Position numbers and translations under genes: made by a program. A stretch of 34,232 nucleotides of DNA from contig DUFP01000037.1 in assembly GCA_013331795.1 (NCBI GenBank), positions 2,177 to 36,408 of the forward strand, in the 5' to 3' direction. Source of the DNA: Nanobdellota archaeon (GTDB taxonomy: Archaea; Nanobdellota; Nanobdellia; SCGC-AAA011-G17; GW2011-AR17). The notes below the pieces were generated by a model. It was given only the letters and a program-made list of their open reading frames with translations. It ran no database searches and was not told the origin of the DNA. Below, in pieces: positions 1 through 34,232 of this stretch (the first letter of the stretch is position 1; every line of letters starts with the position of its first letter).

Positions 1-1251
1 ATTACAAAAGGCTATAGCATGGCAAACGAACATGCACAAGTGCTGTTAAAAGAAATGGCAGAACAAGTATCCATACATGACAAAGAAACACTCAAGCGTA
101 TTGCAATTACTTCTATGATTGGAAAAAGTGGCGCTGCAAAAGAAAAACTTGCAAACTTACTTTTAGAGGCTATACAAGAAATTACAGAAAATAATCAAAT
201 TGATATGGACGCAATTAAACTAGAAAAGAAAGTTGGTGGCGGCATAGAAGACTCTGAGCTCATTAAAGGTATTGTATTAGACAAAGAAAGAGTAAACTCA
301 TCTATGCCTACAAAAATCATCAATGCAAAGATTGCATTAATTGATGGTGCACTAGAAGTCAAATCTCCAGAAACAGATACAAAGATTCAAATCTCCGATC
401 CTTCACAATTACAGGGATTTTTAGATCAAGAAGAAGCAATTCTAAAAGGAATGGTTGAAAAAATTAGATTATCTGGAGCAAATGTAGTTTTCTGCCAAAA
501 AGGTATTGATGACATTGCACAATATTTCCTCGCAAAATATGGCATTTACGCTGCACGAAGAGTAAAGAAATCAGATATGGAAAAACTTGCAAAAGCAACT
601 GGTGCAAAAATTGTCACAAAAGTTTCTGAACTTTCTTTTGTAGAATTAGGAGAAGCAGGTGAAGTAGAAGAACTAAAAGTAAACGATGAACAACTGACTT
701 ATGTAAAAAATTGCAAGAATCCAAAGGCAGTAACGATTCTTCTACGTGGGGGCACAGAACATGTCGTTGCAGAGATTGAAAGAGCAATGGTAGATTCCTT
801 ATCATGCCTTGTTGCTGCAGTACAACTTGGAAAAGTTGTAGGCGGTGCAGGCGCAGCAGAAATTGAACTTGCAAAAGGCCTCAGATCTTTTGCAACATCT
901 CTTTCAGGAAGAGAACAACTAGCAGTACTCGCATTTGCTGATGCAGTAGAAATTGTTCCTAGAACACTTGCAGAAAATGCAGGTCTTGATCCTATTGATA
1001 TTCTTACAGAACTCAAGGCAAAGCATGATGCAGGCATAAAATGGGCTGGTATTAATGTAATAACAGGAAAAGTTATGGATGCATGGAGCTCTGGTGTTAT
1101 TGAACCACTAAAGATTAAAACACAAGCAGTAAAATCAGCATCTGAAGTTGCAGAACTTATCCTTAGAATAGATGATGTCATTGCAGGTTCAGGATCTCGA
1201 CAGCCACAAATGCCTCCAGGAATGCACGGAATGCCAGGCATGGAAATGTAA
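1..1251 (+). CDS. Thermosome (group II chaperonin) subunit, 5'-truncated by window edge
   Basis: This is the C-terminal three quarters of a group II chaperonin subunit, an ATP-driven cytosolic protein-folding ring. The frame is open from base 1: ITKGYS precedes the first internal Met at base 19. That Met is therefore not the start, and the real start lies upstream. Family subunits are about 540 residues, so roughly 120 N-terminal residues, including the GDGTT nucleotide-binding motif, are missing. Visible are the intermediate and apical domains and the C-terminal equatorial domain (VVGGAGAAEIELAKGLR, then EQLAVLAFADAVEIVPRTLA). The tail is Met/Gly-rich (MPPGMHGMPGMEM), as in other thermosomes. 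The stop overlaps the next start by one base (TAATG), so the two genes are probably co-transcribed. Confidence 0.95.
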   Translation: MTKGYSMANEHAQVLLKEMAEQVSIHDKETLKRIAITSMIGKSGAAKEKLANLLLEAIQEITENNQIDMDAIKLEKKVGGGIEDSELIKGIVLDKERVNSSMPTKIINAKIALIDGALEVKSPETDTKIQISDPSQLQGFLDQEEAILKGMVEKIRLSGANVVFCQKGIDDIAQYFLAKYGIYAARRVKKSDMEKLAKATGAKIVTKVSELSFVELGEAGEVEELKVNDEQLTYVKNCKNPKAVTILLRGGTEHVVAEIERAMVDSLSCLVAAVQLGKVVGGAGAAEIELAKGLRSFATSLSGREQLAVLAFADAVEIVPRTLAENAGLDPIDILTELKAKHDAGIKWAGINVITGKVMDAWSSGVIEPLKIKTQAVKSASEVAELILRIDDVIAGSGSRQPQMPPGMHGMPGMEM

Positions 1252-1931
1252 TGAACAAACAAGACTATATCCTTCTCCCAGGTGACTATTATAGAGGAAA
1301 AGATCTTCTTATTGCAAAGAAAAAAAGCTTAGAAGGACTTTCTTGGAAAGAAGCGCACATACAATTACAAGAAGGAAATGCATTCATGCTTACTCCGAGG
1401 ATTTTTTTTAATTTTCTCAAATATCTCTATGAAGGAAAAGTCTATGATGGAACTGGAAATAGGCTTCCAGAACCAGAAAGAACACATTTCATTCAAACAA
1501 TTGCAGAAAAAGGCCAACAAAGAGAAGAATGGCTCGACATGCACTTCTCAACAAGAGGGAATAACTTCTATATGGATAGAGTACATGTGTATGAAAATGA
1601 AGTACTCTCTCCAAGAGTAAGAACAGAAATAGAACAAACAAGAAGAGATTTTACTCCACCAAATGGCGTGAATTTGAACTCTTTAATCCTTCATCCCACA
1701 GAATCAGGGTTACCTGAAAAAGAAATTCCCAGTGGAGAAGATACTTTTCTCCATCCAAGGCTTGATACAGTAGTAAGTTGGAGAACAACAGAAAAGGGAA
1801 GAGCCTTACTATGCAGCAAAAATCCTGAGTATCCTACAACGATCATTGAAGTACGTGCAGTATATTTTAGAGAAGAAAGAGCATATGGAATAAAATATCA
1901 AGAAGCACTTGGAGAAAGAGCAGTAGCCTAA
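1251..1931 (+). CDS. Hypothetical protein downstream of thermosome
   Basis: A 226-residue soluble protein I do not recognise. It has no signal peptide, membrane segment or cysteine cluster. The single cysteine is in the C-terminal half (ALLCSKNPEYP). It is rich in charged and aromatic residues, with an N-terminal part (PGDYYRGKDLL, NAFMLTPRIFFNFLKYL) that could be a small alpha/beta domain. The start overlaps the thermosome stop by one base, which supports both the start and translational coupling. A client- or assembly-related role would be guesswork. About 130 non-coding bases follow before the next promoter. Confidence 0.75.
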   Translation: MNKQDYILLPGDYYRGKDLLIAKKKSLEGLSWKEAHIQLQEGNAFMLTPRIFFNFLKYLYEGKVYDGTGNRLPEPERTHFIQTIAEKGQQREEWLDMHFSTRGNNFYMDRVHVYENEVLSPRVRTEIEQTRRDFTPPNGVNLNSLILHPTESGLPEKEIPSGEDTFLHPRLDTVVSWRTTEKGRALLCSKNPEYPTTIIEVRAVYFREERAYGIKYQEALGERAVA

Positions 1932-2032
1932 AATGCAAATAACACTATAAAAATATAAAGAGCGAGAAACATTCTGGTATATATTCCATCATAGTAGATT
2001 CTATCAAAAATTATAATGGATTACAAAGAAAA

Positions 2033-2045
2033 GTATATAAATAGG
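2033..2045 (+). promoter_or_regulatory. TATA box of the 2064-3902 operon
   Basis: GTATATAAATAGG is a strong archaeal TATA element centred about 26 nt before the ATG at 2064. The transcript would be leaderless or nearly so. It is the only clear promoter ahead of the five overlapping or adjoining genes. Confidence 0.7.
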
Positions 2046-2063
2046 CATTCTCTATAAAGACTC

Positions 2064-2390
2064 ATGGCAAAAAAAGTGGTGAAGAAAGCTTCAGCTCTAA
2101 CAACATCTTCTGTAGACCGTTTAATTGCATCAAATATTGAACTTCAACATAAAATGGCAGATGTGCTTCTTGGAGTAAAAGAACTCAATGAAAACGTTTC
2201 AAATCTTGTACATATCTTCAAAAGTGCTGGAGAGCATATCAAGGCAGACAAATACGAAGATCCCATGATAAATAGATTAAATGAACTTCTTGAACAAAAT
2301 AAAAATCTTGCAAAAGCACTCATGCTTTTAGAAAAATTTGTAAAAGAAAAGCAAAACACTCCAGCTTCCCTATCAACAAATCCATACTAA
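2064..2390 (+). CDS. Small predicted coiled-coil protein
   Basis: A 108-residue protein of unknown function. After a basic, Ser/Thr-rich start (MAKKVVKKASALTTSS) it is almost entirely predicted helix with heptad-like spacing of Leu, Val and Ile (residues about 20-95), which suggests a coiled coil or helical bundle. There is no cysteine and no membrane segment. It is the first gene of a compact operon, three bases before the truncated secretion-ATPase-like gene. Position and shape suggest an assembly or scaffold role, but that is inference only. Confidence 0.8.
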   Translation: MAKKVVKKASALTTSSVDRLIASNIELQHKMADVLLGVKELNENVSNLVHIFKSAGEHIKADKYEDPMINRLNELLEQNKNLAKALMLLEKFVKEKQNTPASLSTNPY

Positions 2391-2393
2391 AAA

Positions 2394-3344
2394 ATGCCAA
2401 CACAATTTATCTTAGATAGAAAACAGCAAGAAGCAGAGCAAACTATACAAGACATTCTCGATTTAACAAAAAAAAGACCCTATCCTACAAAAGAGACGAT
2501 ACACTTGGCACGTTTCGTAGATGCCTGTTTCTATGTAATAGAAGATCTCAAAAGCAAAGACGAACAAACAAAACAAGAAGAGAAACAAAAAAAAGAAGTA
2601 AAAGAAGCGGAAAAACAAAGAAAAATTCTTGAAGAGCAAAGAAAAAAAGAACTAGAAGCACTAGCCCCTTCTCCAGAAGCAAATGAACTGCCTCTTCTAG
2701 AAGTTCCAGAACTTCCATCTATAAATGACTTTCATTTAGAAGAAGCTCCAAGCCCTGGTGTAGCAAAAAGAGAATACGTATTACAGCTCTATCAAAATCC
2801 TGTAGGTATATTAGTAGAAAAAGAACAAGATGGAAGCTATCAATATAACGCCATCGAGCCATACATAGAAAAAAGAATTATAGAAAAAGCAAAAGAAATG
2901 TATGGAAAAGAATTTGAACGAGACAATAGCCTTTTTGACAATCAGACTTTCATAAAGAGAGTCACAGAAAAAGTTACAAACAAACTTGGTCTTCCTTTCT
3001 CTGAGCTTCTTCCACAAAAGATACAGTATTATCTAGAAAGAGATATTCTAGGTGCAGGCTCTTTTGATCCTCTCTTATACGATGAAAGAATAAAAACGAT
3101 TCTTTGTGAAGGCCCTGATAGAGCGATAAAAGTAGACTACACAGATTTTGGTTCTATGAATACAAATGTAACGATCAGCAATGAAGACCTTAATCGCTTC
3201 CTTAAACGCCTTGCTATTGCTGCAGGAAAAACAATCAACGAACAAAATCCTATACTTGAAATAGACTTCCAAGGCTTACACTTTGAAGGAATCATGGGCA
3301 TTGGCGGTGGGAACTCTAGGGTAACAATAAGGAGATTAGAATGA
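2394..3344 (+). CDS. Secretion-ATPase (GspE/FlaI/VirB11-like) N-terminal-domain protein lacking the motor domain
   Basis: A 316-residue protein. Residues about 1-45 are helical. Residues about 55-90 are a highly charged Lys/Glu coiled coil, followed by a Pro/Glu linker to about 125. Residues about 200-316 resemble the domain preceding the motor of archaeal type IV pilus, archaellum and type II secretion ATPases (YYLERDILGAGSFDPLLYDE, LAIAAGKTINEQNPILEIDF, GNSRVTIRRLE). In those ATPases an RKF-like segment leads into the RecA-like core with Walker A and B. Here the protein stops at that point, so no P-loop is present. The stop overlaps the next ATG by ATGA, so this is the designed end and not a sequencing break. 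It may be a partner or decoy of a complete ATPase encoded elsewhere. Confidence 0.7.
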   Translation: MPTQFILDRKQQEAEQTIQDILDLTKKRPYPTKETIHLARFVDACFYVIEDLKSKDEQTKQEEKQKKEVKEAEKQRKILEEQRKKELEALAPSPEANELPLLEVPELPSINDFHLEEAPSPGVAKREYVLQLYQNPVGILVEKEQDGSYQYNAIEPYIEKRIIEKAKEMYGKEFERDNSLFDNQTFIKRVTEKVTNKLGLPFSELLPQKIQYYLERDILGAGSFDPLLYDERIKTILCEGPDRAIKVDYTDFGSMNTNVTISNEDLNRFLKRLAIAAGKTINEQNPILEIDFQGLHFEGIMGIGGGNSRVTIRRLE

Positions 3345-3664
3345 TTTTCGAACTTATAGTTATATTTATTCTTTTATTCATCATTATTGGTCTAGTCTAC
3401 CAATTTATGTATGATATTTATGGATGGGTGCTCTCCCTATCCTTGATTTTTTACATTTCTTATAGTGCAGTAAAACTAGTGTATTATTTTAGAAAGAAAA
3501 AAGAAGGCCAAATAAAAGAAGAAGAGCCTAAAGATAAGAATATGGAAATGCTCAAAGATTTCATTCAAAAAAATATCAAACAAGGTTTTAAAGCAGAACA
3601 AATTAAAGAAGCATTACTCAAAGAAGGCTGGCCAAAAGAAAAAGTGGAGAAAGCTTTCAAATGA
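3341..3664 (+). CDS. Small membrane protein with C-terminal WPxxxVEKAF-type motif
   Basis: A 107-residue protein with two hydrophobic segments (residues about 4-21 and 28-49). A charged linker follows, then a C-terminal three-helix-like module of about 38 residues (IKQGFKAEQIKEALLKEGWP followed by KEKVEKAFK). This resembles the short module found at the ends of many DPANN and some bacterial membrane proteins. The start lies in an ATGA overlap with the preceding gene and has a good ribosome-binding site (AAGGAG about 6 nt upstream). Function unknown. It may anchor or recruit the truncated ATPase-like protein at the membrane. Confidence 0.75.
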   Translation: MIFELIVIFILLFIIIGLVYQFMYDIYGWVLSLSLIFYISYSAVKLVYYFRKKKEGQIKEEEPKDKNMEMLKDFIQKNIKQGFKAEQIKEALLKEGWPKEKVEKAFK

Positions 3665-3810
3665 AAGAACATCCAACATGGAGCATAATTATCGCAGGGA
3701 TTGGCCTCTGTATTCTCGGATATTTCCTAGGAGGATTCTTCATCATCAATTATTTCATAGGCGGAGCAGGGATATTTCTTGGAGTCTATAATATCTGGAG
3801 GAAAAAATGA
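3661..3810 (+). CDS. 49-residue membrane microprotein
   Basis: A short ORF starting in an ATGA overlap with the stop of the preceding gene and ending in an ATGA overlap with the next. The protein begins MKEHPTWSIII and is glycine-rich and hydrophobic throughout (GIGLCILGYFLGGFF, then GGAGIFLGVYNIWRKK), giving one long or two short membrane helices and a basic C-terminus. The chain of 4-nt overlaps on both sides is the main reason to believe it is translated. Function unknown. Confidence 0.6.
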   Translation: MKEHPTWSIIIAGIGLCILGYFLGGFFIINYFIGGAGIFLGVYNIWRKK

Positions 3811-3902
3811 AAAAGAAATGTATAATTTGTGGCTGTTCTCAGCATTGGGTTATAGGTTGTAAAGACCATAGAAAAGGAAAACATAAGCACGAGAAAGAGT
3901 AA
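3807..3902 (+). CDS. 31-residue Cys/His microprotein (possible zinc knuckle)
   Basis: The last ORF of the operon, starting in an ATGA overlap. It begins MKKKCIICGCSQHWVIGCKD and ends in HRKGKHKHEKE. The CxxCxC...H...C...H pattern could bind one zinc ion. The tail is rich in Lys and His. A T-rich stretch (TTCTTTTTAAAC) follows within 30 nt and could end the transcript. It is too short to assign by homology. The overlap chain and metal-ligand spacing are the support. Confidence 0.5.
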   Translation: MKKKCIICGCSQHWVIGCKDHRKGKHKHEKE

Positions 3903-3989
3903 TATTATATATCCACTCTTCTTTTTAAACAACAAAAGAGACTTTTAAAATTCTTTACGAGAAATTTCTAAAAAACAAGAGAACGATAA

Positions 3990-4001
3990 GATTATAAAAA
4001 G
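3990..4001 (+). promoter_or_regulatory. TATA box for the 4021 gene
   Basis: GATTATAAAAAG is centred about 26 nt before the ATG at 4021, which fits a leaderless transcript. Confidence 0.5.
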
Positions 4002-4020
4002 AGAAAAAAATTTTTCTAAA

Positions 4021-4938
4021 ATGTCTATCAACAAAAATATACAAAAAAAATACCCTCCTGGAAAAATCTGTAATCTCTCTGGAAAGAGAGGAGAAGAATT
4101 TGAAATTGTAGAAGAAGGCAAAATAAAAAGAACAAGAGGCTTCCTTTTAGAAAGAAATCTTACACTTATAATTGAAGAAGAGGGCAGTACAGAAGATGTA
4201 GTAATTACTGGCTATCAAGAGGGATATATTCTAGCAAGATCACAAACAGAAAATGACGTATCTTATAGAGAAACAGCAGAGATCTACACCAAAGCAATAG
4301 AAAAATGGAATGCAAGAAGAGAAGATACACCAGAAATAGCCTATGCACAAAGAATGCGAGAAACAATACAAAGAGTGCAACCAACATTATATTTTAGAGA
4401 GGAAAGTGAAAGAGAAGAATATAAAAATAAAGAAAAAGTATTTCTAAGAATACTCCAAGAAAAAGAGAAAAAAGAGCAATGTATTTCTCTTTTAGCACAG
4501 CTTCATTGGAGAACAATAAAAAAAGGGGAATATTACACAATAGAGCAAGAAATTCCTTTAGGAAAAGAAAGAGAAGCATGGAGAGACTTTTATAGGAATA
4601 CAGAAAAATTTAGCAAAGGCTTTTACCTTGGAGAAGACAAGGAAGGCTTTCTTTTTTTAACAGTATTTTCAAGACCTCTATTACTAGAAGGAGTAATGCT
4701 CAGAGCAACATTTACAAATAAAAAAACCTTTAAAAAATATCCGCAATTAAACCCATTAGAAATAGAGGAAATCATGTTGCATAGCCTTGAACAAATAATA
4801 AAAGACCAAGGTGAAAAACAAATAATTATTCCTACAAAAGATAATCAAGAAATAAAAATGCTCGAAAGCTGTGGATATAAAGAAAAGACCACAATGGAAA
4901 AAGGAAGGATTATACCCTACTATTCTAAAGTACTATAA
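4021..4938 (+). CDS. Hypothetical protein with a possible degenerate GNAT-like C-terminus
   Basis: A 305-residue soluble, very Glu/Lys-rich protein. The N-terminal 70 residues look like a small beta domain (ERNLTLIIEEEGSTEDVVI). The middle (about 80-160) is charged helix. The last 90 residues have an acetyltransferase-like pattern: a helix LNPLEIEEIMLHSLEQIIKD, then EKQIIIPTKDNQEIKMLESC, then GYKEK and a terminal YYSKVL strand. This recalls the end of GNAT folds, but no clear acetyl-CoA loop (Q/RxxGxG/A) is visible. That assignment is weak and inferential. The gene is convergent with the next, four bases away. Confidence 0.6.
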   Translation: MSINKNIQKKYPPGKICNLSGKRGEEFEIVEEGKIKRTRGFLLERNLTLIIEEEGSTEDVVITGYQEGYILARSQTENDVSYRETAEIYTKAIEKWNARREDTPEIAYAQRMRETIQRVQPTLYFREESEREEYKNKEKVFLRILQEKEKKEQCISLLAQLHWRTIKKGEYYTIEQEIPLGKEREAWRDFYRNTEKFSKGFYLGEDKEGFLFLTVFSRPLLLEGVMLRATFTNKKTFKKYPQLNPLEIEEIMLHSLEQIIKDQGEKQIIIPTKDNQEIKMLESCGYKEKTTMEKGRIIPYYSKVL

Positions 4939-4942
4939 AAAA

Positions 4943-5218
4943 TTAAAAATAATCTTCTTGAGAAGGTATTCTTTCTCCATAATGTACAGGAAGAGAGAGA
5001 ATCCTATAACCCTCATCTCTTAATACGCTATGTATCTCTGGAGAAGAACTGCGCACAACAGTTACAGGTAATGTAACAAGAGAAGCAAAGTCTGCTAATC
5101 CTTCTAATCGTAACCCCAGTTTTGCATAGATAACAACATGATCATCTACATGAACTTCAGAGAGACGAGCCTGATGGCCATCCTTAACAAAAATAGGTGT
5201 ATTTGTATCGTTTTTCAT
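4943..5218 (-). CDS. Small hypothetical protein, 91 residues from the preferred start
   Basis: An unrecognised small protein starting MKNDTNTPIFVKDG. It is mostly beta-like, with VDDHVVIYAKLGLRLEGLAD and LPVTVVRSSSPEIHSVLRDE segments, no cysteine and no signal peptide. A longer reading to 5272 adds 18 residues, but a TATA box (AACTATATAAAC on this strand, 5239-5250) lies inside that extension, centred 27 nt before Met at 5218. A leaderless transcript from it would start at the shorter form. The gene sits at the left edge of the accessory region. Confidence 0.55.
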   Translation of the reverse strand: MKNDTNTPIFVKDGHQARLSEVHVDDHVVIYAKLGLRLEGLADFASLVTLPVTVVRSSSPEIHSVLRDEGYRILSLPVHYGERIPSQEDYF

Positions 5219-5238
5219 ACCATTTTGATGCTGAACTA

Positions 5239-5250
5239 GTTTATATAGTT
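5239..5250 (-). promoter_or_regulatory. TATA box deciding the start at 5218
   Basis: On the minus strand the sequence is AACTATATAAAC, centred about 27 nt before the Met codon at 5216-5218. It argues against the upstream Met at 5272. Confidence 0.5.
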
Positions 5251-5272
5251 TACTATTATACAGTAATAACAT

Positions 5273-5657
5273 AAGTGCCTCTCCTTTTCAAAGAAAAAGA
5301 AAAAAAGAAAAGAGAGCTAAAGGGGCTACAAATTATGAAGAATTCTCGTTCAGAATCGTTTAAAATAGAAAAACAGAGCTAGAAACTGTGCAACAGCTCT
5401 CCATTGAGAAGCGCCAACGTTCTTGGTAGTACCTAATTTTAAATATAACCTAACGACGAGATTTATATGTCTTTCATTTTGAATATAATATAACTGAATA
5501 ACCGCGCAATTTCAACATCTAAATCTAAGAATAGTACCAAATGCCTCAAAATGGCTTAAAAAAAGGTTATTTTATAATTTAACAACCGCGCAATTTAACA
5601 ATAAAACAAATTAGTTACGGCGCAATAAGAAGATATTTAATTTTATTATTTATATTT
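5273..5657. other. Gene-free region with repeats, left part of accessory island
   Basis: 385 bases without a credible gene. The first third is A-rich and contains a 6-bp inverted repeat (AGAGCT 5375-5380, AGCTCT 5395-5400). The rest is very AT-rich, apart from three short GC-rich boxes listed separately. A weak TATA-like run (GATATTTAATTTTATTATTTATATTT, split by eye around 5632-5655) precedes the small membrane-protein gene. No tRNA fragment or integrase-type att duplicate could be recognised. Confidence 0.5.
5500..5628 (+). repeat. Three GC-rich iteron-like boxes (YWACSGCGCAAT)
   Basis: Direct copies are TAACCGCGCAAT (5499-5510), CAACCGCGCAAT (5583-5594) and TTACGGCGCAAT (5615-5626). The first two share further flanking similarity (AACCGCGCAATTT plus an AT-rich left flank), 84 bp apart. 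They stand out in otherwise almost pure A/T DNA. Direct GC-rich repeats in AT-rich DNA are typical of replication iterons or of operator or recombinase arm sites. Which of these applies is unknown. Confidence 0.45.
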
Positions 5658-5849
5658 ATGATGGTTTTATCAGTAGGATTTATTTTATTGCATGGAACAC
5701 TATTCCTTTATGTTCTAACTATAATTTTAGTCTCTTTTCTAATTTACGCTAAAACTCAAGATTATAAATCAATATCAATTAGGGTTAAAGAAGGGGAGAG
5801 TAAAGAGCATTATATTCAGAAGTTAGAAGGATGGATTAACAAAGAATAA
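5658..5849 (+). CDS. Small membrane protein
   Basis: A 63-residue ORF (first of two adjacent Met codons at 5658 and 5661). A hydrophobic N-terminal half with one or two helices (VGFILLHGTLFLYVLTIILV, FLIYA) is followed by a charged cytosolic-type tail (RVKEGESKEHYIQKLEGWIN). No family recognised. It lies between the GC-rich boxes and the broken RelE-like gene, and could be a small gene of the integrated element. Confidence 0.45.
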   Translation: MMVLSVGFILLHGTLFLYVLTIILVSFLIYAKTQDYKSISIRVKEGESKEHYIQKLEGWINKE

Positions 5850-5957
5850 TGATCTTTAAGTATAAGAAGATCTATATAATGAACCACAGTAGAACAATAA
5901 ATCAGCAACCCAAAAAATAATTATTTATATGAAAATGTTTTTATATTCCTAAAGCCT

Positions 5958-6296
5958 ATGGTTCAAAGGATTGTCATGAATGAGTACAAGATAGAAACAA
6001 CGGAACAGTTTGATAAAGATTTTGCAAAACTGGACTATTCTATAAAAGTACAAGTAGAGAATGAAATAGAACAACTCAAAACAAACCCTTTTGTAGGAAA
6101 ACCCTTATGATACAAATTTTTTAGAGAAAAGAAAGTAGGAAAGTTCCGCTTCTATTTTCTCATTTATGAAAAAAAAGTTATTGTTTTTGTGGTAGCTCTA
6201 AGTGAAAAGAAAGATCAACAAGAAGTAATTAACCTCATTAAGCACTTAATTCCACATTATAGAGAAGAAATAGAAAAAAGAACTAAGCAGATGTAG
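5958..6296 (+). pseudogene. RelE/ParE-superfamily toxin gene interrupted by an in-frame TGA
   Basis: The reading frame encodes a RelE-like ribosome-dependent mRNA interferase: MNEYKIETTEQFDKDFAKLD, then helix EIEQLKTNPFVGKPL, then a stop at 6108-6110. It continues in the same frame with YKFFREKKVGKFRFYFLIYE and KKVIVFVVALSEKKDQQEVI to a TAG at 6294-6296. In archaeal relatives the motif is typically NPxVGKPLGYKFFREKK, so TGA replaces an expected Gly codon (GGA to TGA is one substitution). All else is in frame, so inactivation looks recent. Met 5958 or 5976 can be the start. A TATA-like ATTTATATG near 5923 favours 5958. TGA is used as a normal stop by neighbouring genes. Confidence 0.75.
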
Positions 6297-6450
6297 TACG
6301 TTTCCAAGGTTTTGTTCTACCAGATTTGATATCTTCAAGACCTTTTACTAATTTTAAAAGAAGAGTATCTCCAAGTTCAGCTTTTTCTTTAAGTTCTTTG
6401 TACTCTTTTCTATCTAATGTTATTGTTTGTGTTGACATGTTTGATTCCAT
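6283..6450 (-). CDS. Antitoxin-like small protein, convergent with the broken RelE gene
   Basis: A small protein reading MESNMSTQTITLDRKEYKEL, then KEKAELGDTLLLKLVKGLED, and ending in a basic tail IKSGRTKPWKRTTSA. An N-terminal beta strand and helix (TITLDRKEYKELKEKAE), then a helix and a Lys/Arg tail, is the layout of short archaeal RelB-like antitoxins. Possible starts are 6477, 6450 and 6438. The last begins at the family-like position. Unusually it is not upstream of the toxin in the same operon: it lies on the opposite strand and its 3' end overlaps the toxin's 3' end by 14 nt. Family assignment is by pattern only. Confidence 0.55.
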   Translation of the reverse strand: MESNMSTQTITLDRKEYKELKEKAELGDTLLLKLVKGLEDIKSGRTKPWKRTTSA

Positions 6451-6770
6451 AAATAGTACATAAATACTATAGTTCAAATCATTTTTATATCTTTCTCTTT
6501 AATAATCCCTATAGGAAATACTACAAATAATTGATTTTCACGGAAAGAAACTCTTATTTCTACGGCTGAAAAAGATGCCTATCCATCAAGTATTCTTGAA
6601 ATGTAAGCCTTGTAGAGCAGAAATGAGCTACGGAAAACTCACAGTAAATCCTGCACTAGTACTAAAGTCTCTTATCACGCATGCACAAATCCGCCCAAAT
6701 AACAGAATTCTCATGCAGTAAGCCGTATAACCTAAAAAGACGAAATGCATACTTTTGACTCAAAATTCTT

Positions 6771-6807
6771 GTCCGCACCTAAAAGAAGATTTCTTATGAC
6801 TGCGGAC
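6771..6807. repeat. Bipartite hairpin (7 bp plus 5 bp)
   Basis: GTCCGCA (6771-6777) pairs perfectly with TGCGGAC (6801-6807). Inside it, AAGAA (6783-6787) pairs with TTCTT (6791-6795) around a 3-nt loop, leaving a symmetric 5/5 internal loop. The outer stem is GC-rich in an AT-rich surrounding. It could be an RNA element, a protein-binding site or the end of a decayed mobile element. Confidence 0.45.
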
Positions 6808-6916
6808 AGAAAAGGCTATAAAACCTAAATTTAATGGGAACACAGCTTCTAATGGCAAAAGAGGAATGGACAAAAAGAAACGGTTTTGATAAAGAATCTC
6901 AAATGAAATTTAAAAG

Positions 6917-6929
6917 AATTTATAAATTA
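6917..6929 (+). promoter_or_regulatory. TATA box for the 6950 gene
   Basis: AATTTATAAATTA is centred about 27 nt before the GTG at 6950. This supports GTG as a leaderless start. Confidence 0.5.
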
Positions 6930-6949
6930 AAGACCCTCTACTAAAAAAC

Positions 6950-7861
6950 GTGAAGAAAAAGGCATCAAACCAAATTAGTTCATTTATTATTTGGGGATTA
7001 ATTTTTTCTTTAGGAGTTTTTATTGCTGAGTACTTTATTCCTTTCACAAATCTACAAAATACTTTCTTCACAATATTAATTACAGGGTTAATAATAGAAA
7101 TTGTATCAAAAATATCACAAGTAATAAGATATCAATCTGAGTTTAAGATAAATAGTTTTTTCATTTTTTGGACAGTCCTTATTGCTTTCTTATATTACCT
7201 AATTACAGTCTTTTTATTACCCTATCTAGATTTAGCTTCTTATATTTTATATTTACTAACTTTAGGATTTACCCTTTCTCTTTTTACACACATTATTTGG
7301 AGATTCCAACTAAACTCTTTACGGTCTAATCAATTACTTATTATTTCTCTAATTTTAGGTTTAATCTTATTCTTCCTGATTAATGGACTCAGTTTTGAGA
7401 CAAATAGTCCTAATTCTTATTGCCCTAATTTTAATAATGTAACCCTTTCCGGTACCAATTTGTATATCAAAGAAGAGAACTTAGAAGGATGGTCTTTAGG
7501 AGTATATCCATATACCTCTTTCTTTGGTGTAACATATGAGGAAGGTTATTTAGTATCAGAAATCACGCTTAAATGTAGATCTGGAACAGAAGAAGGGGAG
7601 AATATAAATAACATTTACTGTACATCTGCAGAGACAGTAAGAGATTCATATTCTTTTACTAATTATTGGGCATATGTAGAAAAAGATAGAGTTTCAGAAA
7701 CCGGAGAAATAGGACAACTAGTTCGAAAATCTTTTAGAATTACTCTTACAGATCAAGGAGAAATAGTCTCTTCATCCTGCGGTGATGATCCCGGAAATAC
7801 ACTTAATGAATATCAACAACAAACAATGGAGGAATGGGAAAAGCTTTTATTTGGAGATTAG
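6950..7861 (+). CDS. Polytopic membrane protein with extracellular domain, unknown function
   Basis: A 303-residue protein starting at GTG, chosen because of the TATA box 27 nt upstream. Five hydrophobic segments are visible (about residues 10-30, 38-57, 69-93, 97-120 and 128-149). A polar C-terminal domain of about 150 residues follows with four cysteines (SYCPNF, LKCRSG, IYCTSA, SSSCGDD), which could form two disulfides outside the cell. It is very rich in Phe, Ile and Leu codons of the TTT/TTA type, even for this genome. It lies in the integrase-associated region and is probably cargo. No family recognised. Confidence 0.65.
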   Translation: MKKKASNQISSFIIWGLIFSLGVFIAEYFIPFTNLQNTFFTILITGLIIEIVSKISQVIRYQSEFKINSFFIFWTVLIAFLYYLITVFLLPYLDLASYILYLLTLGFTLSLFTHIIWRFQLNSLRSNQLLIISLILGLILFFLINGLSFETNSPNSYCPNFNNVTLSGTNLYIKEENLEGWSLGVYPYTSFFGVTYEEGYLVSEITLKCRSGTEEGENINNIYCTSAETVRDSYSFTNYWAYVEKDRVSETGEIGQLVRKSFRITLTDQGEIVSSSCGDDPGNTLNEYQQQTMEEWEKLLFGD

Positions 7862-7902
7862 ACTAAAGATAACTCCTCAGAATTAAATCCTGAAATAATT
7901 AT

Positions 7903-9138
7903 CTAGGACTTTTTCACCATCTTCTGAATCATCTTCTCCATCTGATCAAACTTTTGCATCATCTCAGAGTTCATAAAGCGCTCATGAGCTTCAGCCATAT
8001 CTTGAAGCTTCTTACGATCTAGAGGTCTCTTACAAGTTACACAAAGCTCTGCGGTAAACCCATTATCGCAACCACAAAAGCCACAGACTTTAGGTTTCCA
8101 TTCTTCATGAACCGGTTTAGTATCCTGAATGCCTCTTCTCTCAAGCTCAATTTGTAAAGCATCCTGTTGCGTACTCATATCATAAATCTTGAGTTGCTTT
8201 GTCGAAGTCCACCGAGCAGCATGCTGAATCTGCATATCACTATCTCCACGCAAGCGTCTATACGTAATGTCATTCCTTTTCAAAGAATAACAAGTCACTT
8301 GCTTTTGTATTCCTAAGTGCTTACAAGCTTGTCGTAAACGAAAGTTAATTGCAGAATTCTTCAGTTGTGTATACTTCCCATTATTACTTTTACTCAAAAA
8401 GAAATAGGTTTGAGGATTCTGTCTAAAAGGATGCTCTCTATACCATTGAGCAATATACGGATAAGAATCTATGCACTGAAGAAAACCAGTTCCTTCTTTT
8501 CCATGCTCAGAAATCCACACTTTTGCATAGCTATCATAAAACTCATAATCCTTAATTTTTGTATAAAGGATTTCTTGTGGTCTACCTAAAGACTCAAAGA
8601 CCAGAGTAAGATACGCTTGCAAAGTGGAATTCCCTGAAAAGAAAGTAATAATCTTCTTGAACTCTTCATACGTAATCCTATCATTCCTCAGCTTTTCCTT
8701 ACTTTTATCAACAGTTCCACTCACATGGCGAACAGTATAGGGAATAAGAGTCTCATCTACTCTTCCATAATGATCCTTTTCAGGAAGGATAATACACCAA
8801 ATGGATTTAAGATCCTTAATAAAATCCTTTTTGCTATGCACAGTCTTATAGACCGTATGACTGTAAGAGACAAGATCATTAATATTTTCTCTTGTACACT
8901 CTGCTAAATCCTTCTCCAGAATAAAAGTAATAAAACGCATCACTTGAAAGACCTTTCTTCTTCGAATATAGCTCAAATCTTTCAAATTAAAATAAGAAAT
9001 CATAACCTGAAAATACTTGAGATTCTCATAATTCTTACAATAATATTTACCCTTACGTGGCTTTTTTGTAAAATTCACCAGTCTTTCAACGAGTTGTACA
9101 TATCTCTCTTTACTTCCATAGATATCATTTTCTGCCAT
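7903..9138 (-). CDS. Tyrosine recombinase/integrase with C-terminal zinc ribbon
   Basis: A 411-residue site-specific recombinase. Residues about 10-140 are a core-binding helical domain and about 150-325 the catalytic domain. Visible active-site candidates are Arg186 (ESLGRPQEIL), Lys214 in the beta hairpin (SEHGKEGTGF), the box II region YSLKRND (284-290), His306 and Trp310 (HAARWTST), and the nucleophile Tyr319 (QLKIYDMS). The classical box II HxxR is not intact: Tyr or Ser stands where His is usual, and Lys287/Arg288 supply the basic residue. Residues 352-369 are a zinc ribbon (CGFCGC...CVTC), and 378-411 a helical tail. The start is preceded by a near-perfect Shine-Dalgarno sequence. The 5' end faces the 3' end of tRNA-Gly(GCC), the usual arrangement for tRNA-targeting integrases. 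Confidence 0.9.
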   Translation of the reverse strand: MAENDIYGSKERYVQLVERLVNFTKKPRKGKYYCKNYENLKYFQVMISYFNLKDLSYIRRRKVFQVMRFITFILEKDLAECTRENINDLVSYSHTVYKTVHSKKDFIKDLKSIWCIILPEKDHYGRVDETLIPYTVRHVSGTVDKSKEKLRNDRITYEEFKKIITFFSGNSTLQAYLTLVFESLGRPQEILYTKIKDYEFYDSYAKVWISEHGKEGTGFLQCIDSYPYIAQWYREHPFRQNPQTYFFLSKSNNGKYTQLKNSAINFRLRQACKHLGIQKQVTCYSLKRNDITYRRLRGDSDMQIQHAARWTSTKQLKIYDMSTQQDALQIELERRGIQDTKPVHEEWKPKVCGFCGCDNGFTAELCVTCKRPLDRKKLQDMAEAHERFMNSEMMQKFDQMEKMIQKMVKKS

Positions 9139-9139
9139 G

Positions 9140-9158
9140 TATACCTCCTTAAGGTATA
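9140..9158 (-). promoter_or_regulatory. Strong Shine-Dalgarno inside an inverted repeat ahead of the integrase
   Basis: On the minus strand AAGGAGGT ends about 5 nt before the ATG at 9138. It lies within a perfect 7-bp inverted repeat, TATACCT (9140-9146) and AGGTATA (9152-9158), with a 5-nt loop. A TATA-like TCTTAAATAG (about 9171-9182) would place transcription start close to 9150, so the repeat may be a protein operator over the start site as well as, or instead of, an RNA hairpin. Confidence 0.55.
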
Positions 9159-9194
9159 GGCCAAGAAATTCTATTTAAGACTAGGGAAGACCTA

Positions 9195-9280
9195 GAAGTG
9201 CATAAGAGTTGAACATAGATGCGACCACTAAAATCCTCCCTTTTATTGGAAGCGCACAGAAGTTGAATAAGAATGCGCGA
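9195..9280. repeat. Pair of degenerate 29-32 bp direct repeats beside tRNA-Gly
   Basis: Copy 1 at 9195-9226 and copy 2 at 9249-9280, 54 bp apart, match at about 21 of the first 29 positions (shared GAAG.GCA.A..AGTTGAA.A...ATGCG). Each contains a short inverted repeat: GCA...TGC extended to GCGCA...TGCGC in copy 2. Copy 2 runs into the last seven bases of the tRNA gene. They lie upstream of the integrase promoter and may be recombinase arm or core sites. Confidence 0.4.
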
Positions 9281-9345
9281 GCCGAGATTTGAACTCGGGT
9301 CTCGACCTTGGCAAGGTCAAATACTAACCACTGTACTACTCACGC
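9274..9345 (-). tRNA. tRNA-Gly (GCC)
   Basis: A 72-nt cloverleaf on the minus strand. Acceptor stem GCGTGAG/CTCGCGC (one G-T pair) with discriminator A. Anticodon stem TGACC/GGTCG with loop TTGCCAA gives anticodon GCC. T arm CCGAG-TTCAAAT-CTCGG. No intron and no encoded CCA, consistent with the CCA-adding enzyme in this window. A TATA box (GGTATATAAAGG, 9370-9381) lies about 30 nt upstream. Its 3' end borders the accessory region and is the probable integration target. Confidence 0.95.
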
Positions 9346-9369
9346 AAACAAGTCCAAAAACAGAACAAT

Positions 9370-9381
9370 CCTTTATATACC
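9370..9381 (-). promoter_or_regulatory. TATA box of tRNA-Gly(GCC)
   Basis: GGTATATAAAGG on the minus strand is centred about 30 nt before the tRNA 5' end at 9345. Confidence 0.6.
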
Positions 9382-9451
9382 TTTCCCAAAAAAAGTCATA
9401 TAAGAAACAAGAAAACCTTTTTTATATCTTCTTTTATTTAAAACTTAAAAA

Positions 9452-9523
9452 TGCGCTAGCTGGGATTTGAACCCAGGTCCAAACCTTGGGAAGGTTTGAT
9501 ACTAGCCCCTATACGACTAGCGC
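9452..9523 (-). tRNA. tRNA-Gly (CCC)
   Basis: A 72-nt cloverleaf on the minus strand. Acceptor GCGCTAG/CTAGCGC (7 perfect pairs) with discriminator A. Anticodon stem AAACC/GGTTT with loop TTCCCAA gives anticodon CCC. T arm CTGGG-TTCAAAT-CCCAG. No intron and no encoded CCA. It is the second glycine isoacceptor within 180 bp. The TATA element for it is less clear (AGCTATTTTAAT near 9549-9560). Confidence 0.95.
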
Positions 9524-9564
9524 ATAACAACTAAAAACAAAGTCCTCATTAAAATAGCTTTCCA

Positions 9565-9576
9565 CTATATTTATTA
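9565..9576 (+). promoter_or_regulatory. TATA box for the RNA methyltransferase gene
   Basis: CTATATTTATTA is centred about 30 nt before the ATG at 9600. Confidence 0.45.
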
Positions 9577-9599
9577 ACAATCATTCCTTTCACAAGAAA

Positions 9600-10490
9600 A
9601 TGGTAGACTGGAAAGAAAAATTCTTAGAGCGATATGCTCAATTAACAGATATTGATAAATTTACAGAAGCATCTCTTAAGCCCATGCGAAAATCTATCCG
9701 TGTAAACACTCTTAAAACAACAGTCAAAGAAATAAAACAAAGATTTGAAGATCTTGAACAAGTTTCTTGGTGCAAAGAAGGTTTTTTTATAAAAAAGAAA
9801 GCAGTAGGAAATACGAAAGAGCATTTTTTAGGCTACATATACATTCAAGGTGCAGCATCCATGATCCCACCAGTAGTTTTAGAACCAAAAGCTGGAGATA
9901 CTGTTTTAGACATGTGCGCATCTCCAGGCTCCAAAACATCACAAATGGCAGCAATGATGCACAATGAAGGGATAATCATCGCAAATGACAACAAAATAGA
10001 CCGCTTAAAACCACTAACGATTAATCTTCAACGTTGTGGTGTATACAACACAGTGCTTACAAGAATGGAAGGCCGTTGGTTCAAACAAAAGTTTGATAAA
10101 ATTCTCTGTGATGCACCATGCTCTGGTATTGGCACCATTAGAAAATCGTATAAAACCATTGGTATGTGGAATCCACACACCATAAAAAAAATGGCAGGCG
10201 TGCAAAGACAGCTCATCAGCACTGCTTTTGAAGCCTTAAAAGAAAATGGCACAATGGTCTATTCTACATGTACGTTAGAGCCAGACGAAAACGAAGCAGT
10301 GATTCATTTTCTCCTAGAAAAATATCCCAATGCAAAACTAGAAAGGATTTCTTTGGATATAAAACACGAAAAGCCTATTGAAGAATTTGAAAAGCAAATA
10401 TTCTTTTCAGAAATTAAAAAATGTTTGAGAATCTGGCCACAGGATAACGACACAGAAGGATTTTTTGTAGCAAAACTAAGAAAGGATTAA
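9600..10490 (+). CDS. NOL1/NOP2/Sun-family tRNA/rRNA cytosine-5 methyltransferase
   Basis: A 296-residue SAM-dependent RNA m5C methyltransferase. An N-terminal domain (about 1-75, with the family's RKSIRVNTLK segment) precedes a Rossmann methyltransferase core. SAM-binding motif I is VLDMCASPGSKTSQMAA (102-118). Motif IV is LCDAPCSG, with Cys174 probably releasing the product. Motif VI is VYSTCTLEPDENE, with Cys224 the usual nucleophile. The fold is complete and of normal length for archaeal Trm4/NSUN6-like enzymes. A PUA domain is absent. The substrate (tRNA or rRNA position) cannot be read from sequence. The 3' end overlaps the convergent MFS gene by four bases. Confidence 0.93.
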   Translation: MVDWKEKFLERYAQLTDIDKFTEASLKPMRKSIRVNTLKTTVKEIKQRFEDLEQVSWCKEGFFIKKKAVGNTKEHFLGYIYIQGAASMIPPVVLEPKAGDTVLDMCASPGSKTSQMAAMMHNEGIIIANDNKIDRLKPLTINLQRCGVYNTVLTRMEGRWFKQKFDKILCDAPCSGIGTIRKSYKTIGMWNPHTIKKMAGVQRQLISTAFEALKENGTMVYSTCTLEPDENEAVIHFLLEKYPNAKLERISLDIKHEKPIEEFEKQIFFSEIKKCLRIWPQDNDTEGFFVAKLRKD

Positions 10491-11617
10491 AACAATAAAT
10501 ACAACAGAGAACTTGCAGCTGCAAAGAAGAAAGAAGCTTTCAAATCAACAACCAAAAGCAGAAATAACAAAGCAACAAACTCTCCTACACGAATAGAACT
10601 TTCTCGAAAGAAAACAAATGCAGCAATCTGCTCTTTTTTAGCTCTGGAATACGTTTTTGCTAAAAGCGGCAGATCAATTCCTAAGCTTGTAATGCCTCCA
10701 AACAAAGCAACAAGAAACACACCTGTAGTTGTCGTCACAAAAGCACGGAAAACCCAAAGAGTTGCTTCAAATGGTGCAGCAATGCGCATAAGAATTCCCT
10801 TCTGTTTGACAGTATCAATGCTCACTCCTGCAAAATATCCTAAAATCCCAATAGAAAATGTTGCAAATGCTGCATATCCTCCAAGCACAACATAACTCCC
10901 AAAGATGGCAAAAATAAATAATGGCCAAGCAACAGTAAGTACAGTAACTCGTACGCCTTGTGCAAAATATCCGAAAAAATATTTGATATGTTCTCTCACA
11001 AACAAAGATCGAAAATCAAACGCTGTTTTTACATACAATTCTTTAGAGAAAAGCATAGGAACAAGAGAAATGATAAAAGCAAGAATCGCAAGAGAAAAAA
11101 GAACAGTAAAAGTATAATAATACAGAACAAGTCCCCCAATCAAAGGTCCTACAATAGCTCCCAAAATACTTGAGAAATGAATAGTCCCAGATTCCTTGCC
11201 TATAGTTTTCTTGTGTGAATACACCGCAACATCAATATGAAAACCCATCCAAAAAATGCCCATACTAAAACCCTTCAAGATTGCTGCAAGGAGATACAAA
11301 GAAGGAAAATGGGCCAAGGATATCACAACAAGAAAACCAAGAATCAAAAGAGGATAACTCCATATCATTGCATGTTTTGCACCATATTTTGTGATTAAAG
11401 GAAGAGAAAAATATGAACCTAAAGCAAAAGCGAGGGTCATTGCCATAAAATAATAAATTACAGACGAAAAAGGAAAGCCTAATTCAATAGAAAGATATAA
11501 AGGAATAAAGATACCTATAAAAGAAAAGCCTAAAGCACGAAACGCAAGCAAAAAATAAATCTCAAATAAGTTTCTGGCAAAAAGATGTTTAAACTGATGT
11601 ACATATCCATTAAGCAT
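10487..11617 (-). CDS. Major facilitator superfamily transporter
   Basis: A 376-residue polytopic membrane protein with 11-12 hydrophobic helices in two halves, as in MFS secondary carriers. Typical features are a basic loop after helix 2 (PLITKYGAKHA, a weak match to the GxxxDrxGrr loop), Gly-rich helices (GAIVGPLIGGLVLYYY) and a central cytosolic loop near residue 200. The substrate is unknown. The start at 11617 is 26 nt from a TATA box (11637-11647, minus strand). That TATA box abuts the four operator-like boxes of the divergent MNT/HEPN gene pair, so the two could be co-regulated. Confidence 0.88.
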   Translation of the reverse strand: MLNGYVHQFKHLFARNLFEIYFLLAFRALGFSFIGIFIPLYLSIELGFPFSSVIYYFMAMTLAFALGSYFSLPLITKYGAKHAMIWSYPLLILGFLVVISLAHFPSLYLLAAILKGFSMGIFWMGFHIDVAVYSHKKTIGKESGTIHFSSILGAIVGPLIGGLVLYYYTFTVLFSLAILAFIISLVPMLFSKELYVKTAFDFRSLFVREHIKYFFGYFAQGVRVTVLTVAWPLFIFAIFGSYVVLGGYAAFATFSIGILGYFAGVSIDTVKQKGILMRIAAPFEATLWVFRAFVTTTTGVFLVALFGGITSLGIDLPLLAKTYSRAKKEQIAAFVFFRESSIRVGEFVALLFLLLVVDLKASFFFAAASSLLYLLF

Positions 11618-11636
11618 AACCCTACAAGAGGAAAAG

Positions 11637-11647
11637 AATTTATAAAC
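11637..11647 (-). promoter_or_regulatory. TATA box for the MFS gene
   Basis: GTTTATAAATT on the minus strand is centred about 26 nt before the ATG at 11617. It is six bases from the first operator box (11653). Confidence 0.6.
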
Positions 11648-11652
11648 TTAAC

Positions 11653-11747
11653 TGTTAATAATTATAAACAGATGTTAAAATATATTAACATAGAAAGATT
11701 TAAATACACTGTTAAGTAATATTTACACATGTTAGAAATATTTAACA
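11653..11747 (+). promoter_or_regulatory. Four operator-like boxes TGTTAR-N6-TWWACA in the MFS / MNT-HEPN divergent promoter
   Basis: Box A is TGTTAA-N6-TAAACA (11653-11670). Box B is TGTTAA-N6-TTAACA (11673-11690, with outer A/T pair 11672/11691). Box C is TGTTAA-N6-TTTACA (11710-11727). Box D is TGTTAG-N6-TTAACA (11730-11747, covering the start codon). A-B and C-D are each exactly 20 bp apart. The TATA box for the 11729 gene (TTTAAATA, about 11699-11706) lies between the pairs. This suggests cooperative binding of a dimeric repressor, plausibly the HTH protein encoded at 11729. Confidence 0.7.
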
Positions 11748-12241
11748 GTCTTGAACCTTTTTTTAAAGAGAATTATAGAAGGATCAATGTAAGGGAATAT
11801 GCCAGAATACAAAAAATAAGCCCACCTTCTGCATCAAAGTATTTAGAAGAATTTCATAAGGAAGTTTTACTGGAAAAAGAAGAAGAATTTAACTATATTT
11901 TTTATAAAGCAAATAAAAAAAATCCTTTATTCATTTCATTATCCCAAATGTATTGGTGTCAACAATTCAAAAAGGTAGGATTACTCCCTCATCTAGAACA
12001 AGAACTTATAAACCCTGTTATTATCCTCTTTGGTTCCTTTGCAAAAGCAGAAATCACAGATAATTCAGATATTGATATTGCCATTTTTTCAGATACAAAG
12101 AAAAAATTAGACTTAGGCGCATGTGAAAAGAAACTAGGAAGGAAAATCCAAATATTCTCCTTCCAAAGAAAAGAAGATATAAAGAATAAAGAACTATTAA
12201 ATAATATTTTAAATGGGTATAAAATAGGGGGAAACTGGTAA
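11729..12241 (+). CDS. HTH-fused minimal nucleotidyltransferase (MntA-like antitoxin)
   Basis: A 170-residue protein. Residues about 15-50 form a winged-helix-like DNA-binding domain (NVREYARIQKISPPSASKYL). Residues about 95-165 are a minimal nucleotidyltransferase domain with the signature FGSFAKAEITDNSDIDIAIF (Gly102-Ser103, Asp114, Asp116). The third carboxylate usual on the later strand is not evident (RKIQIFSF). In MntA/HepT systems the MNT protein silences its HEPN partner by nucleotide transfer. Here the fused HTH and the operator boxes over its own promoter suggest autoregulation. Its stop overlaps the HEPN gene start by one base (TAATG). Confidence 0.8.
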   Translation: MLEIFNSLEPFFKENYRRINVREYARIQKISPPSASKYLEEFHKEVLLEKEEEFNYIFYKANKKNPLFISLSQMYWCQQFKKVGLLPHLEQELINPVIILFGSFAKAEITDNSDIDIAIFSDTKKKLDLGACEKKLGRKIQIFSFQRKEDIKNKELLNNILNGYKIGGNW

Positions 12242-12651
12242 TGGACTGGAAAAATTGCATCCAAAAAAGAATAGCAAAAGAAATACAAGTAGACCCCAAT
12301 CTTAAAAAAGCTCTTCTCATGGCAAGTCAAAAAAAGAAAGATACAAACAGGCTCATCCCATTAAATGATACTACTGCAAGTACAAAGATTTGTATTATAT
12401 ATGATGCTTTAAGAGAAATTTTAGAAGCGACAGCTGTAATCAAAGGATATAAAATTTATAATAATGAGTGTTATACCTCTTTTTTAAAAGAAATCCTAAA
12501 AGAATCTAGTTGGGGAGACCAATTTGATAGCATAAGAATAATAAGAAATGATTTAAATTATTACGGAAAGGATATAACTGCCAATGAAGCAAAAACAATA
12601 CTCCAAAGGATGGAAGAACTAGAGGAGAAGATAAAGAAAAAATATTTATAA
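12241..12651 (+). CDS. HEPN-domain protein (HepT-like), partner of the MNT protein
   Basis: A 136-residue all-helical protein matching the HEPN four-helix layout (ASTKICIIYDALREILEATA followed by AVIKGYKIYNN; then FDSIRIIRNDLNYYGKDI). HEPN toxins are metal-independent RNases with an RxxxxH motif. Here the motif reads R102-N-D-L-N-Y-Y-G, so Tyr stands where the catalytic His is expected. It may be a non-nucleolytic HEPN, a variant seen in archaeal MNT/HEPN pairs. Translation is coupled to the MNT gene by TAATG. The CCA-adding enzyme gene begins two bases after its stop, so all three may share one transcript. Confidence 0.75.
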   Translation: MDWKNCIQKRIAKEIQVDPNLKKALLMASQKKKDTNRLIPLNDTTASTKICIIYDALREILEATAVIKGYKIYNNECYTSFLKEILKESSWGDQFDSIRIIRNDLNYYGKDITANEAKTILQRMEELEEKIKKKYL

Positions 12652-12652
12652 A

Positions 12653-13849
12653 ATGAAAAACCTTCTCAAAGAAATAAAACCTTCAAGAAAAGAACAACAA
12701 GAAGTAAAAAAGATAATACGAGAAATAATCAAAAGTATTCGCATAGCAAACACAAAAGTAAGCCTAGGTGGTTCTTCAGCAAAAGGAACCTGGTTAAAAA
12801 ATAATCATGATATTGATATCTATATAAAATTTAATCCAAAAAAATATGAAGGGATAGATATCGCAGAAGTTCTCAAAGATAATGTACAAGGAACAGTACT
12901 CCACGGAAGCAGAGATTACCTACAACTAAAAAAAGGAAACTACACAGTAGAACTTATTCCTATTATGGAAATTAAAAGTGTAGAGCACGCACAAAACATT
13001 ACAGATATTTCTCCTTTCCATGCAAAATGGGTAAACAAACATAAAAAATACAAAGGTGATATCATGCTCGCAAAAGCATTTGCTAAAGCAAATGGCTTCT
13101 ATGGTGCAGAATCTTTTATCAAAGGATTTTCTGGCTATTCCATGGAGGTATTAACTATTCATTACAAAGGTTTCAAAAAGCTTCTCAAAAATGTTTCTCA
13201 ATGGAAAAGAACAACAGTTATTGATACAGAAAAACATCACAAGAAAAAAGTACAGCTCAATGAAGCAAAAATGCTTTCTCCAATCATTCTTGTAGACCCT
13301 GTACAAGCAACACGAAACGTCACAGCTGTAGTATCTCCAGAAAAATATGATCTTTTCAAAAAGAAAGCAAAAGAATATCTCAAACATCCAAGAAAAGAAA
13401 TGTTTGTAAAAAAAGAATTTTCTTTGGAAGAACTACAAAAGAAAAAAGGAGAAAAGATAATTCTAGAACTTGTACCATTAGAGGGTAAAAGAGACGTTGT
13501 GGGAGCAAAACTTTTGAAATGCTTTGAATATATCAAAGAACAACTCAAAGAACATGACTTTGTTATCAAAGAAGCAAACTGGCATTGGAAGGAAGGGGAA
13601 AATGCAATCCTGTATTATATCTTCAAAGAACAAAAGCTTTCACCAACAATAAAGCACTACGGACCACCTGTAAAACAAAAAGAACGACTAGAACATTTCA
13701 AAGAAAGCTGGAAACAATATCCAGTAAAAGAGGAAAAAGGAAGATCTTATGTCATGCTTTCTAGAAAATACTCCAAGCCTAAAGACTTAATTACAGATCT
13801 CATAGGCACAGATACCATTAAAAGTAGAGCTAAAAAAGTAGAAATTTAA
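12653..13849 (+). CDS. cca: CCA-adding enzyme (class I, archaeal tRNA nucleotidyltransferase)
   Basis: A 398-residue enzyme that adds or repairs the 3' CCA of tRNAs from CTP and ATP without a nucleic-acid template. The catalytic palm shows GGSSAKGTWLKNNHDIDIYI (39-58) with Asp53 and Asp55, and a third carboxylate at Glu100 (NYTVELIP). Archaeal signature segments follow (RDYLQLKKGNYTVELIPI; GFSGYSMEVL). A little shorter than the 430-450 residues typical of the family. It begins directly after the HEPN gene stop. Being downstream of an MNT/HEPN pair is noteworthy, since its own palm belongs to the same nucleotidyltransferase superfamily. Neither tRNA-Gly gene encodes CCA, so the enzyme is required. 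Confidence 0.95.
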   Translation: MKNLLKEIKPSRKEQQEVKKIIREIIKSIRIANTKVSLGGSSAKGTWLKNNHDIDIYIKFNPKKYEGIDIAEVLKDNVQGTVLHGSRDYLQLKKGNYTVELIPIMEIKSVEHAQNITDISPFHAKWVNKHKKYKGDIMLAKAFAKANGFYGAESFIKGFSGYSMEVLTIHYKGFKKLLKNVSQWKRTTVIDTEKHHKKKVQLNEAKMLSPIILVDPVQATRNVTAVVSPEKYDLFKKKAKEYLKHPRKEMFVKKEFSLEELQKKKGEKIILELVPLEGKRDVVGAKLLKCFEYIKEQLKEHDFVIKEANWHWKEGENAILYYIFKEQKLSPTIKHYGPPVKQKERLEHFKESWKQYPVKEEKGRSYVMLSRKYSKPKDLITDLIGTDTIKSRAKKVEI

Positions 13850-14655
13850 CTTCTTAAATCCCATAATTCTTTCATTCTTCGAAAAAGAGAATAAGTCGGC
13901 AGAGGTGCTTCAAAATCTTCTCGGATACCTTCAAAACCATATGCTTTCTTAGCATGCATCAGTCGAGTAAAGTTTGCAACGCGTAAATGTGGTTGCTCAC
14001 TCTCTTCAAGAATAGTAAAAGGATAATCCCTTTGAGGAACAGTAATTAATTTCATAAGCCCAGGAAAAACTAGTTCTGGATCTTCTGCAAAAAGTTCTTC
14101 TCCCAAAGACCAAAGTCCTAAATGCAGATGAGTTAATCTTCCAAAATTCAAAGTTTTACTTGATTGATAATAATAAAAAGAACCAATTTTTTGCCCTTTA
14201 CGAACAAACTCTCCTTCCTTCACTAATGGAGTAACATGAACATATCCAGCAACAAGTCTCCTTCTTGTACCGCTATCTTCACCATGGACAACATAAAGAG
14301 CATCCTTGTCATGATCATAAGGATCAACTACATCTTCCATTACCTTAACACGAAAGTTTTTTGCAATAACCCCATCTGCTATCGCATAAACAGGAGTTGA
14401 AAAAGGAAGACCAATAATTGTTTCTCCAAAAGTATTTCTATACACAGAAAAATCAAGCCCTTCATGATCTGGGGCAAAACGATTAAAATTAATCCAAAAA
14501 CCAAAATGAGGAATATCCCTAGCCCGTAAGGGAAGAGCAACCGAGTCACTTCCCACATGAGCCCAACTTCCTGTTTTCAAAGAAGTTTTTCCAGTAATAT
14601 CTATAGAACGAAGGAGTTCTTCTAATTCTACCTTAGTACAGTTTGCTTGAGCCAT
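13846..14655 (-). CDS. M23/LytM-like metallopeptidase
   Basis: A 269-residue protein with an M23 (lysostaphin/LytM) fold in residues about 60-185. The zinc ligands are all present: His64 and Asp68 in HEGLDFSV, and His178 in HLHLG, with His140 (GYVHV) and His176 as catalytic histidines. Beta-strand landmarks TPVYAIADGVI and EFVRKGQKIGSFYYY match the family. M23 enzymes usually cut peptidoglycan cross-bridges. No signal peptide or membrane anchor is visible, so the protein may be cytosolic or exported another way. A C-terminal extension of about 85 residues is unassigned. The start is 28 nt from a TATA box. Convergent with cca, overlapping by four bases. Confidence 0.82.
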   Translation of the reverse strand: MAQANCTKVELEELLRSIDITGKTSLKTGSWAHVGSDSVALPLRARDIPHFGFWINFNRFAPDHEGLDFSVYRNTFGETIIGLPFSTPVYAIADGVIAKNFRVKVMEDVVDPYDHDKDALYVVHGEDSGTRRRLVAGYVHVTPLVKEGEFVRKGQKIGSFYYYQSSKTLNFGRLTHLHLGLWSLGEELFAEDPELVFPGLMKLITVPQRDYPFTILEESEQPHLRVANFTRLMHAKKAYGFEGIREDFEAPLPTYSLFRRMKELWDLRS

Positions 14656-14676
14656 AGAAAAACAAGCCTAATTTGG

Positions 14677-14688
14677 GTTTATATAGTT
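14677..14688 (-). promoter_or_regulatory. TATA box for the M23-like gene
   Basis: AACTATATAAAC on the minus strand, centred about 28 nt before the ATG at 14655. Confidence 0.6.
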
Positions 14689-14715
14689 ATCCCTTAATAA
14701 TAATTACAAAAGGAA

Positions 14716-14727
14716 GGTTTAAATACC
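14716..14727 (+). promoter_or_regulatory. TATA box deciding the start at 14751
   Basis: GGTTTAAATACC is centred about 29 nt before the ATG at 14751. An upstream in-frame Met at 14673 lies before this promoter and is therefore unlikely to be used. Confidence 0.6.
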
Positions 14728-14750
14728 CCCTCATTTCTCTTTCTTGCTCA

Positions 14751-15611
14751 ATGGCAGATCCCACAAAAACAGGATTAACTCTAGTAGGAAACGGAGAAGA
14801 GTTCAAAAGACTATTTGAAAACCTTAATCCCGAAGATAGAGTTGCATTTCTAGAAGCTCTCCAGCATCAAATGATTCAAAAAGAACTAGAGGACAGAAGG
14901 GAACAAATTGGAGAAGAAGGATATGGTACTCTTCTAGAAAGATATGGAAGAGCGGATATGGAACATATGCTAGCACAAAAGCCATGGCTATACCGCAATG
15001 TAGGAATAACAGCTTTAGCAAGAAGAACAAAAACAAATGACCAAGAAAGACCAGAAGTGCTCAGAAGAGTAAGAGAAATTCTCACAAATATTCATAGAGG
15101 CACTTTAAACTATACTGAGGATTTTCTCTACGAATCAACTGGAGAATATGATCAAGGAAGTATAGGTACAAGAGTCATTGGCTACAGAGGACCAAAAAGT
15201 CTCAAAGGAATAGGAGCAATGCTTGGAGGGATGTTTGGACAAGATCAATATCCTGAAGGATTTCCAAGAACAAAAGTAACAGAGTTTCAATTTATGGATT
15301 TTCCTTCAAGAGAAGGACCAACGGGAAGAAGATTACTAAGTATGGTATTTCATTTAGGTTCCTATGGAGCAAGAGGCATATATTGGCATAGAACAAATAG
15401 AACCTTAGCATATTTTACTGGTGATACTCCTAAAACTAGAATAAAAGGGGAATCTCTTGAAAGTGCACTTTCTAAAATGCTTGAAATAGATCATATTGCT
15501 TCTCCAGTAGTTATACAAGCGATTGCAACACTCCCAACAAGTATTGAAAGATACTTCAAAGAAAAGTCAGAACAGTATAGAACCTACACAGAAACGTTAA
15601 GAAAGGAATAA
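14751..15611 (+). CDS. Hypothetical protein, 286 residues
   Basis: An unrecognised soluble protein beginning MADPTKTGLTLVGNGEEFKR. Residues about 15-60 are helical (FKRLFENLNPEDRVAFLEAL). The middle contains a Gly-rich stretch (GPKSLKGIGAMLGGMFGQD), and the second half a beta-rich part (RRLLSMVFHLGSYGARGIYW). No cysteines, signal peptide or membrane segment are obvious. The start at 14751 was chosen over 14673 because of the TATA box. It precedes the proteasome gene by 78 bases, which include a separate promoter, so linkage to proteolysis is only positional. Confidence 0.7.
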   Translation: MADPTKTGLTLVGNGEEFKRLFENLNPEDRVAFLEALQHQMIQKELEDRREQIGEEGYGTLLERYGRADMEHMLAQKPWLYRNVGITALARRTKTNDQERPEVLRRVREILTNIHRGTLNYTEDFLYESTGEYDQGSIGTRVIGYRGPKSLKGIGAMLGGMFGQDQYPEGFPRTKVTEFQFMDFPSREGPTGRRLLSMVFHLGSYGARGIYWHRTNRTLAYFTGDTPKTRIKGESLESALSKMLEIDHIASPVVIQAIATLPTSIERYFKEKSEQYRTYTETLRKE

Positions 15612-15689
15612 CAACCATAAACCTTATAAACCCATACAAACTTCCTACTCCTAGAAAAAGAAATTCTTCTTATGAGGTGTTAATCAAAA

Positions 15690-16325
15690 ATGATGGAAGC
15701 AAACCCAAAACACGGGACAACAACGATAGCAATGATCTGTAAAGATGGCGTAGTTATGGCTGCAGATAGACGAGCAACTGCAGGATATTTAATCGCACAT
15801 AAGAAAACAACCAAGGTTGTTCCTATAAGTGATCACATGGCAATTACCACAGCTGGCCTTGTTTCTGATATTCAATTATTTACAAAAATTATTAAGAGTC
15901 AAATTATGCTCTTAAAAATGCGAAAAGGAAAAGAACCTTCAGTCAAAGAAGCAGCAAACCTTCTTGCAAATTTAGCATATTCCAACATTCGAAGACCAAG
16001 TATGATTCCAGGGATTGTAGGATTCCTCTTTGGTGGCTATGATAAAACAGGCTACCAGCTCTATGAAATTTCCTTTGATGGAAGCATCATGGAAGTTGAT
16101 GACTACGCATCTGATGGATCTGGATCTTCCGTAGCAATCGGAGTTTTAGAAACACTCTATAAAAAAGATCTTTCCGTAGATGAAGGAAAAGAAATCGCAG
16201 TGCGAGCATTAAGTGCTGCCATGAGCAGAGACTCAGCTACAGGAAATGGAATTGATGTCATTGTCATTAATCCAAGTGGAGTAGAATACGTAATACAGAA
16301 AGAAGTAAAGTCTATTGTAAAATAG
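15690..16325 (+). CDS. psmB: Proteasome subunit beta
   Basis: The catalytic beta subunit of the archaeal 20S proteasome. A nine-residue propeptide (MMEANPKHG) precedes the autocatalytic cleavage site, exposing Thr as the N-terminal nucleophile (TTTIAMICKDG). In mature numbering Asp17 (AADRR) and Lys33 (KTTKV) are present, as are the distal DSATGNG and SGSSVAIG segments of the active site. Length is normal. The leader is not leaderless: a TATA box (CCTTATAAACCC, about 15622-15633) implies a leader of roughly 40 nt, and GAGGTG (15675-15680) is a Shine-Dalgarno about 9 nt before the first Met. A second Met follows at 15693. FttA follows 29 bases later. Confidence 0.96.
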   Translation: MMEANPKHGTTTIAMICKDGVVMAADRRATAGYLIAHKKTTKVVPISDHMAITTAGLVSDIQLFTKIIKSQIMLLKMRKGKEPSVKEAANLLANLAYSNIRRPSMIPGIVGFLFGGYDKTGYQLYEISFDGSIMEVDDYASDGSGSSVAIGVLETLYKKDLSVDEGKEIAVRALSAAMSRDSATGNGIDVIVINPSGVEYVIQKEVKSIVK

Positions 16326-16354
16326 ATTTTTTCTTATATTTAATTTAAGTAAAA

Positions 16355-18256
16355 ATGGCAGATATATTAAATGAAATAGTAGCAAAATTACCAAAAGATG
16401 CAGAAATCAGTAATACGAGCTTTGAAGCTGCAAATATTATTGTCTATACAAAAAGCAAAGAATTTTTCTTAGATAACAGAGGGGAAATTAAAAAACTTGT
16501 ATCCGATTTTAAAAAAAGAATTGAACTTCGCCCAGATCCATCTATTAGCATAGATATGGAGAAAGCAGAAAAAATTATTCGAGAAACACTTCCCGCAGAA
16601 GCAAATGTAGACAATATTATTTTTGATGCACCGCGAAGCACAGTCATCATTGAAGCAGAAAAACCAGGCGTCGCTATAGGCCCATCAGGAGAATTCCTTA
16701 AAATTATTAAAGAAAAAACACTCTGGGTGCCAACAATTAGGCGAATGCCATCCATTCGTTCAAAGATTACAGAAAATATTCGCGCAGTCCTCTATGAAAA
16801 TAACGATTCAAGAAAAAAATTCCTCAATGAAGTAGGAAAAAGAATTTACAATGGCTGGATTCGTGGAAGAAAAGATGAATGGGTTCGTGTTACAGTTCTC
16901 GGAGCTGGAAGGCAAGTAGGAAGATCCTGTTTCCTTTTACAAACCCCTGAGTCAAGAATTGTTCTCGACTGTGGAATTAACCCAGCAGCACCAGAAGAAT
17001 ATGCTTACCCTCATTTTGACAGTCCTGAATTTCGCATTAATGAAATTGATGCAGTGATTATTTCTCACGCACACTTAGATCATTCTGCAATGGTTCCTTT
17101 ACTTGTAAAATATGGCTATAGTGGTCCTATTTATTGTACCGAACCAACAAGAGATGTCATGTCTTTATTGGCCTTAGATTTTATCTCTATTGGATACAAA
17201 GACGCACGAAAACCACCTTTTGATGTTGCAGATGTGAAGCAAATGGTCAAGCAAACGATCTGTGTAAACTTTGAAGAAGTCACCGACATCACTCCAGATA
17301 TTCGTATGACCTTTTACAATGCAGGCCACATTCTTGGTTCTGCAATGACACATCTCCACATTGGAAATGGCTTACACAACCTTCTCTACACTGGAGATAT
17401 GTTATACGACAATTCAAATTTACTCGCAAGGGCAATCACGAAATTTCCACGATTAGAAACAGTCATCATTGAATCAACCTATGGTTCAAAAGATGATATC
17501 TTACCTCCAAGAAAAGAAGCAGAAGATCTCTTCATGGACTTGATCAAAAAAACAATTGAGCGTGGTGGAAAGATTCTTCTTCCAGTTTTAGGTGTAGGCC
17601 GTTCCCAAGAGATTATGCTCATGGTAGAGCGTGCAGTTCGTGAAGGCACACTTCCAAAAATTCCTATTCATGTCCAAGGTCTTGTCTGGGACGTAACTGC
17701 AATTCATACTGCATACCCAGAATTTTTCAATCCAGTAGTACGAAAACAAATTTTCTTTGAAGAGCACAATCCATTCCTCTCTGAAATTTTCAAGCGTGTA
17801 GGCTCACAAAAAGAAATGCAGGAAGTCATGCACTCAGAAGGTTCAAGTATTATTATTGCAACATCTGGAATGCTCACAGGAGGAGCTTCTGTAGAATATT
17901 TTAAGGTTCTATCAGAAAATCCAAAAAATATTGTCATTTTAACATCCTATCAAGCAGAAGGATCCCTAGGCCGTCGTATACAAAATGGAGAAAAAGAAAT
18001 TGCTTTTGCATCTGGAGAAAGCAGATCAGAAGTAGTAAAAGTTCGTTGTGAAATTGTAGTAATCAAAGGATTTTCAGGGCATTCCTCCCGCCCACAACTC
18101 ATGGCATTTCTTAGAAATCTTGATCCAAAGCCAAAACGAGTAATTACACAGCATGGAGAAGCATCAAAATGCTTAGACCTTGCTTCTACTGTGCACAAAG
18201 TTATGCATGTAGAAACATCTGTACCAAGAAATCTAGATACAATAAGGCTAGTGTAA
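16355..18256 (+). CDS. fttA: aCPSF1/FttA, beta-CASP ribonuclease with KH domains
   Basis: A 633-residue archaeal homologue of CPSF73, the conserved endo/5'-exoribonuclease that drives transcription termination by cutting RNA behind RNA polymerase. Residues about 1-145 hold the KH-type RNA-binding domains (KPGVAIGPSGEFLKIIKEKT). The metallo-beta-lactamase domain starts near 178 (VTVLGAGRQVGRSCFLL) and has zinc ligands SHAHLDHS (His238, His240, Asp242, His243). The beta-CASP domain includes ESTYGSKDD, LPVLGVGRSQE, ATSGMLTGG and the C-terminal ITQHGEASKC. All key motifs are intact and length is normal. It is 29 bases after psmB, perhaps co-transcribed. The 3' end overlaps the convergent HTH gene by nine bases. 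Confidence 0.95.
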   Translation: MADILNEIVAKLPKDAEISNTSFEAANIIVYTKSKEFFLDNRGEIKKLVSDFKKRIELRPDPSISIDMEKAEKIIRETLPAEANVDNIIFDAPRSTVIIEAEKPGVAIGPSGEFLKIIKEKTLWVPTIRRMPSIRSKITENIRAVLYENNDSRKKFLNEVGKRIYNGWIRGRKDEWVRVTVLGAGRQVGRSCFLLQTPESRIVLDCGINPAAPEEYAYPHFDSPEFRINEIDAVIISHAHLDHSAMVPLLVKYGYSGPIYCTEPTRDVMSLLALDFISIGYKDARKPPFDVADVKQMVKQTICVNFEEVTDITPDIRMTFYNAGHILGSAMTHLHIGNGLHNLLYTGDMLYDNSNLLARAITKFPRLETVIIESTYGSKDDILPPRKEAEDLFMDLIKKTIERGGKILLPVLGVGRSQEIMLMVERAVREGTLPKIPIHVQGLVWDVTAIHTAYPEFFNPVVRKQIFFEEHNPFLSEIFKRVGSQKEMQEVMHSEGSSIIIATSGMLTGGASVEYFKVLSENPKNIVILTSYQAEGSLGRRIQNGEKEIAFASGESRSEVVKVRCEIVVIKGFSGHSSRPQLMAFLRNLDPKPKRVITQHGEASKCLDLASTVHKVMHVETSVPRNLDTIRLV

Positions 18257-19060
18257 TAATTTTTCTTTTCGTAGATCATATCTTCGTCTACAAATATTTT
18301 CAAGATCATAACCTAAAGCAACAATTTCTTTTGTAGTTTTTCCTTGAAGAAGGAATTGCCGTATTTCTGCAGTCTTCCCAACTCCCATCTTTTTTACACC
18401 TTCTCTTTTTTCCAATCCTAACCGTTTTACATGATACCTTAGACTCTCACTATTATCAAAATATTTTTCTTTAAGAGTAGAATCAGAAACATAATTTTTC
18501 CAATCAGTAATAAAAGCAGCTTCCTCTTCTAGAGTCAGGAGATATTTTTTATTTTCCCAAGCAAGTGTAGGTTTTTTATAAGAAACACCATAAAGAGCAA
18601 CAGTAAGTACACGGGAAATAAGAGCACTTGAACGATTAATTTTCATTCTTCCTTCAGCTAAGCCAGATAAACGAATAATCCTATTATATCCCTCTCCAGC
18701 CCTTCGTAAAGCAATGATTCTTTCTAAAGTATCAGCAGAATAATTTTTTCCCCAGCCATATACTTTTTGGCATCTCCATGCAAGAGCATGATCCAAACCC
18801 TTCTCTTTAATCAATCGATCAAAATAATATTGTTGAAGAATATCAAGAAGCTTTTTATTTTCAGCATGTAAAGCACATGTATATTCCTTTCCTGCAGAGC
18901 GTAAATCTTTTGAAGAAAGACCAGAACATTTTTGTACAATTTGGCGTATTCTTTCAATACTAAGATTGTTCTTATGAGCAACATCAACAAATTTTTGACC
19001 CTGAAGAATTTCTTCAAGGATTTCTGCATTCCTATCAGTATATGTATGTGCAAGACTCAT
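18248..19060 (-). CDS. Tandem HTH-repeat protein, paralogue 3 of 3
   Basis: A 270-residue putative DNA-binding protein, most diverged of three neighbouring paralogues. Residues about 10-50 carry a sigma-region-4-like HTH (DVAHKNNLSIERIRQIVQKC). A shared core follows, YYFDRLIKEKGLDHALAWRC then KVYGWGKNYSADTLERIIAL and RRAGEGYNR. The C-terminus ends in one degenerate copy of the repeat seen in paralogue 1 (IRQFLLQGKTTKEIVALGYD, then ICRRRYDLRKEK). Lys/Arg-rich overall. It overlaps paralogue 2 by ATGA, so the three genes form one operon from the promoter near 21386. Function unknown. Transcriptional control or binding of a repeated DNA site are options. Confidence 0.75.
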   Translation of the reverse strand: MSLAHTYTDRNAEILEEILQGQKFVDVAHKNNLSIERIRQIVQKCSGLSSKDLRSAGKEYTCALHAENKKLLDILQQYYFDRLIKEKGLDHALAWRCQKVYGWGKNYSADTLERIIALRRAGEGYNRIIRLSGLAEGRMKINRSSALISRVLTVALYGVSYKKPTLAWENKKYLLTLEEEAAFITDWKNYVSDSTLKEKYFDNSESLRYHVKRLGLEKREGVKKMGVGKTAEIRQFLLQGKTTKEIVALGYDLENICRRRYDLRKEKLLH

Positions 19061-19860
19061 TTTTCCTCTTTAAACATAACTTCCTTTTTCCTTCTGCGAA
19101 CAGTATCACGAGAAAAACCTAACTTAACCATTTCTTTAGATTTTTTTCCATCATAAATCAATGTATCTAACAGAGAATAATTAACAGAAAAAGTAATACA
19201 AGAAGGCCTTCTTTTCAAGCCTAACTTTCTGGCATAATAAGAAGGAGAGCTTACTAAGTGCAAAGTTTCTTTAATCTTATCAGAAGATACTCCTCTATTC
19301 CAAAGCCCCGCAAATTGTATTTTTTCATAAGGAGTAAGTTTTTCTCTTCCATGATGAAATACTTGCTCTAAATGAGAAAGAACAACATCACAAAGTGCTC
19401 TTTTCAAAACAATGCTTGCTTGAGGAAGATTTCTATTCACATCTCTTTTATCTGTTGCAATGCCTGCAAATTTAACACAACGGTAATAGCCTTCACCAGC
19501 TCGTCGCGCAGCAATAAGCTTTTCCAAATCCTCTAAAGAATAGGTCTTTCCAATCTCATACACATCATGACATCTCCAAGCAAGAGCATGATCTAAACCT
19601 CTCTCTTCAATCAATCGATCAAAATAATGCTGTTGAAGAACATCAAGAAGGTTTTTATACTCCATATTCAGAGTTCTTTTATATTTCTTTTCTGTAGCTC
19701 GTAAATCTTTCGAAGTAAAACCGCTATATTCTTGTACAATCTGCCGTATTCTTTCAGAAGTTAAATTATTTATACGAGCAATATGCGAAAAAGCTTCACC
19801 ATGAAGAGCATCTTCAAGAATTTTTCTATTTCTATCCACATATTTATCAGTAAGATTCAT
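19057..19860 (-). CDS. Tandem HTH-repeat protein, paralogue 2 of 3
   Basis: A 267-residue paralogue of its two neighbours: N-terminal HTH (HIARINNLTSERIRQIVQEY), shared core (YFDRLIEERGLDHALAWRCH; IAARRAGEGYYRCVKFAGIA), a second domain with LWNRGVSSDKIKETLHLVSS followed by YYARKLGLKRR, and one C-terminal repeat (YSLLDTLIYDGKKSKEMVKL, then GFSRDTVRRRKKE). It shares a 54-nt identical DNA patch with paralogue 1 (19475-19528 versus 20548-20601), pointing to recent duplication or gene conversion. It overlaps both neighbours by four bases. Confidence 0.78.
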   Translation of the reverse strand: MNLTDKYVDRNRKILEDALHGEAFSHIARINNLTSERIRQIVQEYSGFTSKDLRATEKKYKRTLNMEYKNLLDVLQQHYFDRLIEERGLDHALAWRCHDVYEIGKTYSLEDLEKLIAARRAGEGYYRCVKFAGIATDKRDVNRNLPQASIVLKRALCDVVLSHLEQVFHHGREKLTPYEKIQFAGLWNRGVSSDKIKETLHLVSSPSYYARKLGLKRRPSCITFSVNYSLLDTLIYDGKKSKEMVKLGFSRDTVRRRKKEVMFKEEK

Positions 19861-21359
19861 TTTTCTTTCTCAAGTTCCAGTTTTTCTTTTCTTCGTGTAA
19901 TTGTTACACGAGAAAAACCCAACGTAATTATCTCTTTATTTGTTTTTCCTTCAGAGAGTAATCTATCTAAAATGGAATAATTTACTAGAGATTTTCTTCT
20001 TGAAACACCTAATTCTTTTCTCCTTCGAAAAATGCTTTTCTTAGAAAAACCAGCTTCTACTATTTCTCTATTACTTTTTTCCTCAAAAAGTAATGCATCT
20101 AAAATGGAATAATTAATAGCATTTTGAGAAGATTTTCTTACTAAACCTAACTCTTTCTTCCTTCTTCGAATAATATGCTCAGGAAAACCTAGACTCTCCA
20201 TTTCTGAATAGGTCTTTCCTCCAGAAATAAGATGATCTAAAGAAGAATAATCAACAAAAATTTTCCGAAGTATTGGAATTTCTCGTTTTTTCAAGCCAAG
20301 CTTTCGAACATAATAAGAAGTAGGACTTACTAAGTGTAAAGTTTCTTTTATTTCATGAGAAGATTCACCTCTATTCCACATTTCTTTAAGCTTTTCTTTC
20401 TCTTCAAAACTAAGGCTTCTTCCCTCAGCAAAGTTTTTATGATGAATATCTAAAACAACATCACAAAGTGCCTTTTTTAAAATCGCAGCCATGTGAGGAG
20501 TACGGCTCCGTATTTCTTTCCTAGTCTCTCCTATGCCCGCAAGTTTGACACAACGGTAATAGCCTTCACCAGCTCGTCGCGCAGCAATAAGCTTTTCCAA
20601 AGCCTCTAAAGAATAACTTGTACCCCAGCCATACACTTCTTTGCACCTCCATGCAAGGGCATGATCTAAACCCTTCTCTTCAATGTGCCTATCAAAATAA
20701 TATTGTTGAAGAACACCAACAAGCTCCTTATGTTCCTTATGCAAAGATTTGTTATATTCAGATCTTCTTTTTTTATAATTCTCAAAACCAAATCCTTGAA
20801 GAATCTGAGTTATTCTTTGCGAAGTCAAATTTCTCCCATCTTTCTGTCCTATTTCCTCAAGAGTAAAACGAAACGTTTTTGCCTCTTCAAGAATAGATGC
20901 ATCACGTAAAGAAATTTTTTCTGCTTTAATCTCAAAGGTGGAAGTTCTTTTTTTTCTTTCAGGTAATATATCTGCATGAGCATGATAAAGTCTACGAATA
21001 GCCACATTAGAACAAGAAAGAGTGTCCGCAATTTCTTTATGACTTATTGTTGGATCTTGAAGATATGTAAGTGCTTCTTGTTCAGAATCAGCAGAAAGAC
21101 AATATTTCCTCACAAAAGGCATTTGAAAAGAAATATCCTGTGATTGGAGATATGTAACCCAATGAGAAATAACAGATCTTGATAACAAATATTTTTTTTC
21201 TAAACCACCTAAAGAAAGATCATTCTTAACAATATCCTGAAGCAAGTGAAGTTCTCTTTGTAAATGAGGTGGAGAAAACTCTAAAAGAGAAGGATCGTCT
21301 TTTAAATGAAGATAATGGCCATAAACTTGTTTTTTATAATTTAAAGAACGCTTGGGCAT
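19857..21359 (-). CDS. Tandem HTH-repeat protein, paralogue 1 of 3, with three C-terminal repeats
   Basis: A 500-residue protein and first gene of the operon. Residues 1-150 carry extra HTH-like units (LEKKYLLSRSVISHWVTYLQ; HKEIADTLSCSNVAIRRLYH). Residues about 155-370 match the whole body of the two shorter paralogues (NLTSQRITQILQGF; GLDHALAWRCKEVYGWG; AARRAGEGYYRCVKLAGIG; YYVRKLGLKKRE). Residues 371-498 are three tandem repeats of 44-46 residues, each YSxLDxLxxxGKTxxE, then a hydrophobic turn LGF(S/P), then IxRRRKELG, which looks like a helix-turn-helix. The design suggests reading a repeated or extended DNA site. A TATA box at 21382-21390 is 27 nt from the start. Confidence 0.78.
   Translation of the reverse strand: MPKRSLNYKKQVYGHYLHLKDDPSLLEFSPPHLQRELHLLQDIVKNDLSLGGLEKKYLLSRSVISHWVTYLQSQDISFQMPFVRKYCLSADSEQEALTYLQDPTISHKEIADTLSCSNVAIRRLYHAHADILPERKKRTSTFEIKAEKISLRDASILEEAKTFRFTLEEIGQKDGRNLTSQRITQILQGFGFENYKKRRSEYNKSLHKEHKELVGVLQQYYFDRHIEEKGLDHALAWRCKEVYGWGTSYSLEALEKLIAARRAGEGYYRCVKLAGIGETRKEIRSRTPHMAAILKKALCDVVLDIHHKNFAEGRSLSFEEKEKLKEMWNRGESSHEIKETLHLVSPTSYYVRKLGLKKREIPILRKIFVDYSSLDHLISGGKTYSEMESLGFPEHIIRRRKKELGLVRKSSQNAINYSILDALLFEEKSNREIVEAGFSKKSIFRRRKELGVSRRKSLVNYSILDRLLSEGKTNKEIITLGFSRVTITRRKEKLELEKEK
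19860..20249 (-). repeat. Three in-gene tandem repeats encoding HTH units
   Basis: Repeats of about 138, 132 and 120 nt (20249-20112, 20111-19980, 19979-19860) encode the YSxLD...GKT...LGF...RRRKELG unit at the C-terminus of paralogue 1. Protein similarity is obvious. DNA similarity is moderate, so the repeats are not brand new. Confidence 0.65.
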
Positions 21360-21381
21360 ATTTCCTCAATAAAAGGGTTTA

Positions 21382-21390
21382 TTTATAAAT
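21382..21390 (-). promoter_or_regulatory. TATA box of the HTH-repeat operon
   Basis: ATTTATAAA on the minus strand, centred about 27 nt before the ATG at 21359. A TAAAGTA motif just upstream (21401-21407) recurs at 21447-21453 near the divergent RNA promoter. Confidence 0.6.
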
Positions 21391-21421
21391 ATTTCCACTT
21401 TAAAGTAACTACAAAACAAAA

Positions 21422-21434
21422 CCTTTATAAATAA
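21422..21434 (+). promoter_or_regulatory. TATA box and upstream element of the candidate RNA gene
   Basis: CCTTTATAAATAA, with an A/C-rich TFB-type element before it (AACAAAACC), is centred near 21427. It has no protein-coding gene on its strand within 1.7 kb. The predicted start of transcription, about 25 nt on, falls at the first paired base of the structure at 21452. Confidence 0.55.
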
Positions 21435-21451
21435 CTAATTACTCCTCTAAA

Positions 21452-21540
21452 GTAGTTCATTAAGGCAATCCCTCCCTGTGTTTATTGGTGGCAGCCACAA
21501 GCTGCCCCCTCTAAACCTTTAATAGTTCTACGATATTTTT
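21452..21540 (+). ncRNA. Candidate structured non-coding RNA
   Basis: A locally GC-rich segment in AT-rich intergenic DNA that closes on itself. GTAG (21452-21455) pairs with CTAC (21528-21531). ATTAAGG (21459-21465) pairs with CCTTTAAT (21516-21523) with one bulged T. An apical hairpin GGCAGC (21490-21495)/GCTGCC (21501-21506) has a CACAA loop and two further outer G-C pairs across a T/C mismatch. An oligo-T run (about 21535-21540) follows the closing stem, as at archaeal terminators. It does not show C/D boxes, an ACA tail, or tRNA, 5S, SRP or RNase P hallmarks. Identity is unknown. The minus-strand reading also forms the hairpin, so strand rests on the promoter and T-run. Confidence 0.5.
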
Positions 21541-21566
21541 GAAAAAGAGAATTTCATTTTTAGGGA

Positions 21567-22808
21567 TTACTTTGAACCAAAATCAAACAATGATTTTTGA
21601 GAATGAATATACTCTAATACCATACTTTTCTTTAATATAGTCCTTATATCAAAATGAAAACGAGTGGAAACAAATTCTTGAATATATTTCATCATCTCTT
21701 CCTCAGAAGAAAATTCCCTTCTATGCCCTAAAGCCATTCGTGTGCTTTGACGTACAATCCAAACTCCGAGAGGCGTTGTATATTCATCTGTAATAAATCG
21801 TAACACCAACACTGTTCCTTGTTTCCTCATACTTTGTAATTTTTCTAAAACCCCAATACGACAAGCATAATAGCCACCTACACAATGTTCAGCATAATTC
21901 TTTCTTCCATCATAAAATTCATGATCAGTCGTAAACTTTATTTCTTGTTCAGGATTCAAAAGCGTAGAAGGCATATACATCTCAAAAAGTTCATAACTCC
22001 ACACACGAGGAAAAAAAAGAATCAAAAAATAATTCCCTAAATATCCATCAAAATACATCTGATAATCAACCTCTTTGTAATCTTTTATTTCTTCAATAAG
22101 ATTTTTGCCAAGCGTATCATCAGTTGTAGTAATACTCCATCGTGTTGGTACTAACTTCCTCTGCATTTTTACACCTAAACCACCCACAGAAAGAATTCTC
22201 GTTAAAGCAGTCTCATCAATACCTTTCTTATATAAAATATGCAAAGCATCCGCAGCCTTCAAATCACTATCAGAAAAAGCCTTCTCCACATGTTGATTAA
22301 TTTTTGGATTGCTTACGAGCACAGCCTTTTTCAATTCTGCATGTGCACCTAAAACAGTCTCTACATTAGAAGTTTTTATTTGATACACAGGTTTCTTTTG
22401 TAAGAAGAACTCAACATCCACAGGCTTCGAAGCCATAGCAACTTCCTGACTTATTTCTACATACTTTCCTGGGTTTCGTACAGAAACTTGTGTGCGTGAA
22501 TTAATGAGTACAGAACGAAAATCAAGCACATCTTGTATCTGAAATCCTCTTTTGCTCCATTCTTTTGGTGCATCATACAACTCTCCATCCATTTCAATCT
22601 TCTCAGGTGGAGCAAGGATACCAACATTGAGGTGAGGATAGCCATACCTTCCAACAAAAACACTCGGAGCAGTTCCTTGGAAGTTATCTTTATCTAAACG
22701 CACAGTTTTCAACTGAGGAAGCTTGGTATAAATAGGACAAAAACTATGTCCACAGTTTAAAGGCTGTGTATACCATTTTCCATGACAAGAAAAGCAATCC
22801 TTTTTCAT
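21567..22808 (-). CDS. nreA: Nre-family archaeal DNA repair protein (NreA-like)
   Basis: A 413-residue member of the archaeal Nre family, implicated in DNA damage repair together with PCNA. The N-terminus has a zinc motif (Cys5, Cys8, Cys19, Cys24 in CFSCHGKW...LNCGHSFCPIY). The family hallmark VGRYGYPHLNVGILAPP follows at about 52-68. The C-terminus ends in a PCNA-interacting peptide, QKSLFDFGSK, as in other Nre proteins. Length is normal. A TATA box (ACTTAAATACTA, about 22829-22841 on this strand) lies 27 nt before the start. It is a single gene, flanked by the RNA candidate and the chorismate mutase gene. Confidence 0.9.
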   Translation of the reverse strand: MKKDCFSCHGKWYTQPLNCGHSFCPIYTKLPQLKTVRLDKDNFQGTAPSVFVGRYGYPHLNVGILAPPEKIEMDGELYDAPKEWSKRGFQIQDVLDFRSVLINSRTQVSVRNPGKYVEISQEVAMASKPVDVEFFLQKKPVYQIKTSNVETVLGAHAELKKAVLVSNPKINQHVEKAFSDSDLKAADALHILYKKGIDETALTRILSVGGLGVKMQRKLVPTRWSITTTDDTLGKNLIEEIKDYKEVDYQMYFDGYLGNYFLILFFPRVWSYELFEMYMPSTLLNPEQEIKFTTDHEFYDGRKNYAEHCVGGYYACRIGVLEKLQSMRKQGTVLVLRFITDEYTTPLGVWIVRQSTRMALGHRREFSSEEEMMKYIQEFVSTRFHFDIRTILKKSMVLEYIHSQKSLFDFGSK

Positions 22809-22850
22809 ACAGCAGAAATAGAACTTTTAGTATTTAAGTTTCACGTATAT

Positions 22851-23114
22851 CTAATAGTATCTTTTCTTTTTTTGTAACTTGTGAGAATAAGAAAACAAAA
22901 TAAAATATATCTTTTTCACTATTTTTGGATCTACATTTGTTTGCTTAACTAATCTCTGCAGAGTTTTCTGTTCTCGTTCTTTCTGGACCATATGAATTCC
23001 TTTTAATTCTTTTATTTTACCAATTTTAAGGACTGTATTTTTTCTCTGTTCAAGAAGATAAACTATTTTAGAATCTACCTTAGCTAATTCTTTTCGTAAT
23101 TTCTCAAGCTCCAT
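22851..23114 (-). CDS. Chorismate mutase, AroQ type
   Basis: An 87-residue stand-alone AroQ-fold chorismate mutase (chorismate to prephenate, cytosolic helical dimer). The active-site set is present with the spacing of the E. coli P-protein domain: Arg7 (KLRKEL), Arg24 (LLEQRKN), Lys35 (KIGKIKELKG), Arg47-Glu48 (QKEREQ) and a late Gln81 (HKLQKK). The R-17-R-11-K-12-R-E distances match exactly. No other aromatic amino acid gene is nearby. Instead it is divergent from a U32-family enzyme and a ferredoxin, sharing a single palindromic TATA box 26 nt from its start. I infer that its prephenate feeds RNA hydroxylation and not Phe/Tyr synthesis. Confidence 0.88.
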   Translation of the reverse strand: MELEKLRKELAKVDSKIVYLLEQRKNTVLKIGKIKELKGIHMVQKEREQKTLQRLVKQTNVDPKIVKKIYFILFSYSHKLQKKKRYY

Positions 23115-23135
23115 ATTTAAAGATATATTTGCGAA

Positions 23136-23145
23136 TATTTAAATA
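23136..23145. promoter_or_regulatory. Palindromic, probably bidirectional TATA box
   Basis: TATTTAAATA is a perfect palindrome whose centre (23140/23141) is about 26-27 nt from the chorismate mutase start (23114, minus) and about 27-28 nt from the U32 gene start (23168, plus). No other TATA-like element of similar quality is placed correctly for either gene, so one element seems to serve both. Confidence 0.65.
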
Positions 23146-23167
23146 CCTGCTCTTTTGCTTTTCAGCT

Positions 23168-24415
23168 ATGGAAAAAATTGAAATTATGGCTCCAGCAGGA
23201 TCTTATGAATCTTTAATGGCTGCTATAAACTCAGGAGCAAACTCGGTATACTTTGGTGTCGAGCAACTAAATATGCGGGCTCGTTCCACAAATAATTTTT
23301 TCATAAAGGATTTAGAAAGAATTTCAGAAATTTGCAAAAAAAATAACATAAAAACATATCTAACAATAAACACAATTCTATACGATCATGATATTAATTT
23401 AATGAAAAATATTTGTGATAAAGCAAAATCTGCAGGGATTACAGCAATCATTGCAAGTGACCATGCGGCAATCTCTTATTGTAATAAGATACAAATGCCT
23501 GTTCACATTTCAACACAGGTAAATGTGAGCAATTATGAAAGTATCGAATATTTTTCTAAGTTTGCTGATGTAATTGTTCTAGCTAGAGAACTTACATTAA
23601 AACAAATAAAGGATATTTGTAGAAGAATAAAAGAAAATAATTTAAGAGGCCCTTCTGGCAACCTTATTGAAATAGAAATCTTCGCTCACGGAGCATTATG
23701 TGTTGCTATCTCAGGAAAATGCCATATGAGCCTAGTCACAGAAAATGCTTCTGCTAATAGGGGTGCATGCATTCAAAATTGTAGAAGAGAATACAAAGTA
23801 ATTGATGTTGAAGATGACCATGAATTTGTAATGGATAACAAATATGTAATGTCCCCGAAAGATCTTTGTACCATTGGCTTTTTAGACCAAATACTTGGCT
23901 CTGGAGTTTCCGTATTAAAAATTGAAGGTCGTGGTCGTGCACCTGAATATGTTCATACAGTCGTTCAATGTTATAGAGAAGCTGTAGATGCATATTTACA
24001 AGGAACATATAGTCAAGAAAAAGTGAAACTATGGATAGAAGAGGTAGAAAAAGTATACAATCGTGGTTTTTGGCATGGTGGCTATTATCTTGGTAAAGAA
24101 ATAGATATGTGGAGTGCTACTTCTGGTTCTATAGCAAAACAAGAAAAGCAATATATTGGTACAGTACTAAATTATTTTGCTAAAACAAAAATTGCCCATA
24201 TCAAATTAGAAGCTGCAGACCTTGAATTAAATAAAAATATCTTAATAATTGGACCAACAACTGGAGTCATCGAAGAAAAAGTATCAGTTATACAACACGA
24301 AGAAAATAAAATTAATGTAGCTAAACAAGGTCTTGAAATAACAATCCCTCTTGAAAGAGTAGTTAGGAAAAATGATAAAGTTTATGTTATTTGTGAGAAA
24401 TCATGTCAACAATAA
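23168..24415 (+). CDS. U32 peptidase-family RNA hydroxylase (TrhP-like)
   Basis: A 415-residue U32-family protein. U32 proteins such as E. coli TrhP and RlhA are Fe-S enzymes that hydroxylate tRNA or rRNA pyrimidines, despite the peptidase name. A TIM-barrel-like start (MAPAGSYESLMAAINSGANS) is followed by the family signature HGALCVAISGKC (174-185) and NRGACIQNCRREYK. The cluster ligands are Cys178, Cys185, Cys201 and Cys205. The C-terminal part (about 330-415) is a small beta barrel, as in TrhP. An in-frame Met at 23129 lies upstream of the TATA box, so the start is set at 23168. Overlaps the ferredoxin gene by 13 nt. Ubiquinone-type U32 proteins (UbiU/UbiV) are a less likely alternative. 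Confidence 0.88.
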   Translation: MEKIEIMAPAGSYESLMAAINSGANSVYFGVEQLNMRARSTNNFFIKDLERISEICKKNNIKTYLTINTILYDHDINLMKNICDKAKSAGITAIIASDHAAISYCNKIQMPVHISTQVNVSNYESIEYFSKFADVIVLARELTLKQIKDICRRIKENNLRGPSGNLIEIEIFAHGALCVAISGKCHMSLVTENASANRGACIQNCRREYKVIDVEDDHEFVMDNKYVMSPKDLCTIGFLDQILGSGVSVLKIEGRGRAPEYVHTVVQCYREAVDAYLQGTYSQEKVKLWIEEVEKVYNRGFWHGGYYLGKEIDMWSATSGSIAKQEKQYIGTVLNYFAKTKIAHIKLEAADLELNKNILIIGPTTGVIEEKVSVIQHEENKINVAKQGLEITIPLERVVRKNDKVYVICEKSCQQ

Positions 24416-24627
24416 TTCATTTTCGAGATAAGTGTATAGGTTGTAATTCTTGCATTGAGATAGCTCCAGAATTCTGGGAGATGTCTAAAGAAGATGGTAA
24501 ATCAAAATTAAAAGATTCAATAGACAAAAAAGGTATTTATCAAAAGAAAATACATAAAATAGACCTGGACAAGAATAAAGAAGCCACAGAATCCTGTCCA
24601 GTAAACTGTATACAAGTTATAGACTAA
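24403..24627 (+). CDS. Small [4Fe-4S] ferredoxin
   Basis: A 74-residue ferredoxin carrying a single cubane cluster: Cys11, Cys14 and Cys17 (CIGCNSCIEIAP) and Cys65 before Pro (ESCPVNC), with an extra Cys69. This is the layout of monocluster archaeal ferredoxins, with an insertion-rich middle (SKEDGKSKLKDS). It starts 13 nt inside the U32 gene, so translation is coupled. It is likely the electron donor of that Fe-S enzyme. It ends convergent with the HTH gene, overlapping by four bases. Confidence 0.9.
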   Translation: MSTIIHFRDKCIGCNSCIEIAPEFWEMSKEDGKSKLKDSIDKKGIYQKKIHKIDLDKNKEATESCPVNCIQVID

Positions 24628-24920
24628 CGTGGCTGTATCATTTTTTCGGAAATAAAAAACTGAGCTAAATCATGAACATATCTTACGCTTCTATTTATCT
24701 GAGAACCAATTTGGCGATAACTTGCACCAGAATCAAGACCAGCATATATGAATACCTTTTCATATTCATTATGGGAAAAACAAGTTTTAAGAAGAAAATC
24801 AACACTCTTACCTTCAATAAGCAAAAGCTCCAATCCTCTTCTTCGCTCTAAAGGGATTACTTGAAGATAATTTCTAAATAAAGCTTCATTAATAGTAAAA
24901 GATGAAATATATTTAGTCAT
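24624..24920 (-). CDS. Small HTH-like protein
   Basis: A 98-residue all-helical protein beginning MTKYISSFTINEALFRNYLQ. The C-terminal half reads like a helix-turn-helix (SGASYRQIGSQINRSVRYVH, DLAQFFISEKMI), preceded by ERRRGLELLLIEGKSVDFLL. It could be a small regulator or a winged-helix fragment. A TATA element (GATATACTTAAATC, 24942-24955, minus strand) is 27 nt upstream. Its promoter region faces that of L15e. The specific family is not recognised. Confidence 0.65.
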   Translation of the reverse strand: MTKYISSFTINEALFRNYLQVIPLERRRGLELLLIEGKSVDFLLKTCFSHNEYEKVFIYAGLDSGASYRQIGSQINRSVRYVHDLAQFFISEKMIQPR

Positions 24921-24958
24921 AATATTTAGAAAAAAGCAGAGGATTTAAGTATATCGAA

Positions 24959-24972
24959 ACCTTTAAAAAGCT
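24959..24972 (+). promoter_or_regulatory. TATA box and leader of the L15e gene
   Basis: ACCTTTAAAAAGCT implies a start near 24990 and a leader of about 60 nt. A 12-bp perfect palindrome CCTTAATTAAGG (24993-25004) lies at the leader's 5' end, and a GGAG Shine-Dalgarno (25042-25045) precedes the ATG. A regulatory role for the palindrome is possible but unproven. Confidence 0.5.
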
Positions 24973-25054
24973 CTAAAAATCCACTATCCCATCCTTAATT
25001 AAGGAAATGTAGGCTTTGCAACCTGAATCCTAAAGGAAAACGGAGAAAAAAACA

Positions 25055-25633
25055 ATGGGAATGTATCAAGCAATACGTGAGCTTTGGAAGCAACCAAAAG
25101 AAAACCTAGGCCCACTCTATAAGCAAAGACTTATCACATGGCGAAAAGAAGATGTTATTACTTCTATTAAAAGACCAACAAGATTAGACAGAGCAAGATC
25201 TCTGGGCTACAAAGCAAAAAGAGGAATTACTATTATTCGTGTCCGCGTTTCTCGTGGTGGAAGAAAGAGAGAAGCACGAAAGCATGGTCGTAGATCTCGA
25301 ACCATGAGGCGAAAGAAGATTGTAGGAATGTCCTATCAATGGATCGCAGAACAAAAAGCACAAAGATCATATAAAAATCTTGAAGTACTAAACTCATATT
25401 GGGTCGGAAAAGATGGCTTACATTATTGGTACGAAGTGATCATGATAGATCCTTATATGCCCGAAATAAAAGCAGATAAAAACCTTAAATGGATCTGTTA
25501 TAGAAAACATACAAACCGAGTATTTAGAGGAAAAACCTCTGCTGGACAGAAATCTCGTGGAATGCTTCATACAGGAAAAGGAAGAGAAAAAATACGCCCA
25601 GGAAGAAGAGCAAATAAAAGGCTATCAAAATAA
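25055..25633 (+). CDS. rpl15e: Large-subunit ribosomal protein L15e (eL15)
   Basis: A 192-residue archaeal/eukaryotic-type ribosomal protein of the large subunit, full length. The hallmark segments are MGMYQAIRELWKQP at the start, ITIIRVRVSRGGRKREARKH, YKNLEVLNSYWVGKDG and the basic tail GKGREKIRPGRRANKRLSK. Very rich in Arg and Lys, as expected for rRNA binding. Two in-frame Met codons (25055 and 25061) are possible starts. The Shine-Dalgarno spacing favours the first. The gene is followed immediately by a T-rich terminator. Confidence 0.97.
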   Translation: MGMYQAIRELWKQPKENLGPLYKQRLITWRKEDVITSIKRPTRLDRARSLGYKAKRGITIIRVRVSRGGRKREARKHGRRSRTMRRKKIVGMSYQWIAEQKAQRSYKNLEVLNSYWVGKDGLHYWYEVIMIDPYMPEIKADKNLKWICYRKHTNRVFRGKTSAGQKSRGMLHTGKGREKIRPGRRANKRLSK

Positions 25634-25635
25634 AC

Positions 25636-25657
25636 CTTTTTTTTCTTATTTTTTTAC
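25636..25657 (+). terminator. Oligo-T terminator after L15e
   Basis: Two T-runs of eight and eight/seven bases (25637-25644 and 25649-25655) separated by CTTA, just after the stop codon. Oligo-T without a hairpin is the usual archaeal intrinsic terminator. Confidence 0.65.
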
Positions 25658-25694
25658 CTTCTAATTTTTAAACAGAAAGAAAAAAACAAAAATA

Positions 25695-26129
25695 ATGACT
25701 TTGTCTCGATTTAGAAGATTAATAGAAAATACCCAAGCAATAGAAAATTATTTTAAAGAAATAAATTTAGAAAAAAGAGAAGAAGAGGAATATAAAGAGT
25801 GGACTGGAACACAAACAGAAAGAATAGAGTTTGGTGATGTAGAATTTGAAATCATAAGAGCATATTATACGGATGAACATGGACTTCTCTACTGCCTTTA
25901 TATAGAACCCAGTAAAGAGGCAGGACACTATGAACTACGAGCACTCTGTCCGGATTTCTTAAGAACAGAAGATCTTACTGGAATTGAAGACCTTTTTATC
26001 TATGAAGGAGAAGAACAAACAACAATAAGAGCACTTTTTACAAGGTACAAAGAAATTAAAAGAAAAGCAATTGAAGAACAAAAGCCATTTACAGACTATC
26101 TTATTTTCTCTTCACCCTATGTACAGTAA
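25695..26129 (+). CDS. Hypothetical acidic protein, 144 residues
   Basis: A soluble, Glu-rich protein starting MTLSRFRRLIENTQAIENYF, with helical N-terminal residues 1-40 and a beta-like middle (VEFEIIRAYYTDEHGLLYCL). It has two cysteines and no signal peptide. No family recognised. The 3' end overlaps the convergent membrane-protein gene by 29 nt. A TTTTTAAAC run about 25 nt upstream may be its TATA element. Confidence 0.65.
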   Translation: MTLSRFRRLIENTQAIENYFKEINLEKREEEEYKEWTGTQTERIEFGDVEFEIIRAYYTDEHGLLYCLYIEPSKEAGHYELRALCPDFLRTEDLTGIEDLFIYEGEEQTTIRALFTRYKEIKRKAIEEQKPFTDYLIFSSPYVQ

Positions 26130-26409
26130 TAATATCATCAGATACATTTTTCTTTTTTCTTGAATACAAACGTATTCTCCCCAAAACAAAGAAGAGAAAA
26201 AAAAGAAAGACCAAAAAAATAAAAAGGAACAAAAAGAATACAGAACTAAAAACAAGAAGAACAACAAGCAATAAGGGGAAAAATAAAGCAAATAAAATGC
26301 GTAAAGGCAAAGATAAAATCTTCTTTCCATTGACACGAAAACGACTTATTTTAATAAAAATAAGAAATACAAAAATTAAAAATACATATAAAAAAATTTT
26401 CCAATCCAT
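26101..26409 (-). CDS. Small membrane protein, 102 residues
   Basis: A short protein with an N-terminal hydrophobic helix (FLYVFLIFVFLIFI), a basic loop (KISRFRVNGKK), and a long Phe/Leu/Val-rich segment forming probably two more helices, ending in a basic cytosolic tail (RIRLYSRKKKN...VHRVKRK). The composition is simple, but a good TATA box (GATTTAAATAAT, 26430-26441 on this strand) stands 27 nt before the start, which supports a real gene. Function unknown. Confidence 0.55.
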   Translation of the reverse strand: MDWKIFLYVFLIFVFLIFIKISRFRVNGKKILSLPLRILFALFFPLLLVVLLVFSSVFFLFLFIFLVFLFFLFFVLGRIRLYSRKKKNVSDDIITVHRVKRK

Positions 26410-26429
26410 ACCAAGTATAAAGAAGAGAT

Positions 26430-26463
26430 ATTATTTAAATCTTGACAAAAGATATTTAAATAG
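26430..26463. promoter_or_regulatory. Divergent TATA boxes
   Basis: Minus-strand GATTTAAATAAT (26430-26441) is about 27 nt from the start at 26409. Plus-strand GATATTTAAATAG (26451-26463) is about 25 nt from the start at 26482. The two promoters are back to back. Confidence 0.6.
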
Positions 26464-26481
26464 CCATTCTCTAAATAAACT

Positions 26482-28002
26482 ATGAAAAAAGAGCTGAGTA
26501 TCCTTCTAGTGATAATACTCTTTCTACCAGCAATATCTGCACTTTCTATGTCTCTCACATTTCCAAGCTCTGGAAACAGCACAAATATGACATCTATTAT
26601 CTTTTCTTGCACTGCAACAGAAGCAACCTACAGCATTTCTTCTATTGCACTCTATATGAATACATCCAGTTCTCCATGGGCTGTGGTCGCAACGCAAAGT
26701 AATGCAAGTATAACAGCAAATTTTCTCGTTTCAAGCCTAACTTCAGGAGCATATATTTGGAATTGCTTGGCAACGAACACAAATGCAGAAACAGCAGCAG
26801 CATCGAGTAATAATACACTCACAATCTCCACCCTAGCATTTTCTGGAATAATAGCAAACTATGCAACGAATGAAGACGCAACAAGCGAAAATCTCTTTGA
26901 CTTAGATAGTTATTTTACAGGTGCAAATTCTTATACCTTTTCAGGAAACACAAGCGCAAATATCAGCATTGACACAAATAATCAGTTCAGTATTACCCCC
27001 ACTGAAAACTTTACGGGCACACAAAATATAACAATTACAGGAAAATATGCTTCTTCTACAGTCACGAGCAATCAATTTACAATAAACATCACCAATGTAA
27101 ATGATGCACCACAAAAAATAGCAAACATATCCGATTTAACACTAGCAAAGAATACTAATACAACACTTAATATGAACAGTTATTTTTCTGATATAGACCA
27201 TAATAATAATCTCACCTACGCAACATCTGCAGCACATATAAATCTTCTCCAAAATAGTTCAATCATTACTCTTAGCCCAGACACTGACTGGGGAGGAACA
27301 GAAAATATAACAATCACAGCTAGTGATGGCTCTGCTTCTGTCACCAGTAATTCTTTTAGTATAACAGTCGGCGCAACAACAAACACAGCACCAGCAATAA
27401 ATTCCCATTCTCCTGACACAGATCCAAGCATAGAACCTGGAGACACGCAAGACTTTTCCATTTCCGTTTCTGATGCAGAAAGCAATACATTAACATATGC
27501 ATGGTTTGTAAATGATCTTCAACAAACAGACACAGATGACAGCTTTTCTTATACAGCAATAGAAGAGGGAATTTTTACAATCAAAGCAACAGTCTCTGAT
27601 GCAACAGAAGAAACAACACAAACATGGACACTCACAGTAGGAAACTCAGTATTGAGTCAAGTAGAAGTTGATTCTATTCTTACAGAAAGCACAAGCTCTG
27701 CAGTATGTGGAAATAAAATTATAGAATCAGGAGAAACCTGCTCTTCATGTGCTTTAGATATTTCCTGCGGTTCTGGAGAAGTCTGTAAACAAGGCCTCTG
27801 TGAAAAGAAAAAATCTGCAGCAAAGGCAATTCTTTTGTTAGCAATAGCAAGCATAGCAATACTTCTCCTTGCATTCCTTATATATTATTTCACAACCCTT
27901 AAAAAGAGTGGGAGAAAGCAAGATTCTACACCATTCCAATATAGTCCTACAACTGCTTCACCTCCTACAGACTATACTGATTTTTATAAGGGTAAAAAAT
28001 GA
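26482..28002 (+). CDS. Membrane-anchored surface protein with Ig-like/cadherin-like repeats
   Basis: A 506-residue secreted protein. Signal peptide at residues 1-20 (KKELSILLVIILFLPAISA). Then Ig-like beta domains: about 22-115; 130-210 and 211-300, two cadherin-like units linked by an NDAP motif; and 304-390, a PKD/Ig-like unit (GDTQDFSISVSDAE; AWFVNDLQQTD). A Cys-rich knot follows near 410-445 (CGNKIIESGETCSSC, CGSGEVCKQGLCEKK). One C-terminal membrane helix (AILLLAIASIAILLLAFLIY) and a 36-residue cytosolic tail end it. Rich in Asn, Ser and Thr, with many N-glycosylation sequons. Probably cell-envelope adhesion or structure. Ends in an ATGA overlap with the DHH gene. Confidence 0.82.
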   Translation: MKKELSILLVIILFLPAISALSMSLTFPSSGNSTNMTSIIFSCTATEATYSISSIALYMNTSSSPWAVVATQSNASITANFLVSSLTSGAYIWNCLATNTNAETAAASSNNTLTISTLAFSGIIANYATNEDATSENLFDLDSYFTGANSYTFSGNTSANISIDTNNQFSITPTENFTGTQNITITGKYASSTVTSNQFTINITNVNDAPQKIANISDLTLAKNTNTTLNMNSYFSDIDHNNNLTYATSAAHINLLQNSSIITLSPDTDWGGTENITITASDGSASVTSNSFSITVGATTNTAPAINSHSPDTDPSIEPGDTQDFSISVSDAESNTLTYAWFVNDLQQTDTDDSFSYTAIEEGIFTIKATVSDATEETTQTWTLTVGNSVLSQVEVDSILTESTSSAVCGNKIIESGETCSSCALDISCGSGEVCKQGLCEKKKSAAKAILLLAIASIAILLLAFLIYYFTTLKKSGRKQDSTPFQYSPTTASPPTDYTDFYKGKK

Positions 28003-29042
28003 TCACAGAAACAGAACTTCAAGAAATTCGCAATTTCCTCAACAAAGCAGAAAATCCTCTTTTTCTTTTTGATGATGATCAAGATGGTCTTGCTTCCTTT
28101 TTAGTTCTCTGGAAATACACAAAAAAAGGAAAAGGAATGCCTATCAAAGGACAACTCAATGAAGCAATAAGCGAAAAAATCAACAGAGAAAAAGCAGATC
28201 TTGTTCTTATCCTTGATAAAGCAGTTATTGAAGAAGATTTTGTTATGGGGATAAAAACGCCAATCATCCATATTGACCACCATCAACCATTAACAATTGA
28301 ATCTTCCCATTACCATTACTACAATCCAAGAAAAGAAAATGATAAGGATAATAGACCAACCTCTTATTGGGCATATCAAATAACAAAAAAAGATCTCTGG
28401 ATAGCAATGATAGGTATTATTGGCGATTGGTACATCCCTCCAGAACTTATTGAAGAATTTCAAAAACAATATCCAGGATTAATCCCTGAAGCAAAACACC
28501 CGGGGCAGATTATTTTTGACACTGATTTTGGAATTCTTATCCGAAACTTTATTTTTGCTCTAAAAGGAAATGGACAGAACTCAAAACAATGTATAAAAGT
28601 GCTCACAAGAATTGAAAGCCCATGGGAAATTATGAAGCAAGAAACACCACAAGGGAAATTTATTTGGAAGCACTATGCACAAATGGAAAAAAAATATCAA
28701 AATACTTTAGAAGAAGCGAAGAAAGTCAAAACAAGAAGCAAAATCTTTCTGTATACATACCCTTCAAGTCAAGATTCTTTCACCAGTTTAATTTCAAATG
28801 AAATTATTTACCGAAAGCCAGACAAAGTAGTTATCATTGGAAGAATAAAAGATGATAAAGTAGTCATGAGTTTGCGGTCTACAAAAATAAAACTCCCTGA
28901 AATTATTAAAAAATCATTAGAAGGTCTGACAGGCTACGGTGGTGGCCATGACCTTGCTTGTGGTGCAAATGTCCTCAATGAAGAGTTTGGAATCTTCATG
29001 ACACGATTCAAAAAATATATCTCTGAAGAAAACAAAAAATGA
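27999..29042 (+). CDS. DHH/DHHA1 phosphoesterase (RecJ-like or oligonucleotide phosphodiesterase)
   Basis: A 347-residue DHH-superfamily enzyme that hydrolyses phosphodiester bonds using Mn or Mg. The metal-binding motifs are FLFDDDQDGLASF (Asp25, Asp27, Asp29), LVLILDK (Asp73), HIDHHQPL (Asp93-His94-His95) and IGIIGDW (about 135-141). The C-terminal DHHA1 substrate domain ends with LTGYGGGHDLACGANV. All motifs are intact. Whether it is a DNA exonuclease of the archaeal RecJ/GAN kind or degrades short RNAs or cyclic dinucleotides cannot be told by eye. Overlaps its two neighbours by ATGA, forming an operon with the surface protein and AlaX. Confidence 0.88.
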   Translation: MITETELQEIRNFLNKAENPLFLFDDDQDGLASFLVLWKYTKKGKGMPIKGQLNEAISEKINREKADLVLILDKAVIEEDFVMGIKTPIIHIDHHQPLTIESSHYHYYNPRKENDKDNRPTSYWAYQITKKDLWIAMIGIIGDWYIPPELIEEFQKQYPGLIPEAKHPGQIIFDTDFGILIRNFIFALKGNGQNSKQCIKVLTRIESPWEIMKQETPQGKFIWKHYAQMEKKYQNTLEEAKKVKTRSKIFLYTYPSSQDSFTSLISNEIIYRKPDKVVIIGRIKDDKVVMSLRSTKIKLPEIIKKSLEGLTGYGGGHDLACGANVLNEEFGIFMTRFKKYISEENKK

Positions 29043-29761
29043 AAGCACCCTATCTACTAGACTGTTATAAAAAAGAATTTGATGCACAAGTCACAAAAGT
29101 AAAAGAAGGAGTTTTTATTACTTTAGACCAAACATATTTCTATCCAATAGGTGGAGGACAGCCATATGATACAGGAATCATCACAAGTAATGGAAAGGCC
29201 TATAAAGTAATTTTTGTCAAAAAAGAAGAAGGAGAAATCATCCATGAAATATCTGATCTTGGTATTAAAGAAGGAGATCACATTCATGGCACTATTGATT
29301 GGGATAGAAGATATATTCTCATGCGATATCATACAGCAGCACACATCCTTTCAGAAGTCATTTCAAAAGCAACAGGAGCTCTCATTACAGGAAACCAACT
29401 AGAGACAGACAAAGCACGTATAGATTTTTCTCTTGAAAATTATGACAAAGAAAAAATTTTAGAATATATTGCACAAGCAAACCAAATAATCAAAGAAGCA
29501 CATCCTATTCATTGGTCTTTGCTCCAAAGAAAAGAAGCAGAATCTATTTTAGGAGAAAAAATGACTTCTTTAGCAAAAGGCTTTTCTGAAGACATCCAAG
29601 AAGTTCGCATTGTAGATATTGAAGGATTTGGAAAAGAAGCATGCGGTGGAACACATCTAAAAAATACTTCAGAAGTAGGAGAAATTCTTTTTGTAAAAGC
29701 AGAAAATAAGGGCAAGAATAATCGAAGAATTGTCATTACTCTGGAAAAAACAGTCGTTTAA
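29039..29761 (+). CDS. alaX: AlaX alanyl-tRNA editing hydrolase (AlaX-M type)
   Basis: A 240-residue free-standing editing domain that removes Ser (or Gly) from mischarged tRNA-Ala. The N-terminal barrel shows TYFYPIGGGQPYDTG. The zinc-binding editing site has HTAAH (His98, His102) and CGGTH (Cys202, His206), all four ligands intact. The length and the GGGQ element place it with AlaX-M. It overlaps the DHH gene by ATGA. Pairing of a DHH/DHHA1 protein with AlaX is interesting because alanyl-tRNA synthetase itself carries both an editing and a DHHA1-type domain. It is followed by about 75 bases of AT-rich spacer. Confidence 0.92.
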   Translation: MKAPYLLDCYKKEFDAQVTKVKEGVFITLDQTYFYPIGGGQPYDTGIITSNGKAYKVIFVKKEEGEIIHEISDLGIKEGDHIHGTIDWDRRYILMRYHTAAHILSEVISKATGALITGNQLETDKARIDFSLENYDKEKILEYIAQANQIIKEAHPIHWSLLQRKEAESILGEKMTSLAKGFSEDIQEVRIVDIEGFGKEACGGTHLKNTSEVGEILFVKAENKGKNNRRIVITLEKTVV

Positions 29762-29837
29762 ATATTTAAAATTTATTTTATTAAAAAGTCTATAACACCC
29801 TCTAACCTAATAATACATATAAAACAAAAAGTTTTCC

Positions 29838-30641
29838 TTATAAAAATAACAACAAAACAACCAAACCTAAAAGACATCCCAAGCTCACATAAGGCATTGC
29901 AGGATAATATTTCTTCTTCTCACCTTTTGCAAAAAGAGCAAAAAGAAGAAGAGCAACACAAAGAGGAATAATATATGTTCTCCAATCGAATAAGCCTAAA
30001 TCAAAAGTATTCATTGAAACAGCAGCGAAAAGCAAAGGAAAACCAATATCCCCTCCACCGAGAATAGCAACATTCTTTTCATAAGGAATTAACAAACCAG
30101 CAAACACCTTTGCTTCTCCTTGCGACTGTGCAAGCTTTACCATATGTGCTGTCTTTCGTACAGCAATGTAATCATATACAGAAATCAAAATCAATAAAAG
30201 AGATACAGAAAACAAAGTAAGGATAGGAACAAAAATTGCAGCAAGAGCACCATAAATAAAAAGCTCTGTAAGGTTATGTACAATGGGATTTGGCTTGAAA
30301 ACCCTCCATACAGAAAAGACAACGGCAAAAACCAAGGCAACTTTTACAGAAAAGAAAACACCAAAACTAATCACTAGGGTAAAAAACACACTTACAAGGA
30401 ACCAAAGTTTCCATAAAAGAAATAATTTGAAATGCAGCAATACAAAAACAACAGCAGTTGCAATAAGCAAAACCAAAAAGAGAGAGATATAAGATGTCTC
30501 TGGATTAAGTTCAGGTCTTTCAATGCCAAGAGGCAATGCTTCTTCACTGACATTGTAATACGTATGTACCAAGAGTCCAATAACTTGTGCAAGAAGAAAA
30601 AGAACCAGAAGAAGACTAACAACCCACCATCGATGTTTCAT
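29838..30641 (-). CDS. Presenilin-like intramembrane aspartyl protease (PSH, A22 family)
   Basis: A 267-residue polytopic membrane protein of the presenilin/signal-peptide-peptidase clan, which cuts peptides within the membrane. About nine hydrophobic segments are visible. Catalytic Asp157 is in the YD motif (ISVYDYIAV) and Asp198 in the GxGD motif (ILGGGDIGFPLLF). A PAL-like motif is present as PAMPYV (247-252). All three signatures are intact. A longer start at 30716 would add 25 residues, but a TATA box (AGCTTTATTAAAGTT, 30661-30675, minus strand) 27 nt before Met 30641 favours the shorter one. The longer form would overlap the divergent ABC gene's start. Confidence 0.88.
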   Translation of the reverse strand: MKHRWWVVSLLLVLFLLAQVIGLLVHTYYNVSEEALPLGIERPELNPETSYISLFLVLLIATAVVFVLLHFKLFLLWKLWFLVSVFFTLVISFGVFFSVKVALVFAVVFSVWRVFKPNPIVHNLTELFIYGALAAIFVPILTLFSVSLLLILISVYDYIAVRKTAHMVKLAQSQGEAKVFAGLLIPYEKNVAILGGGDIGFPLLFAAVSMNTFDLGLFDWRTYIIPLCVALLLFALFAKGEKKKYYPAMPYVSLGCLLGLVVLLLFL

Positions 30642-30660
30642 AAATAATTCTAAAGCAAAG

Positions 30661-30693
30661 AACTTTAATAAAGCTTTGCAAAGATATTTAAAG
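30661..30693. promoter_or_regulatory. Divergent TATA boxes for PSH and the ABC operon
   Basis: Minus-strand AGCTTTATTAAAGTT (30661-30675) is about 27 nt from Met 30641. Plus-strand GATATTTAAAG (30683-30693) is about 28 nt from ATG 30716. Both fit leaderless starts. Confidence 0.55.
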
Positions 30694-30715
30694 AAATAAT
30701 ACTCCTTATGTCTCA

Positions 30716-31648
30716 ATGGGAAAAGAGGATTTTATTAGAATAGATAATGTCACAAAAAGATTTGGAAAGCAAATAGTTCTTAATAACCTCAGCCTTTCCA
30801 TCCCATTTACAGGAATTTTTGGCATCATGGGTCTTTCAGGCTGTGGAAAAACAACACTCCTCAATGTCATCATTGGTTTCTGGCGCCCTGACTCTGGAGC
30901 AGTGTATTACAATGGAATTAATATCCGCGAGCATCAACGAGTCATGAACCAGCTCTTTGGCTTTGCAACACAAGCAGGCTCTGTCTATCCAAAACTAACA
31001 GTAGAAGAAAATTTAGAATACTTTGGAAGACTCTACAACATGCAGCAACAAGATATAAAAAAAAGAATAGAAGAGCTCCTCAAATTAGTAGAGCTTGAAG
31101 ATTCTCGCCATGTGCTTGCAGAAGAATTATCTACAGGAATGTACAGGCGTTTAGACATTGCCTGTTCTATGATTCACAATCCAAAAATTCTTATTTTAGA
31201 CGAGCCAACAGGAAACCTTGATCCAGTATTAAGAAAAAAACTCATGGCTCTCATTAAAAGAATCGATGATAATGGAACAAAAGTCATCATAACCTCACAT
31301 TTACTTGGAGAAATAGAAAAAATCTGTGATACCCTCGCAATTATTCATCATGGAAAAATCCTAGAGATGGGAAGCCCAGATGAACTCAAAGATAAATATA
31401 CAAAAGATCAAGTCATAAAAATAGAAACAAAGAAAAAAACCTATGAAAACCTTATTCCCTATCTGAAAAGAGCAGGAGCAAAAAATATTTTCCAAAAAGA
31501 AAGGTATATGTATATTTACACCAGAGATCCTGAAAAAATTCTTATTACTATTTTATCCTATGTAAAATCAAAAGGAGATGAACTCCTTAACGTTGAAGTA
31601 AGCAAACCTTCTATTGAAGAAGTCTTTGAGGCGGCAACAAGAAAATGA
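30716..31648 (+). CDS. ABC transporter ATP-binding protein
   Basis: A 310-residue ATPase of an ABC-2-type exporter. Walker A GLSGCGKTTLLN, Q-loop region FATQAGSVYPKLT, signature LSTGMYRRLDI (a variant of LSGGQ), Walker B ILILDEPTGNLDP and H-loop TSHLLGEIE are all present in residues 1-220. The C-terminal extension of about 90 residues (IKIETKKKTYENL...) is typical of DrrA/CcmA-like subunits. The gene overlaps the permease by ATGA. Substrate unknown: lipid, drug or surface polymer export are possible. Confidence 0.93.
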   Translation: MGKEDFIRIDNVTKRFGKQIVLNNLSLSIPFTGIFGIMGLSGCGKTTLLNVIIGFWRPDSGAVYYNGINIREHQRVMNQLFGFATQAGSVYPKLTVEENLEYFGRLYNMQQQDIKKRIEELLKLVELEDSRHVLAEELSTGMYRRLDIACSMIHNPKILILDEPTGNLDPVLRKKLMALIKRIDDNGTKVIITSHLLGEIEKICDTLAIIHHGKILEMGSPDELKDKYTKDQVIKIETKKKTYENLIPYLKRAGAKNIFQKERYMYIYTRDPEKILITILSYVKSKGDELLNVEVSKPSIEEVFEAATRK

Positions 31649-33312
31649 TGGGTTTTATCAGAAGAGTCATAGAAAAAAAAGAGAAAATAACACCCTTAAA
31701 GCTGCCAACACAGCAAACAAGCCCTGATCTCTTTGTAGAAAGAGCTCCTATAAATCCATTCATAAAACTCTTTTATGCAGTAACAAAAAACATAAAACTG
31801 CTTATTCGTTCAAAAGTTTCTGCACTCATTTTTATTTTTGGTCCGCTTCTTATTATTACTCTGGTTGCTCTAGCCTTCAACACCTCTACATTATTTGATT
31901 TAAACATTGCAGCCTATTCCGAATCCTACTCCACACTCTCTGATTCCATAATAATAAATCTTTCTGACAGCCAATATAACATTCTCAAAATGGACTCGGA
32001 ACTAGAATGTATTGATGCAGTAAAATCCAGCGACTTTCAAGTATGTGTTATTTTCCCGGCAAATATGGTCTTAGACAATAGTGCAAATAATATGGTAAAG
32101 ATTTATGTAGACAATTCTCGTTTAAATGTTGCAAACCTCATTGCAAGCCAAATTAGCACAAAAGTCTCTATAGAAGCATCTCAACTCAGTTCAGAAATTA
32201 TCACACAAATATTAACAGTACTAGATAGTACAAATACAAAAACAATACAAACACAAGCAAACATTGAATCAATCATTACAAACAATGGTGAAGCACAAAC
32301 TGGAGCAACAACGCTTGCATCAGATCTCGCTGCAATAGACTTTACCCATGCAAGTCTTGATACCACAACCTTAGATACAACAATAAACTCCCTCAAAAGT
32401 TCCTATAATATTTCAACCGCAGATATCACCAATCTCAACAGTCTTATCGATAGCCTAGAAACAAGTTATACAAGTCTTGGAGCAAAGCTAGATGCAAGCA
32501 AAGCATCAGTAAGCACAGCAACAACAAGCGCTTCTGGTCTCAATGCAAAACTCAACACAGAAAAAACAAATCTCGAAGCAGCATCTACAAATCTTCAGGA
32601 AATTTCCGACAAAATAAAATCAATTAAAATTACCAATGTTGCAAGTATTGTCTCTCCTGTAAAAACAAGCATTGAGCCTATTAGCTCTCTAAACTCCTAT
32701 CTCCTCTATATCCTTCCCACAATTCTGGTATTATTGATTATGCTTGTAGCTCTTCTCATGAGCTCTGCAAGCATCATCACAGAAAAAGAATCACGTGCAT
32801 ACTTTAGAAATTTTATAACTCCAACGAATGAATTCCTATTCATGGCAGGTGAATTTATGAGTAATTTTATTATTCTTGCATTTCAGATTACTATTCTTTT
32901 AGCTGTGATTTACTATTTTTTCAGCAGCACACTAAGTATACAAACATTCTTTCTTGCAGGTTTTGCCCTTCTTGTGCTAGGCTCATTTTTCATCCTCCTA
33001 GGAATGCTCTTTGGCTATCTTTTCAATACAAAGCAAACAGTTACCCTTGCAGCAATTTCTGCAGCGATGATTATGCTCTTTTTCTCTAATACTATCCTCC
33101 CTCTAGAAACTCTCTCCCTCTACACCAGAAATATAGTACAATTTAACCCCTTTATTATCGGGGAGACCATGCTCAAAAAGATCCTCCTCTTCAATTCAAG
33201 TATAGGAAGCATTGCAGAACCTATATATACCCTTATTATTTACAGTGGAGTGCTCCTCGTGGCAGCAATTATAGCAAGAGTCATATCAAAGAGATACCTC
33301 AATACAGGTTAG
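31645..33312 (+). CDS. ABC-2-type permease with large extracellular coiled-coil domain
   Basis: A 555-residue membrane subunit paired with the ATPase by ATGA overlap. The first membrane helix is about 57-78 (VSALIFIFGPLLIITLVALA). About 270 extracellular residues follow, including a Ser/Thr/Asn-rich helical section with heptad repeats (about 180-335). Five more helices occur between about 352 and 548 (LLYILPTILVLLIMLVALLM; FIILAFQITILLAVIYYFFS). This topology matches the YhgE/Pip or ABC-2 group with a long loop between helices 1 and 2. The loop probably contacts substrate or the cell envelope. The first 50 residues are cytosolic and basic. A TTTTACTA inverted repeat follows the stop. Confidence 0.88.
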   Translation: MMGFIRRVIEKKEKITPLKLPTQQTSPDLFVERAPINPFIKLFYAVTKNIKLLIRSKVSALIFIFGPLLIITLVALAFNTSTLFDLNIAAYSESYSTLSDSIIINLSDSQYNILKMDSELECIDAVKSSDFQVCVIFPANMVLDNSANNMVKIYVDNSRLNVANLIASQISTKVSIEASQLSSEIITQILTVLDSTNTKTIQTQANIESIITNNGEAQTGATTLASDLAAIDFTHASLDTTTLDTTINSLKSSYNISTADITNLNSLIDSLETSYTSLGAKLDASKASVSTATTSASGLNAKLNTEKTNLEAASTNLQEISDKIKSIKITNVASIVSPVKTSIEPISSLNSYLLYILPTILVLLIMLVALLMSSASIITEKESRAYFRNFITPTNEFLFMAGEFMSNFIILAFQITILLAVIYYFFSSTLSIQTFFLAGFALLVLGSFFILLGMLFGYLFNTKQTVTLAAISAAMIMLFFSNTILPLETLSLYTRNIVQFNPFIIGETMLKKILLFNSSIGSIAEPIYTLIIYSGVLLVAAIIARVISKRYLNTG

Positions 33313-33336
33313 TTTTACTACTCTACCTTAGTAAAA
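33313..33336. promoter_or_regulatory. Inverted repeat upstream of the TrmB-type regulator
   Basis: TTTTACTA (33313-33320) and TAGTAAAA (33329-33336) are perfect 8-bp arms around an 8-nt spacer, nine bases before the TATA box (GATTTATAAATG, 33345-33356). The position suits an operator bound by the downstream regulator. It could also act on the 3' end of the permease transcript. Confidence 0.5.
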
Positions 33337-33393
33337 AACAGAAAGATTTATAAATGATATCTATTTTCTAGTATCTAGGTGAAAGGAGTAAAA

Positions 33394-34197
33394 ATGATAG
33401 TAAATGAGGAATTTTTAAAAAAATTAAGATCACATTTCGAATTAAATATTTATGAAGTTAAAGTTTGGACAGCATTGCTCTCTCGTGGAGTTGCTGCAGC
33501 AGGAGAATTAGCAGATATTTCTGGTGTTCCAAGATCTAGATCCTACGATGTTCTAGAAAACTTAGAAAAGAAAGGGTTCATTATAATGAAACTCGGAAAA
33601 CCAATTAAATATATTGCAGTAAAACCAGAAGAAATTCTCAAAAGAATTAGAAAAAAAGTCCAAGAAGATGCAGATCGTCAATTATCCATGCTAGAAAAAG
33701 TAAATGATACAGATATTTATAGAGAAATTGAACTGCTCTACAAGCAAGGAATTGACAAAGTAGAACCCTCTGAACTCTCTGGAGTACTCAAAGGAAGAAA
33801 AAACATCTACGATCACATTAAAACACTAATTGCAAATGCAGAAAAATCTGTATGCATTATGACTACAGAAAAAGGTCTTGTACGAAAAGTAGACCTTCTC
33901 AAATCTGTGATCAAAAAAGCAAAAGCAAGCGGTGTAAAGATTAAAGTGGTTGCACCTGTCAAAGAACTTTCTTTCATTCCAAAAGAAGTTCGTGATGCAG
34001 TAGAGCTAAGAGCTTCTGATGAAAATACCAAAGCAAGATTTATTTTGGTAGATGGAAAAGAGCTACTTTTTATGCTTGCAGATGACCAAGATGTACATGA
34101 AGCATACGACATGGGAATCTGGGTAAAAACTCCCTACTTTACACAGGCATTAAGTCAAATGTTTGAGCTTGGTTGGAAAGGCCTAAAAAGAATGTAA
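33394..34197 (+). CDS. TrmB-family transcriptional regulator
   Basis: A 267-residue archaeal regulator. The N-terminal winged helix (residues about 1-75) reads LNIYEVKVWTALLSRGVAAA, then GELADISGVPRSRSYDVLEN, LEKKGFIIMK, the TrmB hallmark. A coiled-coil linker follows at about 85-115, then a C-terminal PLD-like effector-binding region (ESVCIMTTE-like strand, SVIKKAKASGVKIKVVAPVK). The start at 33394 is chosen because GGAG (33385-33388) sits about 5 nt before it. A GTG at 33379 upstream overlaps that site. It follows the ABC exporter gene with its own promoter, so it may regulate the exporter or itself. The window ends 35 bases after its stop, in T-rich DNA. Confidence 0.88.
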   Translation: MIVNEEFLKKLRSHFELNIYEVKVWTALLSRGVAAAGELADISGVPRSRSYDVLENLEKKGFIIMKLGKPIKYIAVKPEEILKRIRKKVQEDADRQLSMLEKVNDTDIYREIELLYKQGIDKVEPSELSGVLKGRKNIYDHIKTLIANAEKSVCIMTTEKGLVRKVDLLKSVIKKAKASGVKIKVVAPVKELSFIPKEVRDAVELRASDENTKARFILVDGKELLFMLADDQDVHEAYDMGIWVKTPYFTQALSQMFELGWKGLKRM

Positions 34198-34232
34198 CTT
34201 TTCTTTTGTAAGGCTTGTCCGGAATGGCTCCT

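Follow-up and report, generated by a model that had tools for sequence, protein, structure and literature searches.

Does a short GC-rich segment in the genome of an uncultured Woesearchaeota archaeon encode a new structured RNA and, if so, on what might this RNA act? The segment lies in a DNA stretch of 34,232 nucleotides, which was analyzed as a whole and is referred to here as the window. In an earlier note, it had been described as a candidate RNA gene with its own promoter and terminator. Its GC content is about 0.44–0.48, compared with about 0.20–0.30 in the flanks, and the plus strand of positions 21422–21540 folds with −24.0 kcal/mol (z = −3.15), which was equalled by none of 200 shuffles. 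The minus strand of the same segment reaches only z = −1.38, and the G-U pairs in the plus-strand reading also favour the plus strand. No reading frame is open across the element and none is conserved. The gene is present in a single copy in its own genome, without any partial repeat. These values bear out the description of a GC-rich segment that folds as a structured RNA, and the stems, TATA box, upstream element, and T-run are all found where the note had placed them (Table 1). The ends of the RNA are inferred, the 5′ end from the geometry of the TATA box and the onset of conservation; the 3′ end remains uncertain.

Table 1. Features of the small-RNA locus, in window coordinates.
Feature	Position	Strand	Support or remarks
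Upstream element GTAACTAC	21405..21412	+	GTAGCTAC, GTAATTAC and similar in relatives; retained in viral copy
TATA box TTTATAAA	21424..21431	+	Near-invariant across host copies
Small RNA	21451..21540 (about)	+	Conservation, covariance-model matches, fold z-score
Closing stem GTAG/CTAC	21452–21455 / 21528–21531	+	
P1, lower stem ATTAAGG/CTTTAAT	21459–21465 / 21517–21523	+	Weakly supported; merely 62.9% of cells paired
Bulge CAAUCCCUCCCUGU, proposed seed	21466..21479	+	Near-invariant, predicted single-stranded; alignment, duplex ranking, whole-genome pattern search
P2, GUUUA/UAAAC	21480..21484 / 21512–21516	+	GUAUG/CAUAC in genus g2
P3, apical hairpin	21487..21509	+	Sequence and length vary, pairing kept
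GGCAGC/GCTGCC pairs	21490–21495 / 21501–21506	+	
T-run	21536–21540	+	Seen only in window and G002

Sequence comparisons revealed that the RNA forms a lineage-specific family, with members in four genera within a single Woesearchaeota family and on one contig of a tailed virus. Homologues were found by DNA search in all six same-genus genomes searched, with short matches in three further genera of the family. A covariance model built from these copies detected the RNA in the seven genomes that represent genus g1, as well as in G007, G014, G010, and G012, with E values from 8e-22 to 7e-6. A search of 103 genomes of the order returned no convincing copy beyond the four genera, and a phylum-wide sample of 371 genomes gave no further convincing case. 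A 21-base core pattern matched nine times in 257 Gb of genome contigs, apparently always in carrier genomes that were already known. One match in G013 (E about 1e-4), which runs antisense over the start of an ORF resembling an AbiEii-type nucleotidyltransferase, was treated as chance. Between the window and its relative G002, one position differs in the segment 21451–21540; in the same comparison, the nre gene has 82.9% DNA identity, with agreement at only 276 of 414 third positions, and the neighbouring Nre and HTH proteins are 86% and 71% identical, respectively.

The promoter is conserved together with the RNA. In the aligned host copies, the TATA box lies 19–20 nt ahead of a conserved AGUAGU or AUUAGU start, and the spacing of both TTTATAAA and the GTAACTAC-like element to this start is constant, which supports the promoter that had been proposed for the RNA. 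The own genome contains a single copy of the sequence GTAACTACAAAA. The TATA promoter and the upstream element would drive transcription, which is itself inferred, and their presence suggests that synthesis is probably regulated. A wider GTAACTAC regulon was rejected, as sites with one mismatch are no commoner than the control, and so was the idea that the upstream AACTAC pairs with GTAGTT where the RNA begins, a pairing that is broken in G004 and G014.

The fold itself is best supported in its upper part. In the model-based alignment, 95.3% of the cells of the upper hairpin (P2 and P3) are paired, and changes on both sides were observed in 9 of its 14 pairs, seven of them among the nine pairs of P3. 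For the whole structure, covariation lies above that of all 500 shuffles and of all slid versions; the alignment used had been fitted to the structure. RNAalifold, run on the same alignment, returned the same upper hairpin with seven covarying pairs. A covariance-model search had been proposed as a check in the note; the relatives aligned with the model show compensatory changes in the upper hairpin. The stems originally listed did not all fare equally well: the apical hairpin is conserved, but the lower stem (AUUAAGG) is weak, and the GTAG/CTAC stem is present in only part of the genus, being missing in G001 and G004 and outside the genus. The T-run, which had been read as a terminator, is not conserved.

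The genes that surround the RNA differ between genomes. In G001, G003–G006, and G012, the order is FttA, RNA, nre, and in the window and G002, HTH-repeat genes are inserted between the RNA and FttA. Since nre (PF04894/PF04895) and the HTH-repeat genes both lie on the minus strand of the window, the RNA is oriented towards nre (convergent) and away from the HTH operon (divergent); the setting between Nre and a divergent HTH operon given earlier is correct for the HTH genes and requires only a change of wording for Nre. In G010, a single related HTH gene occupies the place between the RNA and FttA. Beyond the RNA lies a tyrosine integrase gene (PF00589; L069:2843–3727) on the opposite strand, whose end directly adjoins the 3′ end of the RNA. 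The RNA lies between the genes for an MPG glycosylase and SMC in G014 and between those for MPG and MsrB in G007 (SMC and MsrB were named from their translations). The genes found downstream of the RNA are accordingly an antisense nre, a convergent integrase, SMC, or MsrB, and this absence of a constant downstream gene argues for action in trans. A cis-regulatory leader or riboswitch was rejected because no same-strand downstream gene is constant.

The RNA does not fall into a known class. At the gathering score, Rfam 15 yields only two tRNAs in the window and no match for the RNA, whose best sub-threshold match has E = 2.6. The RUGAUGA, CUGA, and 3′ ACA boxes are absent by inspection, consistent with the previous statement that marks of C/D and H/ACA RNAs are lacking. 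A CRISPR repeat or repeat mimic was rejected, because the RNA is single-copy in its own genome and the segment bounded by GUUUA and UAAAC is not of constant length. The proposal of a real and independent gene for a new structured RNA, driven by a promoter of its own, is therefore strongly supported, as far as sequence evidence reaches, by its homologues, compensatory pairs, and kept promoter and by the lack of an Rfam family, a conserved frame, and a constant downstream gene.

The conserved bulge offers a predicted target. Near-complements of CAAUCCCUCCCUGU in the own genome include the leader of a 776-aa protein, which matches the S_layer_C family (PF05124, E = 2.9e-18) and an S-layer chain in the PDB (9fsa, E = 2e-4) and is encoded on a different contig from the small RNA. 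With this leader, which reads AAUCACACACAGGGAGGUGUUGUGUAAAAAUG and is located at about 45,660–45,720 of contig C21 of the own genome, the seed and its flanks can form an 11-bp run with ACACAGGGAGG, followed by one mismatch and 5 bp, across the Shine-Dalgarno (SD) sequence. The match was first met among near-complement sites and one weak model match and was then tested by ranking 406 leaders, located in stretches totalling 398 kb (about 41% of the genome), together with whole-genome pattern searches. At this scale, the predicted pairing is specific. The S-layer leader ranks first of the 406 with −26.8 kcal/mol, followed by a leader with −20.9 kcal/mol (mean −8.7, sd 3.6), and one of 200 shuffled seeds reached −26.8 kcal/mol. 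The search of the entire own genome located ACACAGGGAGG nowhere but in the S-layer leader and the complement of the RNA itself; of the four sites with one mismatch, none lies before a start codon. No convincing complement to rRNA was found in the own genome (G000), G002, or G003.

Similar results were obtained in other carriers. The S-layer leader ranks first among 138 sampled leaders in G012, with the RNA of that genome, and first among 89 sampled leaders in G010, where both the seed and the leader differ. The leader motif is common to G001, G002, G003, and G006, and G005 shows it with one change upstream. The rankings in the three genera are not independent, since the RNA and the leaders are homologous across genera, and the duplex energies ignore accessibility. 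In G007, from genus g2, the sole S-layer leader found has AGAGG for AGGGAGG and reaches −16.3 kcal/mol with an unchanged seed; no other leader stands out in the ranking of this genome. S-layer leaders from across the order (L190–L219) contain the SD between short complementary ACAC/GUGU arms, in a conserved hairpin that is present whether the genome has the RNA or not. The SD region of the S-layer mRNA has reasons of its own to be conserved in the order, and, as the arms are found throughout the order, part of the complementarity predates the RNA.

The reading that we favour, with moderate confidence, is that of a trans-acting antisense RNA that masks the ribosome-binding site of the S-layer mRNA, like those of Methanosarcina; transcription, binding in cells, and repression as the sign of the effect are inferred. 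The independent gene would give rise to a hairpin in which CAAUCCCUCCCUGU is displayed as a C-rich, unpaired bulge. Together with the bases on either side, this bulge is predicted to pair in trans with ACACAGGGAGG-(U)-GUUGU of the S-layer mRNA leader, and this pairing, by covering the SD just before the AUG, may repress translation of the S-layer protein. A trans-acting RNA of this type is expected to be an independent intergenic unit with its own promoter, which applies here judging from sequence alone, and to contain a conserved unpaired segment complementary to a trans-encoded ribosome-binding site, which applies in the own genome, G012, and G010 and weakly in G007.

In Methanosarcina mazei, an unstructured linker of sRNA162 masks a ribosome-binding site (PMC3510493), and masking has also been reported for the Methanosarcina RNAs sRNA154 and sRNA41 (PMC5867862). 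Like these RNAs, the Woesearchaeota RNA is an intergenic unit in which an unpaired segment is complementary to the ribosome-binding site of an mRNA encoded in trans, with repression as the expected outcome, but it is unrelated to them in sequence, belongs to another phylum, has a predicted S-layer target and a viral copy, and lacks experimental proof. Staphylococcal C-rich-loop sRNAs such as RsaE, which are bacterial and have several targets each, likewise direct an unpaired C-rich stretch at SD sequences. Unlike in RsaE, one leader stands out for the Woesearchaeota RNA, and its seed extends past the SD complement.

An alternative that we regard as unlikely, although it retains some weight, is that the structured RNA mainly binds a protein or the ribosome, as an anti-SD mimic or through a C-rich protein site, and that the S-layer match is a by-product of the unusually strong SD region of this mRNA. 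The seed CCCUCCC resembles the 16S 3′ end ACCUCCU and is unchanged in genus g2 despite poor pairing with the S-layer leader there. Moreover, leaders of genus g8, which belongs to the same family, would pair nearly as well, and the RNA was not detected in that genus. However, the complementarity is not limited to the SD but takes in ACACAG on one side and GUUGU on the other, and the S-layer leader is separated by 5.9 kcal/mol from the next one, with other strong-SD leaders at −20 kcal/mol or weaker. A trans-acting antisense RNA with several mRNA targets, including the S-layer mRNA but perhaps with another as the main target, appears improbable. Some other leaders do reach about −20 kcal/mol, and genus g2 keeps the motif unchanged while lacking a strong S-layer match, but no second leader stands out in any sampled genome and no further start codon of the own genome has a copy of the 11-mer.

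Antisense masking of the S-layer mRNA would also give a simple meaning to the viral copy. The RNA was recognised, with a score of 57.8 bits, on one IMG/VR contig of 37.9 kb (L129/L131), where it has a hairpin variant of its own, the same seed, the GTAACTAC element, and a TATA-like TTTAAAAT. The copy is located between the gene for the terminase large subunit and a small ORF, which is followed by the portal gene. Five related viral contigs are without the RNA, which therefore looks like acquired cargo. Only one viral copy was found: a second match, L130, lies in coding sequence, and the better-scoring of 34 further pattern matches that were inspected either read as coding or lack the structure. 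The idea that the gene is an integration site or mobile-element remnant, at which viruses integrate and of which the viral copy is the attachment site, gains something from the integrase gene that ends at the RNA in G010 but is very hard to sustain, given that the virus carries a complete but diverged gene, including hairpin and promoter layout, between terminase and portal, that inspection by eye revealed no integrase among the ORFs in 18.8 kb of the viral contig, and that the own genome holds a single copy and no partial repeat.

Phages carry host-type RNA genes such as tRNA genes, and the viral copy, likewise of host type and with a promoter layout of its own, lies amid virus structural genes; unlike a tRNA gene, it encodes a putative regulatory sRNA. 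With the same seed and promoter layout, the copy in the tailed virus would most simply act as an antisense RNA that turns down the host S-layer during infection. The virus might gain from lower S-layer synthesis by saving resources, removing a receptor, or easing exit, all of which is inference. We consider that the virus probably captured the RNA to lower host S-layer synthesis, the benefit being inferred. The full proposal, in which a Woesearchaeota virus captured a host sRNA and shuts off S-layer synthesis in infection, as a virus-carried host antisense RNA in Archaea, is tentative and falls somewhat short of an even chance.

Regulators of this kind are already known. What is new is the family, its lineage, the S-layer mRNA as predicted target, and the copy in a virus. 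In the open-access literature, we found no sRNA described in Woesearchaeota and no archaeal virus with a host sRNA. Only a small number of regulatory RNAs in archaea have a target that is known or predicted, and none was found in the literature for Woesearchaeota. If the prediction is true, it provides an sRNA–target pair that is tied to the main surface protein and testable in vitro from sequence alone, and it suggests that a virus exploits this pair. Control of the cell surface by small, symbiont-like archaea and their viruses would then become directly testable.

Several other features of the window and the viral contigs were recorded. The three tandem HTH-repeat genes (18248–21359, minus strand) between FttA and the RNA are absent from most relatives, and their family match is weak, with HTH_28 below the cut-off. 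In the region 7903–9524 (minus strand), a tyrosine-recombinase-like ORF lies beside two tRNA-Gly genes (9273–9346 and 9451–9524) and may mark an integrated element. On the viral contig, L131:1411–5351 contains ORFs resembling the 7-deazaguanine pathway (QueD-, QueE-, FolE-, and QueC-like) and a tRNA-guanine-transglycosylase-like ORF, which suggests modified viral DNA. Finally, a conserved CACCTCTTT(TT)CC motif is found between the terminase and portal genes in L131 (at about 11460), L135, L136, and L132, and in the virus that has the RNA, this motif lies upstream of it.

Follow-up and report, generated by a model that had tools for sequence, protein, structure and literature searches.

A chorismate mutase gene, a gene for a U32-family iron-sulfur protein and a ferredoxin gene lie together in the stretch of Nanobdellota DNA analyzed here (34,232 nucleotides, referred to as the window), and on balance we think it probable that they form a dedicated, O2-independent RNA hydroxylation module fed by scavenged chorismate. 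This reading draws on the genes themselves, the residues of their clusters and active site, their linkage and co-occurrence, a gene fusion, and the absence of genes for chorismate synthase, Phe/Tyr synthesis and CmoA. A preliminary description of the window had pictured a self-contained prephenate-linked module. Its core stood, in that the linkage of chorismate mutase (CM), U32 protein and ferredoxin (Fdx) is conserved and no Phe/Tyr pathway was found; self-containment did not, as chorismate would come from outside.

The three-gene locus and its intergenic palindrome

The source genome (G000; 975 kb, about 90% complete) carries the window on its contig C24, and profile searches revealed the archaeal character of the genes in the window (L15e, proteasome, NreA and FttA). 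The features of the locus are given in Table 1. CM is divergent from U32-Fdx, and the overlap of 13 nt between the Fdx and U32 genes, together with the monocluster nature of the ferredoxin, was as previously described. The earlier statement that the window holds no other aromatic biosynthesis gene also agreed with our analysis, which found no further aromatic-pathway gene among the larger ORFs of the window. Elsewhere in the window, a phage-type integrase gene adjoins two tRNA-Gly genes (7903-9524), a possible mobile-element integration site, and a protein of 500 aa that contains short, repeated HTH-like segments (19857-21359) matched no family above cut-off.

Table 1. Features of the CM-U32-Fdx locus (positions within the window)
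Feature	Position	Strand	Basis
AroQ-type chorismate mutase (CM)	22851..23114	-	87 aa; PF01817, 55.8 bits; residue alignment
Perfect palindrome TATTTAAATA	23136..23145	.	sequence
Iron-sulfur protein of the U32 family, with a TIM barrel and a C-terminal barrel	23168..24415	+	415 aa; PF01136, 219 bits; CX6CX15CX3C; AlphaFold
Single-cluster [4Fe-4S] ferredoxin (Fdx)	24403..24627	+	74 aa; PF13370, 46.9 bits

The most likely start of the U32 gene is the ATG at 23168; the mechanically listed TTG at 23129 lies upstream of it. Distances from the centre of the palindrome to the two start codons are 26.5 nt for CM and 27.5 nt for U32. Given the archaeal TATA spacing, the palindrome is probably one TATA box for both divergent, leaderless genes. 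The only other copy of the 10-mer in the window is at 26453, just upstream of an ORF at 26482. A sigma-70 promoter scan, the model of which is unsuited to archaea, gave chance-level results.

Sequence and structural features of the three proteins

The CM is a single-domain AroQ protein, as had been proposed. Its PF01817 score exceeded the cut-off of 27 bits, and alignment with E. coli PheA paired R7, R24, K35, R47, E48, S77 and Q81 with R11, R28, K39, R51, E52, S84 and Q88, respectively. The sole catalytic position changed is that of PheA D48, which is Q44 in the window CM. The score with the archaeal CM equivalog TIGR01791 was 51.1 bits, under the cut-off of 66.95.

Comparison of CMs from related archaea revealed that Gln88 is kept in 2 of 14 U32-linked CMs (that of the window and that of G002, a genome of the same genus) versus 16 of 22 unlinked CMs (p = 0.0016), in samples that are small and uncorrected for relatedness. 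Several of the linked CMs terminate just short of this residue. The substrate-binding residues R11, R28, K39, R51 and E52 are almost always kept in the linked CMs, although the CM of G328 has also lost R11 and R51. The loss of Gln88 from 12 of the 14 linked CMs, the window's excepted, suggests relaxed catalysis or a delivery role, and makes activity of the Gln88-less proteins appear doubtful: RNA modification may require no more than a slow mutase, or else these proteins would mainly bind and deliver the substrate. The branches of a CM tree were unsettled, 80 residues being too few.

Some CM-like matches were set aside. Those in G034 and G049 lie within 215- to 231-aa proteins of different make-up and are doubtful as CMs; the counts hardly change without them. 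Proteins of 215 to 231 aa at L077:2294-2941 and L074:8136-8831 comprise a divergent CM_2 domain plus extra sequence, and U32 is found elsewhere in those genomes. A CM domain near U32 in a Bacteroidia locus (L120) belongs to a 236-aa protein of different make-up and was taken as chance.

The U32 domain and four cluster cysteines reported for the second protein were confirmed. The PF01136 score exceeded the cut-off of 22.4 bits, and the cluster motif (C178-X6-C185-X15-C201-X3-C205) is, along with E170 (equivalent to TrhP E162), invariant across 12 archaeal rows of the alignment. CX6CX15CX3C is the motif of U32 oxidases (PMC11574389). The TrhP model NF011996 gave 175.8 bits against an equivalog cut-off of 534, and the UbiU and UbiV models gave 155.7 and 59.3 bits (cut-offs, 440 and 275). 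The nearest E. coli protein by BLAST was RlhA (30.5% identity), whose 653-aa architecture is not that of the 415-aa window protein. Since no curated equivalog cut-off was passed, the window U32 is, on these scores, not an orthologue of TrhP, RlhA or UbiU/V and is a separate subfamily. In a U32 tree, the E. coli rows were long-branched and joined each other, and the archaeal clade was unplaced among known subfamilies.

The AlphaFold model of the U32 protein (pLDDT 86.8) consists of a barrel and a C-terminal domain. Fold searches matched the barrel to a U32 structure (PDB 5d88) and the C-terminal domain to that of a Geobacillus U32 protein (4he5/4he6; TM 0.89, rmsd 1.1 Å), identifying a predicted C-terminal U32_C barrel of the TrhP type; EF-Tu and IF2 barrels also were among the matches of this domain. 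The corresponding Pfam domain in E. coli TrhP is PF16325, to which a relative (G062) showed a weak match. A sequence search of solved structures with the U32 protein returned nothing useful, and a viral fold search returned mostly generic barrels plus a phage 'peptidase'. As modeled, the TrhP-type barrel favours RNA as the substrate, and the target could be tRNA U34, 23S C2501 or another. The preliminary description had allowed for a grouping with UbiU/UbiV; we observed instead that TrhP outscored UbiU and UbiV (176, 156 and 59 bits) and that the C-terminal domain is of the TrhP type, the tree being weak at this point.

The ferredoxin matches Fer4_13 (PF13370), and its CxxCxxC...CP motif (C11, C14, C17 and C65) is that of a single-cluster ferredoxin. 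The window U32 belongs to a subfamily that also includes Bacteroidota proteins, with up to about 60% identity, and of 80 named loci of this subfamily, 53 have a ferredoxin of the window family immediately behind U32. Because of this distribution, we take the U32-ferredoxin pair to be an old unit and CM an archaeal addition. On the U32 tree, CM linkage takes 4 to 6 gains or losses. Contig C29 of the source genome carries another U32-ferredoxin pair (L097:6041-7262), this one lacking CM, and the one CM of the genome may serve both pairs.

Conservation of the CM-U32 linkage

The preliminary description had suggested a search of related archaea for the three-gene arrangement, and this proved informative. 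Clusters of CM, U32 and Fdx occur in 10 genomes that represent 6 families, and in most of these clusters the reading frames overlap. The gene order is U32-CM-Fdx in G064, G241, G269, G322 and G328, U32-Fdx-CM in G309, Fdx-CM-U32 in G062, and Fdx-CM-(CorA-like gene)-U32 in G023; G000 has the divergent layout described above. In G002, a natural ferredoxin-CM fusion (167 aa; PF13459/PF13370 plus PF01817) directly follows U32. A 178-aa frame in G309 that resembled a second such fusion was actually two overlapping genes. CM lies beside U32 without Fdx in four more genomes (G024, G041, G067 and G084), so that CM is beside or near U32 in 14 genomes from 11 genera and 6 families. U32-CM adjacency was observed in 14 of the 43 genomes that combine U32 with an orphan CM (defined below), whereas random placement would give about 0.9% per genome (p near 1e-18, assuming independent genomes). 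Neither a CM-U32 module nor a ferredoxin-CM fusion had been reported in the literature that we searched, the coverage of which was incomplete.

CM as an orphan gene and its co-occurrence with U32

The source genome encodes one CM and two U32 proteins. Prephenate dehydratase (PDT), prephenate dehydrogenase (PDH) and chorismate synthase all were absent from this 90%-complete genome, and the Phe/Tyr pathway that could have used this CM, a possibility left by the preliminary description, was thus not seen; prephenate has no known amino-acid use there. Chorismate synthase was found in 0 of 117 relatives and in 14 of 14 control genomes; therefore, chorismate would have to be imported. No chorismate transporter was identified. 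CM was detected in 73 of the 378 genomes of the class and U32 in 155. We termed a CM orphan if its genome had no PDT, PDH or chorismate synthase above cut-off; one genome (G346), with a CM below cut-off, was left out of this sorting. U32 is present in 43 of 46 orphan-CM genomes, compared with 98 of 305 CM-less genomes (p = 5e-16) and, where CM is accompanied by pathway genes, 14 of 26 (p = 1e-4); these p values overstate the evidence, as the genomes are related, a problem from which the family count and the fusion are free. CmoA, the other known prephenate-using tRNA-modification enzyme, was above cut-off in none of the 46 orphan-CM genomes, and weak matches to it (61 bits or less against a cut-off of 193) were read as other methyltransferases.

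In genomes with pathway genes, CM often lies beside or is fused to PDH or PDT (G011, G013, G015, G017 and others), and no CM beside U32 was found in these genomes among the matches listed. Since CM is beside PDH/PDT there and beside U32 here, in both settings its neighbour is a known or presumed user of prephenate. Genomes with U32 but no CM are common. Because about one-third of CM-less genomes carry U32, including that of a same-genus relative (G003; 100% complete, with U32-ferredoxin and no CM, like many other relatives), a resident CM is evidently not essential for U32-Fdx to work; such species would need imported prephenate.

Proposed mechanism and alternative explanations

In the proposed module, CM would produce prephenate from chorismate, which this archaeon cannot make and would obtain from a host or the environment. 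The U32 protein would hydroxylate an RNA pyrimidine (in tRNA or 23S rRNA) independently of O2, with prephenate as the probable hydroxyl (oxygen) donor, and the small ferredoxin would handle the electrons of the U32 cluster as its redox partner. E. coli TrhP needs prephenate and loses its function upon mutation of E162, C170 or C177, and added prephenate restores ho5U in E. coli cultures (PMC6599085). The hydroxyl in anaerobic ubiquinone synthesis comes from prephenate (PMC11574389), and the prephenate role and electron path of U32 hydroxylation are undefined (PMC6599085, PMC11574389).

It is unlikely, in our estimate, that the CM-like protein of the linked clusters serves U32 chiefly as a subunit that binds or delivers chorismate/prephenate and is not an efficient mutase. 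The Gln88 contrast between linked and unlinked CMs, the near-constant substrate-binding residues and the physical fusion to ferredoxin in G002 are what such a role predicts. However, Gln88 is retained in the window CM and in the G002 fusion, the comparison covers few proteins with no correction for relatedness, and relaxed selection explains the loss equally well, since a slow mutase suffices for the small flux of RNA modification. We give still less weight to a U32 enzyme that, like UbiU/UbiV acting on ubiquinone, hydroxylates a non-RNA substrate with prephenate. UbiU and UbiV are members of the U32 family (PMC10470549). The UbiU model does match at 156 bits, but TrhP scores higher and the predicted C-terminal domain is of the TrhP type. 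Moreover, archaea are not known to make ubiquinone.

It is very unlikely that the CM is left over from, or belongs to, an aromatic amino-acid pathway whose other genes were missed or are supplied by the host. The source genome is only about 90% complete and some relatives have PDT or PDH with CM, but the 46 genomes without PDT, PDH or chorismate synthase above cut-off include 43 with U32 and 14 with CM beside it, and no pathway-gene genome has this adjacency among the matches listed. Coincidence is extremely improbable as an account of the neighbourhood. CM and U32 are divergent in the window and so are not one operon there, but chance can be ruled out in practice because 14 genomes from 6 families preserve the linkage, overlapping frames and one fusion occur among them, and the probability is about 1e-18 under independence; moreover, CM and U32 have a TATA-like palindrome midway between them.

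A dedicated RNA hydroxylation module fed by scavenged chorismate therefore is the reading that we favour. A bolder version, which we regard as speculative and unlikely, makes CM a working part of the U32 enzyme: a CM-Fdx-U32 complex would capture scavenged chorismate and hand prephenate or chorismate to the U32 cluster, in several lineages without Gln88. If true, this would be the first U32 system to supply its own oxygen donor, and the first example of prephenate synthesis devoted exclusively to RNA modification. On the reading that we favour, every other known prephenate user has been lost here, with CM, U32 and ferredoxin left together. That reading would account for the puzzling orphan CM gene in genomes without a shikimate pathway and would offer independent, nonbacterial evidence for prephenate as the partner of U32 enzymes and for a small ferredoxin as their redox partner. 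It also names a minimal protein set for reconstitution (CM, U32 and ferredoxin), and under it ultra-small archaea are predicted to contain hydroxylated RNA and to depend metabolically on chorismate from a host.

Comparison with known systems

E. coli TrhP (YegQ), which carries out prephenate-dependent hydroxylation of tRNA U34, has in common with the window U32 the U32 domain, four cluster cysteines, the Glu and the C-terminal barrel; a need for prephenate is presumed here. The two proteins are about 25% identical, and the window U32 reaches 176 of the 534 bits of the TrhP equivalog. E. coli draws its prephenate from the bulk Phe/Tyr pathway (PheA/TyrA), and neither a CM nor a ferredoxin gene is linked to trhP. 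E. coli RlhA, which hydroxylates 23S rRNA C2501 in a prephenate-dependent manner, likewise has the U32 domain and motif but is a longer protein (653 versus 415 aa), and rlhA has no linked CM. UbiU and UbiV, of anaerobic ubiquinone hydroxylation, also are U32 [4Fe-4S] proteins that work without O2 and with prephenate as the oxygen source. They differ in being paired, shorter proteins (331 and 292 aa) with a quinone substrate that archaea are not known to make, and in UbiU the alignment column of the fourth cysteine, a Cys in the window U32, is occupied by Ser. Bacteroidota, which generally have their own shikimate pathway, encode a U32-ferredoxin pair to which no CM of the window kind is linked, yet these U32 proteins are the closest bacterial relatives, with up to about 60% identity and, in most, a same-family ferredoxin immediately downstream.
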